DNA from: Thraustochytrium sp. TN22
Lineage: Eukaryota; Sar; Bigyra; Thraustochytrida; Thraustochytriidae
Direction of reading: 5' to 3'
Assembly: GCA_013306675.1 (NCBI GenBank)
Contig: JABLUY010000141.1
Coordinates: forward strand, 1 to 64,000
DNA: 64,000 bases
Position 1 is the first letter of the stretch, and each line of letters begins with the position of its first letter. A model generated the notes under the pieces. It did no database searches. It was not told where the DNA came from and saw only the letters and a list, made by a program, of their open reading frames with translations. The position numbers and the translations under genes are program-made. Of this stretch, positions 1-64,000 are shown in pieces.

Positions 1-2
1 GG

Positions 3-1502
3 CTGGTGCTGGCGCGCGGGCTGGCGACGCGCGGCGGCGGCGGCGGCGGCGGGCGGCGCGGCGAGGAGGAGGACGAGGACTGGGCGGCGCACGCGTGGGC
101 GGGCGAGGCGGCCGCGGCGGCGGCGGCGCCGTCGGCGGCGGCGGCCGCAGCAGCGACGCTGGGCGCAGGCCCCGAGGCGCTGGAGGATCGCATGGAGGTG
201 GCGCGCAAGATCCAGGACCTCGTGCGCGCCGGGTACAGGAGCCTGGACGCGCGGTTCTACGCGCGCGCGGCGACGTCCGTGGAGCGTCTGCCGTCCGGGT
301 CGCTGGCGCGCAGGTACCTGTCCGGGTTTATCATGAACGGGCACGGGAACCTGGTGGTGGCGCGAGAGGGCAACACGGCGCAGGCGGGGGAGCTCTTGAA
401 GGGCGCCTTTGAGCACGCCATGGCCGAGGCGTCCGAGGGCCTGGGCGACGACCGGTACTCGGACATCGCGTCGTTTGCCTCGGACCTGGCCGTCAACTAC
501 GCGGCGAACGGCCGGCTCGAGGAGGCCGAGAAGCTGCTCAAGCGCGCGCTGTACTGGGTCTCGTCTTCGCGCGTCGAGCCGGACCGGCCGCTGCTGGTCG
601 CGACGCTCACCAACCTGGGCCAGGTGCAGCTGCTGCGCGGGGAGCGCTCGCTGGCCCTGGACAACCAGGAGCGTGCGCTTGCCGAGGCCGAGCACCTCTA
701 CGGCGCCGACAGCGCGCTCGTGCGCCCGGCCGTGCTCACGCACCTGTCCATGGCGCTGCGCCTGGAGAACATCCCACGCCGCGCGCTGCTTGTCAGCCGC
801 GACGCGCTCGACTCCGCGCGCGCCGCCTACAAGACGACGCTGCGCTCGCCGCTGCGGAACGAGCGCGCGCAGACCGCCAGCGTCCTGGCGGCCGCGCTCA
901 TCAACTGCTCGCTCTGCGTGCTGGAGAACCCGCGCTGCCTGGACGACGTGCAACTCGCCCGCGACATGGCCGGGCATGCCGTCGTCGTCTCCCCGGAAAG
1001 CCCCGGCGCACGCACGCCTTCGCTGCTCATCCGCGCGCTGCTGGCCGAGTCCGCGGAGGAGTCCGCAGCGCTTTACGAAGAGGTTGAGCGCGCCGTGAAG
1101 GACGTGCCCGTCATGGAACGCGCCGCCACGCACAACATTCTGCAAATGCACGCGCTCGACCCGGCCATGCCCATGTCGGACGTTCGTCGCGACGACTCTG
1201 AGCTCAACGTCGGCCAGCTCCTCACCAGCATCCATCCCACCAACGCGGACCGCCATCTGCTGCACCGTGTCCAGGTTCCTTCCCCGCACGCCTCCGAGGA
1301 CGATTTCCTCTGGGTCCAGGGCATGTCCGCCTTTGTGCACGGCCTTACGCTCCACGCTTTTTGCAAGGAGCGCTCCGCTTCCGACTCGGCCCATGATGAC
1401 ATCCTCGCCTTTGACCAGGAGGACCATGATGCCGCCACTGGCAGCGAGACCGATCATGACCGCGAGGCCGCCGAGGACGAGCCGCCCAAGGAGGGCCGCT
1501 GA
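3..1502 (+). CDS. TPR-repeat protein, 5' end outside window
   Basis: The frame is open to the left edge and ends at TGA 1500-1502. The first in-frame candidate start near base 6 is GTG, so the true start most likely lies upstream and this is a 5'-partial gene of at least 499 residues. The first 60 residues are Gly/Ala/Glu low complexity. Residues about 140-300 hold helical pairs resembling kinesin-light-chain-type tetratricopeptide repeats, for example the segments LEEAEKLLKRAL and SLALDNQERALAEAEHLYG. The C-terminus is acidic. TPR arrays bind protein partners; no catalytic motif is visible. It converges on the CobW gene. The TPR call is fairly safe, but no specific function can be given. Confidence 0.75.
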   Translation: MVLARGLATRGGGGGGGRRGEEEDEDWAAHAWAGEAAAAAAAPSAAAAAAATLGAGPEALEDRMEVARKIQDLVRAGYRSLDARFYARAATSVERLPSGSLARRYLSGFIMNGHGNLVVAREGNTAQAGELLKGAFEHAMAEASEGLGDDRYSDIASFASDLAVNYAANGRLEEAEKLLKRALYWVSSSRVEPDRPLLVATLTNLGQVQLLRGERSLALDNQERALAEAEHLYGADSALVRPAVLTHLSMALRLENIPRRALLVSRDALDSARAAYKTTLRSPLRNERAQTASVLAAALINCSLCVLENPRCLDDVQLARDMAGHAVVVSPESPGARTPSLLIRALLAESAEESAALYEEVERAVKDVPVMERAATHNILQMHALDPAMPMSDVRRDDSELNVGQLLTSIHPTNADRHLLHRVQVPSPHASEDDFLWVQGMSAFVHGLTLHAFCKERSASDSAHDDILAFDQEDHDAATGSETDHDREAAEDEPPKEGR

Positions 1503-1842
1503 GTGCGGTTGTGCGTGGCAAGATCGCCCGGCAACAGAGCCGCAACGGGGTGCGGTTTTGGGGTCGGGTAGAACGTCATTTTTGCTTTTAGCTTAGCTGG
1601 TAACGTAGAGAGCGAGTGAGGCCGCTCCAGGCAGGCAGGCAGCTCGTGAATCGAAGAGGAGGAAAACCACGAAAACCATCTCCTTCATGTGTGCAAAATT
1701 TCCCCCCCGGCGCTCATTTCAGCCCTTTCTCTCATCCCAAGGGAAAGGAAAGGAGAGGAAAGCGAGACAACAATGTAATTATTGCAGGTGTTGTGCTGGG
1801 CGGTCATGAAGAAGCAGATCGTATGGCATAAATGTTTCCGCT

Positions 1843-1905
1843 CTGCTGCTGCTGCTGCTGCAGCAACAACAACAACAGCAGCAGCAGCAGCAGCAGCAGC
1901 AACAG
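1843..1905. repeat. (CTG)6 then CAG/CAA triplet palindrome between convergent genes
   Basis: Six CTG copies (1843-1860) are followed by CAG, four CAA and eight CAG copies. The two arms are complementary, so either strand could fold into a CTG/CAG hairpin with a CAA loop. It lies in the 488-bp spacer between two convergent gene ends (1502 and 1991), where no gene is visible. Confidence 0.8.
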
Positions 1906-1990
1906 GAGGAGCAAGAGAGAGCGCGAAGAAGTAGGGCACCGACAAACCCGTACGCGCGGGAATCAAATGTGGCGACCGGCCGCGCTTGTT

Positions 1991-3547
1991 TCAGGTGGCA
2001 GAGGTCTTGACGCGCTTGGCGGGCGGCTCGGCTTCGTCGTGGCTGGCGCGAATCCACTGGTCCGTGTCTTCCGGAATGAAGCGAGCACCAATGGCCGGGT
2101 CGTCCTCCTTGTCGCCGTCCCACTGGCCAGGGTCCGCAATGACGCGGTACGCAAAGCCCTCGGACCAGCATTCAATGACGTGGCCCGTGAAAAAGAGACC
2201 ATCGCCACCATTAAACTCGATCTTGTCGTCGGGCTTGAAGCGCGTAGGCAGCGCCTTGCACTCGTTGAAGCTCTTCTCAAGGGCTTCCTTGTCGAGGTTC
2301 TTGCCAATAAAAACGAGCTTGGACTCACGCGTCTCGCCCTCCTTCCACTCGCTGGCAAAGTCGCCCTCCAGCAGCTGGTGCACCCCCTGAAAGACGTACT
2401 TGTCCGGCATGCCGGCAATGGCCACCACGCCCTTGTACCGCAAGAGCTGCTCGGCCTGGTTCTCCATGAGCGACTTGAGCCACTCCTCCAGCTTGGGCTG
2501 CGAGACGTCGCCCTGAAAGCGAAAGGCCACCGAGCTGATGGACCGCTCGTGTACCTTTTTCTTGGCATGGCCGTGGCTGTGGTCGTGGCCTTCGTGGCCC
2601 TCGTGGTCATGGTCGTGGTCGTGATGATGGTTCGGGTCGTGGCAGTCCTTGCCATGGCAGTCAGCGCCCTCGGTGGCTTTCTTGTCCTCACCCTCCTCAC
2701 CCTCCTCCTTCTTCTTGGGCGCGAAATCCGGCTGGAATTCGAGCACGCGGTCGAGATCGAAGCCGCGAATGCCAATGAGGCGCTCCGGGTCCACGACGGA
2801 GCGCTCCGTCTCGATGATCTCGGCGGTCGAGTTGATGTCGCGAATCGCCTTCTTGATCTCCTCAATCTCCTCCTTGGTTACCAAGTCCACCTTGTTGAGC
2901 AGGACGCGGTCCGCAAAGGCCAGCTGCTCCTGCGCCTCGTTCTTGGCGTCCTCCGGCTTCTCCTCATTGAGGCGCTTGAGGATGAACTTGGCGTCCACCA
3001 CGGTGATGATGCCGTCCAGCTCGCACTGCGAGGCAACCTCCTCGTCCGCGAAGAAGGTCTGCGCCACAGGTGCCGGGTCCGCCATGCCGGTGGTCTCGAT
3101 GATGATGGCCTCGAACTCCTCCTTGCGCAGCAGCAGCTTCTTGACGACCTTGGCCAGGTCGGTGCGGACGGTGCAGCACACGCAGCCGTTCAGCATCTCC
3201 ACGATCTGGCCGTCCAGCTTTTCCTTGATGATGGCGTCGTCCACGCCCACCGCGCCCAGCTCGTTCTCGATCACCGCGAACTTCTTGCCGTGCATCGCCG
3301 TCAAAATGTGCTTGGTCAGCGTCGACTTGCCAGCGCCCAGGAACCCGGTCAGGATCGTCACGGGCATGCGCGGCTCGTACTCGACATCCTGGTCCTCGTC
3401 GTCATCGCTCACGGGCTCATCCTCTTCCTGCTCGTCCTCCTCGTCCTCCTCGCGCGCCGCCTCGTCCGCGTCCGGCACCAGCTCGTCCCCGGCCGCGCCA
3501 GCTGCCTTGCGCGCCTGCGCCAGCACCGCCGCGGCGTCGTCGGCCAT
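1991..3547 (-). CDS. CobW/COG0523 GTPase, ZNG1-like zinc metallochaperone
   Basis: This is a 518-residue intronless protein starting at ATG 3547. Residues 1-60 are acidic. The P-loop GFLGAGKST is at 68-76, the metal-binding CVCC motif (CxCC of COG0523) at 122-125 and the guanine-specificity NKVD at 218-221. A His-rich metal-chelating stretch around residues 300-330 precedes the CobW C-terminal domain. Family knowledge: ZNG1 proteins use GTP hydrolysis to hand zinc to methionine aminopeptidase 1, docking through an N-terminal CPELVP-like motif. A partial match, DELVP, is seen near residue 21, so the zinc role is inference. The gene is divergent from a methyltransferase across 259 bp. Some bacterial COG0523 members activate Fe-type nitrile hydratase, and such a hydratase lies 11.5 kb away. 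Confidence 0.92.
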   Translation of the reverse strand: MADDAAAVLAQARKAAGAAGDELVPDADEAAREEDEEDEQEEDEPVSDDDEDQDVEYEPRMPVTILTGFLGAGKSTLTKHILTAMHGKKFAVIENELGAVGVDDAIIKEKLDGQIVEMLNGCVCCTVRTDLAKVVKKLLLRKEEFEAIIIETTGMADPAPVAQTFFADEEVASQCELDGIITVVDAKFILKRLNEEKPEDAKNEAQEQLAFADRVLLNKVDLVTKEEIEEIKKAIRDINSTAEIIETERSVVDPERLIGIRGFDLDRVLEFQPDFAPKKKEEGEEGEDKKATEGADCHGKDCHDPNHHHDHDHDHEGHEGHDHSHGHAKKKVHERSISSVAFRFQGDVSQPKLEEWLKSLMENQAEQLLRYKGVVAIAGMPDKYVFQGVHQLLEGDFASEWKEGETRESKLVFIGKNLDKEALEKSFNECKALPTRFKPDDKIEFNGGDGLFFTGHVIECWSEGFAYRVIADPGQWDGDKEDDPAIGARFIPEDTDQWIRASHDEAEPPAKRVKTSAT

Positions 3548-3806
3548 TGCTGCTGCAAGCGCCTTCGCTTCGACTCTGCCGCTGCCGCTGCCGCTGCCGC
3601 GCGCAAGCGAAGCGCTCGCCGGGAGGCCCTCGAGAGGCTTGGGCTGCCCGCGACCGCAATTTGATCAGCATCTCTGGGTTCTTCCTCTTCCTACTAACCA
3701 CCAGCGCAACCCTGACCGGGACCCCAACCGGTCAAGGTTTCGTGGCGGCAAATCGCTTGCTCGCCGCCCAGCCAGGCCTTGGGCCCCCGCGCGCGCGGTG
3801 GCCGTC
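3548..3806. promoter_or_regulatory. Shared divergent promoter region, CobW and methyltransferase
   Basis: The 259 bp between two start codons facing apart must hold the promoters of both genes. It is GC-rich with a CGCTGCCGCTGCCG-type run near 3580-3600 and one AT-richer patch at 3660-3690. No recognisable TATA or other core element was found. Confidence 0.5.
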
Positions 3807-4727
3807 ATGGCGAAGCGACGGGCCACAGCCAAGAATGTAGAGGCGACCACTTCCGCCAAGCGCCCACGCCAGCAAAATGTCAGTGCGGAGCAGCGCCGGA
3901 GTAACAAGGCCCAGCGGAACGACGACGACGACGACGACGACAACAGCAACGACAACAACAAGGGCGAGGACCTCGAGGCCAGGCCCTACGAAGACGCCGG
4001 ATACTGGGAGGAACGGTACTCGAGGGAGGCCAAGGAGGACGAAACCGATGAATGGGGCTTTCAATACGCTGATCTGGAGCCGCTGCTGACGCCCGTGCAG
4101 CCGAGCGGCGAGGGCGCCGTGGTGGTGGACCTTGGGTGCGGCAAGAGCGAGATGCTCCTGGACATGGCGCGCCAGGGGTGGGCCGCCGACGGTGTCTCGC
4201 TTGTCGGCGTCGATCTCGCGGTTGCCGCGGTCCAGGCGATGCGTAAACGCGCCAAGGCGGCCGGCGTCGACGTCGCCTTCGACCAGGCCGACCTCACCAG
4301 GCTTGACAAGCGCTTCGGCGCCGACACCGTGGATCTCTTCGTCGACAAGCTCACCATGGACGCGATGCTACACGCCCCTGACGGCGAGGCGCTCGTATCG
4401 GCCTACCTGCAGCATGTTGGTCGCTCTCTCCGACAGGGCGGCGCCTTTGTGTTGGCCACACAGATGCACCCGGAGCGAGATGTCTCCTTCTTGCAGTCGG
4501 TCATGGGCGCCTTGCAGGATGGCACGGGCTCGCCCATGCACTGGCTTGTCGAGGCGAATGTCACGGGCCAGTCTGCCAGTGGCGACCAAGCGGACGACGA
4601 GGAGGAGGACGGAGAGCCCCGCGGCCTGACCGTCTACGTCATTAAGAAGCTACCTTCGCATGGCATGACGCGTCGGAGCAGCAGCAGCTCCCGCGTCATC
4701 ATCAAGATCACGGTGCATGATCAGTGA
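3807..4727 (+). CDS. Class I methyltransferase, EEF1A-lysine methyltransferase/METTL13-like
   Basis: The protein has 306 residues. The frame is open far upstream, antisense to CobW, but the first sensible ATG is 3807 (MAKRRATAK). Residues 1-50 are basic then acidic and look like a nuclear or flexible tail. The entry motif YWEERY at about 66-71 followed by EWGFQY is typical of the METTL13/EEF1AKMT4 group. SAM motif I is VVDLGCGKSEMLL, followed by VGVDLA, and the post-motif DLFVDKLTMDAML matches the family DxxxDKGTLDAL block. Members methylate lysines of elongation factor 1A; the substrate here is inferred. The C-terminus carries a Ser-rich extension not usual for the family. A divergent CobW gene lies upstream. 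Confidence 0.8.
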   Translation: MAKRRATAKNVEATTSAKRPRQQNVSAEQRRSNKAQRNDDDDDDDNSNDNNKGEDLEARPYEDAGYWEERYSREAKEDETDEWGFQYADLEPLLTPVQPSGEGAVVVDLGCGKSEMLLDMARQGWAADGVSLVGVDLAVAAVQAMRKRAKAAGVDVAFDQADLTRLDKRFGADTVDLFVDKLTMDAMLHAPDGEALVSAYLQHVGRSLRQGGAFVLATQMHPERDVSFLQSVMGALQDGTGSPMHWLVEANVTGQSASGDQADDEEEDGEPRGLTVYVIKKLPSHGMTRRSSSSSRVIIKITVHDQ

Positions 4728-4812
4728 CGAGCGCGACTCCGCGGCAAGGTTGTGGGGTGCGAGTGTGTAAAAAAAAAGTAAAAATTGCCACACCTCTGGC
4801 AGGCTGCTGGGA

Positions 4813-6039
4813 TCACAGATACTCGCTCACGAGAGCAGGGTGGATCTTCTCGACGTGGTCAACAATACCATTGATGGAGTGACAGAGGTCCTGGATGAGG
4901 TGGTCAAAGGAGACGAGCGGGTCGTCGGCCTCCGCGGCAAAGTCCAGGATACCGTCGACCTGGTCAATGGTGCCGAACATGCGCTTCTCCTTGATCATGG
5001 CCGAGGCGATAGACTCGGCGCGCGCCTGATCGATGTTGAGCAGCTTGGCCAGCTCGACAAAGGAGACATTTGCGTAAATCTTGGAAGCCGCCAGCACATT
5101 GTGCTCGAGCACAGCGCGCTCGAGCACAGAGGAGCCGTCAGCCAGGATGGCCTTTTGATGGGGCTCGAGCGTCTGCTCGAAGGCTGCCACCTCGGCGTTG
5201 GAGAGGATGCGCTCCATGTACATCTTTTCGAGCACGAGCCACGAGGTGGTGAGCGTCTTGGAGCGCTCGTCTTTGTACAGCAGGTTGAGCACGCGCTTGC
5301 GCTGTGGGCCAGCGCTGGCCAGGATCGCACATGTCACCGCCTTGCCAAGGAGGTGCATGAGGTCATCCTCCGCCACGGACTTGCCATCCACCATGGCCGA
5401 CTCCGTCGACAGCTGATAGTAGCGATGTGCGGCATCCAAAAAGCGCCGCTTCGCATCAAGGATGCGCGCGTACGAGACCTTGTGCCGCACCTGCACGAGC
5501 GGATCGCAGCTGGAGATGTACTGATTGGCGCGGTTCACAAAGCGCTCCGCGTCGACGGTCTCGTCCACCTCCAGGAACAGCTCTGTGATACGCACGTACT
5601 GCTCCGCCTTTTGCGCGTCCGAGTATCGCGCGTCCTCCATGTTGATGGCGCCCAGGACGCGTGCCGCCTCCAGATAGTCCTCCTGCTCGGCCAAAATGGC
5701 GCCTAGGAGCTCGCGAACCTTGGCTTCCACCTCCTCGAACGCGCTTCGCCGTTCTGACAGCACCTGCAGCGTCTCGCGGGCCACGGGTTCGGCCCGATCC
5801 GCCGGGATCTTATGGAGGTCCTCGGCCAGCTGCTGCAGCGCCGGTTTGGACACGATCAGAGTCACGGTATCGCGCACCAGGAAGCGGGCGGCCGCCACCA
5901 CGCCGCTCCCGGCCTCGGGCTGCGCCGCGGCGGCCGCCACCAGCTCCGAGACCACCTCGCGCGCCGCGCCGGCCGCGCCATCGCCTTCGCTCACCACGGC
6001 GGCCAGCCGGGCCTCCGCCGCGGCGGCCGCGTCGCCCAT
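4813..6039 (-). CDS. COPS4: COP9 signalosome complex subunit 4 (PCI domain)
   Basis: The protein has 408 residues, the usual length of CSN4. ATG 6039 ([11 protein letters not shown]) is chosen over the open frame running to 6114 because the upstream part is translated GAGGC repeat. Alpha-helical repeats fill residues 1-190. Diagnostic CSN4 segments follow: [71 protein letters not shown], and the PCI winged helix ending in [23 protein letters not shown]4 is a scaffold subunit of the COP9 signalosome, which removes NEDD8 from cullins in nucleus and cytosol. The gene is intronless. Confidence 0.96.
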
Positions 6040-6466
6040 GTTGCCTTGCCTCTTTCTCGCTTCGCCTCGCCTCGCCTCGCCTCCGGCCTTGCCTTCGCGC
6101 GCGAACCCCTGCAAGCGCCGTCCCCCTGCGCTGCGGTCGGCTACGGCCGCGTTTGCGCGTTTGCCTTTGCGTCGTCGTGTCGTCTTCGTCGTCTTCGTCG
6201 TCAGAACCTTGAGCTCTCGTTCCTTCCTTGCAGTGTCATCTATCGATCTCCTCAGCTTGCGCTATGGAGCAAGCTGTCAAGCAAGAGTAGAGTGGCCCCG
6301 CCTTGCGCAAGGTGAGCTTGGTACGCACACAAAAAGAGAAGATGCTGATGCTTATGCTGATGTACTGATACCAAAAAACGAGCGCTCGCGTCGTGCGGAT
6401 GGTTTTCAGGATGACGCCTCGCCTCGCCTCGCCTCGCCTCGCCTCGCCTCGCCTGGCCTGATATCA
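6040..6466. other. Intergenic spacer with two GCCTC pentamer arrays
   Basis: This 427-bp spacer lies upstream of CSN4 and downstream of the FYR-domain gene. A (TCGCC)n array at about 6063-6083 sits in the CSN4 5' leader, and a second, (GCCTC)n, at 6415-6454 ends just before the FYR-domain stop codon. No gene is seen. Confidence 0.6.
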
Positions 6467-9400
6467 TCACTTGAGCTGGCGCAGGTCGTCGTCGCCAAGG
6501 CGCGCGAGAAGCGTGCGCTCGAGGGCCTCAAGGGCAGCGCGGCGGTCCCGGATGGCGCGCACCCGAGCGATGACGTCCGGTGCAGGAGTGGAGAGCGGCA
6601 ATGGGTCGAGGAGGTCGTCCTCCAGGTCGGCCTTGGGCACAGTCGCCTTGGGCTCCTCGAGCATCTCGGGAAGGTCCTCCTTGGCCGTGAGACCCTCGAG
6701 GTACTGGCCGATGGCCGGCAGCTCCGTGGCCTCCTCGTGAAACTTGAGCACGGAGATGACAAGGCCGTCGTCCGCCTCCCAGGCGGCGCTGACATGGTTG
6801 TAGACGAAGTTTCGCTGAGGCGTGGCCGCCGCGGCCGCCGCTGAGGCGTCGCTCGCACCCGGGCGAAAGAGGTCCGACTCGACGTGGCCGTAGAGGTGCG
6901 CCTGCTCCTCGCCGGCAAAAGACGTCCCCTGCACCATCCAGAGACTGCGGTCCGCAGCGAGGCGCAGAACGGCAGAGCCGACCAGGCGACGCGCCGCGGC
7001 AGCCTCGCCGCCTGGGCCTACAAAGACAAAGGTCTCAAAGTGATCAGCTGGGCCGGCTAGATCCGCGGTGCTGACGAGCGAGCGCAGCTCGCGATGGTCC
7101 TTGTGAGCGAGCGAGGCGAGGCGTCCAAGGCGCACGTAAAAGCCCATGAGCGGGTAGAGCGAGCCAGCGTGGCCCGCGACGTGGATGACGGAGGCGAGGC
7201 CCTCCCAGGCGCGCTCGAGCGCCGCCGGGCTGCGCTGCACCGGATTGATGACGGCCGCGAGCTCGGTCGTCTTGGATAGTTCGGACCAGCTGGTCAGGCC
7301 GAAGCGGCGCACGGCGGCGCACAGAGAGGCGAGCTCGACCGGCAGCAGATACGGTCCGCGCTCGGCCGCAGCCGCGACGCGGTCCTGCTGCAGCTTGCGC
7401 CGCGCCGCGCGCTTCTCGCGCTGCTTCTTCCTCCACTCCCTGTGGTCGCGGTCAACCTCACGCACGAGCTTCCTGAGGATGCTCTCGATGACGCCCTCGT
7501 CAGAGTGCGCCATCTTGCCCTCCTGCAACACGCGCTTCTGGATGCAGCGACAGTGCAAACTGACCTCAGAGAAGCCGGCGTCGCGCAGCGAGTCGGCGTC
7601 CGCGGACGCTGGCACGTGCAGAATGTTGCTGAGGTTGGCGCCACGCGTCATGATGTTGCGGTAGAGCGCATCCTTGTGCTGCTTCGTCCAGCCGTAGGCA
7701 AGCTCGACGCGCGACACAAGCACATCGAGCACCAGACCCACCTGGTCCTCGTCGCTCGCGCGGTCAAAGCTCGCGTGCGAGGCCTGGTAGCTTGGCTCCA
7801 CCGCGGCGTAGAGAGGCTCCAGTACAAGGGGCTGCGAAGACGAGAGCTTCTTGAAGAAGACATGCGGCGGGGTGTGGAAGAAGCGCGACACCGAGTCGCG
7901 CGCTGCGGCGTCCGCCGCGGTGTCTGCCGTGGCGGGCTGCGCCACTACGTCCGGCATGAGCCCCTGCACAAGGCTCTGCCACTTGAGGCGGTCCGGGTCG
8001 TCGGGCGCGCTGCTGTTGCTACTCCGCTGCGACGGCCGCTGGTAGAGCGGGTCCTCCACACGCATGTGCCGCAGGTTGGCCTGCGTCACGATTTTCTCGA
8101 TCTTCTTGTACGGGGCCTGACTTGCCGTGACGCAGCGATGCAGCGTCGCCGCATCCGACTCCACCGAGCCGGCCAGCTTGGCGTCCGATTTGCGCTGCGC
8201 GCGCGGCACCTGGTCCGGCAACTGGTAGGCGTGGCGGGCGCAGTGCCAGAGTGCTTCCGGCATGGCGGCCGCCAGCGTCTGCACGCGCATGGTGCTTTCT
8301 GCCAGCCCGCACAGCGTGGCAGCTGCCAGACTCGCCTGACGCTTGGCGTCCTTGCTCGCGGCGCGCATTGCGTGCGGATCGCATAGAAGAGTATTGTACA
8401 GACTGCGGATCCGAGGGTCCAGGCGCTGCGGCAGCGGCAGTGGCGCCACGCCGGGCACCGGCGAGCGAAGCATGAGCACGTGCACCGTGTCCTTTGTCTC
8501 GCGCACGTCTGAGGCAGTCAGCGGCATGCGCCAGCTGCCCACGCGCTTCCCATGGTCGTGGCGCACCCCGACGATGAGGTCCCCGATGCGAGCCAAGTGG
8601 GGCCGCGACCCGATGCTCCCGCCGTCGAAGCCGACCACGCAAAGCTGCGAACCGTTGTCGTGCGGAGCGCGCCGTGCGGCCATCACCAAGCCGGTCCGCG
8701 GTCCCTTACATGCCACCTCGACCAGAAAGTCGCGGTCTGCCACGTAGAGCGCCTCGCGGGTCAGGTGCGCGCGCACGTCCTTGAGGTCGGTCTCGGGCAG
8801 GAGCCGCCAGCCCGTGTGCGGAGCGCCCGCTGGGCTGGCGACTGCCGCCGCGCTGCCGCCACCGCTTCCGCTTCCGCTTCCACTACCACTGCCGCTGCCG
8901 CCGCCTCCGCCGTTGGACTTTTGTGCATCCACCGCTTCGCACGAGGCCTCGATCGCGGCCCTGTGCATATCGTGCGACTGCTCCACCATGAGCATCCATG
9001 AACGGACCAGGCCCTGCCACAGCTCCAGCGGCGTGCGCGCTACCTTGATCTCCTTCGGCGTGGACGTTGCCGTCAGCTTCATGTGCTCGGACAAGTAGAG
9101 TCTCACGGGACTCTTCCCCCCGCCCTTGACCTCGATTGTGTACAGGCACTCGCGCCACTGCGGCTCCGGAAAGCCTCGGACGCACTTGACCCATTTGCGC
9201 CGGCACTTGAAGCCCGCGGGGATGAGCAGATTGTCCTGACACGCCGACTCGTGCCGCGTCAGGTAGCCGAGCGTGTGGATCTCGAGCTCCTTCTTCGGGT
9301 CGGGCACCAGAGTTCCGACGAGCTTGTAATTGTCACGCGTCGCCCGCAGCTGATTTGACTTCATGCGCGCGGGGTTGGCGAAGGCCATGTCATCCTCCAG

Positions 9401-10901
9401 GTCCGCCGCGAGGCTCGCCTCCTTCTTCCTCTTCTCTTCTTCCTCCAGCAGCTTCTTCTTCTTCTTCTTCTTCTTCTCCTCCTCCTCCTCCAGCTTCTTC
9501 TTTTGCTTCTTCTTCCTCTCCTCCTCCAGCCTCTTCAGCTTCAGTTTCTGCCTTTGTTCCTTGAGCAGAGCCCGCTGCGTTTTCCGCTCCTTGTACGCCT
9601 GAAGCTTCTCTGCTTCGCGTTTCTCCAGTTGCTGGTGAAAGAGCTCCACCTGCTGCTGCAACTGCTGGATCTGGTGGATCTGCAACTGTTGCAAGTGAGG
9701 GTCAGAGGCGAGCGCTCCGGTCAGGAGCAGGCTCACGTGATCATCTGTGAGCCCAAGGGCAAGTGTGGCGGCCTTGAGCGCTTCCAGCATCAGCGTTTGT
9801 GCGTCCACAGGCGCGGGTGGCAGCTCGTCCTCCTCGTCCTCCTCGTCCTCGCCATTGGCGGCGCTTTCCACGGCGCTCTCCACGTCTTGGTCGGCGTCCT
9901 CCGCCTCGCTCTTGGAGGACACGCTCGGGGCCTGCACCTGCTCCAAGCGGATGCAGTCCGTGACCCATTGCGGGACCTCTGGAACTGAGCCTTGGCCGCC
10001 ACTCGCGTTTTTCGTTTCTGCTTGCATGCGGTCGCGAATCTCGTGCGCCTCCTCGCGCATGACAGTTTCCCAGCTGTTCTTGAGCGTCTCCTTGCCCATG
10101 AGGCTATCTGCCGCGGCTATTACAGCTGCACTCCACGCGTGCTTGACGGGCACCAGCCCGAGACCAGCGGTCTCCGCCTTGGTCTTGTTTTTGTATGCGA
10201 TCCCTGCCTCGTCGAAGAAGTGGACGGTTGGGGCCCGTGACGGGTTCGCCTGCACCTTGACGCGCCATGTCCTGCGTACGTGGTCCACATCGCGCCCAAA
10301 CTCCTTCAGACGTTGCTCCATGCGCTCCAGCGTTTGCCGGTGTGCCTGCGGGACATCGGCCCACAAGCCGTCAAAGATGACCGCCCTACCTTCGTCGGCG
10401 TCCGGCTTGGCAGTCTGTGGCGCCGAGCCCTTGACACTCTCTGGCGTCGTTTGAGCAGCCGCGGGCGAGGCGGTCGACGAGTTCTCGTAGCTTTCGTAGA
10501 GTTGCTTGTCGTTTTGTGGCTTCTTGGACCCTCCCAGAATGATCACCGAGTCCTCATCGCCCTCTTCTTCCTCGTCCTCCTCATCGTCATCATCGTCGTC
10601 CTCGTCCTCGTCCTCTTCGTCCACCTCCGAGGCTTCCAGGTCCCTGTCGGAGACGCAGTTGCCCTCGTGATCGCTGCGCTCGCCGCGACCTGGAGCGCGA
10701 CTCGCCTGTGCGCTGTGGGCGACGCGCCCGTCCCAAAGCCTGTTCTTGGGCTGCTGCTGCCGGCCATTCATGAGGGAAGAGGACGCAGGGCGCGCGGGGC
10801 CGGCTGTGTTGAGACGCCCGAGCCGAGGCCGGCCTTGCGGGCGCTTTGCGAGGTTGATGGGCGTGCCTCGGGTCGTGCTGGAACGATCATCATCATCGTC
10901 G

Positions 10902-10932
<31 letters not shown>

Positions 10933-11869
10933 GATCATCGTCGTCGTTGTCTTCATCGTCGTCGTCGTGGTCTGCGTCGTGGTCCTGCTCTTCGTCCTTC
11001 ACGTCAAGTGCCTTGCCGCGAGGGACACTCATGGCCGCCCCATTCTGCTTTGCGGTCGCCTGCTGTGCCGCATCGCGATTTCCCACACCCTTGTCCTCGG
11101 AACCGGCCGGGGACGAGCCATCGTCGTTTTCGTCCTCAGAGCTTGTGACAAGCTCAATGGGCTCTGTTCCCAAGGGAGCGTTGCCTGCAGCGGCTGATGG
11201 CGGCGTTGATGTGGCCGACGCGCGCATGATGGCCTCAGTTTGCGCCTGGAGCTGCGCTAGAGTTTGCTGCTGAGCAAGAAAGTTCGCTTGTTGCTGTTGT
11301 TGCTGGTGCTGGTGCTGCATGTGCTGCAGGTGGTGTTGCAGGTGATGCTGCTGCTGATGCTGCTGTTGGAGAAGTTGCGATGCCTGAATAGCCGCTCGAA
11401 GCTGGTCCTGCTCGCTGAATCTCGTGTCAATCCTCGACAGGTAGCACACAATAGCTTCCTGGCGTTCCTGAGGCCGCATGAAGTTGAGTTCTGGCGGCAG
11501 AGCGTCAGGATGCGGAATAGGGTACAGCCACGACGCGAGGAGTCCCGCTTCGCCCGTGGCGAGCATGCCCATCACCTCGAAGTCAGGCGGGTGGCACTGC
11601 CGCCCCTGACTGGCCGGCACCGGGCGTTTGGGTTGGAAAAGTGCTAACTGGTTTCTCGGCGGCACCTGCGCCAGGCAGACATCTTCGTACTCCAGACCGT
11701 GAGGAAGTCTCCACTCTTTTCGCAGCCGAATCAGGTCGTTGTTGGGGCCCTGCTCCATAGCCACCGCCGTCGCCGCCGCCGCCGTCGTTGGCGTGGCGTT
11801 GCGTAGCTCCTCGCGGGTGTCCTCTCGCGCTCGCGCACGTGCGGTCCGAGCGCTTACGGTCTTGGGCAT
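6467..11869 (-). CDS. Giant FYR (FYRN/FYRC) domain protein, putative chromatin factor
   Basis: This single exon encodes 1800 residues from ATG 11869; ATG 11758 (MEQGPNND) is an alternative. In order: a Gln/His-rich segment (about 170-220), a long Asp/Glu-rich stretch, a second acidic block, a Lys/Glu/Gln coiled coil (about 740-830), then an FYR domain. FYRN is near residues 845-890 (YKLVGTLVPDP, LGYLTRH, IPAGFKCRRKWV) and FYRC follows at about 905-960 (CLYTIEVKGGG). A later region near 1045-1140 (RIGDLIVGVRHD and a C-terminal beta strand) resembles a PDZ fold, and PVELASLCAAVRRFGLTSW near 1510 resembles a SANT/Myb helix. FYR modules occur in MLL methyltransferases and TBRG1 and act in chromatin binding. 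No SET or JmjC domain is present. The FYR call is solid; PDZ and SANT are tentative. Confidence 0.8.
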
Positions 11870-12847
11870 GGCCGTCGCTACGCGCCGTGCCACGCCGCGC
11901 CGCGCCGCGCCGCGCCGCGCCGCGCCGCGCCGCGCCGCGCCGCGCCGCGCCGCGCCGCGCCGCGCCGCAAGGGGATAGTTTGCTACGTCTGCGGCGGAGC
12001 TGCGAGGGAGCGAGCGAGCAGGCCGCTGCCTCGCCCACCCTGGTCGCCGCCGCCTCCGCGCGCGGCGCCCGCCCCGCGCGGCCTGCCGCGGCGCTCCGCG
12101 CTGCCCCGCTGCCGCCGCCGCCGCCCGCCGCCGCCGCCGCCCGCCGCCGCCGCCGCCGCGCCGCCGCCGCCGCGCGCCGGCGCCCGCCCGCCAGGCGGAT
12201 GATCTGCGCCACAGAGATGCCTGCCAGGCCGCTCAGCTTTTCGAAAAGTCAATCCAGCCGCCAGGACAAGGTCCAGCGCCGCCGCGCCGGCCCGCCGCCG
12301 CGCCCGCCGCGCGTCGCCGCCGCGTGCGGGGCCGGCCGCGCGCGCCGCGCCGCGCCTCGCCGCGCCGCGCAGCGCAGCGCCCTCGCGCGCGCCCGCCGCG
12401 ACGACGGCGGCGGCGTCGTGGAGCGCCCCTGTGCACGCGCGCACGGACACCCTGCGCGGACACCTGGCTAGCTAGTAGCTAGCTACTTACTGTAAGATTA
12501 GAGGAGCGCAGGAGGAGCTCTGGCAAGTAGGCCTCACGGCGCCTCACGGTCAAGGGGCGAGGCGCGAGACTCGAAGCTGCCCTCTTCATAAGTTTCATCA
12601 GCCAAGCTTCAGAGGCTCTCGGATAGGCTAGGCCTGGGTTAGTAGCTCGGCACCCACGAAGGCGTCGAGGCTGGCAAGCGTCGGCGAGGCTGCATCGACC
12701 CTGCACTGCTTCGCGACGGCTTGCAAGCTCGAGCCTGCCTGTGTGGTGGCTCTTCACATGTCAATGCAATGCAAGCTGGAGGCGGCCGACTCGGAGTCAA
12801 GCGCGCCGCACGCTGGAGAGCCAGCCTTGTGACGGGTCGCGCCGACT
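11870..12847. repeat. GC-extreme spacer with a CGCCG pentamer array
   Basis: About 75 bp of near-perfect (CGCCG)n at 11893-11968 lies directly 5' of the FYR-domain start, followed to about 12420 by G/C-only low complexity. A tetranucleotide TAGC run sits at 12468-12486. Frames here encode only Arg/Ala/Gly repeats and show no gene signature. This holds the FYR-gene promoter and the 3' flank of the next gene. Confidence 0.7.
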
Positions 12848-14332
12848 TCAGGCTTCGCTCTGGGCACGCTCGAAAGACGCGTGGACCTGGACGGCCTGCA
12901 GGGTCTGCTTGGCGGCCTGCAGCTCGGTCTCGGCCTCAGAGCGCAGCGAGCGCTCGAGCGAGAGCTCACGGCGAAGACGCGCGAGTTCTGCGTTGAGCGC
13001 AGCGTGTGTGGCGTCCTTCTCGGCCAGGGTCTCACGTCGCACAATGTCGCGAGCGCACTCGTCCTCGCGGGTACGCTGGAGCTCCAGGCGCAACGCTGCG
13101 AGCTGCCGCTCGCTTCGCAGAAGCTTGCTGGCGTCCTCGGCAGCGTTCGTCTCCAACGTGCTCACGCGATGCTGCAGAGTGTTGATGCGCTGCTTGGCTG
13201 CAAGCAGCTTGGCCGTGAGGCTCTGCTTCGCGGCCTCCTTGCGCTTTGCGATCTCCACCTCGGCCAGCTTCTGCTCCGGGCTGGCGACCCGGAGCGCTCT
13301 GAGACCACGACGGACGGGAACAACACGAATGGGACTTGGATGCGGCGACTGGCGAGGGCTTTCACAACCGGCACCTGGCTCGCCGATCTCCAGGTCCTCG
13401 AGTGGGGGCGACGTGGAATGGCAATGTGGCTGTCGGGCAGCCTTGCGGGATGCCAGCGGCCCCCACGCGACGCTTGAGGTGTGCACGAGCATGAGGCGGC
13501 CGTGCGTGGCGTCACGGATGAGACTGGCAGAGAGTCGGTGGAGCTCAAGGCTGTGCACGTCCGCCAGGTAGACGCGAAGCGCTTCAACGAAGTTGCGGAG
13601 CTCTGTCGCTGTACTTGGGGCAATCGACGGTGCTCTCTCGTTGCCAGTTGTGGAGGCAGAGTCCTCAGCCATGGAGTGCGTGCGCTCGCCGACCGAAATT
13701 GCCATTTCGGCGGCCTCGTCCGGCTTCGCAGCACGGCCCGTGCGCACCACAGTCATGGTGGAGCGGCGCAGGATGACGCCGCAGCGGACAGGCTCGTCCC
13801 CGTGGACGTCTACATCATACTGCAGACCGTCCTCGCTGAGCACAAAGGCCTGGGCGAAGAATGGTCCTTTGACAAAGTCTGCGTCGCCCGGCTCGTACGT
13901 ATCGGCGCGCACCTCGGCTTCCTGCCAGGCGCGCTTGCGAACCCATTGGCGAAAGCCCGGGAGGTCGAGACACACGTGATGGTCGCGCGACGCATCCACA
14001 CATACACGGTCAAGAAGCTCCTCGTGGCGCGCGCGGTCCTCCCAGTCGGCCAGCAGGCCCAGCAGGTTGACGTCCGCGATTGCCTTGTGCACGACGCTAG
14101 GCGTCGCGGCAGCGCCCCGAGGCCGGCGTCGCGCTGCGGAGGCCGCAGAGGCCGGCCTGCACGTCGCGCCAGCCCACGCCGAGAGCACGTAGTCCTCTAG
14201 CAGGCCCCTCTCGTCGAAGAGGGCGGTGGGCGCCACGTAGAATGGCGCGCCGCGCTTCAGCTTGCCCAGCAGCGCGCGCGTCGCGGTCCGGCTATCCGAG
14301 CTGGCGAACGTCGCCGTCAGTGCACCACTCAT
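12848..14332 (-). CDS. Coiled-coil protein of unknown function
   Basis: The protein has 494 residues. ATG 14332 (MSGALTATF) is the first ATG; the frame upstream begins with GTG. I do not recognise the family. The N-terminal 230 residues look globular, with aromatic-rich segments such as HVCLDLPGFRQWVRKRAWQ and FFAQAFVLSEDGLQYDVDV. Residues 230-345 are Ser/Pro-rich linker, and residues 348-485 form a long coiled coil with heptad Leu/Ala and alternating Arg/Glu. The layout suits a cytoskeletal or centrosomal scaffold, but that is a guess. It is divergent from the nitrile hydratase gene. Confidence 0.7.
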   Translation of the reverse strand: MSGALTATFASSDSRTATRALLGKLKRGAPFYVAPTALFDERGLLEDYVLSAWAGATCRPASAASAARRRPRGAAATPSVVHKAIADVNLLGLLADWEDRARHEELLDRVCVDASRDHHVCLDLPGFRQWVRKRAWQEAEVRADTYEPGDADFVKGPFFAQAFVLSEDGLQYDVDVHGDEPVRCGVILRRSTMTVVRTGRAAKPDEAAEMAISVGERTHSMAEDSASTTGNERAPSIAPSTATELRNFVEALRVYLADVHSLELHRLSASLIRDATHGRLMLVHTSSVAWGPLASRKAARQPHCHSTSPPLEDLEIGEPGAGCESPRQSPHPSPIRVVPVRRGLRALRVASPEQKLAEVEIAKRKEAAKQSLTAKLLAAKQRINTLQHRVSTLETNAAEDASKLLRSERQLAALRLELQRTREDECARDIVRRETLAEKDATHAALNAELARLRRELSLERSLRSEAETELQAAKQTLQAVQVHASFERAQSEA

Positions 14333-15107
14333 GACCACACGAACGAAGCCGTCAGCGCACAGCTCATGCCGTGGCCGACCCGTCAGCTACGCTAGCGCCG
14401 GCCGCCGCGGCCGTGACGACCGCCCGCGCCGCCCGCGGCCGCCCACGACCTGCTCGCCGCCCAATCTAGCCACTGTACGCGCGCGTACCGTTTCGGTAGT
14501 ACGCACCCCGCAATCAATTTTATAGTTACCGCGCGCCGCAAGCTTCTGCAAAGATACAAACTCAAAACTCGTAAACGTAACTCATGTATGCTGGCACAAG
14601 AGGCGGCCGTGCTGCACTCGCCGGAGATTAAATGTATGAAGACGCATCCCAGGTGCCACGGAGGAGCACGACCGAGCGTGTGTGCAAGCGCAGGCTGGCG
14701 AGTCACAAAGTATCTAAGGTTATGCTCGTTCGCTCGCCCCGCCTCGCTCGCCCGCACTCGCAAACGCACAGCGCAGTCAGCGCACGCCGCCTCCCGCTGC
14801 GTCCGGTCGTGCGGCGCGCGCAGGCCCGGCAGCAGCCAGAAGCAGTCGAAAGCTGTCAGGAGCGGAGGGCGAGTTGCGAGAAGGCACCTGGAAGCAAGCT
14901 GCCCCTGGTGAGAGCTTTGAAAGAGCTCGTTCACTGCTCGTGTGTCAACTCTCACTGATCAAGCTGCAGCGCGGCGCTTGTGAACGCTCGGCAGCGTCAG
15001 CCGCGTTGGCCTCGCGCGAAGGAAGCTAGCTAGCTAGCTGCGCGTGGCGCGCAGCTCGCCTGCTCGGTGCAGTTGTTACAAAAGCCTGTCTCAAGTCGGA
15101 TGCTGGG
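14333..15107. other. Divergent intergenic region upstream of nitrile hydratase
   Basis: This 775-bp region between two divergent starts must hold both promoters. An AT-richer island lies at 14500-14640, and a GCTAGCTAGCTAGC run at 15027-15040, about 70 bp before the nitrile hydratase ATG. No coding signature is seen. Confidence 0.5.
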
Positions 15108-16715
15108 ATGGCATGCCAGCCATGCCATCGACGGCAAAGCCTGGTGGAGCAGCAGAACGGCAACGCGAGCGAGGGCGGCGTAGTCACAGCGTCAGCAGCA
15201 CCAGCAGCACCAGCAGCACCAGCAGCACCCAGTGCTCGTCGAGAGTGCGACTGGGCTCGGCTCCGCACGATGGAGCAGTCGCTGGACGCGCCGCCCGTGT
15301 CGATTGGGCAGCACGACGTGGGTGGGCGGGCGGAAGCGTACGGCCGGGTGGTGACGACGGCGGGCGACGATAATGCGCCTGGCGAGGACGCGGCGAGCGC
15401 GCTCTGGGAGCGACGCGTGCATGCGACGCTAGGTCTCCTGGCGCAGCGTGGGCTCATTACAACGGACGAGATGCGGCGCGGCGTGGAGCAGCTGCCCAAG
15501 GAGCTGTACGACCGGAGCTCGTACTACGGGCGCTGGGCGCGGTCCATGACGGCTGTGTTGCTGGAGCGCGGCACGCTGACCCGCGAGGATATCAAGGAGC
15601 ACATTCTGCCGGACGCGCCGGAGCGCGCCGTGAACAAGTTTGGGGTGGGCGACCTGGTGCGCGTGCGCAGCGAGGACTTCCGGTCGTGCTTCGTGCGCCC
15701 GCACCTGCGCACGCCGGGCTACATCTTTGGCGTCATCGGCCGCGTAGAGCGGTACGTGGGAGACTTCAAGGCGCCCGAGCTGCTGGCATTTAACCTGGAG
15801 GCACCAAAGCAGGACCTCTACCGCGTCCGTTTCGACCAGCGCGACCTGTGGACCAACTTTGTGGGCAACGACAACGACACTCTCGACGTGGAGGTTTACG
15901 AGCCTTGGCTGGAGCCGGCCACGGAGGATGACCTGGCCCGCCAGGTCGCCCAGAGGCCTGCCCCCAAGGCGCACGGCCACGCGGACTGCGAGCATGACCA
16001 CGACCATGGTCACAGTCACGCCCACGGGCATGGCCACAGCCACGGCCACGGCCACGGCCACGATCATGGCGATCATGTGCACGAGGAGCGCACGGTGGTC
16101 GAGCAGCGCGCGCTGGACCGCGAAAACCTCGCGGCCGCGGACGAGCAGTTCGGCCAGGGTCTCATTAAGGCCGTGCTCGCCAAGGGCCTCTTCACCGCGG
16201 AGGAGCTTCAGGCCACGGTGGAGGCGGCCGAGACCAAGGGTGTGGTCGGCAACGGAGCAAAGATCGTCCTACGCGCGTGGCAGGATGCGGCCTTCCGCGA
16301 GCGGCTCCTGGCGGACGCCAACGCCGCGGTGCAGGAGCTGGGCTTCAACGCCTCGAACCCGAACGCTCCTACGAAGCTGGTCGTGGTGCCGAGCGACGAG
16401 AAGACGCACAACATCATCGTGTGTACGCTCTGCAGCTGCTACCCGACTGGCCTGCTCGGGCCGTCGCCGTCCTGGTACAAGTCGCGGTCCTACCGCGCGC
16501 GCGTGGTCCGTGAGCCCCGCCGCGTGCTCGAGGAGTTCGGTACGGTGCTCCCGGAGGACATGCAGGTCCGCGTGCACGATTCAACGGCCGATTGCCGGTA
16601 TATGGTGCTCCCGGCGCCGCCGGCTGGCTACACGCCGCCGAGCACGCCGGAGGAGGAGGCTGAGCTCGCCTCGCGCATCACCCGCGAGCACCTGATTGGC
16701 ACCAAACGTCTCTGA
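15108..16715 (+). CDS. Nitrile hydratase, fused beta-alpha, Co-type, with His-rich linker
   Basis: The enzyme hydrates nitriles to amides. The 535-residue intronless frame reads beta subunit then alpha subunit. The beta start IGQHDVGG is at residues 66-73, so ATG 15270 (Met55) could be the true start; the extra N-terminus is an APAAPA repeat. Beta features are the SSYYGRWARS segment and the SH3-like part ending LYRVRFDQRDLW. A linker at about 289-328 is dominated by His-Gly/His-Asp pairs. The alpha part carries VCTLCSC, with the claw CTLCSC at 439-444 (cobalt type; iron type is CSLCSC), then SWYKS and the terminal RYMVLPAPP block. Beta-alpha fusions with a His-rich linker are known from choanoflagellates and a few other protists. 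All catalytic landmarks are present. Lateral origin is possible, but base composition matches the neighbours. Confidence 0.95.
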   Translation: MACQPCHRRQSLVEQQNGNASEGGVVTASAAPAAPAAPAAPSARRECDWARLRTMEQSLDAPPVSIGQHDVGGRAEAYGRVVTTAGDDNAPGEDAASALWERRVHATLGLLAQRGLITTDEMRRGVEQLPKELYDRSSYYGRWARSMTAVLLERGTLTREDIKEHILPDAPERAVNKFGVGDLVRVRSEDFRSCFVRPHLRTPGYIFGVIGRVERYVGDFKAPELLAFNLEAPKQDLYRVRFDQRDLWTNFVGNDNDTLDVEVYEPWLEPATEDDLARQVAQRPAPKAHGHADCEHDHDHGHSHAHGHGHSHGHGHGHDHGDHVHEERTVVEQRALDRENLAAADEQFGQGLIKAVLAKGLFTAEELQATVEAAETKGVVGNGAKIVLRAWQDAAFRERLLADANAAVQELGFNASNPNAPTKLVVVPSDEKTHNIIVCTLCSCYPTGLLGPSPSWYKSRSYRARVVREPRRVLEEFGTVLPEDMQVRVHDSTADCRYMVLPAPPAGYTPPSTPEEEAELASRITREHLIGTKRL

Positions 16716-17055
16716 CTAAAAAAGTGAAAAGAACCTCTTCAGTACAAGTGAAGGGCTTACTGGAGTGAAGCGTGATGGAGCTCGCAGAGAATCAGCACAC
16801 TGATAAATTTGTAAAAACTTCGCGAAGACCTCCCAGGCTGGTGCGCACCTCGACTCAGGATTGGCAGGCCCGCCCGCCCGCTGGCACTATTACCCAGCGG
16901 CTGAACTTGCCACGTGCGTTATCCGCAAGCATCCTGTCGGCGCGAAATACAAGGGCAACAAAAGCCAATGCAGAACGTGGTTGACTTGGCGTTGAATGTT
17001 ACTACATGGGGTTGGGTCGATGATGGCAAATGAAAGAAAAGTCAAGGGAAACCTC
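16716..17055. other. Convergent 3' spacer
   Basis: These 340 bp lie between convergent ends. The stretch is AT-richer than its surroundings, with A-rich runs just after the nitrile hydratase stop. Nothing further is seen. Confidence 0.5.
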
Positions 17056-18460
17056 TTAGTACCTCTTCTCAAGATCAACGCTACGCTCGGGGCTCTGTTT
17101 TACGAAATCAGTGAAGCGGGAAGGAGCGAACTTGTCAGACACTGGAGCACTTGCGGAGATTCGCGACGGGAACTTACGGTGACCTCGAGATAGCACTCGG
17201 TAAACTCATCAGAGCACTGGCAGCGACTGCAACGAGACAGCCAGAGAAGAAGGAGTCAGTCGGTTGCACACGAGTTGTTGAGGAAAGGCCGACGTACGTG
17301 TTCGAGGCAACCTGCCAAACAGAGTCCGTGTCGACGTTCGGGTCGTTGACGGGGGCGCACTCTGCGGTAGTGGTCGAGACCGTCATCTGGCAGCCCATGT
17401 GATGACCGGCAAGGCAGTCGTCGTTGGCGCCCGTGCAGTACGTGCACTCGAAAACGCCCGGGACGGTACGGCCAGGGCACTTGTCCTTGGTGACACCTGT
17501 GTGACGGCGCAAGGTGAGTAAATCTGATGAAGTCGAGCGGAGGGCGATAGCACGGGAGGATGCGCGAGGCTGCTCTTCTCAGTGTCACGTACCCTCGCCC
17601 GGGAGGTTGCACGGGTTGCGGTAGCAACCGTGGCCCGGAATGTTGCGGCCCTCGATGCCGTTCTTTTTGTAGTAGGCGTTGACCGTGTCCATCATGGTTT
17701 TCGTGTACCAAAGGCACTGGCCCTGGGTGTCCTGGATCGTGCAGTTGCCCATGTCTGTGGAGAAAAGGGGTCGTGCGTGCGCGCATGGTCAGCGTGATGC
17801 AAATCGAAGAGGCGCGGGAGCCGCAGGAAACCTACTGTACTGGTTGCACGGGTTGCCGATGCACTGACGGCTGCTAGCGCCGACCATTGTGCAAGCGGCA
17901 GTCTTCTGATCAGCGGTCATGCCGTCATAGTCGGCCTGCGACATGTATTCGGTAGTGCGGTACTTCTTGTTGTTGCAGGCCTCGGTGTAGCTGTTGAAGT
18001 AGGAGCACATTTCATCGAGGTTGGTAACGTCATCGTAGCCGAGCATCTCCTCACGATCGGGCCACCAGTGGTCGAGGAGCTTGTAGCAGATGGGGGCGCT
18101 CTTGTGCTCACAGCTCTCGAGGTTGGAGGAGCCGGACCTGGTGGACGCGTCCTCCTCATCGTCGTCTTCCTCAGCCTCAATCTCGGCGATTGCCTGCGCC
18201 TCGAGATCCTTCTTGAGCTGCTTCAGTGCCTTCTTCTGCGCCTTCTTGCTGAGTGACTGATAGGCCTCGGTGGCCTGAAGCTCCTTCTTGGCCTTCTTGT
18301 AGGCCTTCTTGAGAGCCTTCTTGACCGAGGCAGGCAGGCTGCTGCCTTCGGTGTTACTGAGCAGCGCCACCTGGATCTCCTCGCGGAGCGTGCTGGCATC
18401 GGCCGAGGCGAGCGCCACGAAGAGCGCGACAAGCAGCATGCTAAAGGCGAGGACCTTCAT
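17056..18460 (-). CDS. Secreted Lys-rich/Cys-rich protein, five exons
   Basis: Start ATG 18460 (MKVLAFSMLLVALFVALASA) gives a clear signal peptide. By frame and GT-AG the exons are 17836-18460, 17593-17754, 17298-17496, 17178-17226 and 17056-17094. Introns are 71-96 nt with donors GTAGGT, GTACGT, GTACGT and GTAAGT. The product has 357 residues. Residues 25-100 are a Lys/Ala-rich helical segment with repeated KKAxKK units, then comes an acidic patch, then about 230 residues rich in Cys. Two modules end in the same tetrapeptide, IGNPCNQ and YRNPCNLPG. No family is recognised. A signal peptide with disulphide-type Cys spacing and no membrane segment suggests an extracellular or lumenal protein. 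Exact in-frame joining at all four junctions supports the model. Confidence 0.8.
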
Positions 18461-20477
18461 GGTCACCGGCGGTTTGGAGCTGTCTGCGCGAGATACGGCC
18501 GTGCGTCTCCGCCCGAGTCACCGTTCAGAGTCTGCTCTCGACTCTGTTGGGCTGGGCAGCCTTGGTCTGTCGCGTCGCGTCTGGCGCGAGCTGCCGTTGG
18601 TGGCCGGGAGCCGATCGGTGCGACGGCCGGTAGCCAGCAGGGCCACAGCTTGCTGCTGCCTGCTGCCGCTGGGCAGATTGTGAATTGTAAGGCGGCCCGT
18701 CTTTTTCCCTCAATGGGCCCAGTCTTAGCGTTTCGGCTGGCGACGTTCCTAGCCAGGCCCCTCTTTTGCCGCTCCGAACCTGGGCCTGGAAGGCCTTGCC
18801 AGGAGGAAAGCGTTTGGAGTCAAACATAAACATCAAAAGCAATCTCAACCACTATCATACACTTGAGCACGGGACCAAGCAAGCTGGCTTGTAACCCAGG
18901 CGGCCGGCGGCCGGCGGCCGGCGCGCGCGCGCGCGCGGATTTGAGCCCCCCCTCTCTGCCTCTCACCTCGGGAGGCAGCCCGGGACGGCAGGTGCTGCCG
19001 GTCAACGGCCGCCAACGGCCTGTCGCGGCGGCGCACTCCAGGTCAGCTGCAGCGTGTCGTATGCATCCCAACGCGTGGGCGCGGCGAGCGCTGCGCTGCG
19101 CAGGCGGGCGAGCGCGAAATGGGGGCACGCCGTCACGGGTGCAGACTACCGGGCCAGCGTTGGGACCCTGGGACATCCTGGGGTCAGACCAGGGCCAGCC
19201 TCACGCCCATTGGCAGACATTGAGAGGCACGCTCGAGGCACACCAGCGGCGCAGCGCGGCCGCATCCGAGTCCCACTGGGACGAATTGCAAATGATGCAC
19301 GTGCAATAATGGGTTGGTGGGTGGGGTGGGTGGTCGATCGGTCGGTCAGCGGACGGGGGAGTAGAGAGTAGAAGGCCGAATGGATGGATGGAGATTGATG
19401 GATGGATGAAGGGACGTCAGCCTGCCAGCGCGGAGGCCTGACCCGACTGGGGCTGGCAGCGAACGGGCTTGCTGGCATTGGATCCTTTCTTATGCTGAAG
19501 ACCAGCCTGCTCTACTTTTCTTACGGGCCTGGTGCTCTGCTCCTACCGGACGCCTGGCGAACTTGGAGCGGTAGCGGAGCCGGCCTCGGAGACGCGCCAG
19601 GCTGATAGCGAGCCCGTGCCTTCCTCTCCCGCTAGCTTTAGCTAGCTGGCTTGAAAGCTAAAGTGAGGGTGTTTCCTGGTGCTTCTTTCCTCGGCTATGA
19701 GCGGCCAGCGACGAGCGGCCGGTGGCGTGCCATGGCCCTCGGGCCGGTCATAACCACGGCCATGGCCAGGCCCTCCTGGGCAAACGCTCGATGCTCGGGA
19801 GGGAAGAGAGCCAGCCATCTTGGGCCTTGATGAAGACAACGGTGAACGGAAGCAAAGAAGTCACGCACGCCGTTGCGGCCTTCGGGGTGAATCGACACGA
19901 AAGATCTTGCGGTAGCTCGGGGACCTGGCGGCCAGCCCGATCCAGGCTCGGCAGAGAGGGTCAACTAAATTTCGCCCAAACGGCTTGGATTGCGCGGCTT
20001 GGATTTTGGCTGCGAGGACAGCCTGAGCTGTCACAAGTCGGAGCGGAGCGATGTTCGGGCACTCACAGCCACCGCATGATGCGAGCTCTTGATTAGCATA
20101 GAGTCTCGATGAGGCTCGCACCGCGTCGCAAATGGCAGCCCCTTCAGATTGCATCACTCCTTCCATTGCTGGGTTTCCCCATCTGAGGCCTGATCAGGAA
20201 TCACACGGGCAGATCACCAGGAAAGCTTGGAACACGCCCTTCCACGGATTCCATACGCCAGCCAGGCAGGCACATGCAAAGCAGAACCTTGCGAAGACGC
20301 AGCGCACGCCAGCGCACAGCGCACTTGGTTCAATGGAAGGAGGGGGGGGATGTTTTCATAAGAAACTCTTTCGGCGGCTTGCAAAGGGCTCAGCCATGCC
20401 GTGCTAAATCTACAATAGGCCCAACGATCGTCTCTCTCTCTCTCTCTCTGCAAAGTCTCAGTGACGACTGTCTCTGA
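18461..20477. other. 2 kb gene-poor stretch
   Basis: No credible gene was found on either strand. It contains a GGC/GCGC low-complexity run at 18898-18938, ATGG/GGAT tetranucleotide repeats at about 19379-19408, an AGCTAGC cluster near 19628-19655 and a (TC)n tract at 20431-20450. Open frames here lack homology-like features and fit high-GC chance frames. Confidence 0.5.
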
Positions 20478-21296
20478 CTACTTGCGGCTGGCAAGCAGCT
20501 TGCGGAGAAGCAAAACGAGCGCAGCGGCAGCGAGAATGCGAAGCAGCCACTGACGAGGGTCGCGCCCTTGGGACTCGCGCGGCGGCTCCTGCGCAAGGGC
20601 GTCCTCAGACGGTCGCGTGGGGACGTCGGGGCCGACGTGGGCAACGGGGCTGTCCGAACCGCGGCGGCGCTTGTGGTGAACGAGCGCGGTGTCATTGGTG
20701 AGCTCCGTGAACGATATCCTGGGCGAGGAGGCGGTCGAGGACGGGGCTGCGTCAGCCGACGACGAGCGGCCGCCCCGGTCAACCCAGAGTCCGGAGAGGC
20801 TGGCTCCGAGCGCCTGGCCTCCGCGTCCTCCCAGGCCCCGCACAAAGGCGGCCGGGTCACCTGGTCGCGGGCTCCGCGCAGATGCATCGCCGGGAGTGCT
20901 GCCGGAGGACGCGGGCTCGTCCGATGAGTCCTGGCGCTTGACAACGCGTGCGCGAGCCGTGGCGGGCCCTGCGGACATGCCTCGCGTCTGGCGCACGGCG
21001 CCCTCGTCGCCCTCGTCTGCCAGGGCCTTCATGCACGAGATGCAGATGCGCACAGTCTCGTTGGGGAAGGCCGCCAGGTGCGCCCTGAAGGGCGAGCATG
21101 TGGCGCAGAAGATGCGCAGGCACCTGCGGCAGTGGTGCCTGCGCGTGAACACCGAGAACGGCGTCTGGCACGCCAGGCAGACGTCCGTGGCGTCGTCCGG
21201 CATCCAGGTCGTCGCTGGCGCGCCTCCCGCGCGGCCCGCCGCCGCCGCCGCCGGCCGCGCGCGCGCGCCGCGCCGGGGCCCCGCCGCGCCGCTCAT
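20478..21296 (-). CDS. FYVE-finger protein with C-terminal membrane anchor
   Basis: The protein has 272 residues from ATG 21296 (MSGAAGPRRG); the frame extends upstream, but that part is low-complexity Arg/Ala. The FYVE domain spans about residues 28-90, with WMPD (the WxxD lead), CLAC, the PI3P-binding RRHHCRRC signature and the final CISC, so all eight zinc-ligand positions appear filled. FYVE fingers bind phosphatidylinositol 3-phosphate on endosomes. Residues 90-245 are a Ser/Pro-rich disordered linker. Residues about 250-270 form a hydrophobic helix (ILAAAALVLLL) followed by RKLLASRK, a tail-anchor layout. FYVE plus a tail anchor would tether PI3P membranes to a second membrane; that is inference. 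Confidence 0.85.
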   Translation of the reverse strand: MSGAAGPRRGARARPAAAAAGRAGGAPATTWMPDDATDVCLACQTPFSVFTRRHHCRRCLRIFCATCSPFRAHLAAFPNETVRICISCMKALADEGDEGAVRQTRGMSAGPATARARVVKRQDSSDEPASSGSTPGDASARSPRPGDPAAFVRGLGGRGGQALGASLSGLWVDRGGRSSSADAAPSSTASSPRISFTELTNDTALVHHKRRRGSDSPVAHVGPDVPTRPSEDALAQEPPRESQGRDPRQWLLRILAAAALVLLLRKLLASRK

Positions 21297-21986
21297 CCTG
21301 CCCGCCGCCGCACCCGCTCGCCGCCGCCGCCGCCGCGCCGCCGCCGCCGCCGCGCGCGCTTGCGGGTCTGCCCCGCCGCCGCCGGCGGGTAGAAGGACTC
21401 GCCCGGAGAGGGGGACTCGGGCCCGCCCATGCCAGCCGGCGCCGTGGGAGCGGACGGACGCGCGGGCGGGGCGCGGACTCGCGCCCGGAGCGGGCCTCGG
21501 GGCCGCGGGGCCGCGGCCGCGGGCAGCGCGGAGGCAGCCCTGGAGCCCTGGATTGCGCAGTGCGTCACGGTGCCGTGGGCAGGCTGGTCGCGCAGATTGA
21601 GAGCCTCGGTGGCGAGGGAGCCCGGCGGCGTACGCGGAGAACCTCGTGTTGCGCGACATGAACACGGGCATGCACTGCAAGGCTGGATGGACGGGCGATT
21701 GGCGTGGCGAGCAACAGGATGGCGCTGCGGAGCCTGGCTGGGCTCAGACGCGCGGCGCGAGATGCGTGCTGGAGCGGACCGGGATGGACCGTGGAGAACG
21801 CATGTGCAGGCAGGCAAGAAGATGGATGAGTGGTGCAGTGGTCGGCGTCAGTTTAGATCAAGAGGCTACGATAGAGCGTGGCGGGACTTCCTCGAGCTGC
21901 GCTCCGCTGTATGTCTGGTCTGTTTCTCTGCGGCCGGGCATGAAGGGTTGGTCAGCCATGCCAGAGGAGAGTCGCTTGGCAAGTGT
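21297..21986. other. Spacer between FYVE start and APS kinase stop
   Basis: These 690 bp hold the FYVE-gene promoter and the APS kinase 3' flank. The first 250 bp are extreme GC, including G/C triplet runs; the remainder is mixed sequence. No gene signature is seen. Confidence 0.5.
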
Positions 21987-22953
21987 CTACTTCTTGAGGA
22001 TGCCCTTCTCCTGGAGGAACTCGATGGTCTTGGCGCAGGACTCCTCGACGCTGTACTGGTGGGTGGGCAGAACCAGGTCGGGCTTGTCCGGGGCCTCGTA
22101 CGGGTCGTCAATGCCGGTAAAGTTCTTGATCTCGCCGGCGCGGGCCTTCTTGTAGAGGCCCTTGGGGTCGCGCGACTCGGCCACCTCGAGGGGCACGTCG
22201 GCGAAGACCTCAAAGAAGGGGACGCCCATGCGCTCGTGGATCTCGCGCGCCTTCTCGCGGCTGCGCTTGTACGGGCTGATGAAGGAGGTGATGGCGATGA
22301 CGCCGCTGTCCGAGAACAGGGCGGCCACCTCGCCGATGCGGCGCAGGTTCTCCTCGCGGTCCTCCGCGCTAAACCCGAGGCCGGCGTTCAGGCCGAAGCG
22401 GATGTTGTCCTGGGGAGTGAAGCAGCGAAATGTCAGTCAACTCCGTTCCTCCGTCATGTGGCGGAGGGAGAGCCGCGGCGGCGAGCGTCGTCGACTTACA
22501 CCACTGCGATGGGAAGGAGACCAAAAGGGGGAAAGGAGAAGAGAGGAGCACGAGCGCAGGAGTCAGTGAGCCATTCAGAGGTGGTCATTCGGGAAAGGCC
22601 GAGGCCAGCACGTACTCGAGGCGGTAGGCGTGCACGCCCATCTCGAGCAGCTTGTGCTCGAGGGCGGCGCCGACGGTGGACTTGCCACTGCCCGAAAGGC
22701 CGGTGACCCAGAGGGTGGCACCAATGTGGTTGGACTTGAGGAAGTTCTGGCGCTCCTCCTTGGTGAGCAGGGCATCGGACCAGATGACGTTCTCGTTGTG
22801 CTTGGACTTGATGTTGGTGGTGACGTCCTTGTGGCCGGTCTGCGTCTCCTTCTTGACGTCGCTGGACATGCTCATGGCGCCCACGCGGCGGCCGAGGAGA
22901 CCCTCGGTGCGCGCGACGGCGGAGGCGGTCCGGGTGGCGGTCAGCTTGAACAT
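21987..22953 (-). CDS. Adenylylsulfate (APS) kinase, three exons including a 4-nt microexon
   Basis: The enzyme phosphorylates APS to PAPS, the sulfate donor for sulfotransferases. Exons are 22616-22953, 22500-22503 and 21987-22409, joined by introns of 112 and 90 nt; the product has 254 residues. The P-loop GLSGSGKST is at 85-93. Exon 1 ends in the middle of an Asp codon after AYRL; the four bases TGGT complete Asp and add Gly, and exon 3 begins DNIRFGLNAGLGFS, restoring the family motif LDGDNIRFGLN exactly. Then come EDREENLRRIGEVA, TSFISPYKRSRE and GIDDPYE, all typical. The N-terminal 30 residues are Arg/Ser/Ala-rich and may be an organelle-targeting peptide. It is divergent from the 24113 gene. 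Confidence 0.94.
22500..22503 (-). other. 4-nt microexon of APS kinase
   Basis: On the minus strand the order is ATCGCAG, then TGGT, then GTAAGTCG. The acceptor and the strong GTAAGT donor flank only four bases. They supply the third base of Asp113 and all of Gly114. Leaving them out shifts the frame and loses the conserved Gly. Confidence 0.85.
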
Positions 22954-24112
22954 GATCAGGTGCTTGGCGTGCGTGCGTGCGTGTGAGCGGGAAGCTGTGC
23001 GTTTGCCAGGCGGCGCGAGCGTCAGTTCCTGCCATGGCCATGCGCTCAAACGTCACTCCTGCCGGTGTCCGGCAGCACCTCATCTCGTGCGTGCGTCAAC
23101 CGCTGCTGTGCCGTGCGCGGCACGGCGGGGCGAGGCGGGGCGAGGCGAGGCGAGGCGAGGCGAGGCATGGCACGGCACGGCAAGCCGCCGCATGCCAAGC
23201 GACGCCCGGCCGCGCCGAGCAGCCGAGACAAGGCAGGACGAAACGTACCCTAGCTGGCGATGACGATTTTGATTTGCGGCCCTGGCTCGTCGACTCCGTG
23301 CAGTTCGCGGCGCCTGCGCCCAGTCGGCTATACGCCCTCGCGCCAGTCGCCGTCGGCCTTTGCCCGACTTGCGTCCTCCCCTTTTCGCCCTTTTTCGTGG
23401 CCCGTCATCGACTCCTCGATCCCGCCTTTGGCCTCACCGGACCCCGCGCGCCACTTGCTTCCTTCCCTCCTTCCACCCGCCCTGGTCCCGTACTTCGGCG
23501 GGCGGCGCGCGTGCGGCGCGCAGCGGACCCGGGCGGCCGCCCCCGCGCGGAAGCGCGCAGGCGCGAGGCGAGGTAGCAGCGCATCCCAGGCCAGCGGACC
23601 CGGCCGGCGGCGCCCGTGCGAAGCAGCGCGGGGGCGCGGTCCGGTGCGGCGGCGGCGCGGCGGGAGCGACTGGATGCGGCGGCTGCGAGCGGCAGTGGCA
23701 GTGGCAGGCGCCGGGCGGGCTGAGTCTGACTGGCGATAATGACTGGCGGGAGAGAGAGAAAGAGAAAGAGAGAGAGAGAGAGGGAGAGAGAGAGAGAGAG
23801 AGAGAAGCGCGGGGAAGAAGAAGGAGAAGAGGAGGCGGGAGGCGCGGCGAGGCGCCGCGGCGGCGCGCGGCGCAGAGCCGCAGGAGCGTGCGCGGCAGCG
23901 GCGGCGGCGGCGCGGCGGCAGGGCGGCAGGCGCAGCAGCAGCAGCGCAGCGCAGCAGCGGAAGCAGGAAGGCGGCAGGCAGGCAGGCAGGCGCGCCGCGG
24001 CGGCGATCCGAAGGATCCATCCAGGGCGGCTGGCTGCGAATTTTTTGAAAAAAAGAAAGCTACGGCGGTGAGCGCGGCGCGGCAGAACGGGATACGAAGA
24101 GCGGCGGAGAGG
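22954..24112. other. Divergent promoter region with GGCGA and GA repeats
   Basis: These 1159 bp lie between the APS kinase and the 24113 gene, which face apart. They hold a GGCGA/GGCAC pentamer array at 23107-23175 and a (GA)n tract at 23751-23805, then GC triplet runs and an A-rich patch at 24037-24058 just before the 24113 gene. Long antisense frames here are chance frames. Confidence 0.55.
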
Positions 24113-25621
24113 ATGAGCGCGGCGGGAGGCAGCGGCGCGGGCGGCAGCAGCAGCGGCAGCGGGCGCGCCGTGATGCTGGGCGTGGCGGCCAGCGCCGTGC
24201 TGGCGACGGCCGGCGTGCTGTACATGCTGACGCGGCCTGTGGCGAGCAAGAGCAGCGCGGGCAGCGGCGCGGCGGGCGGCGCCGAGGCGGGCAGCGCCGG
24301 CGGCGCGCCCAAGCTGGGCAAGGAGACGATGATCCGCATCTTCGAGCGCATCACTGGTATGATGCAGGTGGTGGTCATGAACCTGGCCGAGCACGAGCAG
24401 AAGCTGCGCGTGTCCATGGAGAGCCACGGGCGCAAGGTGTCGCACGAGGAGATGGAGCAGTACCTCATGACGCAGTTCCGCCAGGCCATGTCTGACGTGG
24501 AGCAGACCGTGTACAGGGAAAACAGCACGACCGAGGAGGAGGTGCGCTACGCCACCAAGTACTACGAGGACGACGAGGACTTCAACAAGACGCTCAACAA
24601 GCTCAAGCGCCTGTTCAAGGCCGTCACGGGCCAGCCGCAGTCGCAGCTGCCTGAGGTCCCAAAAGAGGTCACCATGGAGAAGGTGCTCGTCATCATGGCC
24701 GAGACCATGGATGGCGTCAACATCGTGCTCGAGAGTATCCACACGGAGCTGACGGAGTCGGGCATGTCGCCCGAGTCGCAGCAGTTCAAGGCTGAGCTGC
24801 AGCAGCGCTATTTGGACCGCGTCGGCCGCGTGCGCGCCGAGGTCCACCAGAAGCACGGCATCAGCGAGGTACGTTTGGCGTAGAGGCAGGAGGCGGAGTG
24901 GGGTGGGGAGGAGAGGGGAAGGGGGCGTTGTGTGGTGGCGAGCGGAGCTGGGGCTGGCGCTGGCGCTGGGCCTACGGCTGGCCACGCCGCGCCCCGGCCC
25001 ACACGTACGGACCAGCCCATGGGGATGAAGAGAACGCAATCACACACACACATTTCCATCCGACCGAAGCGTGACGACTTGATTGTTAATTCTGCAATCC
25101 GGACCCATTGAGCCCCGTCGAGTGCCGGCTGGCCGGCCGGCCCTGCGAGCGAGCGCGCGCGACACACATGTACATGGACACGATCCACGCCAGTTGAGTA
25201 TGGTCGAGGCGGTCATCACGTCTCGATCACAATTACTGCGCGTAACAAGAACCTCCTCACAAAAGCCTGCACGGTCACGTTACCTCGACGTCGCGGGTAT
25301 GATCCGGGGAGTACAACCCATGTCGCGTACCGCTGCCGCCGCCGCCGCCACTGCCTCCAGCTGCAGGCTGTTGTTGAAGCCTGAGGCAAACCAATGGGAG
25401 GGAGAAGAGAACAGAGAGCGAGATCGAGGGTTGAAAGCGGGGAAGGAAAAGAGGGCATTGACTGACGCGCTCACGACCTGTTCACTTGGTCGCCACAGGA
25501 TCTTCTGCACGCCGCTGTGCTCAAGTACCAGCAGGTGCCGACGTTTCAGGAGAAGCTCATGGAGATCTCCAACACGCACCGCGCGCGTCTTGAGAAGCTC
25601 GGCTTTCAGGACGCCAACTAG
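24113..25621 (+). CDS. Single-pass membrane protein with helical cytosolic domain, two exons
   Basis: Exon 1 is 24113-24868 and exon 2 is 25499-25621; the 630-nt intron has donor GTACGT and acceptor CCACAG and is phase 0. The product has 292 residues. After a Gly/Ser-rich start, residues about 20-43 form a membrane helix (VMLGVAASAVLATAGVLYML), then a Gly/Ala linker, then a charged, mostly helical domain to the end (ERITGMMQVVVMNLAEHEQK, YYEDDEDFNKTLNKLKRLF). Reading through the intron would stop five codons in (VRLA), so a shorter isoform is possible. No family is recognised. N-terminal anchoring suggests an organelle outer membrane or ER protein, unproven. Confidence 0.75.
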
Positions 25622-26163
25622 GCTTGCTACTGCTATCTCTACTACTACTACACACAGCTTTCTACTTTACAGCGAACTTTGTCAACAATGGCGTCGTAGC
25701 GCGACTCGGAAATATCGCGGATTTGCGGCCCTTGGCTTCGGCGATCACAGCTGCCCGACTTGAAAGTGTACCACTAAGGTGTGAACGGAGATGGCTGGCC
25801 GGGGGCGGCACGCATCTGCCACTGCAGCCGGGCTTTGTTCATCGTGTGCCCCTCCCCCCCCCCCGCTTTGTCCAAACCGTGGTAGGCCCTAGCTAGCTAT
25901 AGTCTTTTACAGTGAGTAGGCCTAGCTCCTCTATTTGTGATCAAGAGAACCAATCTCAGCCTGCGGCCCCGGGGGTACACAGTGAGAAGGGGTCAAGTGG
26001 GCGCGGAGTGCTGCGGACCAGAAGCGGCCGCGCGCGCGGCGCGCGCGACAGTGCGACATGCGTTGCATGCGCTGCCAGGGCATGCGCGTCCGCGCGCGCC
26101 ACCCGGACTCGCAGACCTCCTACTTTGCCAGCAGATCTGCATTGGTCAAGCATCGACGTGAAG
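25622..26163. other. Intergenic spacer
   Basis: These 542 bp contain a CCCTAGCTAGCTATAG run at 25886-25901 and a GTAGGCCTAGCTC motif at 25916-25928. No gene is seen. Confidence 0.45.
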
Positions 26164-26822
26164 ATGACTGCACTGTCTGCCCAGGAGCTGTGGAGCAGCA
26201 GTAGCGGGCCGGACGAGGCGCTCAGGAGGGCGAGCAGCCTCAAGGCGACGACAGTGAAGCAGTTCAAGGAGGAGGGCATCGCGCGGCTGAATGAGCGCGA
26301 GGAACAGCGCCGGCAGCAGCTTGACCAGCTCGAGGAGCGCCGGGGACGGTCCTTTTGGCAAATGGTTCGCTCGCTCATGAGGAGCGGCCAGAGGGGCGAC
26401 GGCGGCGGCGGCGGAGAGCCGTCTGCTCGAGCGCCGGGCAGGCTCAGGCGTGCGTCGGCAGCCAGTATGCAGCTCTTAGATGTGACAGTCCGGGCCGGGA
26501 GCTCGGCGATGCGCATCGCCTTTGAGAGCGTCTCCCGGCGTCGCAACGGCGACCCGCCAGCCGCTGCAGACGCGGAAGAAGAGGCACTCGCTGACGTTGC
26601 GCCCCCAACCTTTGATCTTCATGTCGCGCATGCGGGGCATCATTTTCGTCTTGAAGTGGGCTCGCAGCCGCCGCAGCAGCAGCAGCAGCATCCGCAGCAA
26701 CTTCAGCAACATCAGCAGCATCAGCAACTCCTGCAGCAGCAGCAGCTCTTGCAGCAACAGCAGCTGCAGCAGCAGCAGCTCCTGCAGCAGCAACAATTTC
26801 AGCAGCAACAGCAGCTCCTCCT

Positions 26823-26855
<33 letters not shown>

Positions 26856-26880
26856 GCAGCGATTCGGCCGGCCCTGGTAA
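26164..26880 (+). CDS. Gln-rich low-complexity protein
   Basis: The frame from ATG 26164 (MTALSAQELWSSSSG) gives 238 residues; the frame is open further upstream to 25912 without better support. Residues 1-60 look helical with an Arg/Gln/Glu-rich coiled segment (REEQRRQQLDQLEERRGRSF), followed by WQMVRSLM. The C-terminal third is almost pure Gln broken by Leu and His, from CAG-rich DNA at 26674-26870, ending RFGRPW. No domain is recognised. It could be a transcription-factor-like disordered protein or a chance frame through a CAG tract; the ordered N-terminal part favours a real gene. Confidence 0.5.
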
Positions 26881-27048
26881 AGGAGCCCGGGGGTTATTGC
26901 TGCCTTCAAGCATGGTCCGAGTCCGGCGAGCAGCGCGCGGCTCTTCACTTTGCCAAAGTTGCGGCGATCGTCAACAGAGAAACAAATGATAGGATGATGA
27001 ACAGTACATCGATAGGAGTGAATGAGCCTTTGGGGGGCTTGTCGCAGG

Positions 27049-28077
27049 CTAAGCATCGACCGAACGGTCGCCGCCAAGAATTTCGGCCTTGGCCACGGGG
27101 AGAAGAGTCTCGCCATCGTACATGCTGCTCGCGACGGGAAGGGCTGTGAGGACGCCGGAGGCGCCGCCGGGGCCGCCGCCGTCGGCACCGTCGCTGGACT
27201 TGGCGCTAGCCCTGTTGGCGCGTGCGCGGTGCCAAAAGAAGAAGAAGGCCGCGGCGAGCGCCGAGACGCCGGCCGCCGTGACACCCACTGCCACAGGGAG
27301 CTCGATAGGCGAGGTCGACGAGTCGGTTGAATCGCTGGCCGGAGAGGTCTCCGCAGGCCCGCTTGTCGGCGCTGCGGTCGGCGTTGCGGTCTGCATTTCG
27401 GCGGAAGTTGGGGCTTGCGTGGGAGACAAAGTCGGAGAGGATGTTGGGGAGCAGGTCGCGTCGCCAACCAGCACGCTGACCGAGTCCAGCGATTCGGGAA
27501 GAGCGTCCTCGCAAATCCCGTTTCCCGTAAGGTCCAGCGTGTCCAGCGAGGCGGGAAATGTCAGGGTTGCGCCCAGCGAAGAGAACCTGTTCCTCTGCAG
27601 GCCGCTGCGAGATGGAATGCAGTACGCTTGTCAGTCAGTCTTCAAATTCGTCCAGGCGGCAGCAGCTCGAGATCACAAAACGTACAGGTACGTCAGACTC
27701 GTCAGCGTATCCAGCGACGTCGGCAGCGAACTCAATCGGTTGTCGCCGAGGTACCTGCACAGAAGCAAAGAGTCAGCCCCCCCTCGCGATAAGACACATG
27801 TGGAAGATCCGCGCGCGCGCGCGCTCGCCGAAAAGTGGCACCTACAGGGTGGCAAGGTGAGAGAGGCGCTTAGTTGCGGACGCCGAGGCCAAGGAGTTCA
27901 CAGAGGTGAGTCGGTTGGAGGACATGTCCCTGCAACGAATCTCGGGGCGTCAGAAGCCGTGTGTTGGGGGCGGAGTTGCAAAACGCAATACGTACAGAAA
28001 GGTGAGCTGGTCAAGGGCCGCGATGTTTGAGAAGGGAGTCGTGAGATCGTTCCCCGAAATCGAACTGAACGTCGCGA

Positions 28078-28109
<32 letters not shown>

Positions 28110-29205
28110 GCGTCAGCTTCCGGCGGAACTGGCGCGGGCAGAGGATTCGGACCTACAGATGCTTGAGGGTATCGAGGGCCGAGAACCGAGTTGGGAGGCT
28201 GGAGATACTGTTACCATCCAGGTAGCTGATATCGAGAATCAATGCATCTTGTGTCAGATCGAGCGAACATCCTGGCGATCATTCATGCACCATGCACACC
28301 ACTTACAGCGCCGTGAGAGTCTGCAGCCCGTTCAAGATGGCCGTCGAATCCGAGTTCCCCCAGAGCTGCGAGACATCATTATCCGCGAGCCGTCTGCGGT
28401 CAGGGCACACGCATCGAGTCAGTCGCTGAGAAGAGAAAAACTTCGGTGTGCCTGGCACGGCGCGCCACTCCATTGATGAAAAAGGACTCACAGCTCAACC
28501 ATCGCGCTGAGGGCCACAACTGGCAGCAGCGACGACACATCATTTCCGTTCAGATTGCTGCGGGGCGCGAGAGAAAGCGGGTGAACGCGTGTGCCGGTGC
28601 GTGAGTGAGCTAGCTCGCGAGTCACACAAGGGCGAGCATGTGGTGAGAACCGCCAGCGGTGCAACCTACAGGGAGGTGATCCAGGTAAGGGCTGAGAGCG
28701 CATTGAGACCACTGTCGTCCAGCTCATTGTTCTCAAGGCTCCTGTCTCGCAAAATTTGGTTCGGTTAGCGAGCCGCAGGCAGGCAGGTGGGCAGAAAGAC
28801 TGGCGCGAAGAAATCTCGGTCGCAACCTACAGCGTCTCGAGAGCGGTCAACGACGTAAGCTGCGGCAAAGTAGACATGGTGCCATTGACGAGAGCGCTGT
28901 CATGGGGCCACGTAGGCTCTGTTAGTCTGTGCGCGCCTCGCTATTCGTGCTCGTTCAACGTACAGGCTCGTCAGGTCGGTCCTCAAGGAAGTTGGCAGCG
29001 AGTCATCGCACCCTGTGCAGGTACACGCGTAGGTGGTCTCACTCGCAACCATCAACTCCCCAATGACGCTGGCGGTCTCAAGGCAGGCCGACTCGCAGGC
29101 GCAGGCGGACTGCAGCCCGCGCAGTTCCTTGCCGCACGCCTCGCCCGCCAGCAGCCCCACGGCGAGAGCCGACACGAGCGCGGCGGCGCCCCGCACCATG
29201 GTCAT
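27049..29205 (-). CDS. LRR type I membrane protein, ten exons, one repeat per exon
   Basis: Exons are 28964-29205, 28831-28896, 28670-28741, 28492-28557, 28307-28393, 28157-28225, 27996-28064, 27846-27929, 27686-27754 and 27049-27604. They sum to 1380 nt, 459 residues. All nine introns are phase 2 and split the same Leu codon (CT/N). Exons 2-9 each encode one 22-29-residue leucine-rich repeat (patterns such as LYLDGNSISSLPTRFSALDT and LYLGDNRLSSLPTSLDTLTS). ATG 29205 or 29199 starts a signal peptide, followed by a Cys-rich cap. After the last repeat come a Thr/Ser/Pro stalk, a membrane helix (VAVGVTAAGVSALAAAFFFF) and a short Arg-rich cytosolic tail. No kinase domain. It is probably a cell-surface recognition or adhesion protein. 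Confidence 0.88.
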
Positions 29206-31866
29206 CCTCCTCGCTCCCAGCTGCCTGCCGCCTCAGGCGCCCGCTGCCTGCCTGCCTGCCTGCCTGCCTGCTGCGACCGCGCGCGGAGCTCGTCCGTCTG
29301 CCCTCGCCGCCGTCAAGGCGCGCAGGCCCGAGGAGGACGAGTAGCCGGCGCGGCGCGCGGCGTGAGCTGAGAGGCGCCTCCGGCGCGGTCGCACGCGCCG
29401 AGTGTCGAGACCGACCTGGCTAGATGGCCGCCCGGCCGAGCTCGAGATGGCGCTCTGCGGCTCTCGCGCTCGCGTGCTCGGCGGCCGCGGGCGCGGGGCC
29501 GGCTGCCGTCCGCTCGCGCCGAGCGAGGCTGCGAGGCTGCGAGAGGCGAGGCGAGACGCGAGGCGAGACGCGAGGCAGGCTGGGCGAGAGAGGGTGGGAT
29601 GGAGCACTGGATGGATGGAGCGATGGCTGGCTTCGCGCCGACAACGCGCGCGTGCAGGTCGCGCGAGCGCCGCGCAGCGAGGCGACGCGCCGCGACGCAG
29701 GCGACGCGAGGCGACGGCGCGAGGCCTGACGCTGGGTGCTGGCCGGCTGGGTGCCTCGCTCGCTCGATCTCGCTCGCTCGCTCGCTCGCTCGCTCGCTCG
29801 CTCGCTCGCTCGCGCCCGTCGAGCCGCCGGCGGCTTTTCAGGCTTTGTGGGTGGGTCGGGCGCGCCTGGTGGCCGCCGGGTCGGCGACTGCAGGGCCGCT
29901 GTGGGCGCGAGATAGTTAGCTAGCTGCAGAGCGCGTGCGAGGCAGCGCGGCGCTGAGCGAGGCTGGCTAGCTAGCTACTTGCAAGCTGACTAACTCAGTG
30001 ACTGGCCTGCGCTTGGCTGCAGCCTGCAGTGACAGCAGTGTTGAGGATGGGATCATTCTTCCGTGCCTGTTGACCCGCCTGCCTGGCTGGCTCTGGCTTG
30101 TTAGCTTGCGAGGTCGGTAGACAGGAAGTTAGGAGGTGCAGAAGATGAAGACGGCGTCGCTCGGTGGGCGAGCGAGTGTAGGAAGACAGCTTGCGGCCGC
30201 GCGAGCCACCTGGGAAGTATGGCGGCCAGGCGGCGCGCAGCCTCTCTCACCCGGCCGCACGTGGTAGCAGCAGCTGCAGTAGCAGCGTGCAGCAGCAGCA
30301 GCTGCAGCAGCGGACGGCCACGGCAGTGTCGGCGGCGAGAGGGGGGCGGGGCTTTGGAGAGGCAGGCGAGGTCGCAGCGCGTGCAGCTGGTCCTGCTCCG
30401 CCTGATGCCATGGCTCTGCAAGTCTTGCTCGACACGCGAGTCCAGGCCTCCCGCCGGCGCCGACAAAAGACTAGCAGGAAGAAGGTACTCAACGCCACAC
30501 TTCCTTCACCTCACCTTTCAAGTGCCTCATGTGGAGCAACAAATACATTATCCCAACTGCCGCCGTGCCAATTAAAAAAGGCGTGCTGCGGCTGCTGCCT
30601 GCCAGCCTGCCACAGTGAGAAGGAGACGCCCAATCTCGGCCAGCTATCCAACCAAGGCGAGAACTGTCGATCGGAGCACCATCGATGATGATGATGATGC
30701 CATTTTCGTCTTCCAGTCTTGCGCGCGCGCGGCGCGCCACCGCCGGCGCACCACCGCCGCACCCACCAGGCGCACCGGACTTAGAGAGGCACGCGCCGGC
30801 CGGCTGCGGAGCTGGGTCTGGCGGGCGAGGGCTGTGGTGTCCACTATGACTTGGCGATCTCGGGGGAATCCGCAGGCCCGCCAAGTATGTTGGCCAATGG
30901 CTGGCCTGACAAGACCGAGCTGATCATGTGAGGCCGCCAAAGGGCAGGCAAGGACGGCGAAAGCTTTGACAGTGATGATGCGTGGTCGATGGTCGGAGAG
31001 CGACTCTGAGCGAGCGGGGGAAGTCGGAGGCAACGCGCCACGACTTCGACGCGCGGCCGCCGCTGCGGCTGCTGGCACCGCTTCGTCGCTGCGACGAGGG
31101 CCGGGCCCCAGCGAGCGAGGGAGACAGACACGTGACTCATCCCTGTCAGCAGTCGAAAGCCAGAGGGCTTTCGCTGTCAAGCTGCCTGCGCGTTGCTCCG
31201 GTTTGGCGGGATCCGCAGGAGTCTCGTCGGGACGGTCGGGGGGCCGGCTGCAGTCGGTCGCAGCAGCTGAGCAGCCAAAGCCCGCGGCGGCTCCCGAGGC
31301 AGGTGGCTCCTGAGCTCGGAAGTGCGCTCAAGTTGCCGCGTTCAGCCCGGGCTGCATCGCGCTTGCTTGCCGGAACGCACAGGATTGGCGACTTCGAACT
31401 GCGACTGCAACGAGCGTGAACTTTTGTTTTGCTCTCAAATTTGAAACAAAGCATGTCTGGCAGCTCATGGCTGATGCATGGAGCCCGCGGGGCTTGCTGT
31501 TATCCAGCTAGTAGCTGATAACTCTAGCTAGAGCTACTACTTAAGCTCTAGCGCTAGCTCTTAGAGGGTCGGACGAATCGTAACAGGTGGCTGGCCTGCC
31601 AGTCCGCAAGATAGCTTTGGCAGTGAGAGGACAGGTCGCACGGCAAGTTTCGCCGCCTGCTTTTGTACGAGCGCTTGCAGAGGCGCTTGCACAGGCGCTC
31701 GCACAGGCGCTCGCACAGCCTCTTGCACAGGCGCAAGCGCTCGCACAGGCGCAGGCACTCGCACAGGCTCTTGCACAGGCTCTTGCACAGGCGCAGGCGC
31801 AGGCGCTCGCACATTCTTCACGCGTTCTGCTCTCTTTACAAATTGGTTTCGCTTGGTTGATCATGT
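29206..31866. other. 2.7 kb gene-poor, repeat-rich stretch
   Basis: No credible gene was found. It contains (CCTG)n at 29244-29270, a CGCT array at 29755-29812, AGCTAGC runs near 29915-29930 and 29968-29980, a CAG/CTG-rich patch at 30268-30312, a cluster of AGCTAG motifs at 31505-31560 and the minisatellite at 31674-31815. The first few hundred bases are the promoter side of the LRR gene. Confidence 0.5.
31674..31815. repeat. 12-bp minisatellite, GCACAGGCGCTC-like units
   Basis: About twelve degenerate units of GCACAGGCGCTC or GCACAGGCTCTT lie in tandem. Because the unit is a multiple of three, several frames stay open on both strands; the plus frame reads ALAQALAQ. It sits immediately downstream of CWC15. 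Confidence 0.85.
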
Positions 31867-32631
31867 TCAGCGCACAGACCTTTTGAGAAAGTCGCGATTG
31901 TAGTCGTTGCGCAGGGTATCGTTAATGAAGCGCTTCTTGGTGGCCTTGTTGTCGCCGCGCGCCTGGTTCTGAAAGACAGTATCGCTGTCCCAAGGACGCT
32001 TGAATGTAGAGCTCGTGGCAACGGAGGCGGTCTCGAGGCCGGCAACGCCTTGGTATCCGGACGCAGACCGTGTGTCCTCCTCGGCGCGCTTGTGCTTCTT
32101 CAAAATAGCAAGCTGGCGCTCTAGCTCCTCCGGATCGTCGCCGTCGTCGTCATCGTCGTCGTCGTCATCGTCGTCGTCTTCGTCGTCGTCGACTTCGTCA
32201 TCGTCGTCGTCAACCTTGGCCCCCTTGCTAGAGCCAACCTTCTCGTTCTCGCTCTCGTTGTTATCGTCGTCGCCTTCGGAGGCGCTGGACACGTCGTCGT
32301 CCTTGTCATCGAACTGCGCAAGGTCCGCATCGCGTTCTCTGGCGGCCCTGGCGGCATCCTCGAGCGCCAGCTTGGCGGCGGTGTCCTTGACGAACAGGCC
32401 GGCGCCTCCGAGCGCGGACTCGCGCTCGCGGCGCTCGAGCGTTTCCACGGAGGCGGCGGCGGCCTGATCGAGGCCCTGCTGCGGCTGGCGCAGCTTGAGT
32501 TTGCTGTAGCCGGGCGCGTCGCGCCTGCTCGTCTGCACCGTGCCGCCGGCCGTGTTGTAGTTGCCGCGGTCGAAGGTGGACCCCGTCGCCTTGGCCGTGT
32601 CCCACTTGCTCATGCCCTGCGAGTGCGCCAT
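31867..32631 (-). CDS. CWC15: CWC15, spliceosome-associated protein of the Prp19 complex
   Basis: The protein has 254 residues from ATG 32631 (MAHSQGMSKWDTAK). Features: an N-terminal segment ending GYSKLKLRQPQQG, the CWC15 counterpart of the family's HTKIKYRQ, a long Asp-rich central tract (about residues 118-168), a Glu/Lys helix (PEELERQLAILKKHKRAEE), and the diagnostic C-terminus FKRPWDSDTVFQNQARG then KKRFINDTLRNDYNRDFLK. CWC15 (AD002 in human) joins the spliceosome with the Prp19/NTC complex and contacts U6 and the active site. It shares a 334-bp divergent promoter with SF1, another splicing factor. Confidence 0.94.
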   Translation of the reverse strand: MAHSQGMSKWDTAKATGSTFDRGNYNTAGGTVQTSRRDAPGYSKLKLRQPQQGLDQAAAASVETLERRERESALGGAGLFVKDTAAKLALEDAARAARERDADLAQFDDKDDDVSSASEGDDDNNESENEKVGSSKGAKVDDDDDEVDDDEDDDDDDDDDDDDGDDPEELERQLAILKKHKRAEEDTRSASGYQGVAGLETASVATSSTFKRPWDSDTVFQNQARGDNKATKKRFINDTLRNDYNRDFLKRSVR

Positions 32632-32844
32632 CTTTCCCGCCGGCGGGCCGGACAGCGGCGCGGCTCGCTGCTGCCGCCCGCGCTCCCGCCGCCCCCCCCC
32701 GCCGCGCGCCCCCGCTGTCGCACGAGCCGCGCGCCCCGCTCGGCGATGCCGGAATGGATGGCGGCGGCGGCGACCGCGGCAGAGCTGGAGCCGCGCGCGC
32801 CGCACACGGCCGGCGCGCAGGCGGCGGCGGCGGCGGCGGCGGGC

Positions 32845-32875
<31 letters not shown>

Positions 32876-32965
32876 GCAGCAGCAGCCGCAGCAGCCGCAG
32901 CGACAGCGAGAGCGACAGCGGCCGGGGCCCCGCCCCTGTTTCCTCAGCGGCAAACGGCGGGCGCC
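32632..32965. promoter_or_regulatory. Bidirectional promoter between CWC15 and SF1
   Basis: The 334 bp between two start codons facing apart consist largely of GGC triplet runs. A CCCCCCCCGCC run lies at 32693-32702. No TATA-like box is visible. It is the only sequence available to drive both splicing genes. Confidence 0.55.
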
Positions 32966-34385
32966 ATGGACGAGCAGAGCGCGCGCGAGGCGGCGCTGGA
33001 GCGCGAGGCGGAGGCGCGCAGCGTGTTCGCCGAGCTGAAGAAGTGGTACAAGGAGGCCGAGCGCGCCGAGACGCTGAGGGCGCGTTTCGGCGACTTCCCC
33101 ATCATCTCGCGGGAGCTGGCGCGCTGGGAGCACTACGACGAGGTGCGGCGCGCCTTCAAGCGCGCCAAGGCCGGCGAGAGCGAGCCTGCTGAGGAGCGCA
33201 AGGACGGCAGCGGGAAAACCGGCGGCGACGACCAGGGCAGCCAAAAGCGCGACCGCTGGGGCACGGCGGAGGAACCGGCGGAGGCCGACGGAAGCAAGCC
33301 TCGGCGCCGGCGCACACGCTGGGGCCCGCCCAAGGAAGCCGCTGGCGGCCTTCTACGCGAGGAGAAGACCCTGCTGCTGCGGCTGCAGATGGACGCGGTG
33401 GCGCGTAAGCTGCACAACGTGGCCGAGGAGGCGCGCCGCGAGGAGGCCAACCCGGCGCGCAGCCCGTCCCCCGAGCCTCAGTACGACCGCACCGGCAAAC
33501 GCACCAACACGCGCGAGGCGCGCCTGCGCGCGCGCCTCGAGGGCGAGCGCTCCAAACTTCAGAGCGAGCTCGCGGCGCTCAACCCGGCCGTGCACCAGGC
33601 CAGCAGCGGCCGCGGCCAGATGATCAAGCGCAAGGTGTATATCCCGGTCAAGGACTTCCCCAATTACAACTTCATCGGCCTCATCATTGGCCCGCGCGGC
33701 AACACGCAGAAGCGCCTTGAGGCCGAGTCCGGTGCCAAGGTGGCCATCCGTGGCAAGGGTAGCGTCAAGGAGGGCCGCGGCCGCCGCGATCGCCGCGACC
33801 AGGACGACCTGGACGACGACCTGCACGTGCTCATTCAAAGCTACGACCCGGCACGCGTGGACAAGGCCGTCGAGATGGTCGAGGATCTTCTCCGCCCGCT
33901 CGATGACTCCATCAACGCCCACAAGCAGAGCCAGCTCCGCGAGCTCGCCATGATCAACGGCACGCTCCGCGACACACAGCACTGCACCAACTGCGGTTTG
34001 CCCGGCCATCGCGCATGGGAGTGCCCCAAGATGGAGACGGACCGCGCCTCGCGCCGCTCCAATGTGCGCTGTGCCATTTGCGGCGACGCCTCGCACCCGA
34101 CGAGCGACTGCCCGCGCCGCAGCGGCCGCACTGGTGCAGCTGCCGCTGGCGGCGCCGACAAGGACGGTGAGCAGGCGCGGCTCGAGTCCGACTTCTCCGA
34201 GTTCATGGAGGACCTCGGCGTCCGAGTCAGTAACCCGAGCTCCAGCTCCAGCTCCAGCTCCAGCCGGCCATCCAGGCCCGCGCATTCGCCGCCTCGCTCT
34301 GCGCCGCCTCCTGGGGCGGAATCGGCCATGAGCAAGACCAGCGGTGCCGGCGCGCAAGGCTCGCTACCGCCGCGGAATATGCCAC

Positions 34386-34416
<31 letters not shown>

Positions 34417-34687
34417 TCACCAATACCAACAAGGGCACCAGCACCAGCAGCCGCACGGAATGGGCTACCCGCCGCCCAACACGTCGTACCCGCCACCCAT
34501 GGGCGTGCCGCCGCACGGCGCCATGATGCCGCCAGGAGGCATGATGCCGCCAGGAGGCATGATGCCGCCGCCCATGGGCTGGCAGGGCACGCCGCAGCAG
34601 CCGCCCATGATGCCGCCACGGCCCCCGGGCCCTCCTCCGCCCCCGCCGCCGCGGCCTCCTCCGCCTCCTCCGCCGCCGCGCAAGTAG
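32966..34687 (+). CDS. SF1: Splicing factor 1 / branchpoint-binding protein
   Basis: The protein has 573 residues from ATG 32966 (MDEQSAREAAL). A lineage-specific helical N-terminus (1-70) precedes the U2AF ligand motif RRRRTRWGPP near residue 114. Next are the SPSP phosphorylation site and helix hairpin (SPSPEPQYDRTGKRTNTREA, near 167), then the KH domain at about 225-313 with NFIGLIIGPRGNTQKRLE and RGKGSVKEG, then the QUA2 helix. Two CCHC zinc knuckles follow (CTNCGLPGHRAWEC near 340 and CAICGDASHPTSDC near 371). The tail is Pro/Met/Gly-rich with three tandem MMPPGG-type repeats and a final polyproline run. SF1 recognises the intron branch point with U2AF in early spliceosomes. All RNA-binding landmarks are intact. 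Confidence 0.96.
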
Positions 34688-35200
34688 TGTAGGCCTAGTC
34701 CTGGCTGGTACCCGAAGTATTTTGCTGCACGAGCGTCATGTGCATCATCAGCATCGCCGACAGCATCGCCGACGACAGCCTGAGCATCGCCGACAGCTGA
34801 GCCGTTGGGAAACTGGCATGCGAGCCAGCCTGTGTTCGGTCCCATTCAACTTGAAGCCTGCGCGGCGCCTGCGCGCACCTGCGCCAGCCTGAGCACGTTC
34901 TGCGCCTCGTGCAAAATCTTCCCCGCACAACGCCCGCACAATTGAGATGGCACGTGCACGGAGCGCGGCCAGAACCCAACGCCACGTTCGGTCGCTTCGG
35001 ATCCTTCCTTCGGCTAGCCGCCCCTCGGCGTGCGAGCGACGCCAGAGGACGGCGGAGGCGCGGCGCGGCGGCGCGGCAGAGCCGCACGCAAGCCCTCGCG
35101 CGCAAAGTCCCCTCTCGCCGCCACGGCGCCGTGACAACGCGCAAGGTCGACCTTGGCGAGGGCGAGGGCGACGACGCAGGGCGCGCACAACGACAACGAC
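34688..35200. other. Spacer between SF1 and the RCC1-BTB gene
   Basis: These 513 bp start with TGTAGGCCTAGTCC just after the SF1 stop. A short CATCGCCGACAG minisatellite lies at 34744-34798. The remainder is promoter-side sequence of the RCC1-BTB gene. No gene is seen. Confidence 0.5.
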
Positions 35201-38047
35201 ATGGCGGACGCGGGCCTGGAGGAGCGCGACGGCGACGGCGGGAGCAAGGGCAAGGGCATGGCGGCAACGCTGATGGCGCAAATCCGTGGCGAGGCCGGCA
35301 CGCTGGTCGGCTGGGGCAGCAACGGAGACCGCGAGCTCGGCCACACGGGAAAGACACGCGAGGTGCGCGAACCGCGCGTCGTGGAGGCGATGGAGGCCCA
35401 GGGCAGCGTGCAGATGGCGGCCGGAAAGCGGTTCTCGGTGGTCCTGGACGAGTTCGGTAATGTGTACAGCTTCGGTGTGAACAACCAGGGACAGCTGGGC
35501 CGCAAGACGACGGCGGATGGGGGGCCCGGCACGGTGGGCGGGGCGCTCGCGGCCCGGCGCGTCGTGGCCGTGTCCTGTGGCGACACGGCGGCAGCTGCCG
35601 TCACGGAGGACGGCGAGCTCTTCGAATGGGGCCTTGTGCACTACACGCCTCCCACGGATGACTCGAACGGGCCGGCCACCATCGAGCTGCACGGCCTGCA
35701 GCCGAACCGCTACCACTCGGAGCGCGTCAAGCGCCTGGTGCGCGAATCCACGCTGCGCTACCTGAGCTCATCGTCCGGGGTTCGGCCGCCCGAGCCGGGC
35801 GCGACGGGCGCCAGCTCTGGCGCCGCGCCGCCCCCAGCAGCGCCGGCGTCGCCAAAGGCAGACGAGGAGCTTTCGCAAGCCGAATTCGCCGCCAAGCTGC
35901 TGTCGGAGCTGACCGAGGAGGAGGCGGCCGTGGAGCGGCGTCACCGCGAGTTCGAGCAGAGCCTGACGCAGGCGCAGCAGGACTCGCAGCGCGAGGGTGT
36001 AGTGAACATGAGCACGCGCCGCCGCGTCGTGCGCGTGCCGCAGCTCGCCGAGAGCCTGCGCAACTACCGCGTCGCCAAGGTGAGCCTGGGCGCGGCGCAC
36101 GTGGTGGCGCTTACGCGCGAGGGCCGCGTGCTGACCAAGGGCTACAACGACCGCGGTCAGCTCGGCGTGGGCCACCGCTTCAGCCGCGCCGACTTTGGGC
36201 CCGTGCTGGGCGCCCTCGCCACGCGGCCCGCCGCCGACGTCGTGTGCGGCAGCTCGCACACGCTCGTGCTGACGCCCGAGGGCGAGCTCTGGGCCTTTGG
36301 CGTCAACACCTTCGGCCAGCTGGGCATCGGCGAGACCACCGTGGAGCGTCTCCTGCCGAACCGCGTGGACCGCCTCGCGGACGCCGGCGTCAAGGTCGCC
36401 CAGGTGGCGGCCGGCGAGTACCACTCGACCTGCCTCACCTCAACGGGCGAGGTCTACTCGTGGGGCCACTCCGAGTATGGACAGCACGGCGCTGCCGGCA
36501 AGGAGGGCCGCGATCTGCAGTACGCGCACCTGCTCCGCCACTTTTACGTCCCGCGGCCCGTGCAGCCGTTCTGCAGCGCGCGCACGGTGGCGATGGACGC
36601 GGACCCAGCCGCGGCTGCCGCGGCCGAGGCGGCCGCCCAGGCCGGTGAGGGCCCGGCATTGGACGCCGCCGTTCCGGTGCGCATCAAGTCGCTGGCCAGC
36701 GCCGCGCGCTACTCGGTGGCGGTCGACGCGGATGGCCTGGTGTGGTCGTGGGGCTGGAACGGCTCCGGCGTGCTGGGCCACGGTGCCGGCGCGCGCTACA
36801 CGGAGCCGCGCGTGATTGAGGCGCTGGCTGGGGTACGCGTCATCGACGTCACGGCTGGGCCCAACCACGTGCTGGTGGCCGTGGAGCAGCAGGGCAGCCA
36901 GTTCGCGCTCTCGTACGCGCCGCTGCTGGCCGGCGCCAAGGGCCGTGCCCCCACCGCACCCGTCACCGTCGGCGTCGACGTCCGCAGCGATCGCGACATA
37001 AGCTTTGACGTGCGCATCCGCTCCAAGCTCTCGGCGCGCCAGGAGGCCGAGCCCGAAGTTGAACGCGAGCGCAAGTACTCCATGCCGGCGCACCGCTTCG
37101 TCCTCCTGGCACGCTGCCCAGCGCTGCGCGAGATGCTCGCCCCGGTGCCGCCTGACTCCTCGGACGTCGCGTACGAGGTGCAGCTTCCCTTCGTGCTTGA
37201 GTCGCTCGTGCTCCGCGCCCTCGTCGAGTACCTCTACACGGACCACCTCCGCTCGTGCCCGCCGCACAGGATTATGGACCTGCAGCAGGCGGCCGAGCGC
37301 CTCGGTCTCGACCACCTGTGCGGGCTCTGCCGGCTCGCGCGCCACCAGCGCAAGCTGCGCATGAGCGTCAACGAGGACGCCGCCTCGCGCGCCGCGCTCG
37401 GCGACCCGCCCGCGCTCCCGCCTTCCACCTTTGCGCAGGACATGCGTCGCGCGGTGCGCGACGCCACGGACCACAACATCTTCCTCGGCGCGCTCGACCC
37501 GGACGAGGACATCGCGGACTACGCCGTAGCCACCAGCGCCAAGGACGGGATCGATGCCGACGCCAACGCCGCCGAGGAGACCCCGGCCGAACAGCCCGGG
37601 GCGGACCTGGATGGGGCCGAGGAGAAGGACGCGGCGCAGCTCGCAAGCAGCGCCAACATGGACATTCTCTGCCGCTACCCGTTCTTCGAGAAGTTGCTCA
37701 CGGGCGCCTTTCGCGAGAGCCGCGACGCGCAGGACAAGGATACGCGCATCATGCTGCACAACCTCTCCCCGCGCGGGCTCTCCACCCTGCTCTACTGGGT
37801 TTACTGCGGCGATCGCACCATTTGCCAGCCGGAGACGGTCATGGCTGTCCTCGCAAGCGCGCGTTGCTTCGGCGTTGACGACCTCGCCCGAGTTTGCGAG
37901 GCCTATATCATCCAGAACATGGACGCCGCCTCGGTCGGCTACATTGAGGACTTTGCGCGCGACACCAACTCACAGCGCCTCCTGCATTACTGTCAGCGGC
38001 TGCGGGACGCCAACGTCGCATTGGCGCCAGCGACCAAGGCCGAGTAG
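35201..38047 (+). CDS. RCC1-repeat protein with two BTB domains
   Basis: The protein has 948 residues from ATG 35201 (MADAGLEERDG). RCC1 blades occur near residues 34-80 (LVGWGSNGDRELGHTG, VYSFGVNNQGQLG), 295-325 (GYNDRGQLGVG), 352-377 (LWAFGVNTFGQLGIG), 405-430 (VYSWGHSEYGQHG) and 503-560 (VWSWGWNGSGVLGHG). Blade two is interrupted by an Ala/Pro/Glu-rich insertion at about 195-270. BTB domain 1 spans about 597-707 and BTB 2 about 817-910 (YPFFEKLLTGAFRES, LSTLLYWVYCGD). Such proteins often act as Cullin-3 substrate adaptors or in vesicle regulation; the partner is unknown. Two BTB domains after one propeller recalls the IBtk layout, though the ankyrins are missing. Confidence 0.88.
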   Translation: MADAGLEERDGDGGSKGKGMAATLMAQIRGEAGTLVGWGSNGDRELGHTGKTREVREPRVVEAMEAQGSVQMAAGKRFSVVLDEFGNVYSFGVNNQGQLGRKTTADGGPGTVGGALAARRVVAVSCGDTAAAAVTEDGELFEWGLVHYTPPTDDSNGPATIELHGLQPNRYHSERVKRLVRESTLRYLSSSSGVRPPEPGATGASSGAAPPPAAPASPKADEELSQAEFAAKLLSELTEEEAAVERRHREFEQSLTQAQQDSQREGVVNMSTRRRVVRVPQLAESLRNYRVAKVSLGAAHVVALTREGRVLTKGYNDRGQLGVGHRFSRADFGPVLGALATRPAADVVCGSSHTLVLTPEGELWAFGVNTFGQLGIGETTVERLLPNRVDRLADAGVKVAQVAAGEYHSTCLTSTGEVYSWGHSEYGQHGAAGKEGRDLQYAHLLRHFYVPRPVQPFCSARTVAMDADPAAAAAAEAAAQAGEGPALDAAVPVRIKSLASAARYSVAVDADGLVWSWGWNGSGVLGHGAGARYTEPRVIEALAGVRVIDVTAGPNHVLVAVEQQGSQFALSYAPLLAGAKGRAPTAPVTVGVDVRSDRDISFDVRIRSKLSARQEAEPEVERERKYSMPAHRFVLLARCPALREMLAPVPPDSSDVAYEVQLPFVLESLVLRALVEYLYTDHLRSCPPHRIMDLQQAAERLGLDHLCGLCRLARHQRKLRMSVNEDAASRAALGDPPALPPSTFAQDMRRAVRDATDHNIFLGALDPDEDIADYAVATSAKDGIDADANAAEETPAEQPGADLDGAEEKDAAQLASSANMDILCRYPFFEKLLTGAFRESRDAQDKDTRIMLHNLSPRGLSTLLYWVYCGDRTICQPETVMAVLASARCFGVDDLARVCEAYIIQNMDAASVGYIEDFARDTNSQRLLHYCQRLRDANVALAPATKAE

Positions 38048-38263
38048 CCATAGTTTTGAATCTGTTGACGATTGCGGGCCGGACATGCGCGCATTGCTCT
38101 GCTCACCCTGGTGGTGGCGTCGGGAGCCAAGGCCAGCCACAGCCACAGCCACGGCCACAGCCACAGCCACAGCGGCGTCAGGCACATTGACCACTCCCTC
38201 TTGAACTCTACAAAAAAGACAGAAACAGATTTACAGTAGGCCTAATGGAGAGACTTTTCCATT
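38048..38263. repeat. Convergent spacer with AGCCAC hexamer array
   Basis: This 216-bp spacer contains about eight AGCCAC/GGCCAC units at 38128-38175. An ACAGTAGGCCTAATGG motif lies at 38233-38248. Confidence 0.6.
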
Positions 38264-40264
38264 TCATCGAGGAGACGGCCCGGCGGGCCGTTCATTCAGG
38301 GAGTGCCGCGTCCACACCGGCGGAGAGCGGACCAGGTACGGGCTGAGCAGAGGCACGCTGGCCTCGAGCCACTTGACGTCACGCTCCGCCGCGGCCACGG
38401 CCTGGCGCAGCTTGAGGATCCGTCGCTCCTTGTCAGAAGCCGTGCGCATGAAGGGTGCCGAGCTGGTGATGGCTGTGCGGCCGGCAGCAGTCTGCGAGGG
38501 CGCCGGTCGGCGCACGGTTGGCAGTCCCCGCTGCGCGCACAGGCGGAGGGCCAGCTGCAGCTCCGTGAAGACCTGCCGCTGGTGATTGAGGTGACACATG
38601 AGCCGTTTCAGGAGGGCATTGAGCTCCAAGCGGATGCCCGTCGCGTCGCCGGCCGTCGTCTTGCGCATTCTGTGCCAATGCCAAAGCGGACATTAGTGGT
38701 GAGAGTGCGTGAGAGTGAGTATAAAACAGGAAGACGTACTTAAAGTACTCGAGCGAGACGTTGGCTTCAAGCGAAGCGGCGATCGCGCGACTGCCTTCGG
38801 CACTGATGCCGTTGAACTGCAGATTGAAGCGCTCCAGGGTGCTCGTCTCGCGAATCGCGCTGGCAATGACCTCGGCGCCCTCGTCGCCGACGCAGTTGCT
38901 CTCGAGACTGCACACTGCGCGTGAGTTGGCCATCTTTGGCGGCGTGAAGTATGCTACCTGACGCACCTTAGCCGTTCCAAAACTGGGTTGTTGCGCAAGG
39001 CGTGGGCTACGGACTTTGCGCCCTCATTCCCGATGCCGTTCTCCGCCATGTTGAGGGAGTGCAAGGACCTGTTCCTGCAAAGCGCGTCGCAGATAGCGGC
39101 CGCGCCCTGGTCACCCATCCCAACGCTCGTCAAGCTACGGTGGCACAAGGGAGGGCTCAGGCTGCGTGAGTTCGTCCGTCCGAGAAGGCCGCGCCGCGCG
39201 CGCGCGAGCTCCAGGGGAGGAGGATCGCGACTAACCTACTCAAGCCACCAGAGCATTGTGGCGCTGGCCAGACCGCGCGCAAAGACGCGGCAACCCTCCG
39301 GTCCAAGCGGGTTATTGCTCAGATTCAGTCGCCCCAGCTGGCACGTGCTGCGGAGCGCGAGGGCGATGGATGTGATCGCGGCCACGCCGAGCGCATTTCC
39401 GTCCACGTCGAGAACCTCAATGCTGCGGCTCTGCGACAGCAGCATCTTGAGCGCGTCTGCCTCCGAGTCCTCAATGCCGTTGTTGTGGAAGCTGCGTTGG
39501 CGCAAGGCGTCGCGTTAGCAGCGCAGCGCAGCGAGAAGCAGCGAGCGAGAAGCAGCAACGCGCGCCCCGAGGGGATACTGGCAACTCACATGACCGTCGT
39601 GAGCGAACTTGCGTCCAGGAGCGCCTGCGCAAGCGCATCGGCACCCTCGGAACCCATGCGCGTCCCGTAGATGCTGCGCGTGGGCGCTGGTCAGCTTCCG
39701 TCTCTCTGTGTCCGCGCGTTGAGATCAAACCTACTTGAGCGTCGTGATGGCAGGGGCGACCCGCAGCGCCTCGGCGATGACATTGAAGCCGCGTGGGCCG
39801 ATCGAGCAGCGCGCAAGTCTGTGCGAAGAGACAAAAGTACAGGGCGAGGGTCAGTCGCGCCGGTCGGTCGCAGCGTGACGTTGCAACACGTACCGCAGGG
39901 TCTTGAGGGTCAGGTTCTGGCGGAGGATGCCCGCGATGGCTGCCGCGCCCGCGTCCGAAATGCTCGCGCCGCCGAGTCTGTGCGTTTACCGTCAGCACCG
40001 TCTCGCGTGCCGCCGCCACCACGACCCCACGTACGTGAGCTCCTCGAGCGCGCGGTTTGTCGCGAGCGCGCCCTTGAGCGCCGCCACCCCCTCGTCGCCA
40101 ATATCATAGTCTCTCAGGCTGCGCAGCTCAAACCTCATGACCGTGAGCTCGCTGCTGGCCTCCCTTGGCAGCGCTAACACCTACTTGACCTCGCGCACGT
40201 CGCCGCCAAAGCTTTGGAGCGCGCGCTGCCGCTCGCCCGCGTCCACCCCGGCGGACAGCGGCAT
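38264..40264 (-). CDS. Ribonuclease-inhibitor-type LRR protein, nine exons
   Basis: Exons are 40185-40264, 40035-40118, 39894-39977, 39735-39818, 39590-39673, 39240-39491, 38967-39134, 38740-38907 and 38264-38669. Total 1410 nt, 469 residues, starting ATG 40264 (MPLSAGVDAGERQ). All eight introns are phase 2. Exons 2-5 are exactly 84 nt, one 28-residue RI-type repeat each; exons 7-8 are 168 nt (two repeats) and exon 6 is 252 nt (three). Repeats follow the xLxxNxIGxEGAxALAxAL pattern, e.g. AENGIGNEGAKSVAHALRNN. There is no signal peptide, NACHT or kinase domain. The last exon adds a helical C-terminal tail with a possible coiled coil (LKLRQAVAAAERDVKWLEA). It is a cytosolic protein-interaction scaffold, similar to flagellar or NLR-like LRR proteins. 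Confidence 0.88.
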
Positions 40265-40745
40265 GTCGCGCCGCCTCGCGCCGTGCCGCGCCGCGCCAAG
40301 CCGTGTCGCGCCGCGACGCGCCGCGACGCGCCAAGTCGCGCCAAGCCGCGCCGCGCCAAGCCGCGCCAAGCCCCTCGCCGCGCGCGGGCGCCCCACGGTG
40401 CGTGCCTCGGTTCCTGGTCTGCCGGCGCGTTGTTGCAGGAGGACCTTGACGACGACGAGGACGACGATTTTAACGATGGCGAGCACGCCGCGGGCGACTC
40501 GGCGCGGCCGCCGACCGATCCCCTGCAGCCACAAGCAGCGCCTGCGACTCGGCTCGGACTCGGACGCGCTCGCCACGAGTTGCCAGGTCGCAGGCAGGCA
40601 GTCAGGCAGGCAGACAGGTGCAGGCACCCGGTTCAAGCCAAGGCGCTCCAGAGTCCAGCCGCCGGGCGCTCGGGACAGCTACGGGCACGAGGACGAGGAT
40701 GGGGACGTGCAGCAGCTCTGTGAGGACGAGGAGTCCGGGGCCTAA
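40263..40745 (+). CDS. Possible small acidic protein, start overlapping the LRR gene start
   Basis: A tentative three-exon model (40263-40397, 40439-40586, 40624-40745) gives 134 residues: an Arg/Ala-rich start from the CGCGCCAAG repeat, then LDDDEDDDFNDGEHAAGDS, and finally DSYGHEDEDGDVQQLCEDEE. The implied introns are only 41 and 37 nt, shorter than any other intron in the window (66 nt or more), so the model may be wrong. The acidic parts look translated rather than random. The plus ATG overlaps the minus-strand LRR ATG (palindromic CATG). The stop TAA at 40743-40745 is formed by the edge of the adjacent MITE-like element. Confidence 0.3.
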   Translation: MSRRLAPCRAAPSRVAPRRAATRQVAPSRAAPSRAKPLAARGRPTVRASVPGLPARCCRRTLTTTRTTILTMASTPRATRRGRRPIPCSHKQRLRLGSDSDALATSCQVAGRQSGRQTGAGTRFKPRRSRVQPPGARDSYGHEDEDGDVQQLCEDEESGA

Positions 40746-41147
40746 CGTAGAATCGCGATAAGTGTACCGGTTGGTTTCCAAAAATCGCTGAGCACGAAGG
40801 ATTGATCGGATAGCCTTCAGACTTGGTGCACCACTTCGTCTCGGGCTCTAGTTGCACCCAAAAATGCTGGATTGCACCTCGTTAGCCTTCTTGGTCTTTG
40901 ATTCACCCTCTATTTGATGACCCGCCCGGCCAGCTCGGGGAGGGTCGATCGCCAAAAGTGTACTGCCATGTAAATCTTCGTCTTTTTTTTTCCTTGGTTA
41001 CGCGTAACGACCGTTACTTAAACCCCCCGTCGACCCATGTCTTACTTACATAGAGCCTTCGGGTTGATAACATAGACGCAATATGGCTGGCCAGGCCGGT
41101 TTCCGGAATTATTTTCGTGGCGAAACACTTATCGCGACTCTACGTTA
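40743..41147. mobile_element. MITE-like non-autonomous DNA transposon with 21-bp TIRs
   Basis: Terminal inverted repeats at 40745-40765 and 41125-41145 match at 20 of 21 positions; the shared part reads TCGCGATAAGTGT inward from ACGTAGA. Both ends are flanked by TA (40743-40744 and 41146-41147), as expected of a TA target duplication (Tc1/mariner-like). The 401-bp interior is AT-richer than its surroundings and has no coding frame. The closely matched TIRs suggest a fairly young insertion. Confidence 0.82.
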
Positions 41148-42400
41148 TCACTACTAGGCTACTGTAGTACACGTTGCTGCTGGCTGGGGTGTGCGATCGA
41201 ATGCCATGCACTCGTCGGACAGGAGAGGGCGGAGGAAGTTCACGCGCTCTGGCTGCACGTTCGTGAGCATGTCATGTTGGTGCGATCGCAGCCTTCCTTC
41301 TGACAAGACAAGACTTGCGCAGGCCTCCGCGGGCCTCGGCCCTCGGCAGCGAAGCGACCGCGACGACAGGCAGGCTCTGTGTCGCCCACCAGCCAGGCCC
41401 CGCCTGCCAGAGCAGCGGGCGTCCTGCCGCCTCTGGCAGTGGCAGTGGGCCGCGGCCGCGGCGGCGCTCCGTCAGTCAGCCTTGACATTCGCTCCGCCGC
41501 ACCCGGCGTCCGAGTCACGTCGACGGTCGACCGTCCGAATCATCCGTCCGTGGCCGCGCAGGCTGGCGCAGCAGAGCAGAGCAGGTACGCAGCCAAGCCA
41601 CTGATGTGAGAGCGCCGTGGCCGGCCCACGAAGCTACGTTCGTGCGTGGCACTGCATGCCATGCCACGCAGAGCTTGCTTGCTGTGCACCCACGCGTCGC
41701 GGCAGCCTGAGTCCGCGTGCTCTGCTCTGCTCTGCTCTGCCCTGCCCTGCCCAGGCTGCCCTGCTCTTCTGTGTTTCGGGAGGAAGGCAGCCTGGGGAGG
41801 CTTCCGCAGCGCGCTGCTTCGCGCCGCCCGCCACCGCCTCGCTCACGCACGCAGCGCGCTGCTCGCGGCGCGCCCTGGCGTGCGTGCGTGCGAGCAGTCT
41901 CAGCCGCCGCGCTTCCGAGGCGCCGGGGGCGCGGCGGGCGAGCCTCGGCGAGGCGCGCAGAGCGCGCAGCGCGCGGCGAGCAGGGCGCCCCGGCCGACCG
42001 GCGCCCGCGGCGGAGGCAAGCCAGCCGTGGCCGCGCGCGAAAGCGGTCTGCGGCGGAGGACCCGGGCGGCGAGGGCGAGGGCGGCGGCGCTTGGCGCGCG
42101 TGTCCGGGAGCGAATTTCGAATTTCTTGCTTTCTCGCTTTCGTTGCTTGGAAAGCTGCTCTGCTCTGACAGACAGGGCGGCGACGCGCGTGCCAGCCAGG
42201 CCCGGCTGCGCGGCGCGCGCGGCAGAGCGGCAGGGCGGCGCGCGGCGGAGCGGCGGCGCGCGCGGGCCAGCGGCGGAGCGGCGCGGCGACGCCGAGCGGC
42301 GCGGCGGCGCGAGGCCCGGCCGGCGCGCAGGCGGCGGCGGCGGCGGCAGCGAGGGTGGCGGCGGCCTCGGGGGCGCGTGCACAAGGAGGAGGCCGGCGGG
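41148..42400. other. Spacer upstream of the NIPA gene
   Basis: These 1.25 kb hold no convincing gene. TCTGC/CCTGC repeats lie at 41718-41750, and the last 250 bp are GCGGC-rich leader. Open frames run into the NIPA frame from 41717 but encode only Arg/Ala low complexity. Confidence 0.5.
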
Positions 42401-43636
42401 ATGAGCGACCTGTTCGCGCTCAACTGCGAGACGACGGACGATGACGGCGAGTCGGCGTCGGCGTTCAGCGACCTGCCGCTGCTGTGGCTGGTCGGCATGG
42501 CGTGCAGCGTGCTGTCGAGCGTGGCGACGGCGCTCGGCACGATCCTGCAGAAGAAGGCGCACATGATTCAGGAGGCCCTGCCGGACGAGGAGAAGAGCCC
42601 GGAGATCATCGGCATTGTGCTGAACAGGTACTGGCTGTTCGCGCTGCTCATCATGGCGATCATCCCGCTGCCGTTCGACTTCGCGGCCTTCGCGCTGGCG
42701 CCGCAGAGCCTGGTGGTGACCATGACTGGCCTCACCATCGTGCTCACCCAGTTCTTCGCGCCCGCGCTGCTGGGCGAGAAGCTCACGCGCGTAGAGATCA
42801 CCGGCACGGGTATCATTCTGGTGGGCGTGGTCATCACCTCCGTCACGGCGGGTGGCAACCCGGATGACTTAACTGTCTGCGACCTCGTGTCGCGCTACGG
42901 CGATTCGGACGTCCTGGCCACCGCCTTCGTGGTGATCGCGCTCATCGGCGCCAGCCTCTGGCTTATTCATTCGGGCAAGGCGCCCGAGTCGCTCGAGCCG
43001 CTGCGGCCCGAGTTTTACGCCTTCGCGGCTGGCGGCCTCGGCGGCCTCATGCAGATCGCCTTCAAGGCCACCGGCGAGCTCGTCCGAGGGATCTTTGGCG
43101 GAGCGCAGGCCGGCACGTGGCAGACCATGTGGCCCTACCTCCACATTATCGCCATTGCCATTTTGGCCATTGGCATGATCAGCTACATCAACCGCGGGCT
43201 CCAGGCCTACGACGCGGTGCTTTTCACGCCTCTCTATTTCACCAACCTCATTGTCGTCAGCTCGACGCTCGGCCTCATCTATTACCGAGAGTACGCCAAC
43301 TTTGAGGTCTGGCAGTCCGTGCTCTACCCCATTGGCGTCACTATTGTCTGTGGCGGCATCCTCTTCATGACGCTGCGCGGCGTCGACCTCGAAAAGGTCC
43401 GCGCGCGCGTCGCGCGCCTCAAGCGTTCCAAGGCCAACCGCAGGTCCATGCAACTCCAAGCTCAGGAGCAGGGCCTCGGCGGCAGCCACCGCTCGCTCGC
43501 CTCGCTCGCGCGTGCCGCCTCCACGCGCTTCCCCACCAGCCCGCTCTCCTCCATGAAGCTTAGTTTCAAGGGCTCGCCACCCCGCGACGACGACCTCGAG
43601 CTCGCACCCGCCTCTCCAGACGATGATCACCAGTGA
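42401..43636 (+). CDS. NIPA-family magnesium transporter
   Basis: The protein has 411 residues from ATG 42401 (MSDLFALNCETTDD), preceded by AGGAGGCCGGCGGG. About nine membrane helices are visible. Family marks: GTILQKKAH in helix 1, the WLFALLIMAI and FAAFALAPQSLVVTM segments, LGEKLTRVEITGTGIILVG, INRGLQAYDAVLFTPLYF and the closing IYYREYANFE helix. NIPA proteins carry Mg2+ across plasma and endosomal membranes. The cytosolic C-terminus (about 340-411) is basic then Ser-rich and acidic. The core matches the family along its whole length. Confidence 0.93.
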   Translation: MSDLFALNCETTDDDGESASAFSDLPLLWLVGMACSVLSSVATALGTILQKKAHMIQEALPDEEKSPEIIGIVLNRYWLFALLIMAIIPLPFDFAAFALAPQSLVVTMTGLTIVLTQFFAPALLGEKLTRVEITGTGIILVGVVITSVTAGGNPDDLTVCDLVSRYGDSDVLATAFVVIALIGASLWLIHSGKAPESLEPLRPEFYAFAAGGLGGLMQIAFKATGELVRGIFGGAQAGTWQTMWPYLHIIAIAILAIGMISYINRGLQAYDAVLFTPLYFTNLIVVSSTLGLIYYREYANFEVWQSVLYPIGVTIVCGGILFMTLRGVDLEKVRARVARLKRSKANRRSMQLQAQEQGLGGSHRSLASLARAASTRFPTSPLSSMKLSFKGSPPRDDDLELAPASPDDDHQ

Positions 43637-44670
43637 GTATGTGGTGCGGTGCGGCCTGTCGCCGCACCTTGTCGCGCCGGGCTGGGCTGAGCTGCCCTCG
43701 AGCTGGGACTGGCGCCTGCGCAGCCCTGCTGCGCTTGCTGCGTCTCAGCTCCCAATTCTGTTGTGCGTGCTGCCGGCCTGTGATAGCCTATTCCATGTAG
43801 CAACTAGTCTCCGTGTGTGTGTTTGTCTGTGTGTAGCTTTTCGTGCTGAGGTAACTTAGCCTCGAGCCAACAAGACGATCTGTGTCAACAAGCGTAGCTT
43901 CTTCGCTTTCGAAAGAGGCTTACGAGTCAACGTCTGAACGACACAGGAGTGGTGCAACGTGTGAGCTCGCTTGCTCGCCTCTGCTTGCCTCCTCATGAGC
44001 TGGTGTTTACAACACGTATTCTTTACTTGCTTGCCACGCGTGCCCTTGCGTTGGATCAATTCACCTTGCCTTTGCAATCGAATGAGCCAAGCAATGCGCG
44101 GGCTCATGTCCTCGCGGGCTCATGGGCCCTGTCCTCGCGGGCTCATGTCCTCGCCAACGGACAGGTAAAAACGGCACTAGCCTACGCGGGATCGATTCTT
44201 TGCCCGCTCTGCTGGTCGTTGCACGAGCTCGTGGGCTCTCGGACACGAGGAGCTTCCCCTCACCCGATCACAAATCGCCGACCACCACCACAACCTTGCG
44301 GTCCACTCCGACGTGTGGCCGACGACGTGCCGCCTCGAAGAAGGAAAGTCTCGCTACGCAGCTCAGGCTGTGAATCATCCCTCAAACACAGGCTCGAATC
44401 CTTTCTGTACGGCCGGCCACGCCCTTCAAGTTCTCAGGCTCCGGCCAGGCACCTGACTGCACGTCACGGTCGCGCGCACGGTCAGGCCACCGAGCTCGGG
44501 CCCGGCCTCCGACCCGGAGTCGAGCGGCTGCACCTTGAAGAAAGGCTTGAACTTGACTGTGACCACAACGGGCCGGTTCGCAGGGTTCGGTCGCGGTCGT
44601 GGCAAGCCCGGCCCGCGTCGGCCTCGGCGCAGCCGCCAGACCGCGAGACGCTCGCGCGCGCTTTGGCGGC

Positions 44671-44701
<31 letters not shown>

Positions 44702-44777
44702 GCGGCGCAGCGAACCCGGACCTGCGGCCCGCGCCGCGGCGGACGCGGAGACCGAGGCGGCGCGGCCGGTTGGCGCC
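43637..44777. other. Spacer with 16-bp GCTCATGTCCTCGCGG repeats
   Basis: These 1.14 kb lie between NIPA and TMEM184. A short tandem repeat at 44101-44154 has three GCTCATG-containing copies separated by GTCCTCGCGG. The first 250 bp are NIPA 3' flank with (GT)n-like runs. The final 130 bp are GGC triplets leading into the TMEM184 start. No gene is seen. Confidence 0.5.
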
Positions 44778-46508
44778 ATGGCGACGGTGAGCCCGACCGC
44801 GGCGCCGACGACGACGGCGGCGCCGAGCGAGGCGCCAACGACGGCGGCACCGACGCTGTCGGCGGTGGCGGTGGACATGGCGGAGTTCGTGGACAGCGAG
44901 TTCGCGATCTTCCTGGCGCTCATCTGCTCGCTGCTGGCCATCTGGATCTCGCTGTACAACATCTTCCGGCACCTGGTCAACTACAAGGAGCCGCTCTTGC
45001 AAAAGAACATCATCCGCATTCTCTTCATGGTGACCTTTTACGCGGCCTTCTCCTTCCTCTCGCTCAGCTTCCCGTCGGCGCAGCTGTACCTGGACTCGAT
45101 CCGCGACATCTACGAGGCCTTTGTGGTGTACTGCTTCTTGAACCTGATGCTCATCTACTGCGGCGGCGAGAACGCCTGCCTGTCGGTCATCATGCAGGAC
45201 CCGGGAGCCATCTCGCACGTCTTTCCGCTCAACTTGTGCCTGCCGCACATGGCGCTCAACGCTCGCTTCCTGCGGCTCTGCAAGCAGTGGACGCTGCAGT
45301 TCGTCATCATCAAGCCCATCATGGCCATCCTCAACCTCATCGTGCTCTCGTCGGACGAGCTGGACAACGGAGCCTGGGGCATCATCGAGGCCATCGTTTA
45401 CAACATCTCCTACACGGCGGCGCTGTACGCGCTCGTGCTCTTCTACAAGGCCACGCACGCGCACCCGGGGCTCAAGAGCCAGTACCCAGTGCTCAAGTTC
45501 GTCTCCGTGAAGCTCGTGGTCTTCGCCACCTACTACCAGAGCTTTTTGGTCTCGGTCATCCCGGACGTCCCGGAGGAGACGCTCTACTCCTTCAACAGCT
45601 TCTTGCTCTGCTGCGAGATGGTGGGCTTTGCCATCATGCAGTTCTGGGCTTTTCACTACGGCGAGTTCACCGAGTCAGGCTCCTCCAAGCGTGCGCACAT
45701 TGCCTCGCGTCACGACAGCGCCTTCGACTCGATTGGCATCGACATGCCCACACGCAACGGCGACGGCGGGAACGGGGCTGGCGCCGCTGGGACCGGAGCC
45801 GGCGCCGCTGGCGCCGATCGCGACACCGCGCTGCACAACGCGCGCAAGGTGATCGACATGAAGGACGTCGCCTCCGACGCATACATCAACTTTAGCAACA
45901 AGTACGGCAACCACGTGCTGCTGGAAACCTCCTCGGGCCACGCCGGCGGCACCGCCGTCATGTATGACGACGATGACGACGACGCAGGCAAGGTAGGGGT
46001 CACGCACGACAACTCCAGCCCCTCGCGCTTCGGTCTGGGACGCCTCGGCACGACCATGCGCTCGCTCGCCACGGGTGGCAGGCTGCGCGGCGCGGACGAG
46101 GACCACAGCGAGGAGATTGCCACCAACCCGTTCGAGACAGGCTTGACGCACGCCGCCGCCGCCTCGCCCACGCCGCCGCCACCTGCGGTCGGCACCCAGG
46201 GCGGCGCGCAGGGGTTTGGGCTCCCGGCGCTCGCTTCGCCATCCTCCTCGGATCGCGACGCCTTCTCGCCCGGCATGACCGACAATCCCTTCGACCAGGA
46301 CTTCCAGCAGGCCCAGCAGCAGCAGCAGCAGCAGCAGACCTCCTCGCTGGGCGCCGCCGGCGCGGCGGCTGCGGCCGGCGGCAGCGCCGACAGTGCCTGG
46401 ACTGCTGACTTCTCCGACCCGGCGCCGGGCGCCAAGTCCAAGAAGTCCAAGAAGAAGAAGCAACAACAGCAGCAGTCGTCCGACTTTGAGCAGCTCGACC
46501 TCACCTGA
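44778..46508 (+). CDS. TMEM184/organic solute transporter alpha family protein
   Basis: The protein has 576 residues from ATG 44778 (MATVSPTAAPTTT). A Thr/Ala/Pro ectodomain (1-35) precedes seven membrane helices to about residue 290. Landmarks: ISLYNIFRHLVNYKEPLLQK, IRILFMVTFYAAFSFLS, the YEAFVVYCFLNLMLIYCGGE block, KQWTLQFVIIKP, and KFVSVKLVVFATYYQSF, all classic DUF300. The cytosolic tail (290-576) is Gly/Ala/Asp/Gln-rich and carries two NPF tripeptides (ATNPFET, TDNPFDQ), ligands for EH domains in endocytosis, and a Lys-rich end. Homologues act in solute transport or endosomal signalling; the substrate is unknown. Confidence 0.9.
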   Translation: MATVSPTAAPTTTAAPSEAPTTAAPTLSAVAVDMAEFVDSEFAIFLALICSLLAIWISLYNIFRHLVNYKEPLLQKNIIRILFMVTFYAAFSFLSLSFPSAQLYLDSIRDIYEAFVVYCFLNLMLIYCGGENACLSVIMQDPGAISHVFPLNLCLPHMALNARFLRLCKQWTLQFVIIKPIMAILNLIVLSSDELDNGAWGIIEAIVYNISYTAALYALVLFYKATHAHPGLKSQYPVLKFVSVKLVVFATYYQSFLVSVIPDVPEETLYSFNSFLLCCEMVGFAIMQFWAFHYGEFTESGSSKRAHIASRHDSAFDSIGIDMPTRNGDGGNGAGAAGTGAGAAGADRDTALHNARKVIDMKDVASDAYINFSNKYGNHVLLETSSGHAGGTAVMYDDDDDDAGKVGVTHDNSSPSRFGLGRLGTTMRSLATGGRLRGADEDHSEEIATNPFETGLTHAAAASPTPPPPAVGTQGGAQGFGLPALASPSSSDRDAFSPGMTDNPFDQDFQQAQQQQQQQQTSSLGAAGAAAAAGGSADSAWTADFSDPAPGAKSKKSKKKKQQQQQSSDFEQLDLT

Positions 46509-46666
46509 CTGTGAATGACCCCCCATGAGCCTTCAAGCCGCCATCATCAACGTTTGGTCTTGGTAACCCAAGCCACCAGCAGCGAATGGATGAGAAACGG
46601 CACGCGTGACATAAGCTTTCTTTTCAGAAATATCGTGGTACCCTGTTCCGCTCGTCTTACAGTCAG

Positions 46667-47626
46667 TTAGTTCATCGCGGTCCGCGTGGCCTTGGCAAAG
46701 ATGGCGCGCAGTTCCTCGAAGAAGGCGTCTTCATTTGGACCGCCACGGCCCGGTCTCCGCGATGACGCCTCTGCCGCAGCGGCCGATCGCGGCCTGCCTG
46801 ACCGTACGAGCTGGCCTGGTCGCGGCGACGACGACACCACGCCGTCGCGACCGCAACCCAAACCACCGCCGCCGCTGCCGCCGTCGCCGCTCGCCACCAC
46901 CACCTCCGGCTTCTCGCGGTGGTTCCAATACATGCGTGAGGACAGCTTGCCGCCGGCGAGCGCCTCCAGCTCGCGCCACTGTGCCGTCGCCTCGGACCGC
47001 CACGCTGACGCCGTCGCCGGCCGCGCACTTCGCCTCGCCGAGGCCGGCCGAGTCGACATGCGCAGCTCGCGCCGCAGCGCGTCCATCGACTTGGCCTGCG
47101 TCGCAGCCACCTCGACCTGCGCCCTCGGCCTCGTCCCGCGCGGCCGCGCAAGCTTGCTCGTCGCGGCCAGACCGCTGGGCTCTCGGAGCGCGCGCTCGGC
47201 CTGCCGCAAGAATGCGTCCAGGTCCCCTTCAGCTCCCTCTGTGCGCCGCCGCGCCGTCGACGGCCGCGTTGGGCGGCGCGGCGGCGGCGCCTGCGCCGCA
47301 GCGACTGCGCTTGGTCGTGACGCCGAGCTGGCCCTTGAGGTCGTCGAGGCCGGCCGCCTCCGCTGCGGCCCGGCGGTCGCTGGGCGCGGGCGCGCCGCCG
47401 CGGGCCGCTCTTGCGCGGCCGCGGGGCCCTGTATCGGCCTCCTGCGCGCGGTGCTCGGCCGCGCCCGCTTGGCGCCGGCCGCGGGCCTCGCCGGCGCGTA
47501 GTCCTTGAGCGCGCCCGGGTGCTCGTCCTCGTGGCGTTCGTCCTGCGCGAGCCGGCCCGGCCAGAACGCGCGCCGCAGCGCCGCCAGATCCGCCTCCAGC
47601 GCCGCCGCGCCGCCCGCGCCGCTCAT
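46667..47626 (-). CDS. Basic low-complexity protein with RPSTARRR repeats
   Basis: The protein has 319 residues from ATG 47626 (MSGAGGAAALEADLAALRR). I do not recognise it. It is rich in Arg, Ala and Pro, with recurring RPSTARRR and RPASARR units, a layout common among microtubule-associated and flagellar proteins. A short helix (LDAFLRQAERALREP) and an ordered end (NEDAFFEELRAIFAKATR) are visible. It converges on TMEM184. The role is unknown. Confidence 0.6.
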   Translation of the reverse strand: MSGAGGAAALEADLAALRRAFWPGRLAQDERHEDEHPGALKDYAPARPAAGAKRARPSTARRRPIQGPAAAQERPAAARPRPATAGPQRRRPASTTSRASSASRPSAVAAAQAPPPRRPTRPSTARRRTEGAEGDLDAFLRQAERALREPSGLAATSKLARPRGTRPRAQVEVAATQAKSMDALRRELRMSTRPASARRSARPATASAWRSEATAQWRELEALAGGKLSSRMYWNHREKPEVVVASGDGGSGGGGLGCGRDGVVSSSPRPGQLVRSGRPRSAAAAEASSRRPGRGGPNEDAFFEELRAIFAKATRTAMN

Positions 47627-48083
47627 CGCGCCGGCCGGCGGCCCGGCCGAAGCCGAATTCCTGGTCCCTCGCGTCCCTGCCGAGCGCCGTCTCGCCGCTC
47701 GGTTCGGCCGGCCGCAGCACGTGCCAACGCGTGCCAACGGACACCCGGAGCACTTTCTTTTGTGGGATAGATCACTGACTCAAATGCAAGAAAAGAGAGC
47801 ACCAGCCATGCCGGCGGCGCGGGGCTCGCGAGCTTGCTCTCTTCAGGAGCTCCTCCTTAGAGCGCAGCGCAGAAAAGGGCGCAGGCGCTGGTGACGAACG
47901 CAGCGCTGTCGAAGGTGGCGGCAAAACCGAGCAGAGATGGACGCACATTCGCGATGGCCTAGCTAGCTAACTGGAAAAGCGCAGGGATGAACTGCTCCAA
48001 GCAGATCACGGACGACGCGCAATTCACAACAAAGGGAAAACGCTCGCCCAGCCTGAGCGCCTTCGCCTTGCCAAGCAAAAGGC
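47627..48083. other. Spacer between 47626 gene start and IMPACT stop
   Basis: These 457 bp contain the GGCCTAGCTAGCTAACTGG motif at 47956-47974. No gene is seen. Confidence 0.45.
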
Positions 48084-49037
48084 TCACCCAGCCTTGGCCT
48101 TGTCAGCCTTGTCCGCGGCGATGAATCCGCGGGCCATGAGGGCCTCGCGGGCAACGTTGTTGATGATCTTGAAGCGCGCCGGCCCAAGCTGAATGCCGCC
48201 GTACCAGCGGCTGACGACGACAATGACGTTGCGGGCGTCGACGATGTCGAGCAGGTGCGCGAGCTTGGAGCCGGCGGCGTTCTCGCCGTCGTCGTCGTTG
48301 TCGCAGATGAAGGCGCCGGGGCGGTCGGTGCGCTCGATACGGTAGGCGACCATGTTGTGCGTGGCGCGCAGAATCTTGCGGTCCTGCCTGAGCGTGCGCA
48401 GCACCTCGGCGGCCTGAGCGGCGCTTGTGACGGCCGCGACGTGGGCCTGGAAGCTCGACTTGCGCGAAGTGAAGGGTTCGCCGCTAAAGATGGCCACGCT
48501 GGGCTGCCTCGTGGCCCGGGCCGCGCGCGCCGCCGCATAGTCTTCCTCCTCTGCCTCGAGCTGGTGGCTGTGGTCCGCCTGGGCTTGGGCCTGGGTCCGG
48601 GCCTGGTCGTGCTGTGCGGCGGACGCTTGCGCGGGCGCGGGCGCCGGCGCCGGCGCAGGCGGGTCGGCGTGCGTCGGCAGCAGGCCGGCGTCCCTGAGGT
48701 CGTTGAGCTTCTCCCTGAGCATCTCCACCCACGTGAAGACGACAATCTCCCCGGGCACGAAGGCATCCAGCAGCTCCTGGTGCAGGTCGGCGACCTGGTC
48801 CGCGCGGGGCCAGTACTGCAGGCGCGCCACCGGCGGGTCGCGGCTCGGGTAGGCCGCCGGCAAGTCGACCCTGAGCGCCGCCGCGTGCAGGTGCTCCGGC
48901 ACCTCCTCTGCGGGTTGCAGGCGCACGGCGAGCGCGTCAGCGCCCGCCACCTGGAGCTCCTCCGCGTAGATCTCCCGCAGCGCCGCCAGCTCCTCCGCGC
49001 GCGCCGCCGCGTCGGCGGCCGCCTCGCCCTCCTCCAT
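48084..49037 (-). CDS. IMPACT/YIH1-like Gcn2 regulator (RWD plus UPF0029)
   Basis: The protein has 317 residues from ATG 49037, the usual IMPACT length. Residues 10-115 are an RWD domain (EELAALREIYAEELQV, RVDLPAAYPSRDPPVARLQY). A Pro/Ala/Gln linker follows (about 125-165). Residues 185-305 are the IMPACT domain with SFQAHVAAVTS, HNMVAYRI, DNDDDGENAAGSKLAHLLDI and the signature VSRWYGGIQLGPARF. The protein binds Gcn1 and so restrains Gcn2-driven eIF2alpha phosphorylation during amino-acid stress. Divergent from the PHD gene. Confidence 0.95.
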   Translation of the reverse strand: MEEGEAAADAAARAEELAALREIYAEELQVAGADALAVRLQPAEEVPEHLHAAALRVDLPAAYPSRDPPVARLQYWPRADQVADLHQELLDAFVPGEIVVFTWVEMLREKLNDLRDAGLLPTHADPPAPAPAPAPAQASAAQHDQARTQAQAQADHSHQLEAEEEDYAAARAARATRQPSVAIFSGEPFTSRKSSFQAHVAAVTSAAQAAEVLRTLRQDRKILRATHNMVAYRIERTDRPGAFICDNDDDGENAAGSKLAHLLDIVDARNVIVVVSRWYGGIQLGPARFKIINNVAREALMARGFIAADKADKAKAG

Positions 49038-49360
49038 GACCTGCCGCCGCCGCGCCGGCTGGCGGCGGGCGGCGGGCGGAAGCCGGAAGCCGGAAGCCGG
49101 AAGGCGGGCGGGTCTGCCGCGGCCTGCGCGGCCGCGCGCGTTGCGCGCCTGCCGGCCTGCCGGCCTGCCTGCCCGCCTGCCTGCCTGCCCGCCTGCCGCT
49201 GCTGCCGGCCTGCTGCCCGCCGCCTTCTCGCCTCCAGCTTAGCAGCAGCGCGCGGGCGGCGCGAGGGCGCGGCAATTCGGTTTGCCGCGCGGGCGCGGCG
49301 GCGCGGCGGGGCGCGGGCGCGGGCGCGGCGGCGCGGCGCGGCGGCGCGGCGCGGCGCGCG
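49038..49360. other. Divergent spacer, IMPACT and PHD gene
   Basis: These 323 bp contain CCGGAAG repeats at 49075-49105 and CCTGC repeats at 49150-49200, then pure GC triplets. No core promoter element is recognised. Confidence 0.45.
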
Positions 49361-51514
49361 ATGGCCGCGGCCGCCCGCGCGCGCGGCGGCGCGGCGGGCC
49401 GGGCGGCGGCGCGGCGGCATCGGCGCGGCGGCCACGAGGGCGGGGCGCGCTGGCGGCGGCGGGCGGCGCGCGCGCGGGGAGGCGGCGCGGCGGCGCCGCG
49501 CGCGGCGCGGGAGCCCGCGCGCGGCGCGGGCGCGCGCGCGCGCGCGCGCGGCGGCGGGGCGGGCGCGGCGGGAGCGCCCGCCGCGGCCGCCGCCGCGCGG
49601 CGCGACGCGCGGCGCGAGCCCGCGGGAGCGGCCGCGGCGGAGCGGGAGGACGTGCAGGGCGCCGCCGTGGACGGCGACGAGCACGACCTACGCGGCGGCA
49701 GCGAGCGCGGCGGCGGCGGCGGCGGGCGCGCGGGCGCGCGGCCGGCGCGCGGCGCGGAGACGCGCGGCGCGGCCGCGCGCGCGCCTGGCGGCGAGGAGCG
49801 GCGGCCGGCCGGAGAGGACCGGGCCCCGGCCGAGGCCCAGGCCCCGGCGCAGCCGGCCGGCGGGCCAGGGCGCGGGACCGTCGCGCAGCCCGACGAGGAG
49901 CAGCAGCAGCAGCAGCAGCAGGGGATGCACGAGCAGCGCGGCGCGCGCGGGGAGCGCGGCGGGGAAGGCGGCCAGGGGCAGGGGGCCGAGGAGGAGGAGG
50001 AGGAGGAGGAGGAGCTGGAGGAGGAGGAGCAGCTGGAGCTGGAGGAGGAGCTGGACGGGGAGGTGGAGGCGCGGGCCGCGGAGGCGCGGGCCGCGGAGGC
50101 GCGCGGGTGGGCGAGGGGTGGCATGATGGCGGACGCCATGCAGGCCTCGGCGGCGCGCAAACGACGCGCGAGCGAGGAGGAAGGAGAGCGACGGCCGGCC
50201 AAGCAGGCGCGCACGACGCAGCAGGCGGATGAGGAGATGGAGGAGAATGAAGCCGAGGCAGAGGCCGGCGAGGGCGCGGCGGCCGATGTGGTGGTGCGGC
50301 CCAGCGCGATGGCCATGTGGACGCGGCCCAGCGAGGCCGCGGTCGAGCTGGCGGCCGCCGCTGCCGCGCTGGTGCCCGGCATGCGCGTGGCGGGCGCCGC
50401 CAACGCCATGGACCTCCTCGCAGAGGTGAGTCAGAGCCCCGTGCTGGCCAGGGAGCTCGAGTCGCTCTCGCCCAGCACGCTCGGGCACATGGACGGTATC
50501 GAGGATGCGCAGGAGTCCGAGGCACTCCTGATGCTGTCCACCATGGCCCTGGGCCGCAGCAGCGATGTCATCTTCGCGGACGCCATCCCGGACTCGGGCC
50601 GCGGCAGCAGCCCCGCCACCTCGAGCACCGCCAGCAGCGCCGCCGCCGCGACGGCGGCGGCTGCCACCAAGGCCGCCAAGGCCACCAAGACCGTCAAGGC
50701 CGCCAAGGCCACCAAGGCGGCGACCGCCGCGGCCGCCCCGTCGACGGCCGCGGGCGATGATGCCTCGCAAGCGGCCACCGCCAAGGCCAAGGCCGCCAAG
50801 GCCAAGGCGGCGCGGCGCAACGCGGCGCTGGCGGCCACGCAGGGCCTGAGCGCCGAGGCGAAGCGGCGACGCAACGCGCTCTTCCGCTTCTCGAAGCGCG
50901 AGCTGGCCACGGCGCTCTTCTCGCACGTGGCGCTCAACCGCGAGCGGTGCCGCGAGGAGGGCCGCTTCAGCAAGTTCATCTGCGAGCTCTTTGCGCGCGA
51001 GAACTGGATCATGCCCGAGATCGGCGACGACGTGCAGATCGACTTCTCGCTGCTTACCAAGGACACCCTGTCGCATTTTTGCGATGCCTTCAACGTGTCC
51101 CCATCGCGGAACCCGGCGCCCGGGGCCGCAGCCAAGGCGCCTGCGGCGGCCGAGGACGCCAGCTCGCAGGCCCCGCGCGCTGCGGCCAAGCCCGCGCTCA
51201 AGCCGGAGCGCCCGTCCCCTGCCGCCAGCGCCACCGCCACCGCCAGCGTCACGGCGAGCGAGGCGATCTCCGAGGACGGCGCCACGGACGGCGCCACGCG
51301 CTCCGTCGCGAACGCAACCAGCCGCAAGCGCTCGCGGGGCGCCGCGCGTGTATGTGTCTGCATGGACCGCGCAGCCTTTCCCACGCTCGTGCCGTGTGCC
51401 GCGGGCGAGAAGGGCCGCTGCCACGGCTTCGTGCATCCGGAATGCGTCGGCCTTAGCCCGGCCAGGACCAAGGAAATCCAGGATGCCGTTGCGGCTGCTG
51501 TCGCGGCCGCCACC

Positions 51515-51546
<32 letters not shown>

Positions 51547-52843
51547 TGCTGTGCCTGCTGCGGACGGCGCCAGCGATGGCGAGGCGGCGAGTCCGGCAGC
51601 GGCAGAAGCCGCTGCTGCTGCTGCTGTGGCTGCTGCTGTGGCTGCCGCCACTGCCGCCGCCTGCAACTATATGTGCCCGCTCGACAAGCACGAGGCCGAG
51701 GGCCGCCACGTAGACCTGATTCGCGCGCCGCCGGACGGCGAGCCGGACACCACGGGCCAGCCCTGCTCCTTTTGCAGGCTGCCCGAAGGGGATTGTCGCT
51801 TGGGCGACCTCATCGGACCCTTTGTACGCGAGTCCGGCCTTGGAAAGGAACTCTGGGCTCACCGCGTCTGCGCGCTGACCTCACGCAACGCCGGCTGCGC
51901 CCCGGATGGCCTATGGTACAATATCGTTGTCGACCTGGACAAGGCCGCACGCCGCAAGTGTTTTGTCTGCAAGGAGCGTGGCGCTAGCACCGAGGCTGTT
52001 GTGGGTCGCAAGCACTTCTTCCATGTACCCTGCCTGCTCGGCCTCTCGTCTTCGCTCGGCCCCAAGGCGCGCCGCGTGAGCAACGCACTCGCCTCGCTCC
52101 CGGCCCCTTCCGACGAAAAGGCCTATGCGCGCGTCATCCGGCGCCAGATGAAGCTCGCGGCCCGCCTCAAGGAGCTCATTATTGACGCTTCCGATGCTCT
52201 CAAGGACCCCCCCGCCGCAAAGCAGGCCGTCGCTGCTGCTGCTGCTGCTTCTGCTTCTGCTTCTGCTGCTGCTGCTGCTGCTACGACGACGGCAACGATG
52301 ACGGCTGCAACGGCGCCGACGGCGCCTGTGACTGCGTCAACGGCAACGTTGGCACCGGCGATGACGGATCTCGCTGCTGCTGCTGCAGCAGTTGCTGCAG
52401 ATGCTGCTGATGCTGCTGCTGCTGGTGGTGATGATGATGGTGATGCCGCTGGCATTGCTGCCGCCGCCCCGAGCGAGTCTGTGGCGGTGAAAAAGCAGGG
52501 CGTACCCGCCAAGGCCAAGCAGCCGGCATCCAAGTCAGCGAACAAGTCCGCGAACAAGTCCGCGACCAAGTCCGCGACCAAGTCCGCATCCAAGTCCACA
52601 ACCAAGCCTGGGTCCAAGGCGGCTGCCGCCTCCGGAGCCGACAGGACCACGCCAAGTCAGGGCAAAAAGGCGCAGGTCGACAAAAAGAGCGCTCCCTCCG
52701 ACAAGAAGCTCGCCAAGCCGGTCAAGAGCGCCAGTGTCACGCCAACCAACGGCAAGCCGACCAATGGCAAGGCCGACCTCTTGGCCGCAGTCAGGAATAC
52801 TCCGCTTGCGACACTCGCGGCCGCGCTCTTGGACCAGGCCTGA
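49361..52843 (+). CDS. PHD-finger chromatin protein with histone-H1-like tail
   Basis: The frame from ATG 49361 gives 1160 residues, but the first 190 are translated GC triplets; ATG 49925 (MHEQRG) or 50123 (MMADAMQAS) may be the real start. Visible parts: a Glu-rich run and a nuclear-type KRRRNALFRFSKRE segment near 500, then a compact helical region (KFICELFARENWIMPEIGDD). A zinc-finger-like stretch near 664 (VCVCMDRAAFPTLVPC, HGFVHPEC) precedes an extended PHD module at about 795-905 (PCSFCRLPEGDCRLG, LWAHRVCALTS, CFVCKERGAS, HFFHVPC). The tail is Ala/Lys/Ser with repeated KSANKSATKSASK units, like linker histone tails. ePHD modules read histone tails. The nuclear chromatin role is inference from these parts. 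Confidence 0.72.
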
Positions 52844-52961
52844 TATTTGACTGACAAGCCATCGCTGCTCTGATCATTACCCACTTACAAGCAAGCAAGT
52901 GGGTAGGGTACCAGCGTAGCACCACGACCATCGAGACACGTACCACCACCCACAAGAGTTG

Positions 52962-55306
52962 ATATCCCAATCACACCTCTATGCTTACTCGTATCCGCCT
53001 ACCACGCGGGGGTCCCTCGGTGACGCCCGGCACAGGGGGCACTAAAGCGTATTAAGAGGGTACTTTACTCCCGATTTGCTCCAAAAAAGTGGCCTAGAGT
53101 CTGGCGAAGTTAGTTCCGCATTCGATCAAAAACGCAGCGATGGGGCCGAGCTTGAAGAGGCCCACTCGAAGCGACCCAAGGCTCCTGCCCCCTATTCATT
53201 TTGGCCGAAGGCGTGGTGGTTAGGATGAGATGAGCTCGGCAGTTCGCCCAGAGCGGCTTTGGGGGGAGCTCGCGCGCGACTTCGTCGCGGAGCGCGCTGG
53301 AGCCGCAGGCGCTGCGGCGCGCGGCTGCAGGCGGCCCTGGCGGGTGCCTTGTGCCTGCTCTCAGCTCGCACGCCCCTGCCGCAGCGCTTGGACGTGGAGT
53401 CGGGCCCGCACTGCGACATCATGGCATCGGCGAGGCCTAACCACCGCGTGGAGGACGACAGCGACAGCGACAGCGACAGCGAGTTCGTGCCCCTGGACAA
53501 GCGGGACACAGGGGACGAAGACGAAGAAGGAGAGGAGCTTGGCGACGAGGATGCTCGTGCTGAGGCCGCTGCGCAGCAAGACTTCGAAGACATACTTGCG
53601 TTGGTCGACGAACCGACGCGTGGTGCGAGTGCATGTTCGAGGTCGGCCTCATTCAGCACAAGACCGTTCCGGGGCTCGCAGTCTCGCCGGATGGAGTCGC
53701 TCGCGTCCGGCTTCCAGGCGCGGAGTGCGACGCATCGTCAGTACTATGCAGCGTCGAGATCAAGACGCGCGTCGCGCCTGGAGGCGCGGTAGACGCACGT
53801 ATCGTGAGCACCCAGATGAACACGTGGGGGACGAGACTTGGTGGAAGGCCATACCTGCCGAGCACCGCGCGCAAGTCTTGCACCAAGCTGTGGTCCTCCA
53901 AATCGATCACGTGCTCTACGTTGCTGCCAGCACGAGTTCGTGTTTGTACGCCTGCCTCGTTGAAGTGCCTCCGGACGCCCGGCTCGCCATGGAGCGCGCT
54001 CTGAAACCGTGGGCGGACAAGCTCACGACATGGGCGCACCAGAGCATCGACAGCGGGTGCGCCGCCCAAGCCACCTGCCATCTTCGGCGAGGAGGAGGGG
54101 GCGGTGCTGAGCTCGCACTTCCGGCTGTGGCGCGCCATGCGCAAGCTTGTCGCTCTGAAGGGGCCCATGCGGCCCGTGCATGTCATCAAGTGCTTACCGC
54201 AGGAGCTATACAACGTCGCAAAGGGCGGCGTCGACGGAAGCACACAGTACGTGGAGCAGATCACCAACACGCAGTGCATGAATCTGAGCTGCGACCAGAA
54301 CATCGCGTTGCGCACGTACAAGCAGCTCGTTGTCAACGCCATCGTGGTCTACCGCTACTTACAGGCTGCGAGGAAGAGCAACCTCGAAGACAGCGACGGG
54401 CTAAAGGCCCTCCGCGACAAGGTGAACCGCTCTGAAGCGCTCAGCACTGTCTCGTTCCGCCTCACTGTCGACATGGTCCGTCACGTCTACAGGAGCAGGC
54501 AGCTCGATACGGCGCAGGTGGAGTTCAACATGCAGCCAAGCATGCCCAAGCCCACTGGGCTCACCAGGGAAGCGGCGAGGGACCTCGTGACCGCCGGTAA
54601 GCGCAAGCGAACCCCCGAGTTGCAGAAGTTCTTCAACCACGGCCAAGCCCGCGACATCCGCCTCGATGCCGCACTGCAACATGACTCAGAGGCAGCGGGA
54701 AAGGCATCCTTCAACGCCAACAACAAGAGGATTCCCGCCAAGCGGCTCTGCGTCATCTGCGGCAAGCAAACGCACCGTCGTTGCACCATCTGCGGTGTGC
54801 CTCTGCACGTGTTCATGAGAAAGAATGAACGCACAACCTGCTTTTCCAAGTGGCACACGCGCGTGCGCGTCGAGCCTCACGAAGGCTTCAAGAAGCGCAA
54901 GACAAACGTCAACGGAACACCTTCGCCCATTTGCCTCGATCATGTCGATTCGAGCAGCGCCAGTGCCTCGTCCGGTACCCCTACAGCGCAGAGCAGGAAC
55001 GACCACGTAGCCCAAGCCAGCTACACCGACACCCCATCAAGCCATAGTTCAAGATCCTCTCGCAGCAGCCTCAGCACGAGTCCATCGTGCCCTTGATGCA
55101 GCCCAAGTTGGCCTCAGCATCCGCACAGGCCAGTCGGAAGTGACCAACACTTTACGCTTCCATACAAACCCAGTAGTTGAAAGTTCCAAAAATGATTAGA
55201 ATCATGATAGCAACAGGTCAGTCGAGCGCAAGCAGGAGAGCCGATTTACTAGGGATAATATGGCTATCCTGATTAAACTCCGTCTAGGGCGATGGGATTG
55301 GGATAT
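52962..55306 (+). mobile_element. PiggyBac-like DNA transposon with YqaJ-like nuclease segment, broken
   Basis: Candidate ends are CCCAATC (52966-52972) and GATTGGG (55296-55302), 10 of 12 terminal bases matching, each flanked by ATAT; total 2.34 kb, close to the usual piggyBac size. Parts in order: an acidic N-terminal frame from about 53421, a YqaJ-like PD-(D/E)xK nuclease segment (VGLIQHKTVPGLAVSPDG, CSVEIKTRV, then AQVLHQAVVLQIDHVLYV), and a piggyBac-like tail from about 54085 with YNVAKGGVDGSTQYVE and the Cys/His end (CVICGKQTHRRCTICGVPL, TCFSKWHT). The parts lie in different frames, so the copy looks broken by about two to three frame changes, unless unseen introns are present. The usual DDE catalytic region was not found. 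ATAT rather than TTAA at the ends is unusual, so the end assignment is tentative. Confidence 0.6.
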
Positions 55307-55568
55307 TTTCTTTCGACTTCGATGGATCATGAATGACCAGCCAGGCGCTTGCTGTCCTTGGGTGGTCTTGCGTGATAGCAGTCTTGCGTGATCGCGCGCG
55401 CTCTGTCACCTGACGGAGAGCAGGCATGCCCGTGCGAGCGCTGATTTGACTTGACAGAGAGGCAGTTCTCCTTCGTTGAGACGACCAGGCAGACCTGCAA
55501 CGGCGTGCGCGTGAACCTTTTCAAGACCAAGACTCAGGCGACCGGACCGCGCGCCGCGCGCGGGCGCG
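55307..55568. other. Spacer upstream of RNF121
   Basis: This 262-bp spacer has tandem TTGCGTGAT copies at 55368-55392. It is the probable RNF121 promoter region. Confidence 0.4.
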
Positions 55569-56576
55569 ATGGACAGCGCGGCGGCGCACGAGGCGGGCCT
55601 TGGAGACATGGACGAGGAGGACTCCGACTTCGTGGTGGTGACGGCGGACGGGCATGAGCTGACGCCGGAGGAGCTGGACGCCCGGCAGGCATCGGCGTAC
55701 GCCTTCCTGGCCGGCGTGCTCCTGCTGCAGGCAGGAGTGGTGCTGCTGCGCGTCAAGTTCCCGAAGCGGTTCCAGATGGCCACGCTCGTGTTTCTGTGGC
55801 TCTACCCGCTGGTGGTGCTGTACAGGGACGTAGACTTCGTGTCGGTACTCTTGGTGACCTTGTGGGCAGCGTGGTCGGCACGCACAGCGCAGCTGCTGCG
55901 GCTGGCGCGCGCAAAACGGCTGGCCCCTGACACGGCGGAGCGCGTGTACTCATGGTTTTTGTGGACGCACTCGGTTTGCTACGTGGCCGGCATGGGCTCG
56001 GTGTACAGCTTTCTGTTCTTGCCGGCATTTAGCTTCGCCGTGCTCTTCTTCTCGCTGTACTTTGCGGTGCTGGGCCGCGACCTGGCGGAAATCGCCACGG
56101 ATAACATCTCCAGCACAGTGGGCTACGTCAAGTACGAGCACCCGCCGCAGAACTTGTGCGCGCTCTGCGACAATGAACTGCAGCCGCTGCTGGAGATGAT
56201 GTCGAGCGACAGCGACGAGTCGCGCGAGCGCCTCAAGCGCAAGGTCTTCAAGCTGCCCTGCGGCCACGAATTTCACGAGCACTGTCTGCGCGGCTGGGCT
56301 ATCGTCGGCAAGAAGGATACCTGCGCGCTCTGTTCAGAAAAGGTGGATCTCAAGACGCTCATTCCGGAGGTGCCGTGGAATTCGCGGCGCGTCTCGGTCC
56401 TCTGGATCCGCCTGCTCGGCGTGCTGCGCTTCCTGGTTGTCTGGCACCCGCTCGTGGTGAACCTGGATCTTTTCTTGCTGCGCGTCTTCCACTTTGCGCC
56501 TTTGCTAGACAAACCTGTGCACATCGAACATCGCCACGGGCACGACCACCACGGTCACGCGGAGGCTGCCTCGTGA
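55569..56576 (+). CDS. RNF121/RNF175-like ER membrane RING E3 ligase
   Basis: The protein has 335 residues from ATG 55569 (MDSAAAHEAGLGD). Five to six membrane helices fill residues 40-175 (SAYAFLAGVLLLQAGVVLLR, MATLVFLWLYPLVVLY). The RING is at about 197-255: CALC, then LPCGHEFHEHCLRGWAIVGKK, then CALC, followed by EKVDLKTLIPEVPW, the stretch after the RING that marks RNF121. The final helix pair (LGVLRFLVVWHPLVVNLDLF) also matches. RNF121 works in quality control of membrane proteins in ER and Golgi. The last 15 residues are His-rich (HIEHRHGHDHHGH), which I do not know from the family. Confidence 0.92.
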   Translation: MDSAAAHEAGLGDMDEEDSDFVVVTADGHELTPEELDARQASAYAFLAGVLLLQAGVVLLRVKFPKRFQMATLVFLWLYPLVVLYRDVDFVSVLLVTLWAAWSARTAQLLRLARAKRLAPDTAERVYSWFLWTHSVCYVAGMGSVYSFLFLPAFSFAVLFFSLYFAVLGRDLAEIATDNISSTVGYVKYEHPPQNLCALCDNELQPLLEMMSSDSDESRERLKRKVFKLPCGHEFHEHCLRGWAIVGKKDTCALCSEKVDLKTLIPEVPWNSRRVSVLWIRLLGVLRFLVVWHPLVVNLDLFLLRVFHFAPLLDKPVHIEHRHGHDHHGHAEAAS

Positions 56577-56721
56577 GTAAGATGCGCTGTGCTTGTGCTT
56601 TGACACCATAGGTAGCTAGCTAGAAGGCCTAAGATTGACTTTCTCCTTGTGTACGACCCCTTTGGAACGCCTGCTCACCCAAACCAGAAAGGCTTGCTGC
56701 TCACCTTGTTTTATAACTTAG

Positions 56722-59700
56722 TTAGTAGCTTGAGCCATGATCCACGTCGCTGTGGCGGCCAAAGTCGGCGCCGTCGCCGTTCCCCGCCTCTTCTTCCTCA
56801 TCGCTCTCGGCCAGACTGTAGTACAGCGTGGCCGGACGCATGGGCCACCAATTCTTCTCGTCGAGGACGACCATGATGGCGGGCATGAGGATGGTGCGAA
56901 TCACAAAGGTGTCGGCGAGCACAGAGACAACGAGGAAGAAGCTGAGCTGATTGAGCGCCGAGTTGCTCGACAGCGAGAGGCCAGCGAAGGCAAAGGTCAT
57001 GATGATGCCGGCGGCCGTGATGATGGCGCCCGTCTGGCCGTTTCCGCAGATGATGGAGTCGCGGGTCGTGAAGCCCACGGAGCGGTAGTGGTGCACGGCG
57101 TCGACGCCAAAGACGGTGTAGTCCGTGGACAGGCCGCTGCTGATGACGGCGCTGAGCGCCGGGACAATCCAGACGAGCGCGTCGCCGATCGGGTTGCGCA
57201 GGGCGCGCAGGCCGAGGAACTCGAGCATGCCGCGCTCGTAGGTGAGCACGCCGAGCGCGTAGACGAGAATGAGCGTGAGGGCGATGGTGAAGATGGCCGT
57301 GGCTGGGATGGCCACGCTGCGGTAGGAGAGGCCCAGGATGAGCAGGACGGCGACCGAGAGGATGGCCAGCACGCGCGGGAAGAGCTCGAAGACCTTGTTG
57401 ACCGTGTCGTGGCCTGGCACGTCGCCGCCGCTCAGGTAGTAGCGGTAGCCGTCACGCTCCGCCTGCGCGTTGAGCGCGTCGCGGACGGCGTCGAGCCATT
57501 CGACGCCGTCCTGGCTGTACGGGTCAATGCGCAAGTTCAGCATGATGCACATGGCGCGCGGGAAGAGGCGGCGGCCGTGCGCGGACTCGACGAGCTGCAA
57601 TGTAACACTGGGGCAGTCCGGCATGGGCGCGCGCGTGGAGGACTCCAGGAGGGCGCGCGCCTCCCGTAGCTGCTGCGGCTGCTGGGGCGGCTTGGTGCGC
57701 GGGAATGGGTGCTCCACGCACTTGTCCAGCAAGCAGGCGCCGAGGTCGTGCGTCGCGTTGCTGGGCCGGTGCAGGCGGGTCGTACAGCGCGCCAGGCACG
57801 CAGCCTCCGCGACGGGGCCCTTCTCGTGCAGACAGGCGTCGAAGCATTGCAGGTCCGCTGCGCAGGTCTCGTCACGCGCGCAGTCCCGCAGCGCCTGCTC
57901 GCAGCGGGAGTGTGCGCATACGCTGAAGAGCGCCGGGATGTGCGCCAGGTCGTCCACCAGGCAGCCGGCCACGGAGAGCTGCTCATGGCGGCGCGCGCGC
58001 GGCGGCGCTGGCAGCAGCGACACGTTGGCCCCGCCCAGCATCATAGGCGACGAGACGCCGACAGGCAGGAGCGCCACCGGCTTGTCGTCGCCATAGTCGA
58101 GGTTCATGATCACGCCGTAGAGCACCTCCTGGATGTGCGAGAAGAACTTGTCGCTCAGCACGAAGGTGTTCTGGTCCGGCTCGATGACCAGCTCGTACGG
58201 AGCGAGGCGGCCGCCACCAAAGAGCTTCTCCATCGCGATGGCCGTCTTGGTGGCCTCGGAAGAGAGCGGCGTGAAGAGCTTGAAGTCCTCGCTGTGGTGA
58301 AAGGACACGCTTGTGGGCGCCAACGGCAGGATGGCGGCGCACACCAGCGCGATGGCCGCCAACGCGCGCAGAGGCGTGCCGTAGATGCGTTCGCCGCAGG
58401 AGAACCAGGCGGAGGAGCGCCGCAGGAAGCGGATCTCCGCGACCGGGTCGACGAGGCCAAAGACTGGGCTCGAAATTTGGCCCACGTCGCCGTCCGGGCG
58501 CAGCGACGGCGTGCGGCCCGCATCGGACGCCGGCGTGGCGAAGCGCGACAGCGGCGACCGCATGCCGTCGCGCAGCGAGCCGCCCATTCCCGTCGGCAGG
58601 CTGTCGCGCCGCGAGTTGGTGCTGTCGTGGCGCGCCAGCAAGCCCCGGGTGTCGACGCCCAGCGCAGTCTCGGCCGAGGCGACCCCCGCCTCCTCACCCA
58701 GGCTGTCCGCAGCGCCGCGCGGGCCCTCCGAGGCGGCCTCGCCCTGCGGGCCGACACGTGGCGGCGCCCGGCAGCAGCCGCAGGCGCCTCGGCACCCAAA
58801 GGACTCAAAGTCTGTGAAGAACTCACCGAAGGTGAGCAGGAGCGCGGGCGTGAGCGAGATGTTCACCAAGAAGGCCACCACGACCGTGAGGCCGGAGCCC
58901 AGCCCGATTGTGGATAGTAGCGTAACTGGAAAGAAGAGCAGGCCGAACCAGCAGATGGCGATGGTGGCGCCGCTCACCATGATGGTGTGGCCGGCGGTGT
59001 CGGTCATGATGACGACCGCCTCGAAGATGGGCGCACCGCGCAGCACCTCACGCCGGAAGGCGCTGAGCAAAAAGAGCGAGTAGTCGATCGAAAAGGCCAC
59101 GGCCACGGACATCATGGTGCTGGGCGCGATGGCGATCACCGTCGTGGACACCGCGATCGGGTACATGATGGTGAAGGACACGGCGATGGAGAGCACCATG
59201 CTGACGATCGGGATGACGAGCAGGCGCACGGACCGCAGCATGTAGGCCAGTACGGCCAGTGCCAGCGGGAAGGACATGCTGTCCATGTGGATCATGTCCT
59301 CCTCCGTGCCCTGCTGCATATCGCGCACGAAAGGCAGCATGCCGGTGGAGCTCGTGGCCACGCGCGACGCGCCCAGGTACTTGCTGTGCAGGCGGTCGAT
59401 CTCCACATCGAGCCAGTTGCAGAAGCGTTGGCCCTCCATGCTGCCCTGCTCCAACCCGCTCTTGAGATGCAGCGTGGCGATCATGGCCGTGGCATGCTCC
59501 GGGTGCGTCGAGTTGTCCAGGAGCAGGCTGGCCAGCGTCATGGCGTCCAAGGACCGCAGCAAGAAGTAGTTGACTGCCTCAAACTCCGTCTCCGGCTCGG
59601 CCACCTCATGGCCCCAGGCGATGGCGCGCGCCGAGATCTCCTCCACAAAGCGTTGTAGGCCGGGTATCTCGAGCACGGGCGAGCCGTCCAGCGTGCGCAC

Positions 59701-60022
59701 CAGCACGATGGTGTCGGCATCGTGCGACATGCCAGGGAACTCCGCCTTGAGCTTCTCTTGCGCGCGCGCGCCCATGGTCCCAGGTGGCGGCTCGAAGACC
59801 AGTAGCACAACCTCGAGAAACTGCGGCGCAAAGACCCCGCCCAGCACTAGCATGCACGCCCAGAACGCGATGACCCACTTGCGTAGCCGCTGCAGCCCGC
59901 GCACGTATGCACGCGAGAGGTTCGCCTCGTTGGCCCCGGCCCCGGCCTCATTCTCGTCCAGTAGCAGCCGCGATGTCTGAAGCAGGTGGTCCGCCCCGAA
60001 CCCGATGCCCACGCCATCGTCC

Positions 60023-60064
<42 letters not shown>

Positions 60065-60105
60065 GTCGTCGTCTGTGCACTCGTCTGTGCGTCCACGGGC
60101 GCCAT
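56722..60105 (-). CDS. MMPL/RND-superfamily membrane transporter
   Basis: The protein has 1127 residues from ATG 60105, intronless. A run of 13 Gln (CTG array at 60026-60063 on the plus strand) precedes the first helix near 80-100. Two repeats of loop plus six-helix bundle follow, as in RND proteins. Bundle one, about 285-430, has AVAFSIDYSLFLLSAFRREV and GLGSGLTVVVAFLVNISLTP. Bundle two, about 895-1090, has SSGLSTDYTVFGVDAVHHY, SVLADTFVIRTILMPAIMVV and the MMPL-type end DEKNWWP. The SIDY and STDY acidic residues are the expected proton-relay positions. Loop two is Cys-rich. Homologues export lipids or hydrophobic compounds; the substrate is unknown. Not Patched or NPC1, since the closing motif is MMPL-like. 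Confidence 0.88.
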
Positions 60106-61964
60106 GGTGGCTCAGCGAGGCCTCGAGCGAGGCCTCGAGCGTGGCTTCGAGCACAAGCTCGAACCGGAAGTTCCTCACAACGACTCGGATCTTATTCGCG
60201 GCAGCGTCTCGTCGTGGCTCGTCGAGCCAGGCTCGTCGTGTACGTACTGGGCGACGACGATGGATGCCCGTCCACCTGGAGTCCTCGATCACGCCTCGAC
60301 CTCACCGCGCACGACGCGGGGGCGGCGGGCGCGGAGCTGCCGCAGCGCGGCGGGCCGCGTCGCCTCCCCTCGAACCGCGGCGCCGCCTCTCGCGCGTGCG
60401 GCGGCGAGGTATGCGGACTGGAGGCCGCCACAGTGCAAGCAAGGTGCTCGCCTATGTGCGCCACGGGTCTCCAGCCTAAGCTCTCGCCTCGCATCCAAAG
60501 AATGCGAGCGCGACGATTGCGCGGCGCAAAGCACAAGCTTGCACGCAAGCGAGCACACGCGCCACAGCACGCGGCAAAAATCGACCGCAGAGGGGCTGTC
60601 AGGTCTCGTGCCGGCCCTGATTGCGCTGGTCGACGCCTTCGAGGTGCTCCCGAGCGGCTTGGACAACGGCGACGACTCGGAGACTGTGAGCAAGCAAGAC
60701 GTGCAGCATCAGCTGCATCACATCAAGACCGAGGCTCGGTTGAATGCATGTGTACCTGCTTGCCTGGGTGTCAGAGCGCCTCTCTCGGCTCAGCTGTGCG
60801 ACGAGTCAGGTCACGGTTGGCGGAGCAGCTTGTACGATGCGAAGACCTCCTCTTTAGGGCCGGCCGCGTCCGAGTCCGCTTGCGCGGTACTGCACTCACT
60901 GGCTGACCGGGACCATAAGGTACGGCCAGCAGCAAGCCTTGCACGCAAAACCTGGGGTCAAGCGGAGCTTGGCACGATGGCACGACTCGGACTCGGATGG
61001 GAGTCTACACCTTACGCGGAACGATATTGGCCTCATGGCGCCTCATGGCGCTCGTACTTCAAGTCGTTAACGTGCGCACAGCGACGGCAGAACCATAAAC
61101 TTCCCGTGCTGCGTGCTGCCGTCACCGCTGCTGCGTGCCGCTGCTGCAGCGCGCAGGACCACAAGGCTTCACAAGCTGTCGACGTCCCCTCGGCCACTTC
61201 GCCACCATCGAAACGACAGCATCAAATCAAACCGATGCTTTGGACCCGGAAGCCAAAAACCCGCGCTCTTTCATCACAGTCTCTGCACTGCACCGACTTC
61301 AAGTCTGATCGCTCGCGCCACGCGCCAGGCACAGGCTCGCGCGCGCCCGTGGCGCGCGCCCTCCTCCTCCCTCCCTCCCTCTCTCGCTCCCTCCGAGTCG
61401 CCGTTCACGGCGGTCTAGACGCTCGTGCTCCGTCTCGTTCGCCCCTCGCGCTCCCGCAGCGCCCCCCCGCGCACTGGCCGCGGCCCAGCTTCGGCGCAGC
61501 CCTGCTGCGGTAGGCGCGAACAGCGTCCGAACACGGCGCGCCCCCTGATGCGGGGCCCGCGCCACTGGCGGCAAGGCGCCCGCAGCCCTCCTCACCACTG
61601 GCGCCACGCGCCGCGGGTTTGCGGCCGAAAGAGCGGCAAAACGCGAGCAGGGCGGAGGCGGGCAAAGCCTGAGGACCAAATTCGAAAGCGAGCGCGCGCC
61701 AGGCCGACTCCGCCGCGCCCGCCGCCCGCGCGCGCGCGCCGCTCGCCCCGCCCCCCCCGCCCCCCGCGCGCGCCTGCTCGCCTGCCGCCGCGCGGCGCCG
61801 CGCAGCCCCGCGGCAGAACCGAGCGGGCGGCGAGGAGCGGGTCTCCGGGCTCGGGGCGAGGCTCGCCTTGCTCTCTACGCAGCTCAGCTGTTGCTGGGAA
61901 AGGACGGGGAGCACGACAAGGGCGCGGCCGAGGCGTACGAGCAGCGCAGCGCGGGACTGGGAAG
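60106..61964. other. 1.9 kb gene-poor stretch with one coding-like patch
   Basis: Mostly non-coding. One plus-strand patch at about 60590-60740 reads like real protein (LSGLVPALIALVDAFEVLP, SKQDVQHQLHHIKTEARL), but no start, splice sites or downstream continuation could be established. A GAGGCCTCGAGC direct repeat lies at 60117-60140. The last 300 bp are a GC-rich leader for the 61965 gene. Confidence 0.45.
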
Positions 61965-62429
61965 ATGGCGTGCTACCTGACGTTCGACGTGGCGAACCTG
62001 GGCACGCTGCACTCGACGTGGAGCGAGACGCCGGTGGAGGGCGCGCTGGCTGTGCTGACGCCGGAGCGGCCGGTGCCCAAGTTCAAGTTCCGGCAGAACG
62101 GCGGGCGGTCGGAGGTGATCCGCAAGATCCGCGACGATAAGCGCATGCTCAACCGCGGCTGGTGCGACTTTATCAAGAGCGGCCGCGACATCAAGGCCAC
62201 CTTCGAGCTGCTCGACCGCAGCCCTGAGGCTGCGCAGATCCGCGTCACCTTCAACTGCTTTGGCGACGTGGTGCCCGTGAGCGAGGATGACAGCTACCTG
62301 GTCTACGACTACAGTGCCGTCGTCGTCACGCACCGCGACAACGACGCCTTCAACAGTGTCAAGACCATGAACAACGCCCAGTTCCTCGACATTGGCCTGC
62401 GCGAGGGCTACTCGCTCAGCCTCGCCTAA
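61965..62429 (+). CDS. Small globular protein of unknown function
   Basis: The protein has 154 residues from ATG 61965 (MACYLTFDVANLGTLHS). It is well mixed in composition, unlike the low-complexity chance frames around it, with alternating hydrophobic residues that suggest a beta-rich fold (ATFELLDRS, IRVTFNCFGDVVPV, YLVYDYSAVVVTHRD). No signal peptide, membrane helix or catalytic motif. I do not recognise the family. The frame is open upstream to 61425, but the upstream part is Arg/Pro/Ala low complexity, so ATG 61965 is chosen. Confidence 0.75.
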   Translation: MACYLTFDVANLGTLHSTWSETPVEGALAVLTPERPVPKFKFRQNGGRSEVIRKIRDDKRMLNRGWCDFIKSGRDIKATFELLDRSPEAAQIRVTFNCFGDVVPVSEDDSYLVYDYSAVVVTHRDNDAFNSVKTMNNAQFLDIGLREGYSLSLA

Positions 62430-63367
62430 GCGTAGGAGCTGGCCGTGGTCGCCTTACCGGCGATGATGCTGGTTGTGGGTGCGTGTGGGCAAGGCAAGCC
62501 CACGTTTCATGCCGCCCTGCCGGTGCTGCGGCGCACCACGGCCCCGTCCTCTTTTGACTCGACAATCTTGTTTCCGCTTGCCCATGTTCTGCGCCCGCGC
62601 GCCGGTCGCGCCGGCCCAGGTTGAGGCCCTTGCGTCGGCACGCCTGCCGTCGCTGCACTCATGAGATAGCAAATCCATCAAATGATCATGCTGACGATGT
62701 TTTCCCAGTTCTATCTCTTTTTACACACAAGACATGGGCGAAGCGGAACATTGCAATGGCTCTGCTCTTTTCTCTCTTGTCTCACCTCAGGCTGCGCCAC
62801 TCGCACCCGCACCAACGAGCCGTGAAGCGGCACGCAGACGACCACTCCAACTTTCAACCGATGCCTACAGCGACACCTCCCAACTGCCAGTGCCCGGGTA
62901 GCCATGGCCAGCCTCCTCTCTCAGAAGCTCAAACAGTCAGGCAGCGACGCCATGTGAACGAGCTGGGACCCTTTGAGTGGACAGACAGTTCACGAGCATT
63001 TTGACGAGCGGAAAGGGCCGTTTCGAAGTGTGTACCCGTCCTCGACAAGGCTCGCTTTTGGAGTCGGGTGCTTCGTGCCGACTCTCGGTTGGCATCTTCC
63101 CTCTCTGCCACCAGCCACAGCGCAAGTCTTGCGTGGAGCCATTGCAGTCCGTTGTGGCACCACAAACTTGCGCGCTGCGGTAGGCGCCGCGGCAGGCGCG
63201 AATCCGGCCTTTTCCGCAGTGTGGCGCACAGCGTTGGCGTGACGCGGCGCGCCGGCGGCGGCACGGGCAGAACACGACAGGACGCTCTCGACGCAAGCTT
63301 GCGAAGCAAATCAGGCTCCTGGCTTGCCTGATCGCTTGCGCCCCCCTCGCGCACGCGCGCGTGTGGC

Positions 63368-63398
<31 letters not shown>

Positions 63399-63542
63399 TG
63401 GGGGACTCGAGTCCGCTGTTGCGCGGTGCGCGGCACAGCTCGCGAGGAGGAACTCGCGCGCGGATGGGGGCGACGACATCTTCTTGCTAACGTACAAGGT
63501 CTCCAGATCTCCGGCTTGAAGCGGGAGGAAGAGCAGTAAACG
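62430..63542. other. Spacer upstream of the 3'-partial gene
   Basis: This 1.1 kb holds the tentative short minus-strand frame at 62507-62662, a more AT-rich zone at 62665-62790 and a GTGC array at 63368-63400. No other gene signature is visible. Confidence 0.45.
62507..62662 (-). CDS. Tentative 51-residue small protein
   Basis: ATG 62662 (MSAATAGVPTQGPQPG) to TGA 62507 gives 51 residues. The N-terminal half is Gly/Pro/Arg-rich; the C-terminal half (ASGNKIVESKEDGAVVRRS) looks well formed. No family is recognised and no supporting neighbour. It could be the last exon of a larger minus-strand gene, or chance. Confidence 0.25.
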   Translation of the reverse strand: MSAATAGVPTQGPQPGPARPARGRRTWASGNKIVESKEDGAVVRRSTGRAA

Positions 63543-64000
63543 ATGGACGCAGGCGACGCGGCAGGGCGCAAGCGTCCGCGCAAGAGGAGCGGGGGCGCCT
63601 CGCCTCCGGAGGATGGCATGGAAGCGTCCAAGAGCGCTGCATCGATCAGTGGCGCGGGGAGCGGCCTCGCGGCCAGGGCGTCTCGCTTCGACCCCTTTGC
63701 CTCCTTTGCGAAGCCGATGATTCGCAAACTGCTCTCCAACGCGGAGCTGGAACGCAGCCAGACGCATCGCAACCCACGCCACCAGGGCGCCTTTTACTCG
63801 GTGGAACTCGAGCGTCGTCGCTCGCACAACAACCATCACAGCGTCTTCGGGCGCGGCGGAAGCTCTGCGCAGCCTAGCAACGCGGCCATTCTCGAGGAGC
63901 TGCAGGCCACGCCGTCGCGCAGAAGGCACTCCAGCGTCAAGCCTACGCCCTCGACAGGTCCAATCGAGGCGGGCAAGATGGAGTGCCTCAATGACACCGG
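63543..64000 (+). CDS. Unknown protein, 3' end outside window
   Basis: ATG 63543 (MDAGDAAGRKRPRKRSGG) opens a frame that runs off the right edge after 152 codons. A basic KRPRKR start may be a nuclear signal. An ordered segment follows near residues 48-95 (SRFDPFASFAKPMIRKLLSN, HQGAFYSVELERRRS), then Ser/Pro/Thr-rich sequence. Codon use and composition match real genes in the window. No family is recognised from the visible part. Confidence 0.65.
   Translation, partial: MDAGDAAGRKRPRKRSGGASPPEDGMEASKSAASISGAGSGLAARASRFDPFASFAKPMIRKLLSNAELERSQTHRNPRHQGAFYSVELERRRSHNNHHSVFGRGGSSAQPSNAAILEELQATPSRRRHSSVKPTPSTGPIEAGKMECLNDT

Follow-up and report, generated by a model that had tools for sequence, protein, structure and literature searches.

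The window, by which we mean the whole 64-kb stretch of DNA that was analysed (G+C content 66.4%), carries on its minus strand an APS kinase gene that appears to consist of two long exons and, between them, an exon of only four nucleotides. Exon 1 (22616..22953, 338 nt) starts with an ATG at 22953-22951 and ends with CTCGA, the GA of which opens the Asp113 codon. It is followed by intron 1 (22504..22615, 112 nt; GTACGT...TTCCCATCGCAG), which ends with TCGCAG. The microexon TGGT (22500..22503, 4 nt) then provides the T that completes Asp113 (GA-T) and the GGT codon of Gly114, and is separated by intron 2 (22410..22499, 90 nt; GTAAGT...TTCACTCCCCAG, ending with CCCCAG) from exon 3 (21987..22409, 423 nt with the stop codon), which begins with GAC AAC for Asp115 and Asn116. 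Both long exons match the Pfam APS_kinase family, and all of these features lie on the minus strand. Joining exon 1, TGGT and exon 3 results in a 254-aa product that includes RLDGDNIRFGL. An earlier note on this DNA had left the strand unstated but had given the coordinates and the lengths of the two introns, all of which proved exact on re-checking. Its proposal that TGGT, set between a GCAG acceptor and a GTAAGT donor, finishes Asp113, adds Gly114 and restores LDGDN is borne out by the sequence and by translation of the joined exons. In the genomic sequence TGGT is thus flanked directly by the acceptor of one intron and the donor of another (GCAG-TGGT-GTAAGT). A zero-nucleotide recursive splice site was also considered at this position and was ruled out, since four coding bases stand between the AG and the GT.

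The predicted product is a stand-alone APS kinase. It scores 229.5 bits against PF01583 (cut-off 21.1) and 251.4 bits against TIGR00455 (cut-off 138.7), and 24 distinct PDB sequences match it at E<=0.001, the best solved relatives being human PAPSS1 (e.g. 2ofx) and also 1d6j. Judged by eye, its N-terminus perhaps contains an organelle-targeting extension. A search of the 37.9-Mb genome for APS kinases yielded only the present gene, whose two long exons account for both matches among the five candidates, all of which were scored. ATP sulfurylase likewise gave one match, located on another contig in an open frame of 457 aa. A single APS kinase gene together with one ATP sulfurylase match makes a working PAPS route plausible in this organism.

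Two further loci were recorded during the survey. On the plus strand of the window, 15270-16715 encodes a predicted 481-aa protein that may resemble a beta-alpha nitrile hydratase fused through a His-rich linker, including the VCTLCSCY motif. Contig C124 contains a 3,044-aa open frame for a PfaA-type polyunsaturated fatty acid synthase and, nearby on the other strand, an open frame of 2,083 aa; together with its in-frame neighbours, the PfaA-type frame scores 2,539.7 bits against TIGR02813, above a cut-off that all 14 control genomes fail to reach. Taken with the introns and the genome size, this synthase points to a thraustochytrid or another labyrinthulomycete as the probable source of the DNA.

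The four bases are needed for both the reading frame and the protein. As the earlier note had predicted, the frame shifts when TGGT is skipped, and the resulting product terminates after seven more residues, ending with RLETTSASA. Retention of intron 2 introduces an in-frame stop, and retention of intron 1 introduces a stop as well as a frameshift. Single excisions were scanned with every boundary between a point 60 nt into exon 1 and one 60 nt into exon 3, and none of the frame-keeping, stop-free excisions of at least 20 nt generated DGDN, irrespective of the bases at its ends. The 4-nt exon is the only reading found that would yield the DGDN loop. An alignment of the best 80 of 217 relatives found, all 80 titled as bacteria, shows D113, D115 and N116 in 80/80, and the position of G114 is occupied by Gly in 79 and by Ala in one. 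A search of viral contigs gave three stretches fitting a pattern, none of which was confirmed as a relative.

The earlier note had called the interrupted sequence the nucleotide-binding motif of APS kinase, a name that calls for qualification. The sequence GLSGSGKST, the classical nucleotide-binding P-loop, lies whole within exon 1. Both the P-loop and the DGDN loop are present in the product, the latter only when the microexon is included. The DGDN loop is described as contacting magnesium and the ATP gamma-phosphate (PMC9024126), and a figure legend labels it in a crystal structure that contains the two ligands (PMC4373884).

The signals within the two introns were then compared with those of other predicted introns. 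In intron 1 the acceptor AG is the sole AG, and pyrimidines make up 90% of the 40 nt before CAG; the corresponding value for intron 2 is 52.5%. The base at position -1 of the donor is A for intron 1 and T for intron 2, the common G being found in neither, and GTACGT donors also occur in an LRR gene of the window. Each intron contains a candidate branch site CTGAC (22562..22566 in intron 1 and 22432..22436 in intron 2, minus strand), whose A is 60 nt and 24 nt, respectively, from the intron end, with an AG-free run to the acceptor in both cases. Outside the APS kinase gene, 13 well-supported introns have GTRNGT donors; CTGAC lies 12-65 nt before the acceptor in seven of them and is followed by an AG-free run in four, a count weakened by the fact that the motif was chosen after inspection of the introns of APS kinase and the neighbouring LRR gene. 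Among 11 introns with other donors, one has the motif in range and none has it AG-free, and at 13,063 YAG sites in 264 kb of this genome, a control set in which the predicted introns were left, the corresponding numbers are 591 and 101. On these data CTGAC looks like a recurrent branch-site motif, positioned 15-64 nt before the acceptor, in part of the GTRNGT-donor introns. Unusual folding was not observed for either intron (z = 0.06 and -1.17).

When the complete arrangement was used as a double signature (donor, CTGAC, AG-free run, acceptor, an exon of 1-15 nt, and then the same series again, with introns of 60-150 nt), it was found once in 528,000 strand-bases, at the TGGT site, and was absent from the reversed sequence. 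Single complete intron signatures numbered 22 in the real sequence versus 10 in the reversed control, and the single-intron signature is therefore only moderately specific.

The LRR gene mentioned above (27049-29205, minus strand) encodes a protein predicted by eye to consist of leucine-rich repeats, and its model has seven introns in an intron-poor window. Three of its internal exons are 69 nt long (23 codons), and phase 2 is shared by all five of its well-supported introns, so the repeats seem to follow the exon boundaries.

How readily such an exon might arise by chance was assessed by shuffling the interior of the region 20,000 times, with dinucleotides preserved and the outer donor and acceptor fixed. 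AG-YGGN-GT giving Asp-Gly appeared in 55 of the 20,000 shuffles, in none of them with splice scores as good as those observed. An in-frame exon of 1-28 nt of any kind appeared in 10,496/20,000, with a score as good in seven. A tiny in-frame exon is thus easily found by eye, and the weight of the case rests on site quality and motif together. In 264 kb, both strands included and 10,734 positions being N, AG-YGGN-GT occurs 44 times; one of the 44 attains the observed score and one has a GTAAGT donor, and the TGGT site, which is itself counted, has both.

A gene finder based on a fixed consensus, codon statistics and generic splice matrices, and run without protein data, selected exon 1, TGGT and exon 3 exactly. 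Over 264 kb it produced 88 gene models with 60 introns, and 65 of the models are intronless, which fits the description of the genome as intron-poor in the earlier note. On the same matrices, which are generic, set by hand with the finding known and not trained on this genome, introns 1 and 2 score 9.7 and 11.6, and the introns at nine other proposed exons of <=36 nt score 5.6-9.6. These nine exons are most likely noise. Because the finder proposes such other, probably spurious, tiny exons, its choice of TGGT is weak evidence when taken alone. A gene model at 49361-55199 (plus strand) has exons of 5, 7 and 15 nt with weak splice sites, and probably represents a wrong model rather than a set of microexons.

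Several other explanations of the locus were weighed against a constitutive microexon. Among the in-frame single excisions scanned, 36 have canonical ends, the best being a 247-nt excision (donor 3.9, acceptor 1.9), which removes part of the loop, and a 202-nt excision, which gives LEYDN. The latter corresponds to a single intron with a GTGCTG donor at 22611 and the acceptor whose last base is 22410, with TGGT intronic. It is in frame, preserves the protein length and uses a strong acceptor, and its product would still be scored as an APS kinase (PF01583, 221.8 bits; TIGR00455, 243.5 bits). Since intron 2 and its acceptor are common to both structures, only the second half of intron 1 and the GTAAGT donor discriminate between them. 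The GTGCTG donor, however, scores -0.5, compared with 3.9 for the GTACGT donor four bases upstream, and the signals around TGGT would be left unexplained. LEYDN would moreover replace the Asp and the Gly found in 80/80 and 79/80 of the relatives (best 80 of 217). The cost is visible in the profile scores, which are 7.7 bits (PF01583) and 7.9 bits (TIGR00455) lower, and the LDGDN product outscores the LEYDN protein in 9/9 models listed for both (two Pfam, seven NCBIfam). We consider the 202-nt intron very improbable.

Alternative use of the microexon would overlap with constitutive use and differ from it in regulation: skipping or retention would give unproductive, truncated mRNA and thereby tune the PAPS supply. 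The frameshifted or stopped partial products are compatible with such a role, and PMC8831610 describes plant isoforms in which intron retention leaves out a 1-nt exon. Against this, the splice signals are good on both sides and our analysis of the locus revealed no sign of regulation; we consider alternative use unlikely. Decay of a gene copy, in which the broken motif would be real, finds its sole support in the motif being split in the DNA; both long exons show good conservation and coding character, no other APS kinase match was found in the genome, and we give this explanation hardly any credence. The presence of two adjoining introns in an intron-poor gene set could also point to insertion of members of a mobile intron family on either side of TGGT. 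A search of the 37.9-Mb genome with the 206-nt stretch, however, gave no match except itself (E<=0.01, very common words skipped), and such an origin is extremely unlikely. The introns were likewise rejected as mobile introner-type introns, for which many near-identical copies would be expected, on the basis of this one match to itself.

We therefore favor, with a probability of roughly 93%, the reading that two short introns bracket a constitutive 4-nt exon in the APS kinase pre-mRNA, and the interpretation of the earlier note is supported in substance. According to the mechanism we propose, each intron would be recognized across its own length (intron definition) by its donor, the CTGAC branch site, the AG-free tract and the acceptor. 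The introns being short, pairing of splice sites across them is expected, and the size of the exon would hinder only simultaneous occupancy. Because four nucleotides leave hardly any room for two spliceosomes at the same time, the introns would most likely be removed one after the other. Intron 2 may be excised first, an order favored by its GTAAGT donor, and TGGT would then be fused to exon 3 while intron 1 is still in place. The DGDN loop would then be encoded by the doubly spliced mRNA only, and the partial products tested run into early stops. That the mRNA contains TGGT, that it does so constitutively and that the introns leave in this order are points that we infer. The earlier note had suggested that so small an exon challenges exon-definition models. 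The challenge is weak, because the introns of 112 and 90 nt are short enough for cross-intron recognition to be expected and because a smaller exon has already been documented. One could speculate further that the order of intron removal is obligate and that the 4-nt exon acts as a checkpoint of two dependent splicing steps, through which the sulfur or growth state could control APS kinase, with similar unannotated exons perhaps present in other genes; we hold this extended scenario to be quite improbable.

The APS kinase gene contributes a case of a very small and apparently essential exon from a protist with few and short introns, and offers one compact gene on which the idea of stepwise splicing can be tested. 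Its interest comes from where the exon lies, splitting a catalytic loop in a gene found once, and from the sparse-intron setting. The case further suggests that a broken or altered APS kinase could result from automatic annotation here. Compared with known APS kinases (PF01583; PAPSS1), the predicted enzyme is alike in family, P-loop and DGDN loop and differs in gene structure.

On present evidence the predicted 4-nt exon is a clear case of a microexon with precedents elsewhere, and a literature search with partial coverage found no report on microexons in stramenopiles. It is not unprecedented in size, since plant exons of 1-15 nt, more than 2,000 of which have been reported (PMC8831610), are in print and include a 4-nt exon in rice. 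The plant microexons are backed by RNA-seq and RT-PCR, whereas the protist exon is based on sequence evidence only. A still smaller example is the single-nucleotide constitutive exon of Arabidopsis APC11 (PMC4674806), which, as proposed for TGGT, is internal, tiny and constitutive, with an intron on either side. The APC11 exon is 1 nt long, belongs to a plant and was assayed by transcription and translation; the predicted APS kinase exon is 4 nt long. The APC11 authors regard intron definition as the more plausible mode and propose successive removal of the flanking introns (PMC4674806). In potato invertase, with a 9-nt exon that is also very small although longer than 4 nt, removal of the second intron was reported to precede that of the first (cited in PMC4674806), an order that for APS kinase we only infer. 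The closest counterpart in size is the 4-nt exon of rice LOC_Os02g54020, which was validated by RT-PCR (PMC8831610); this exon was missed by annotation, and its omission leads to the loss of protein motifs.
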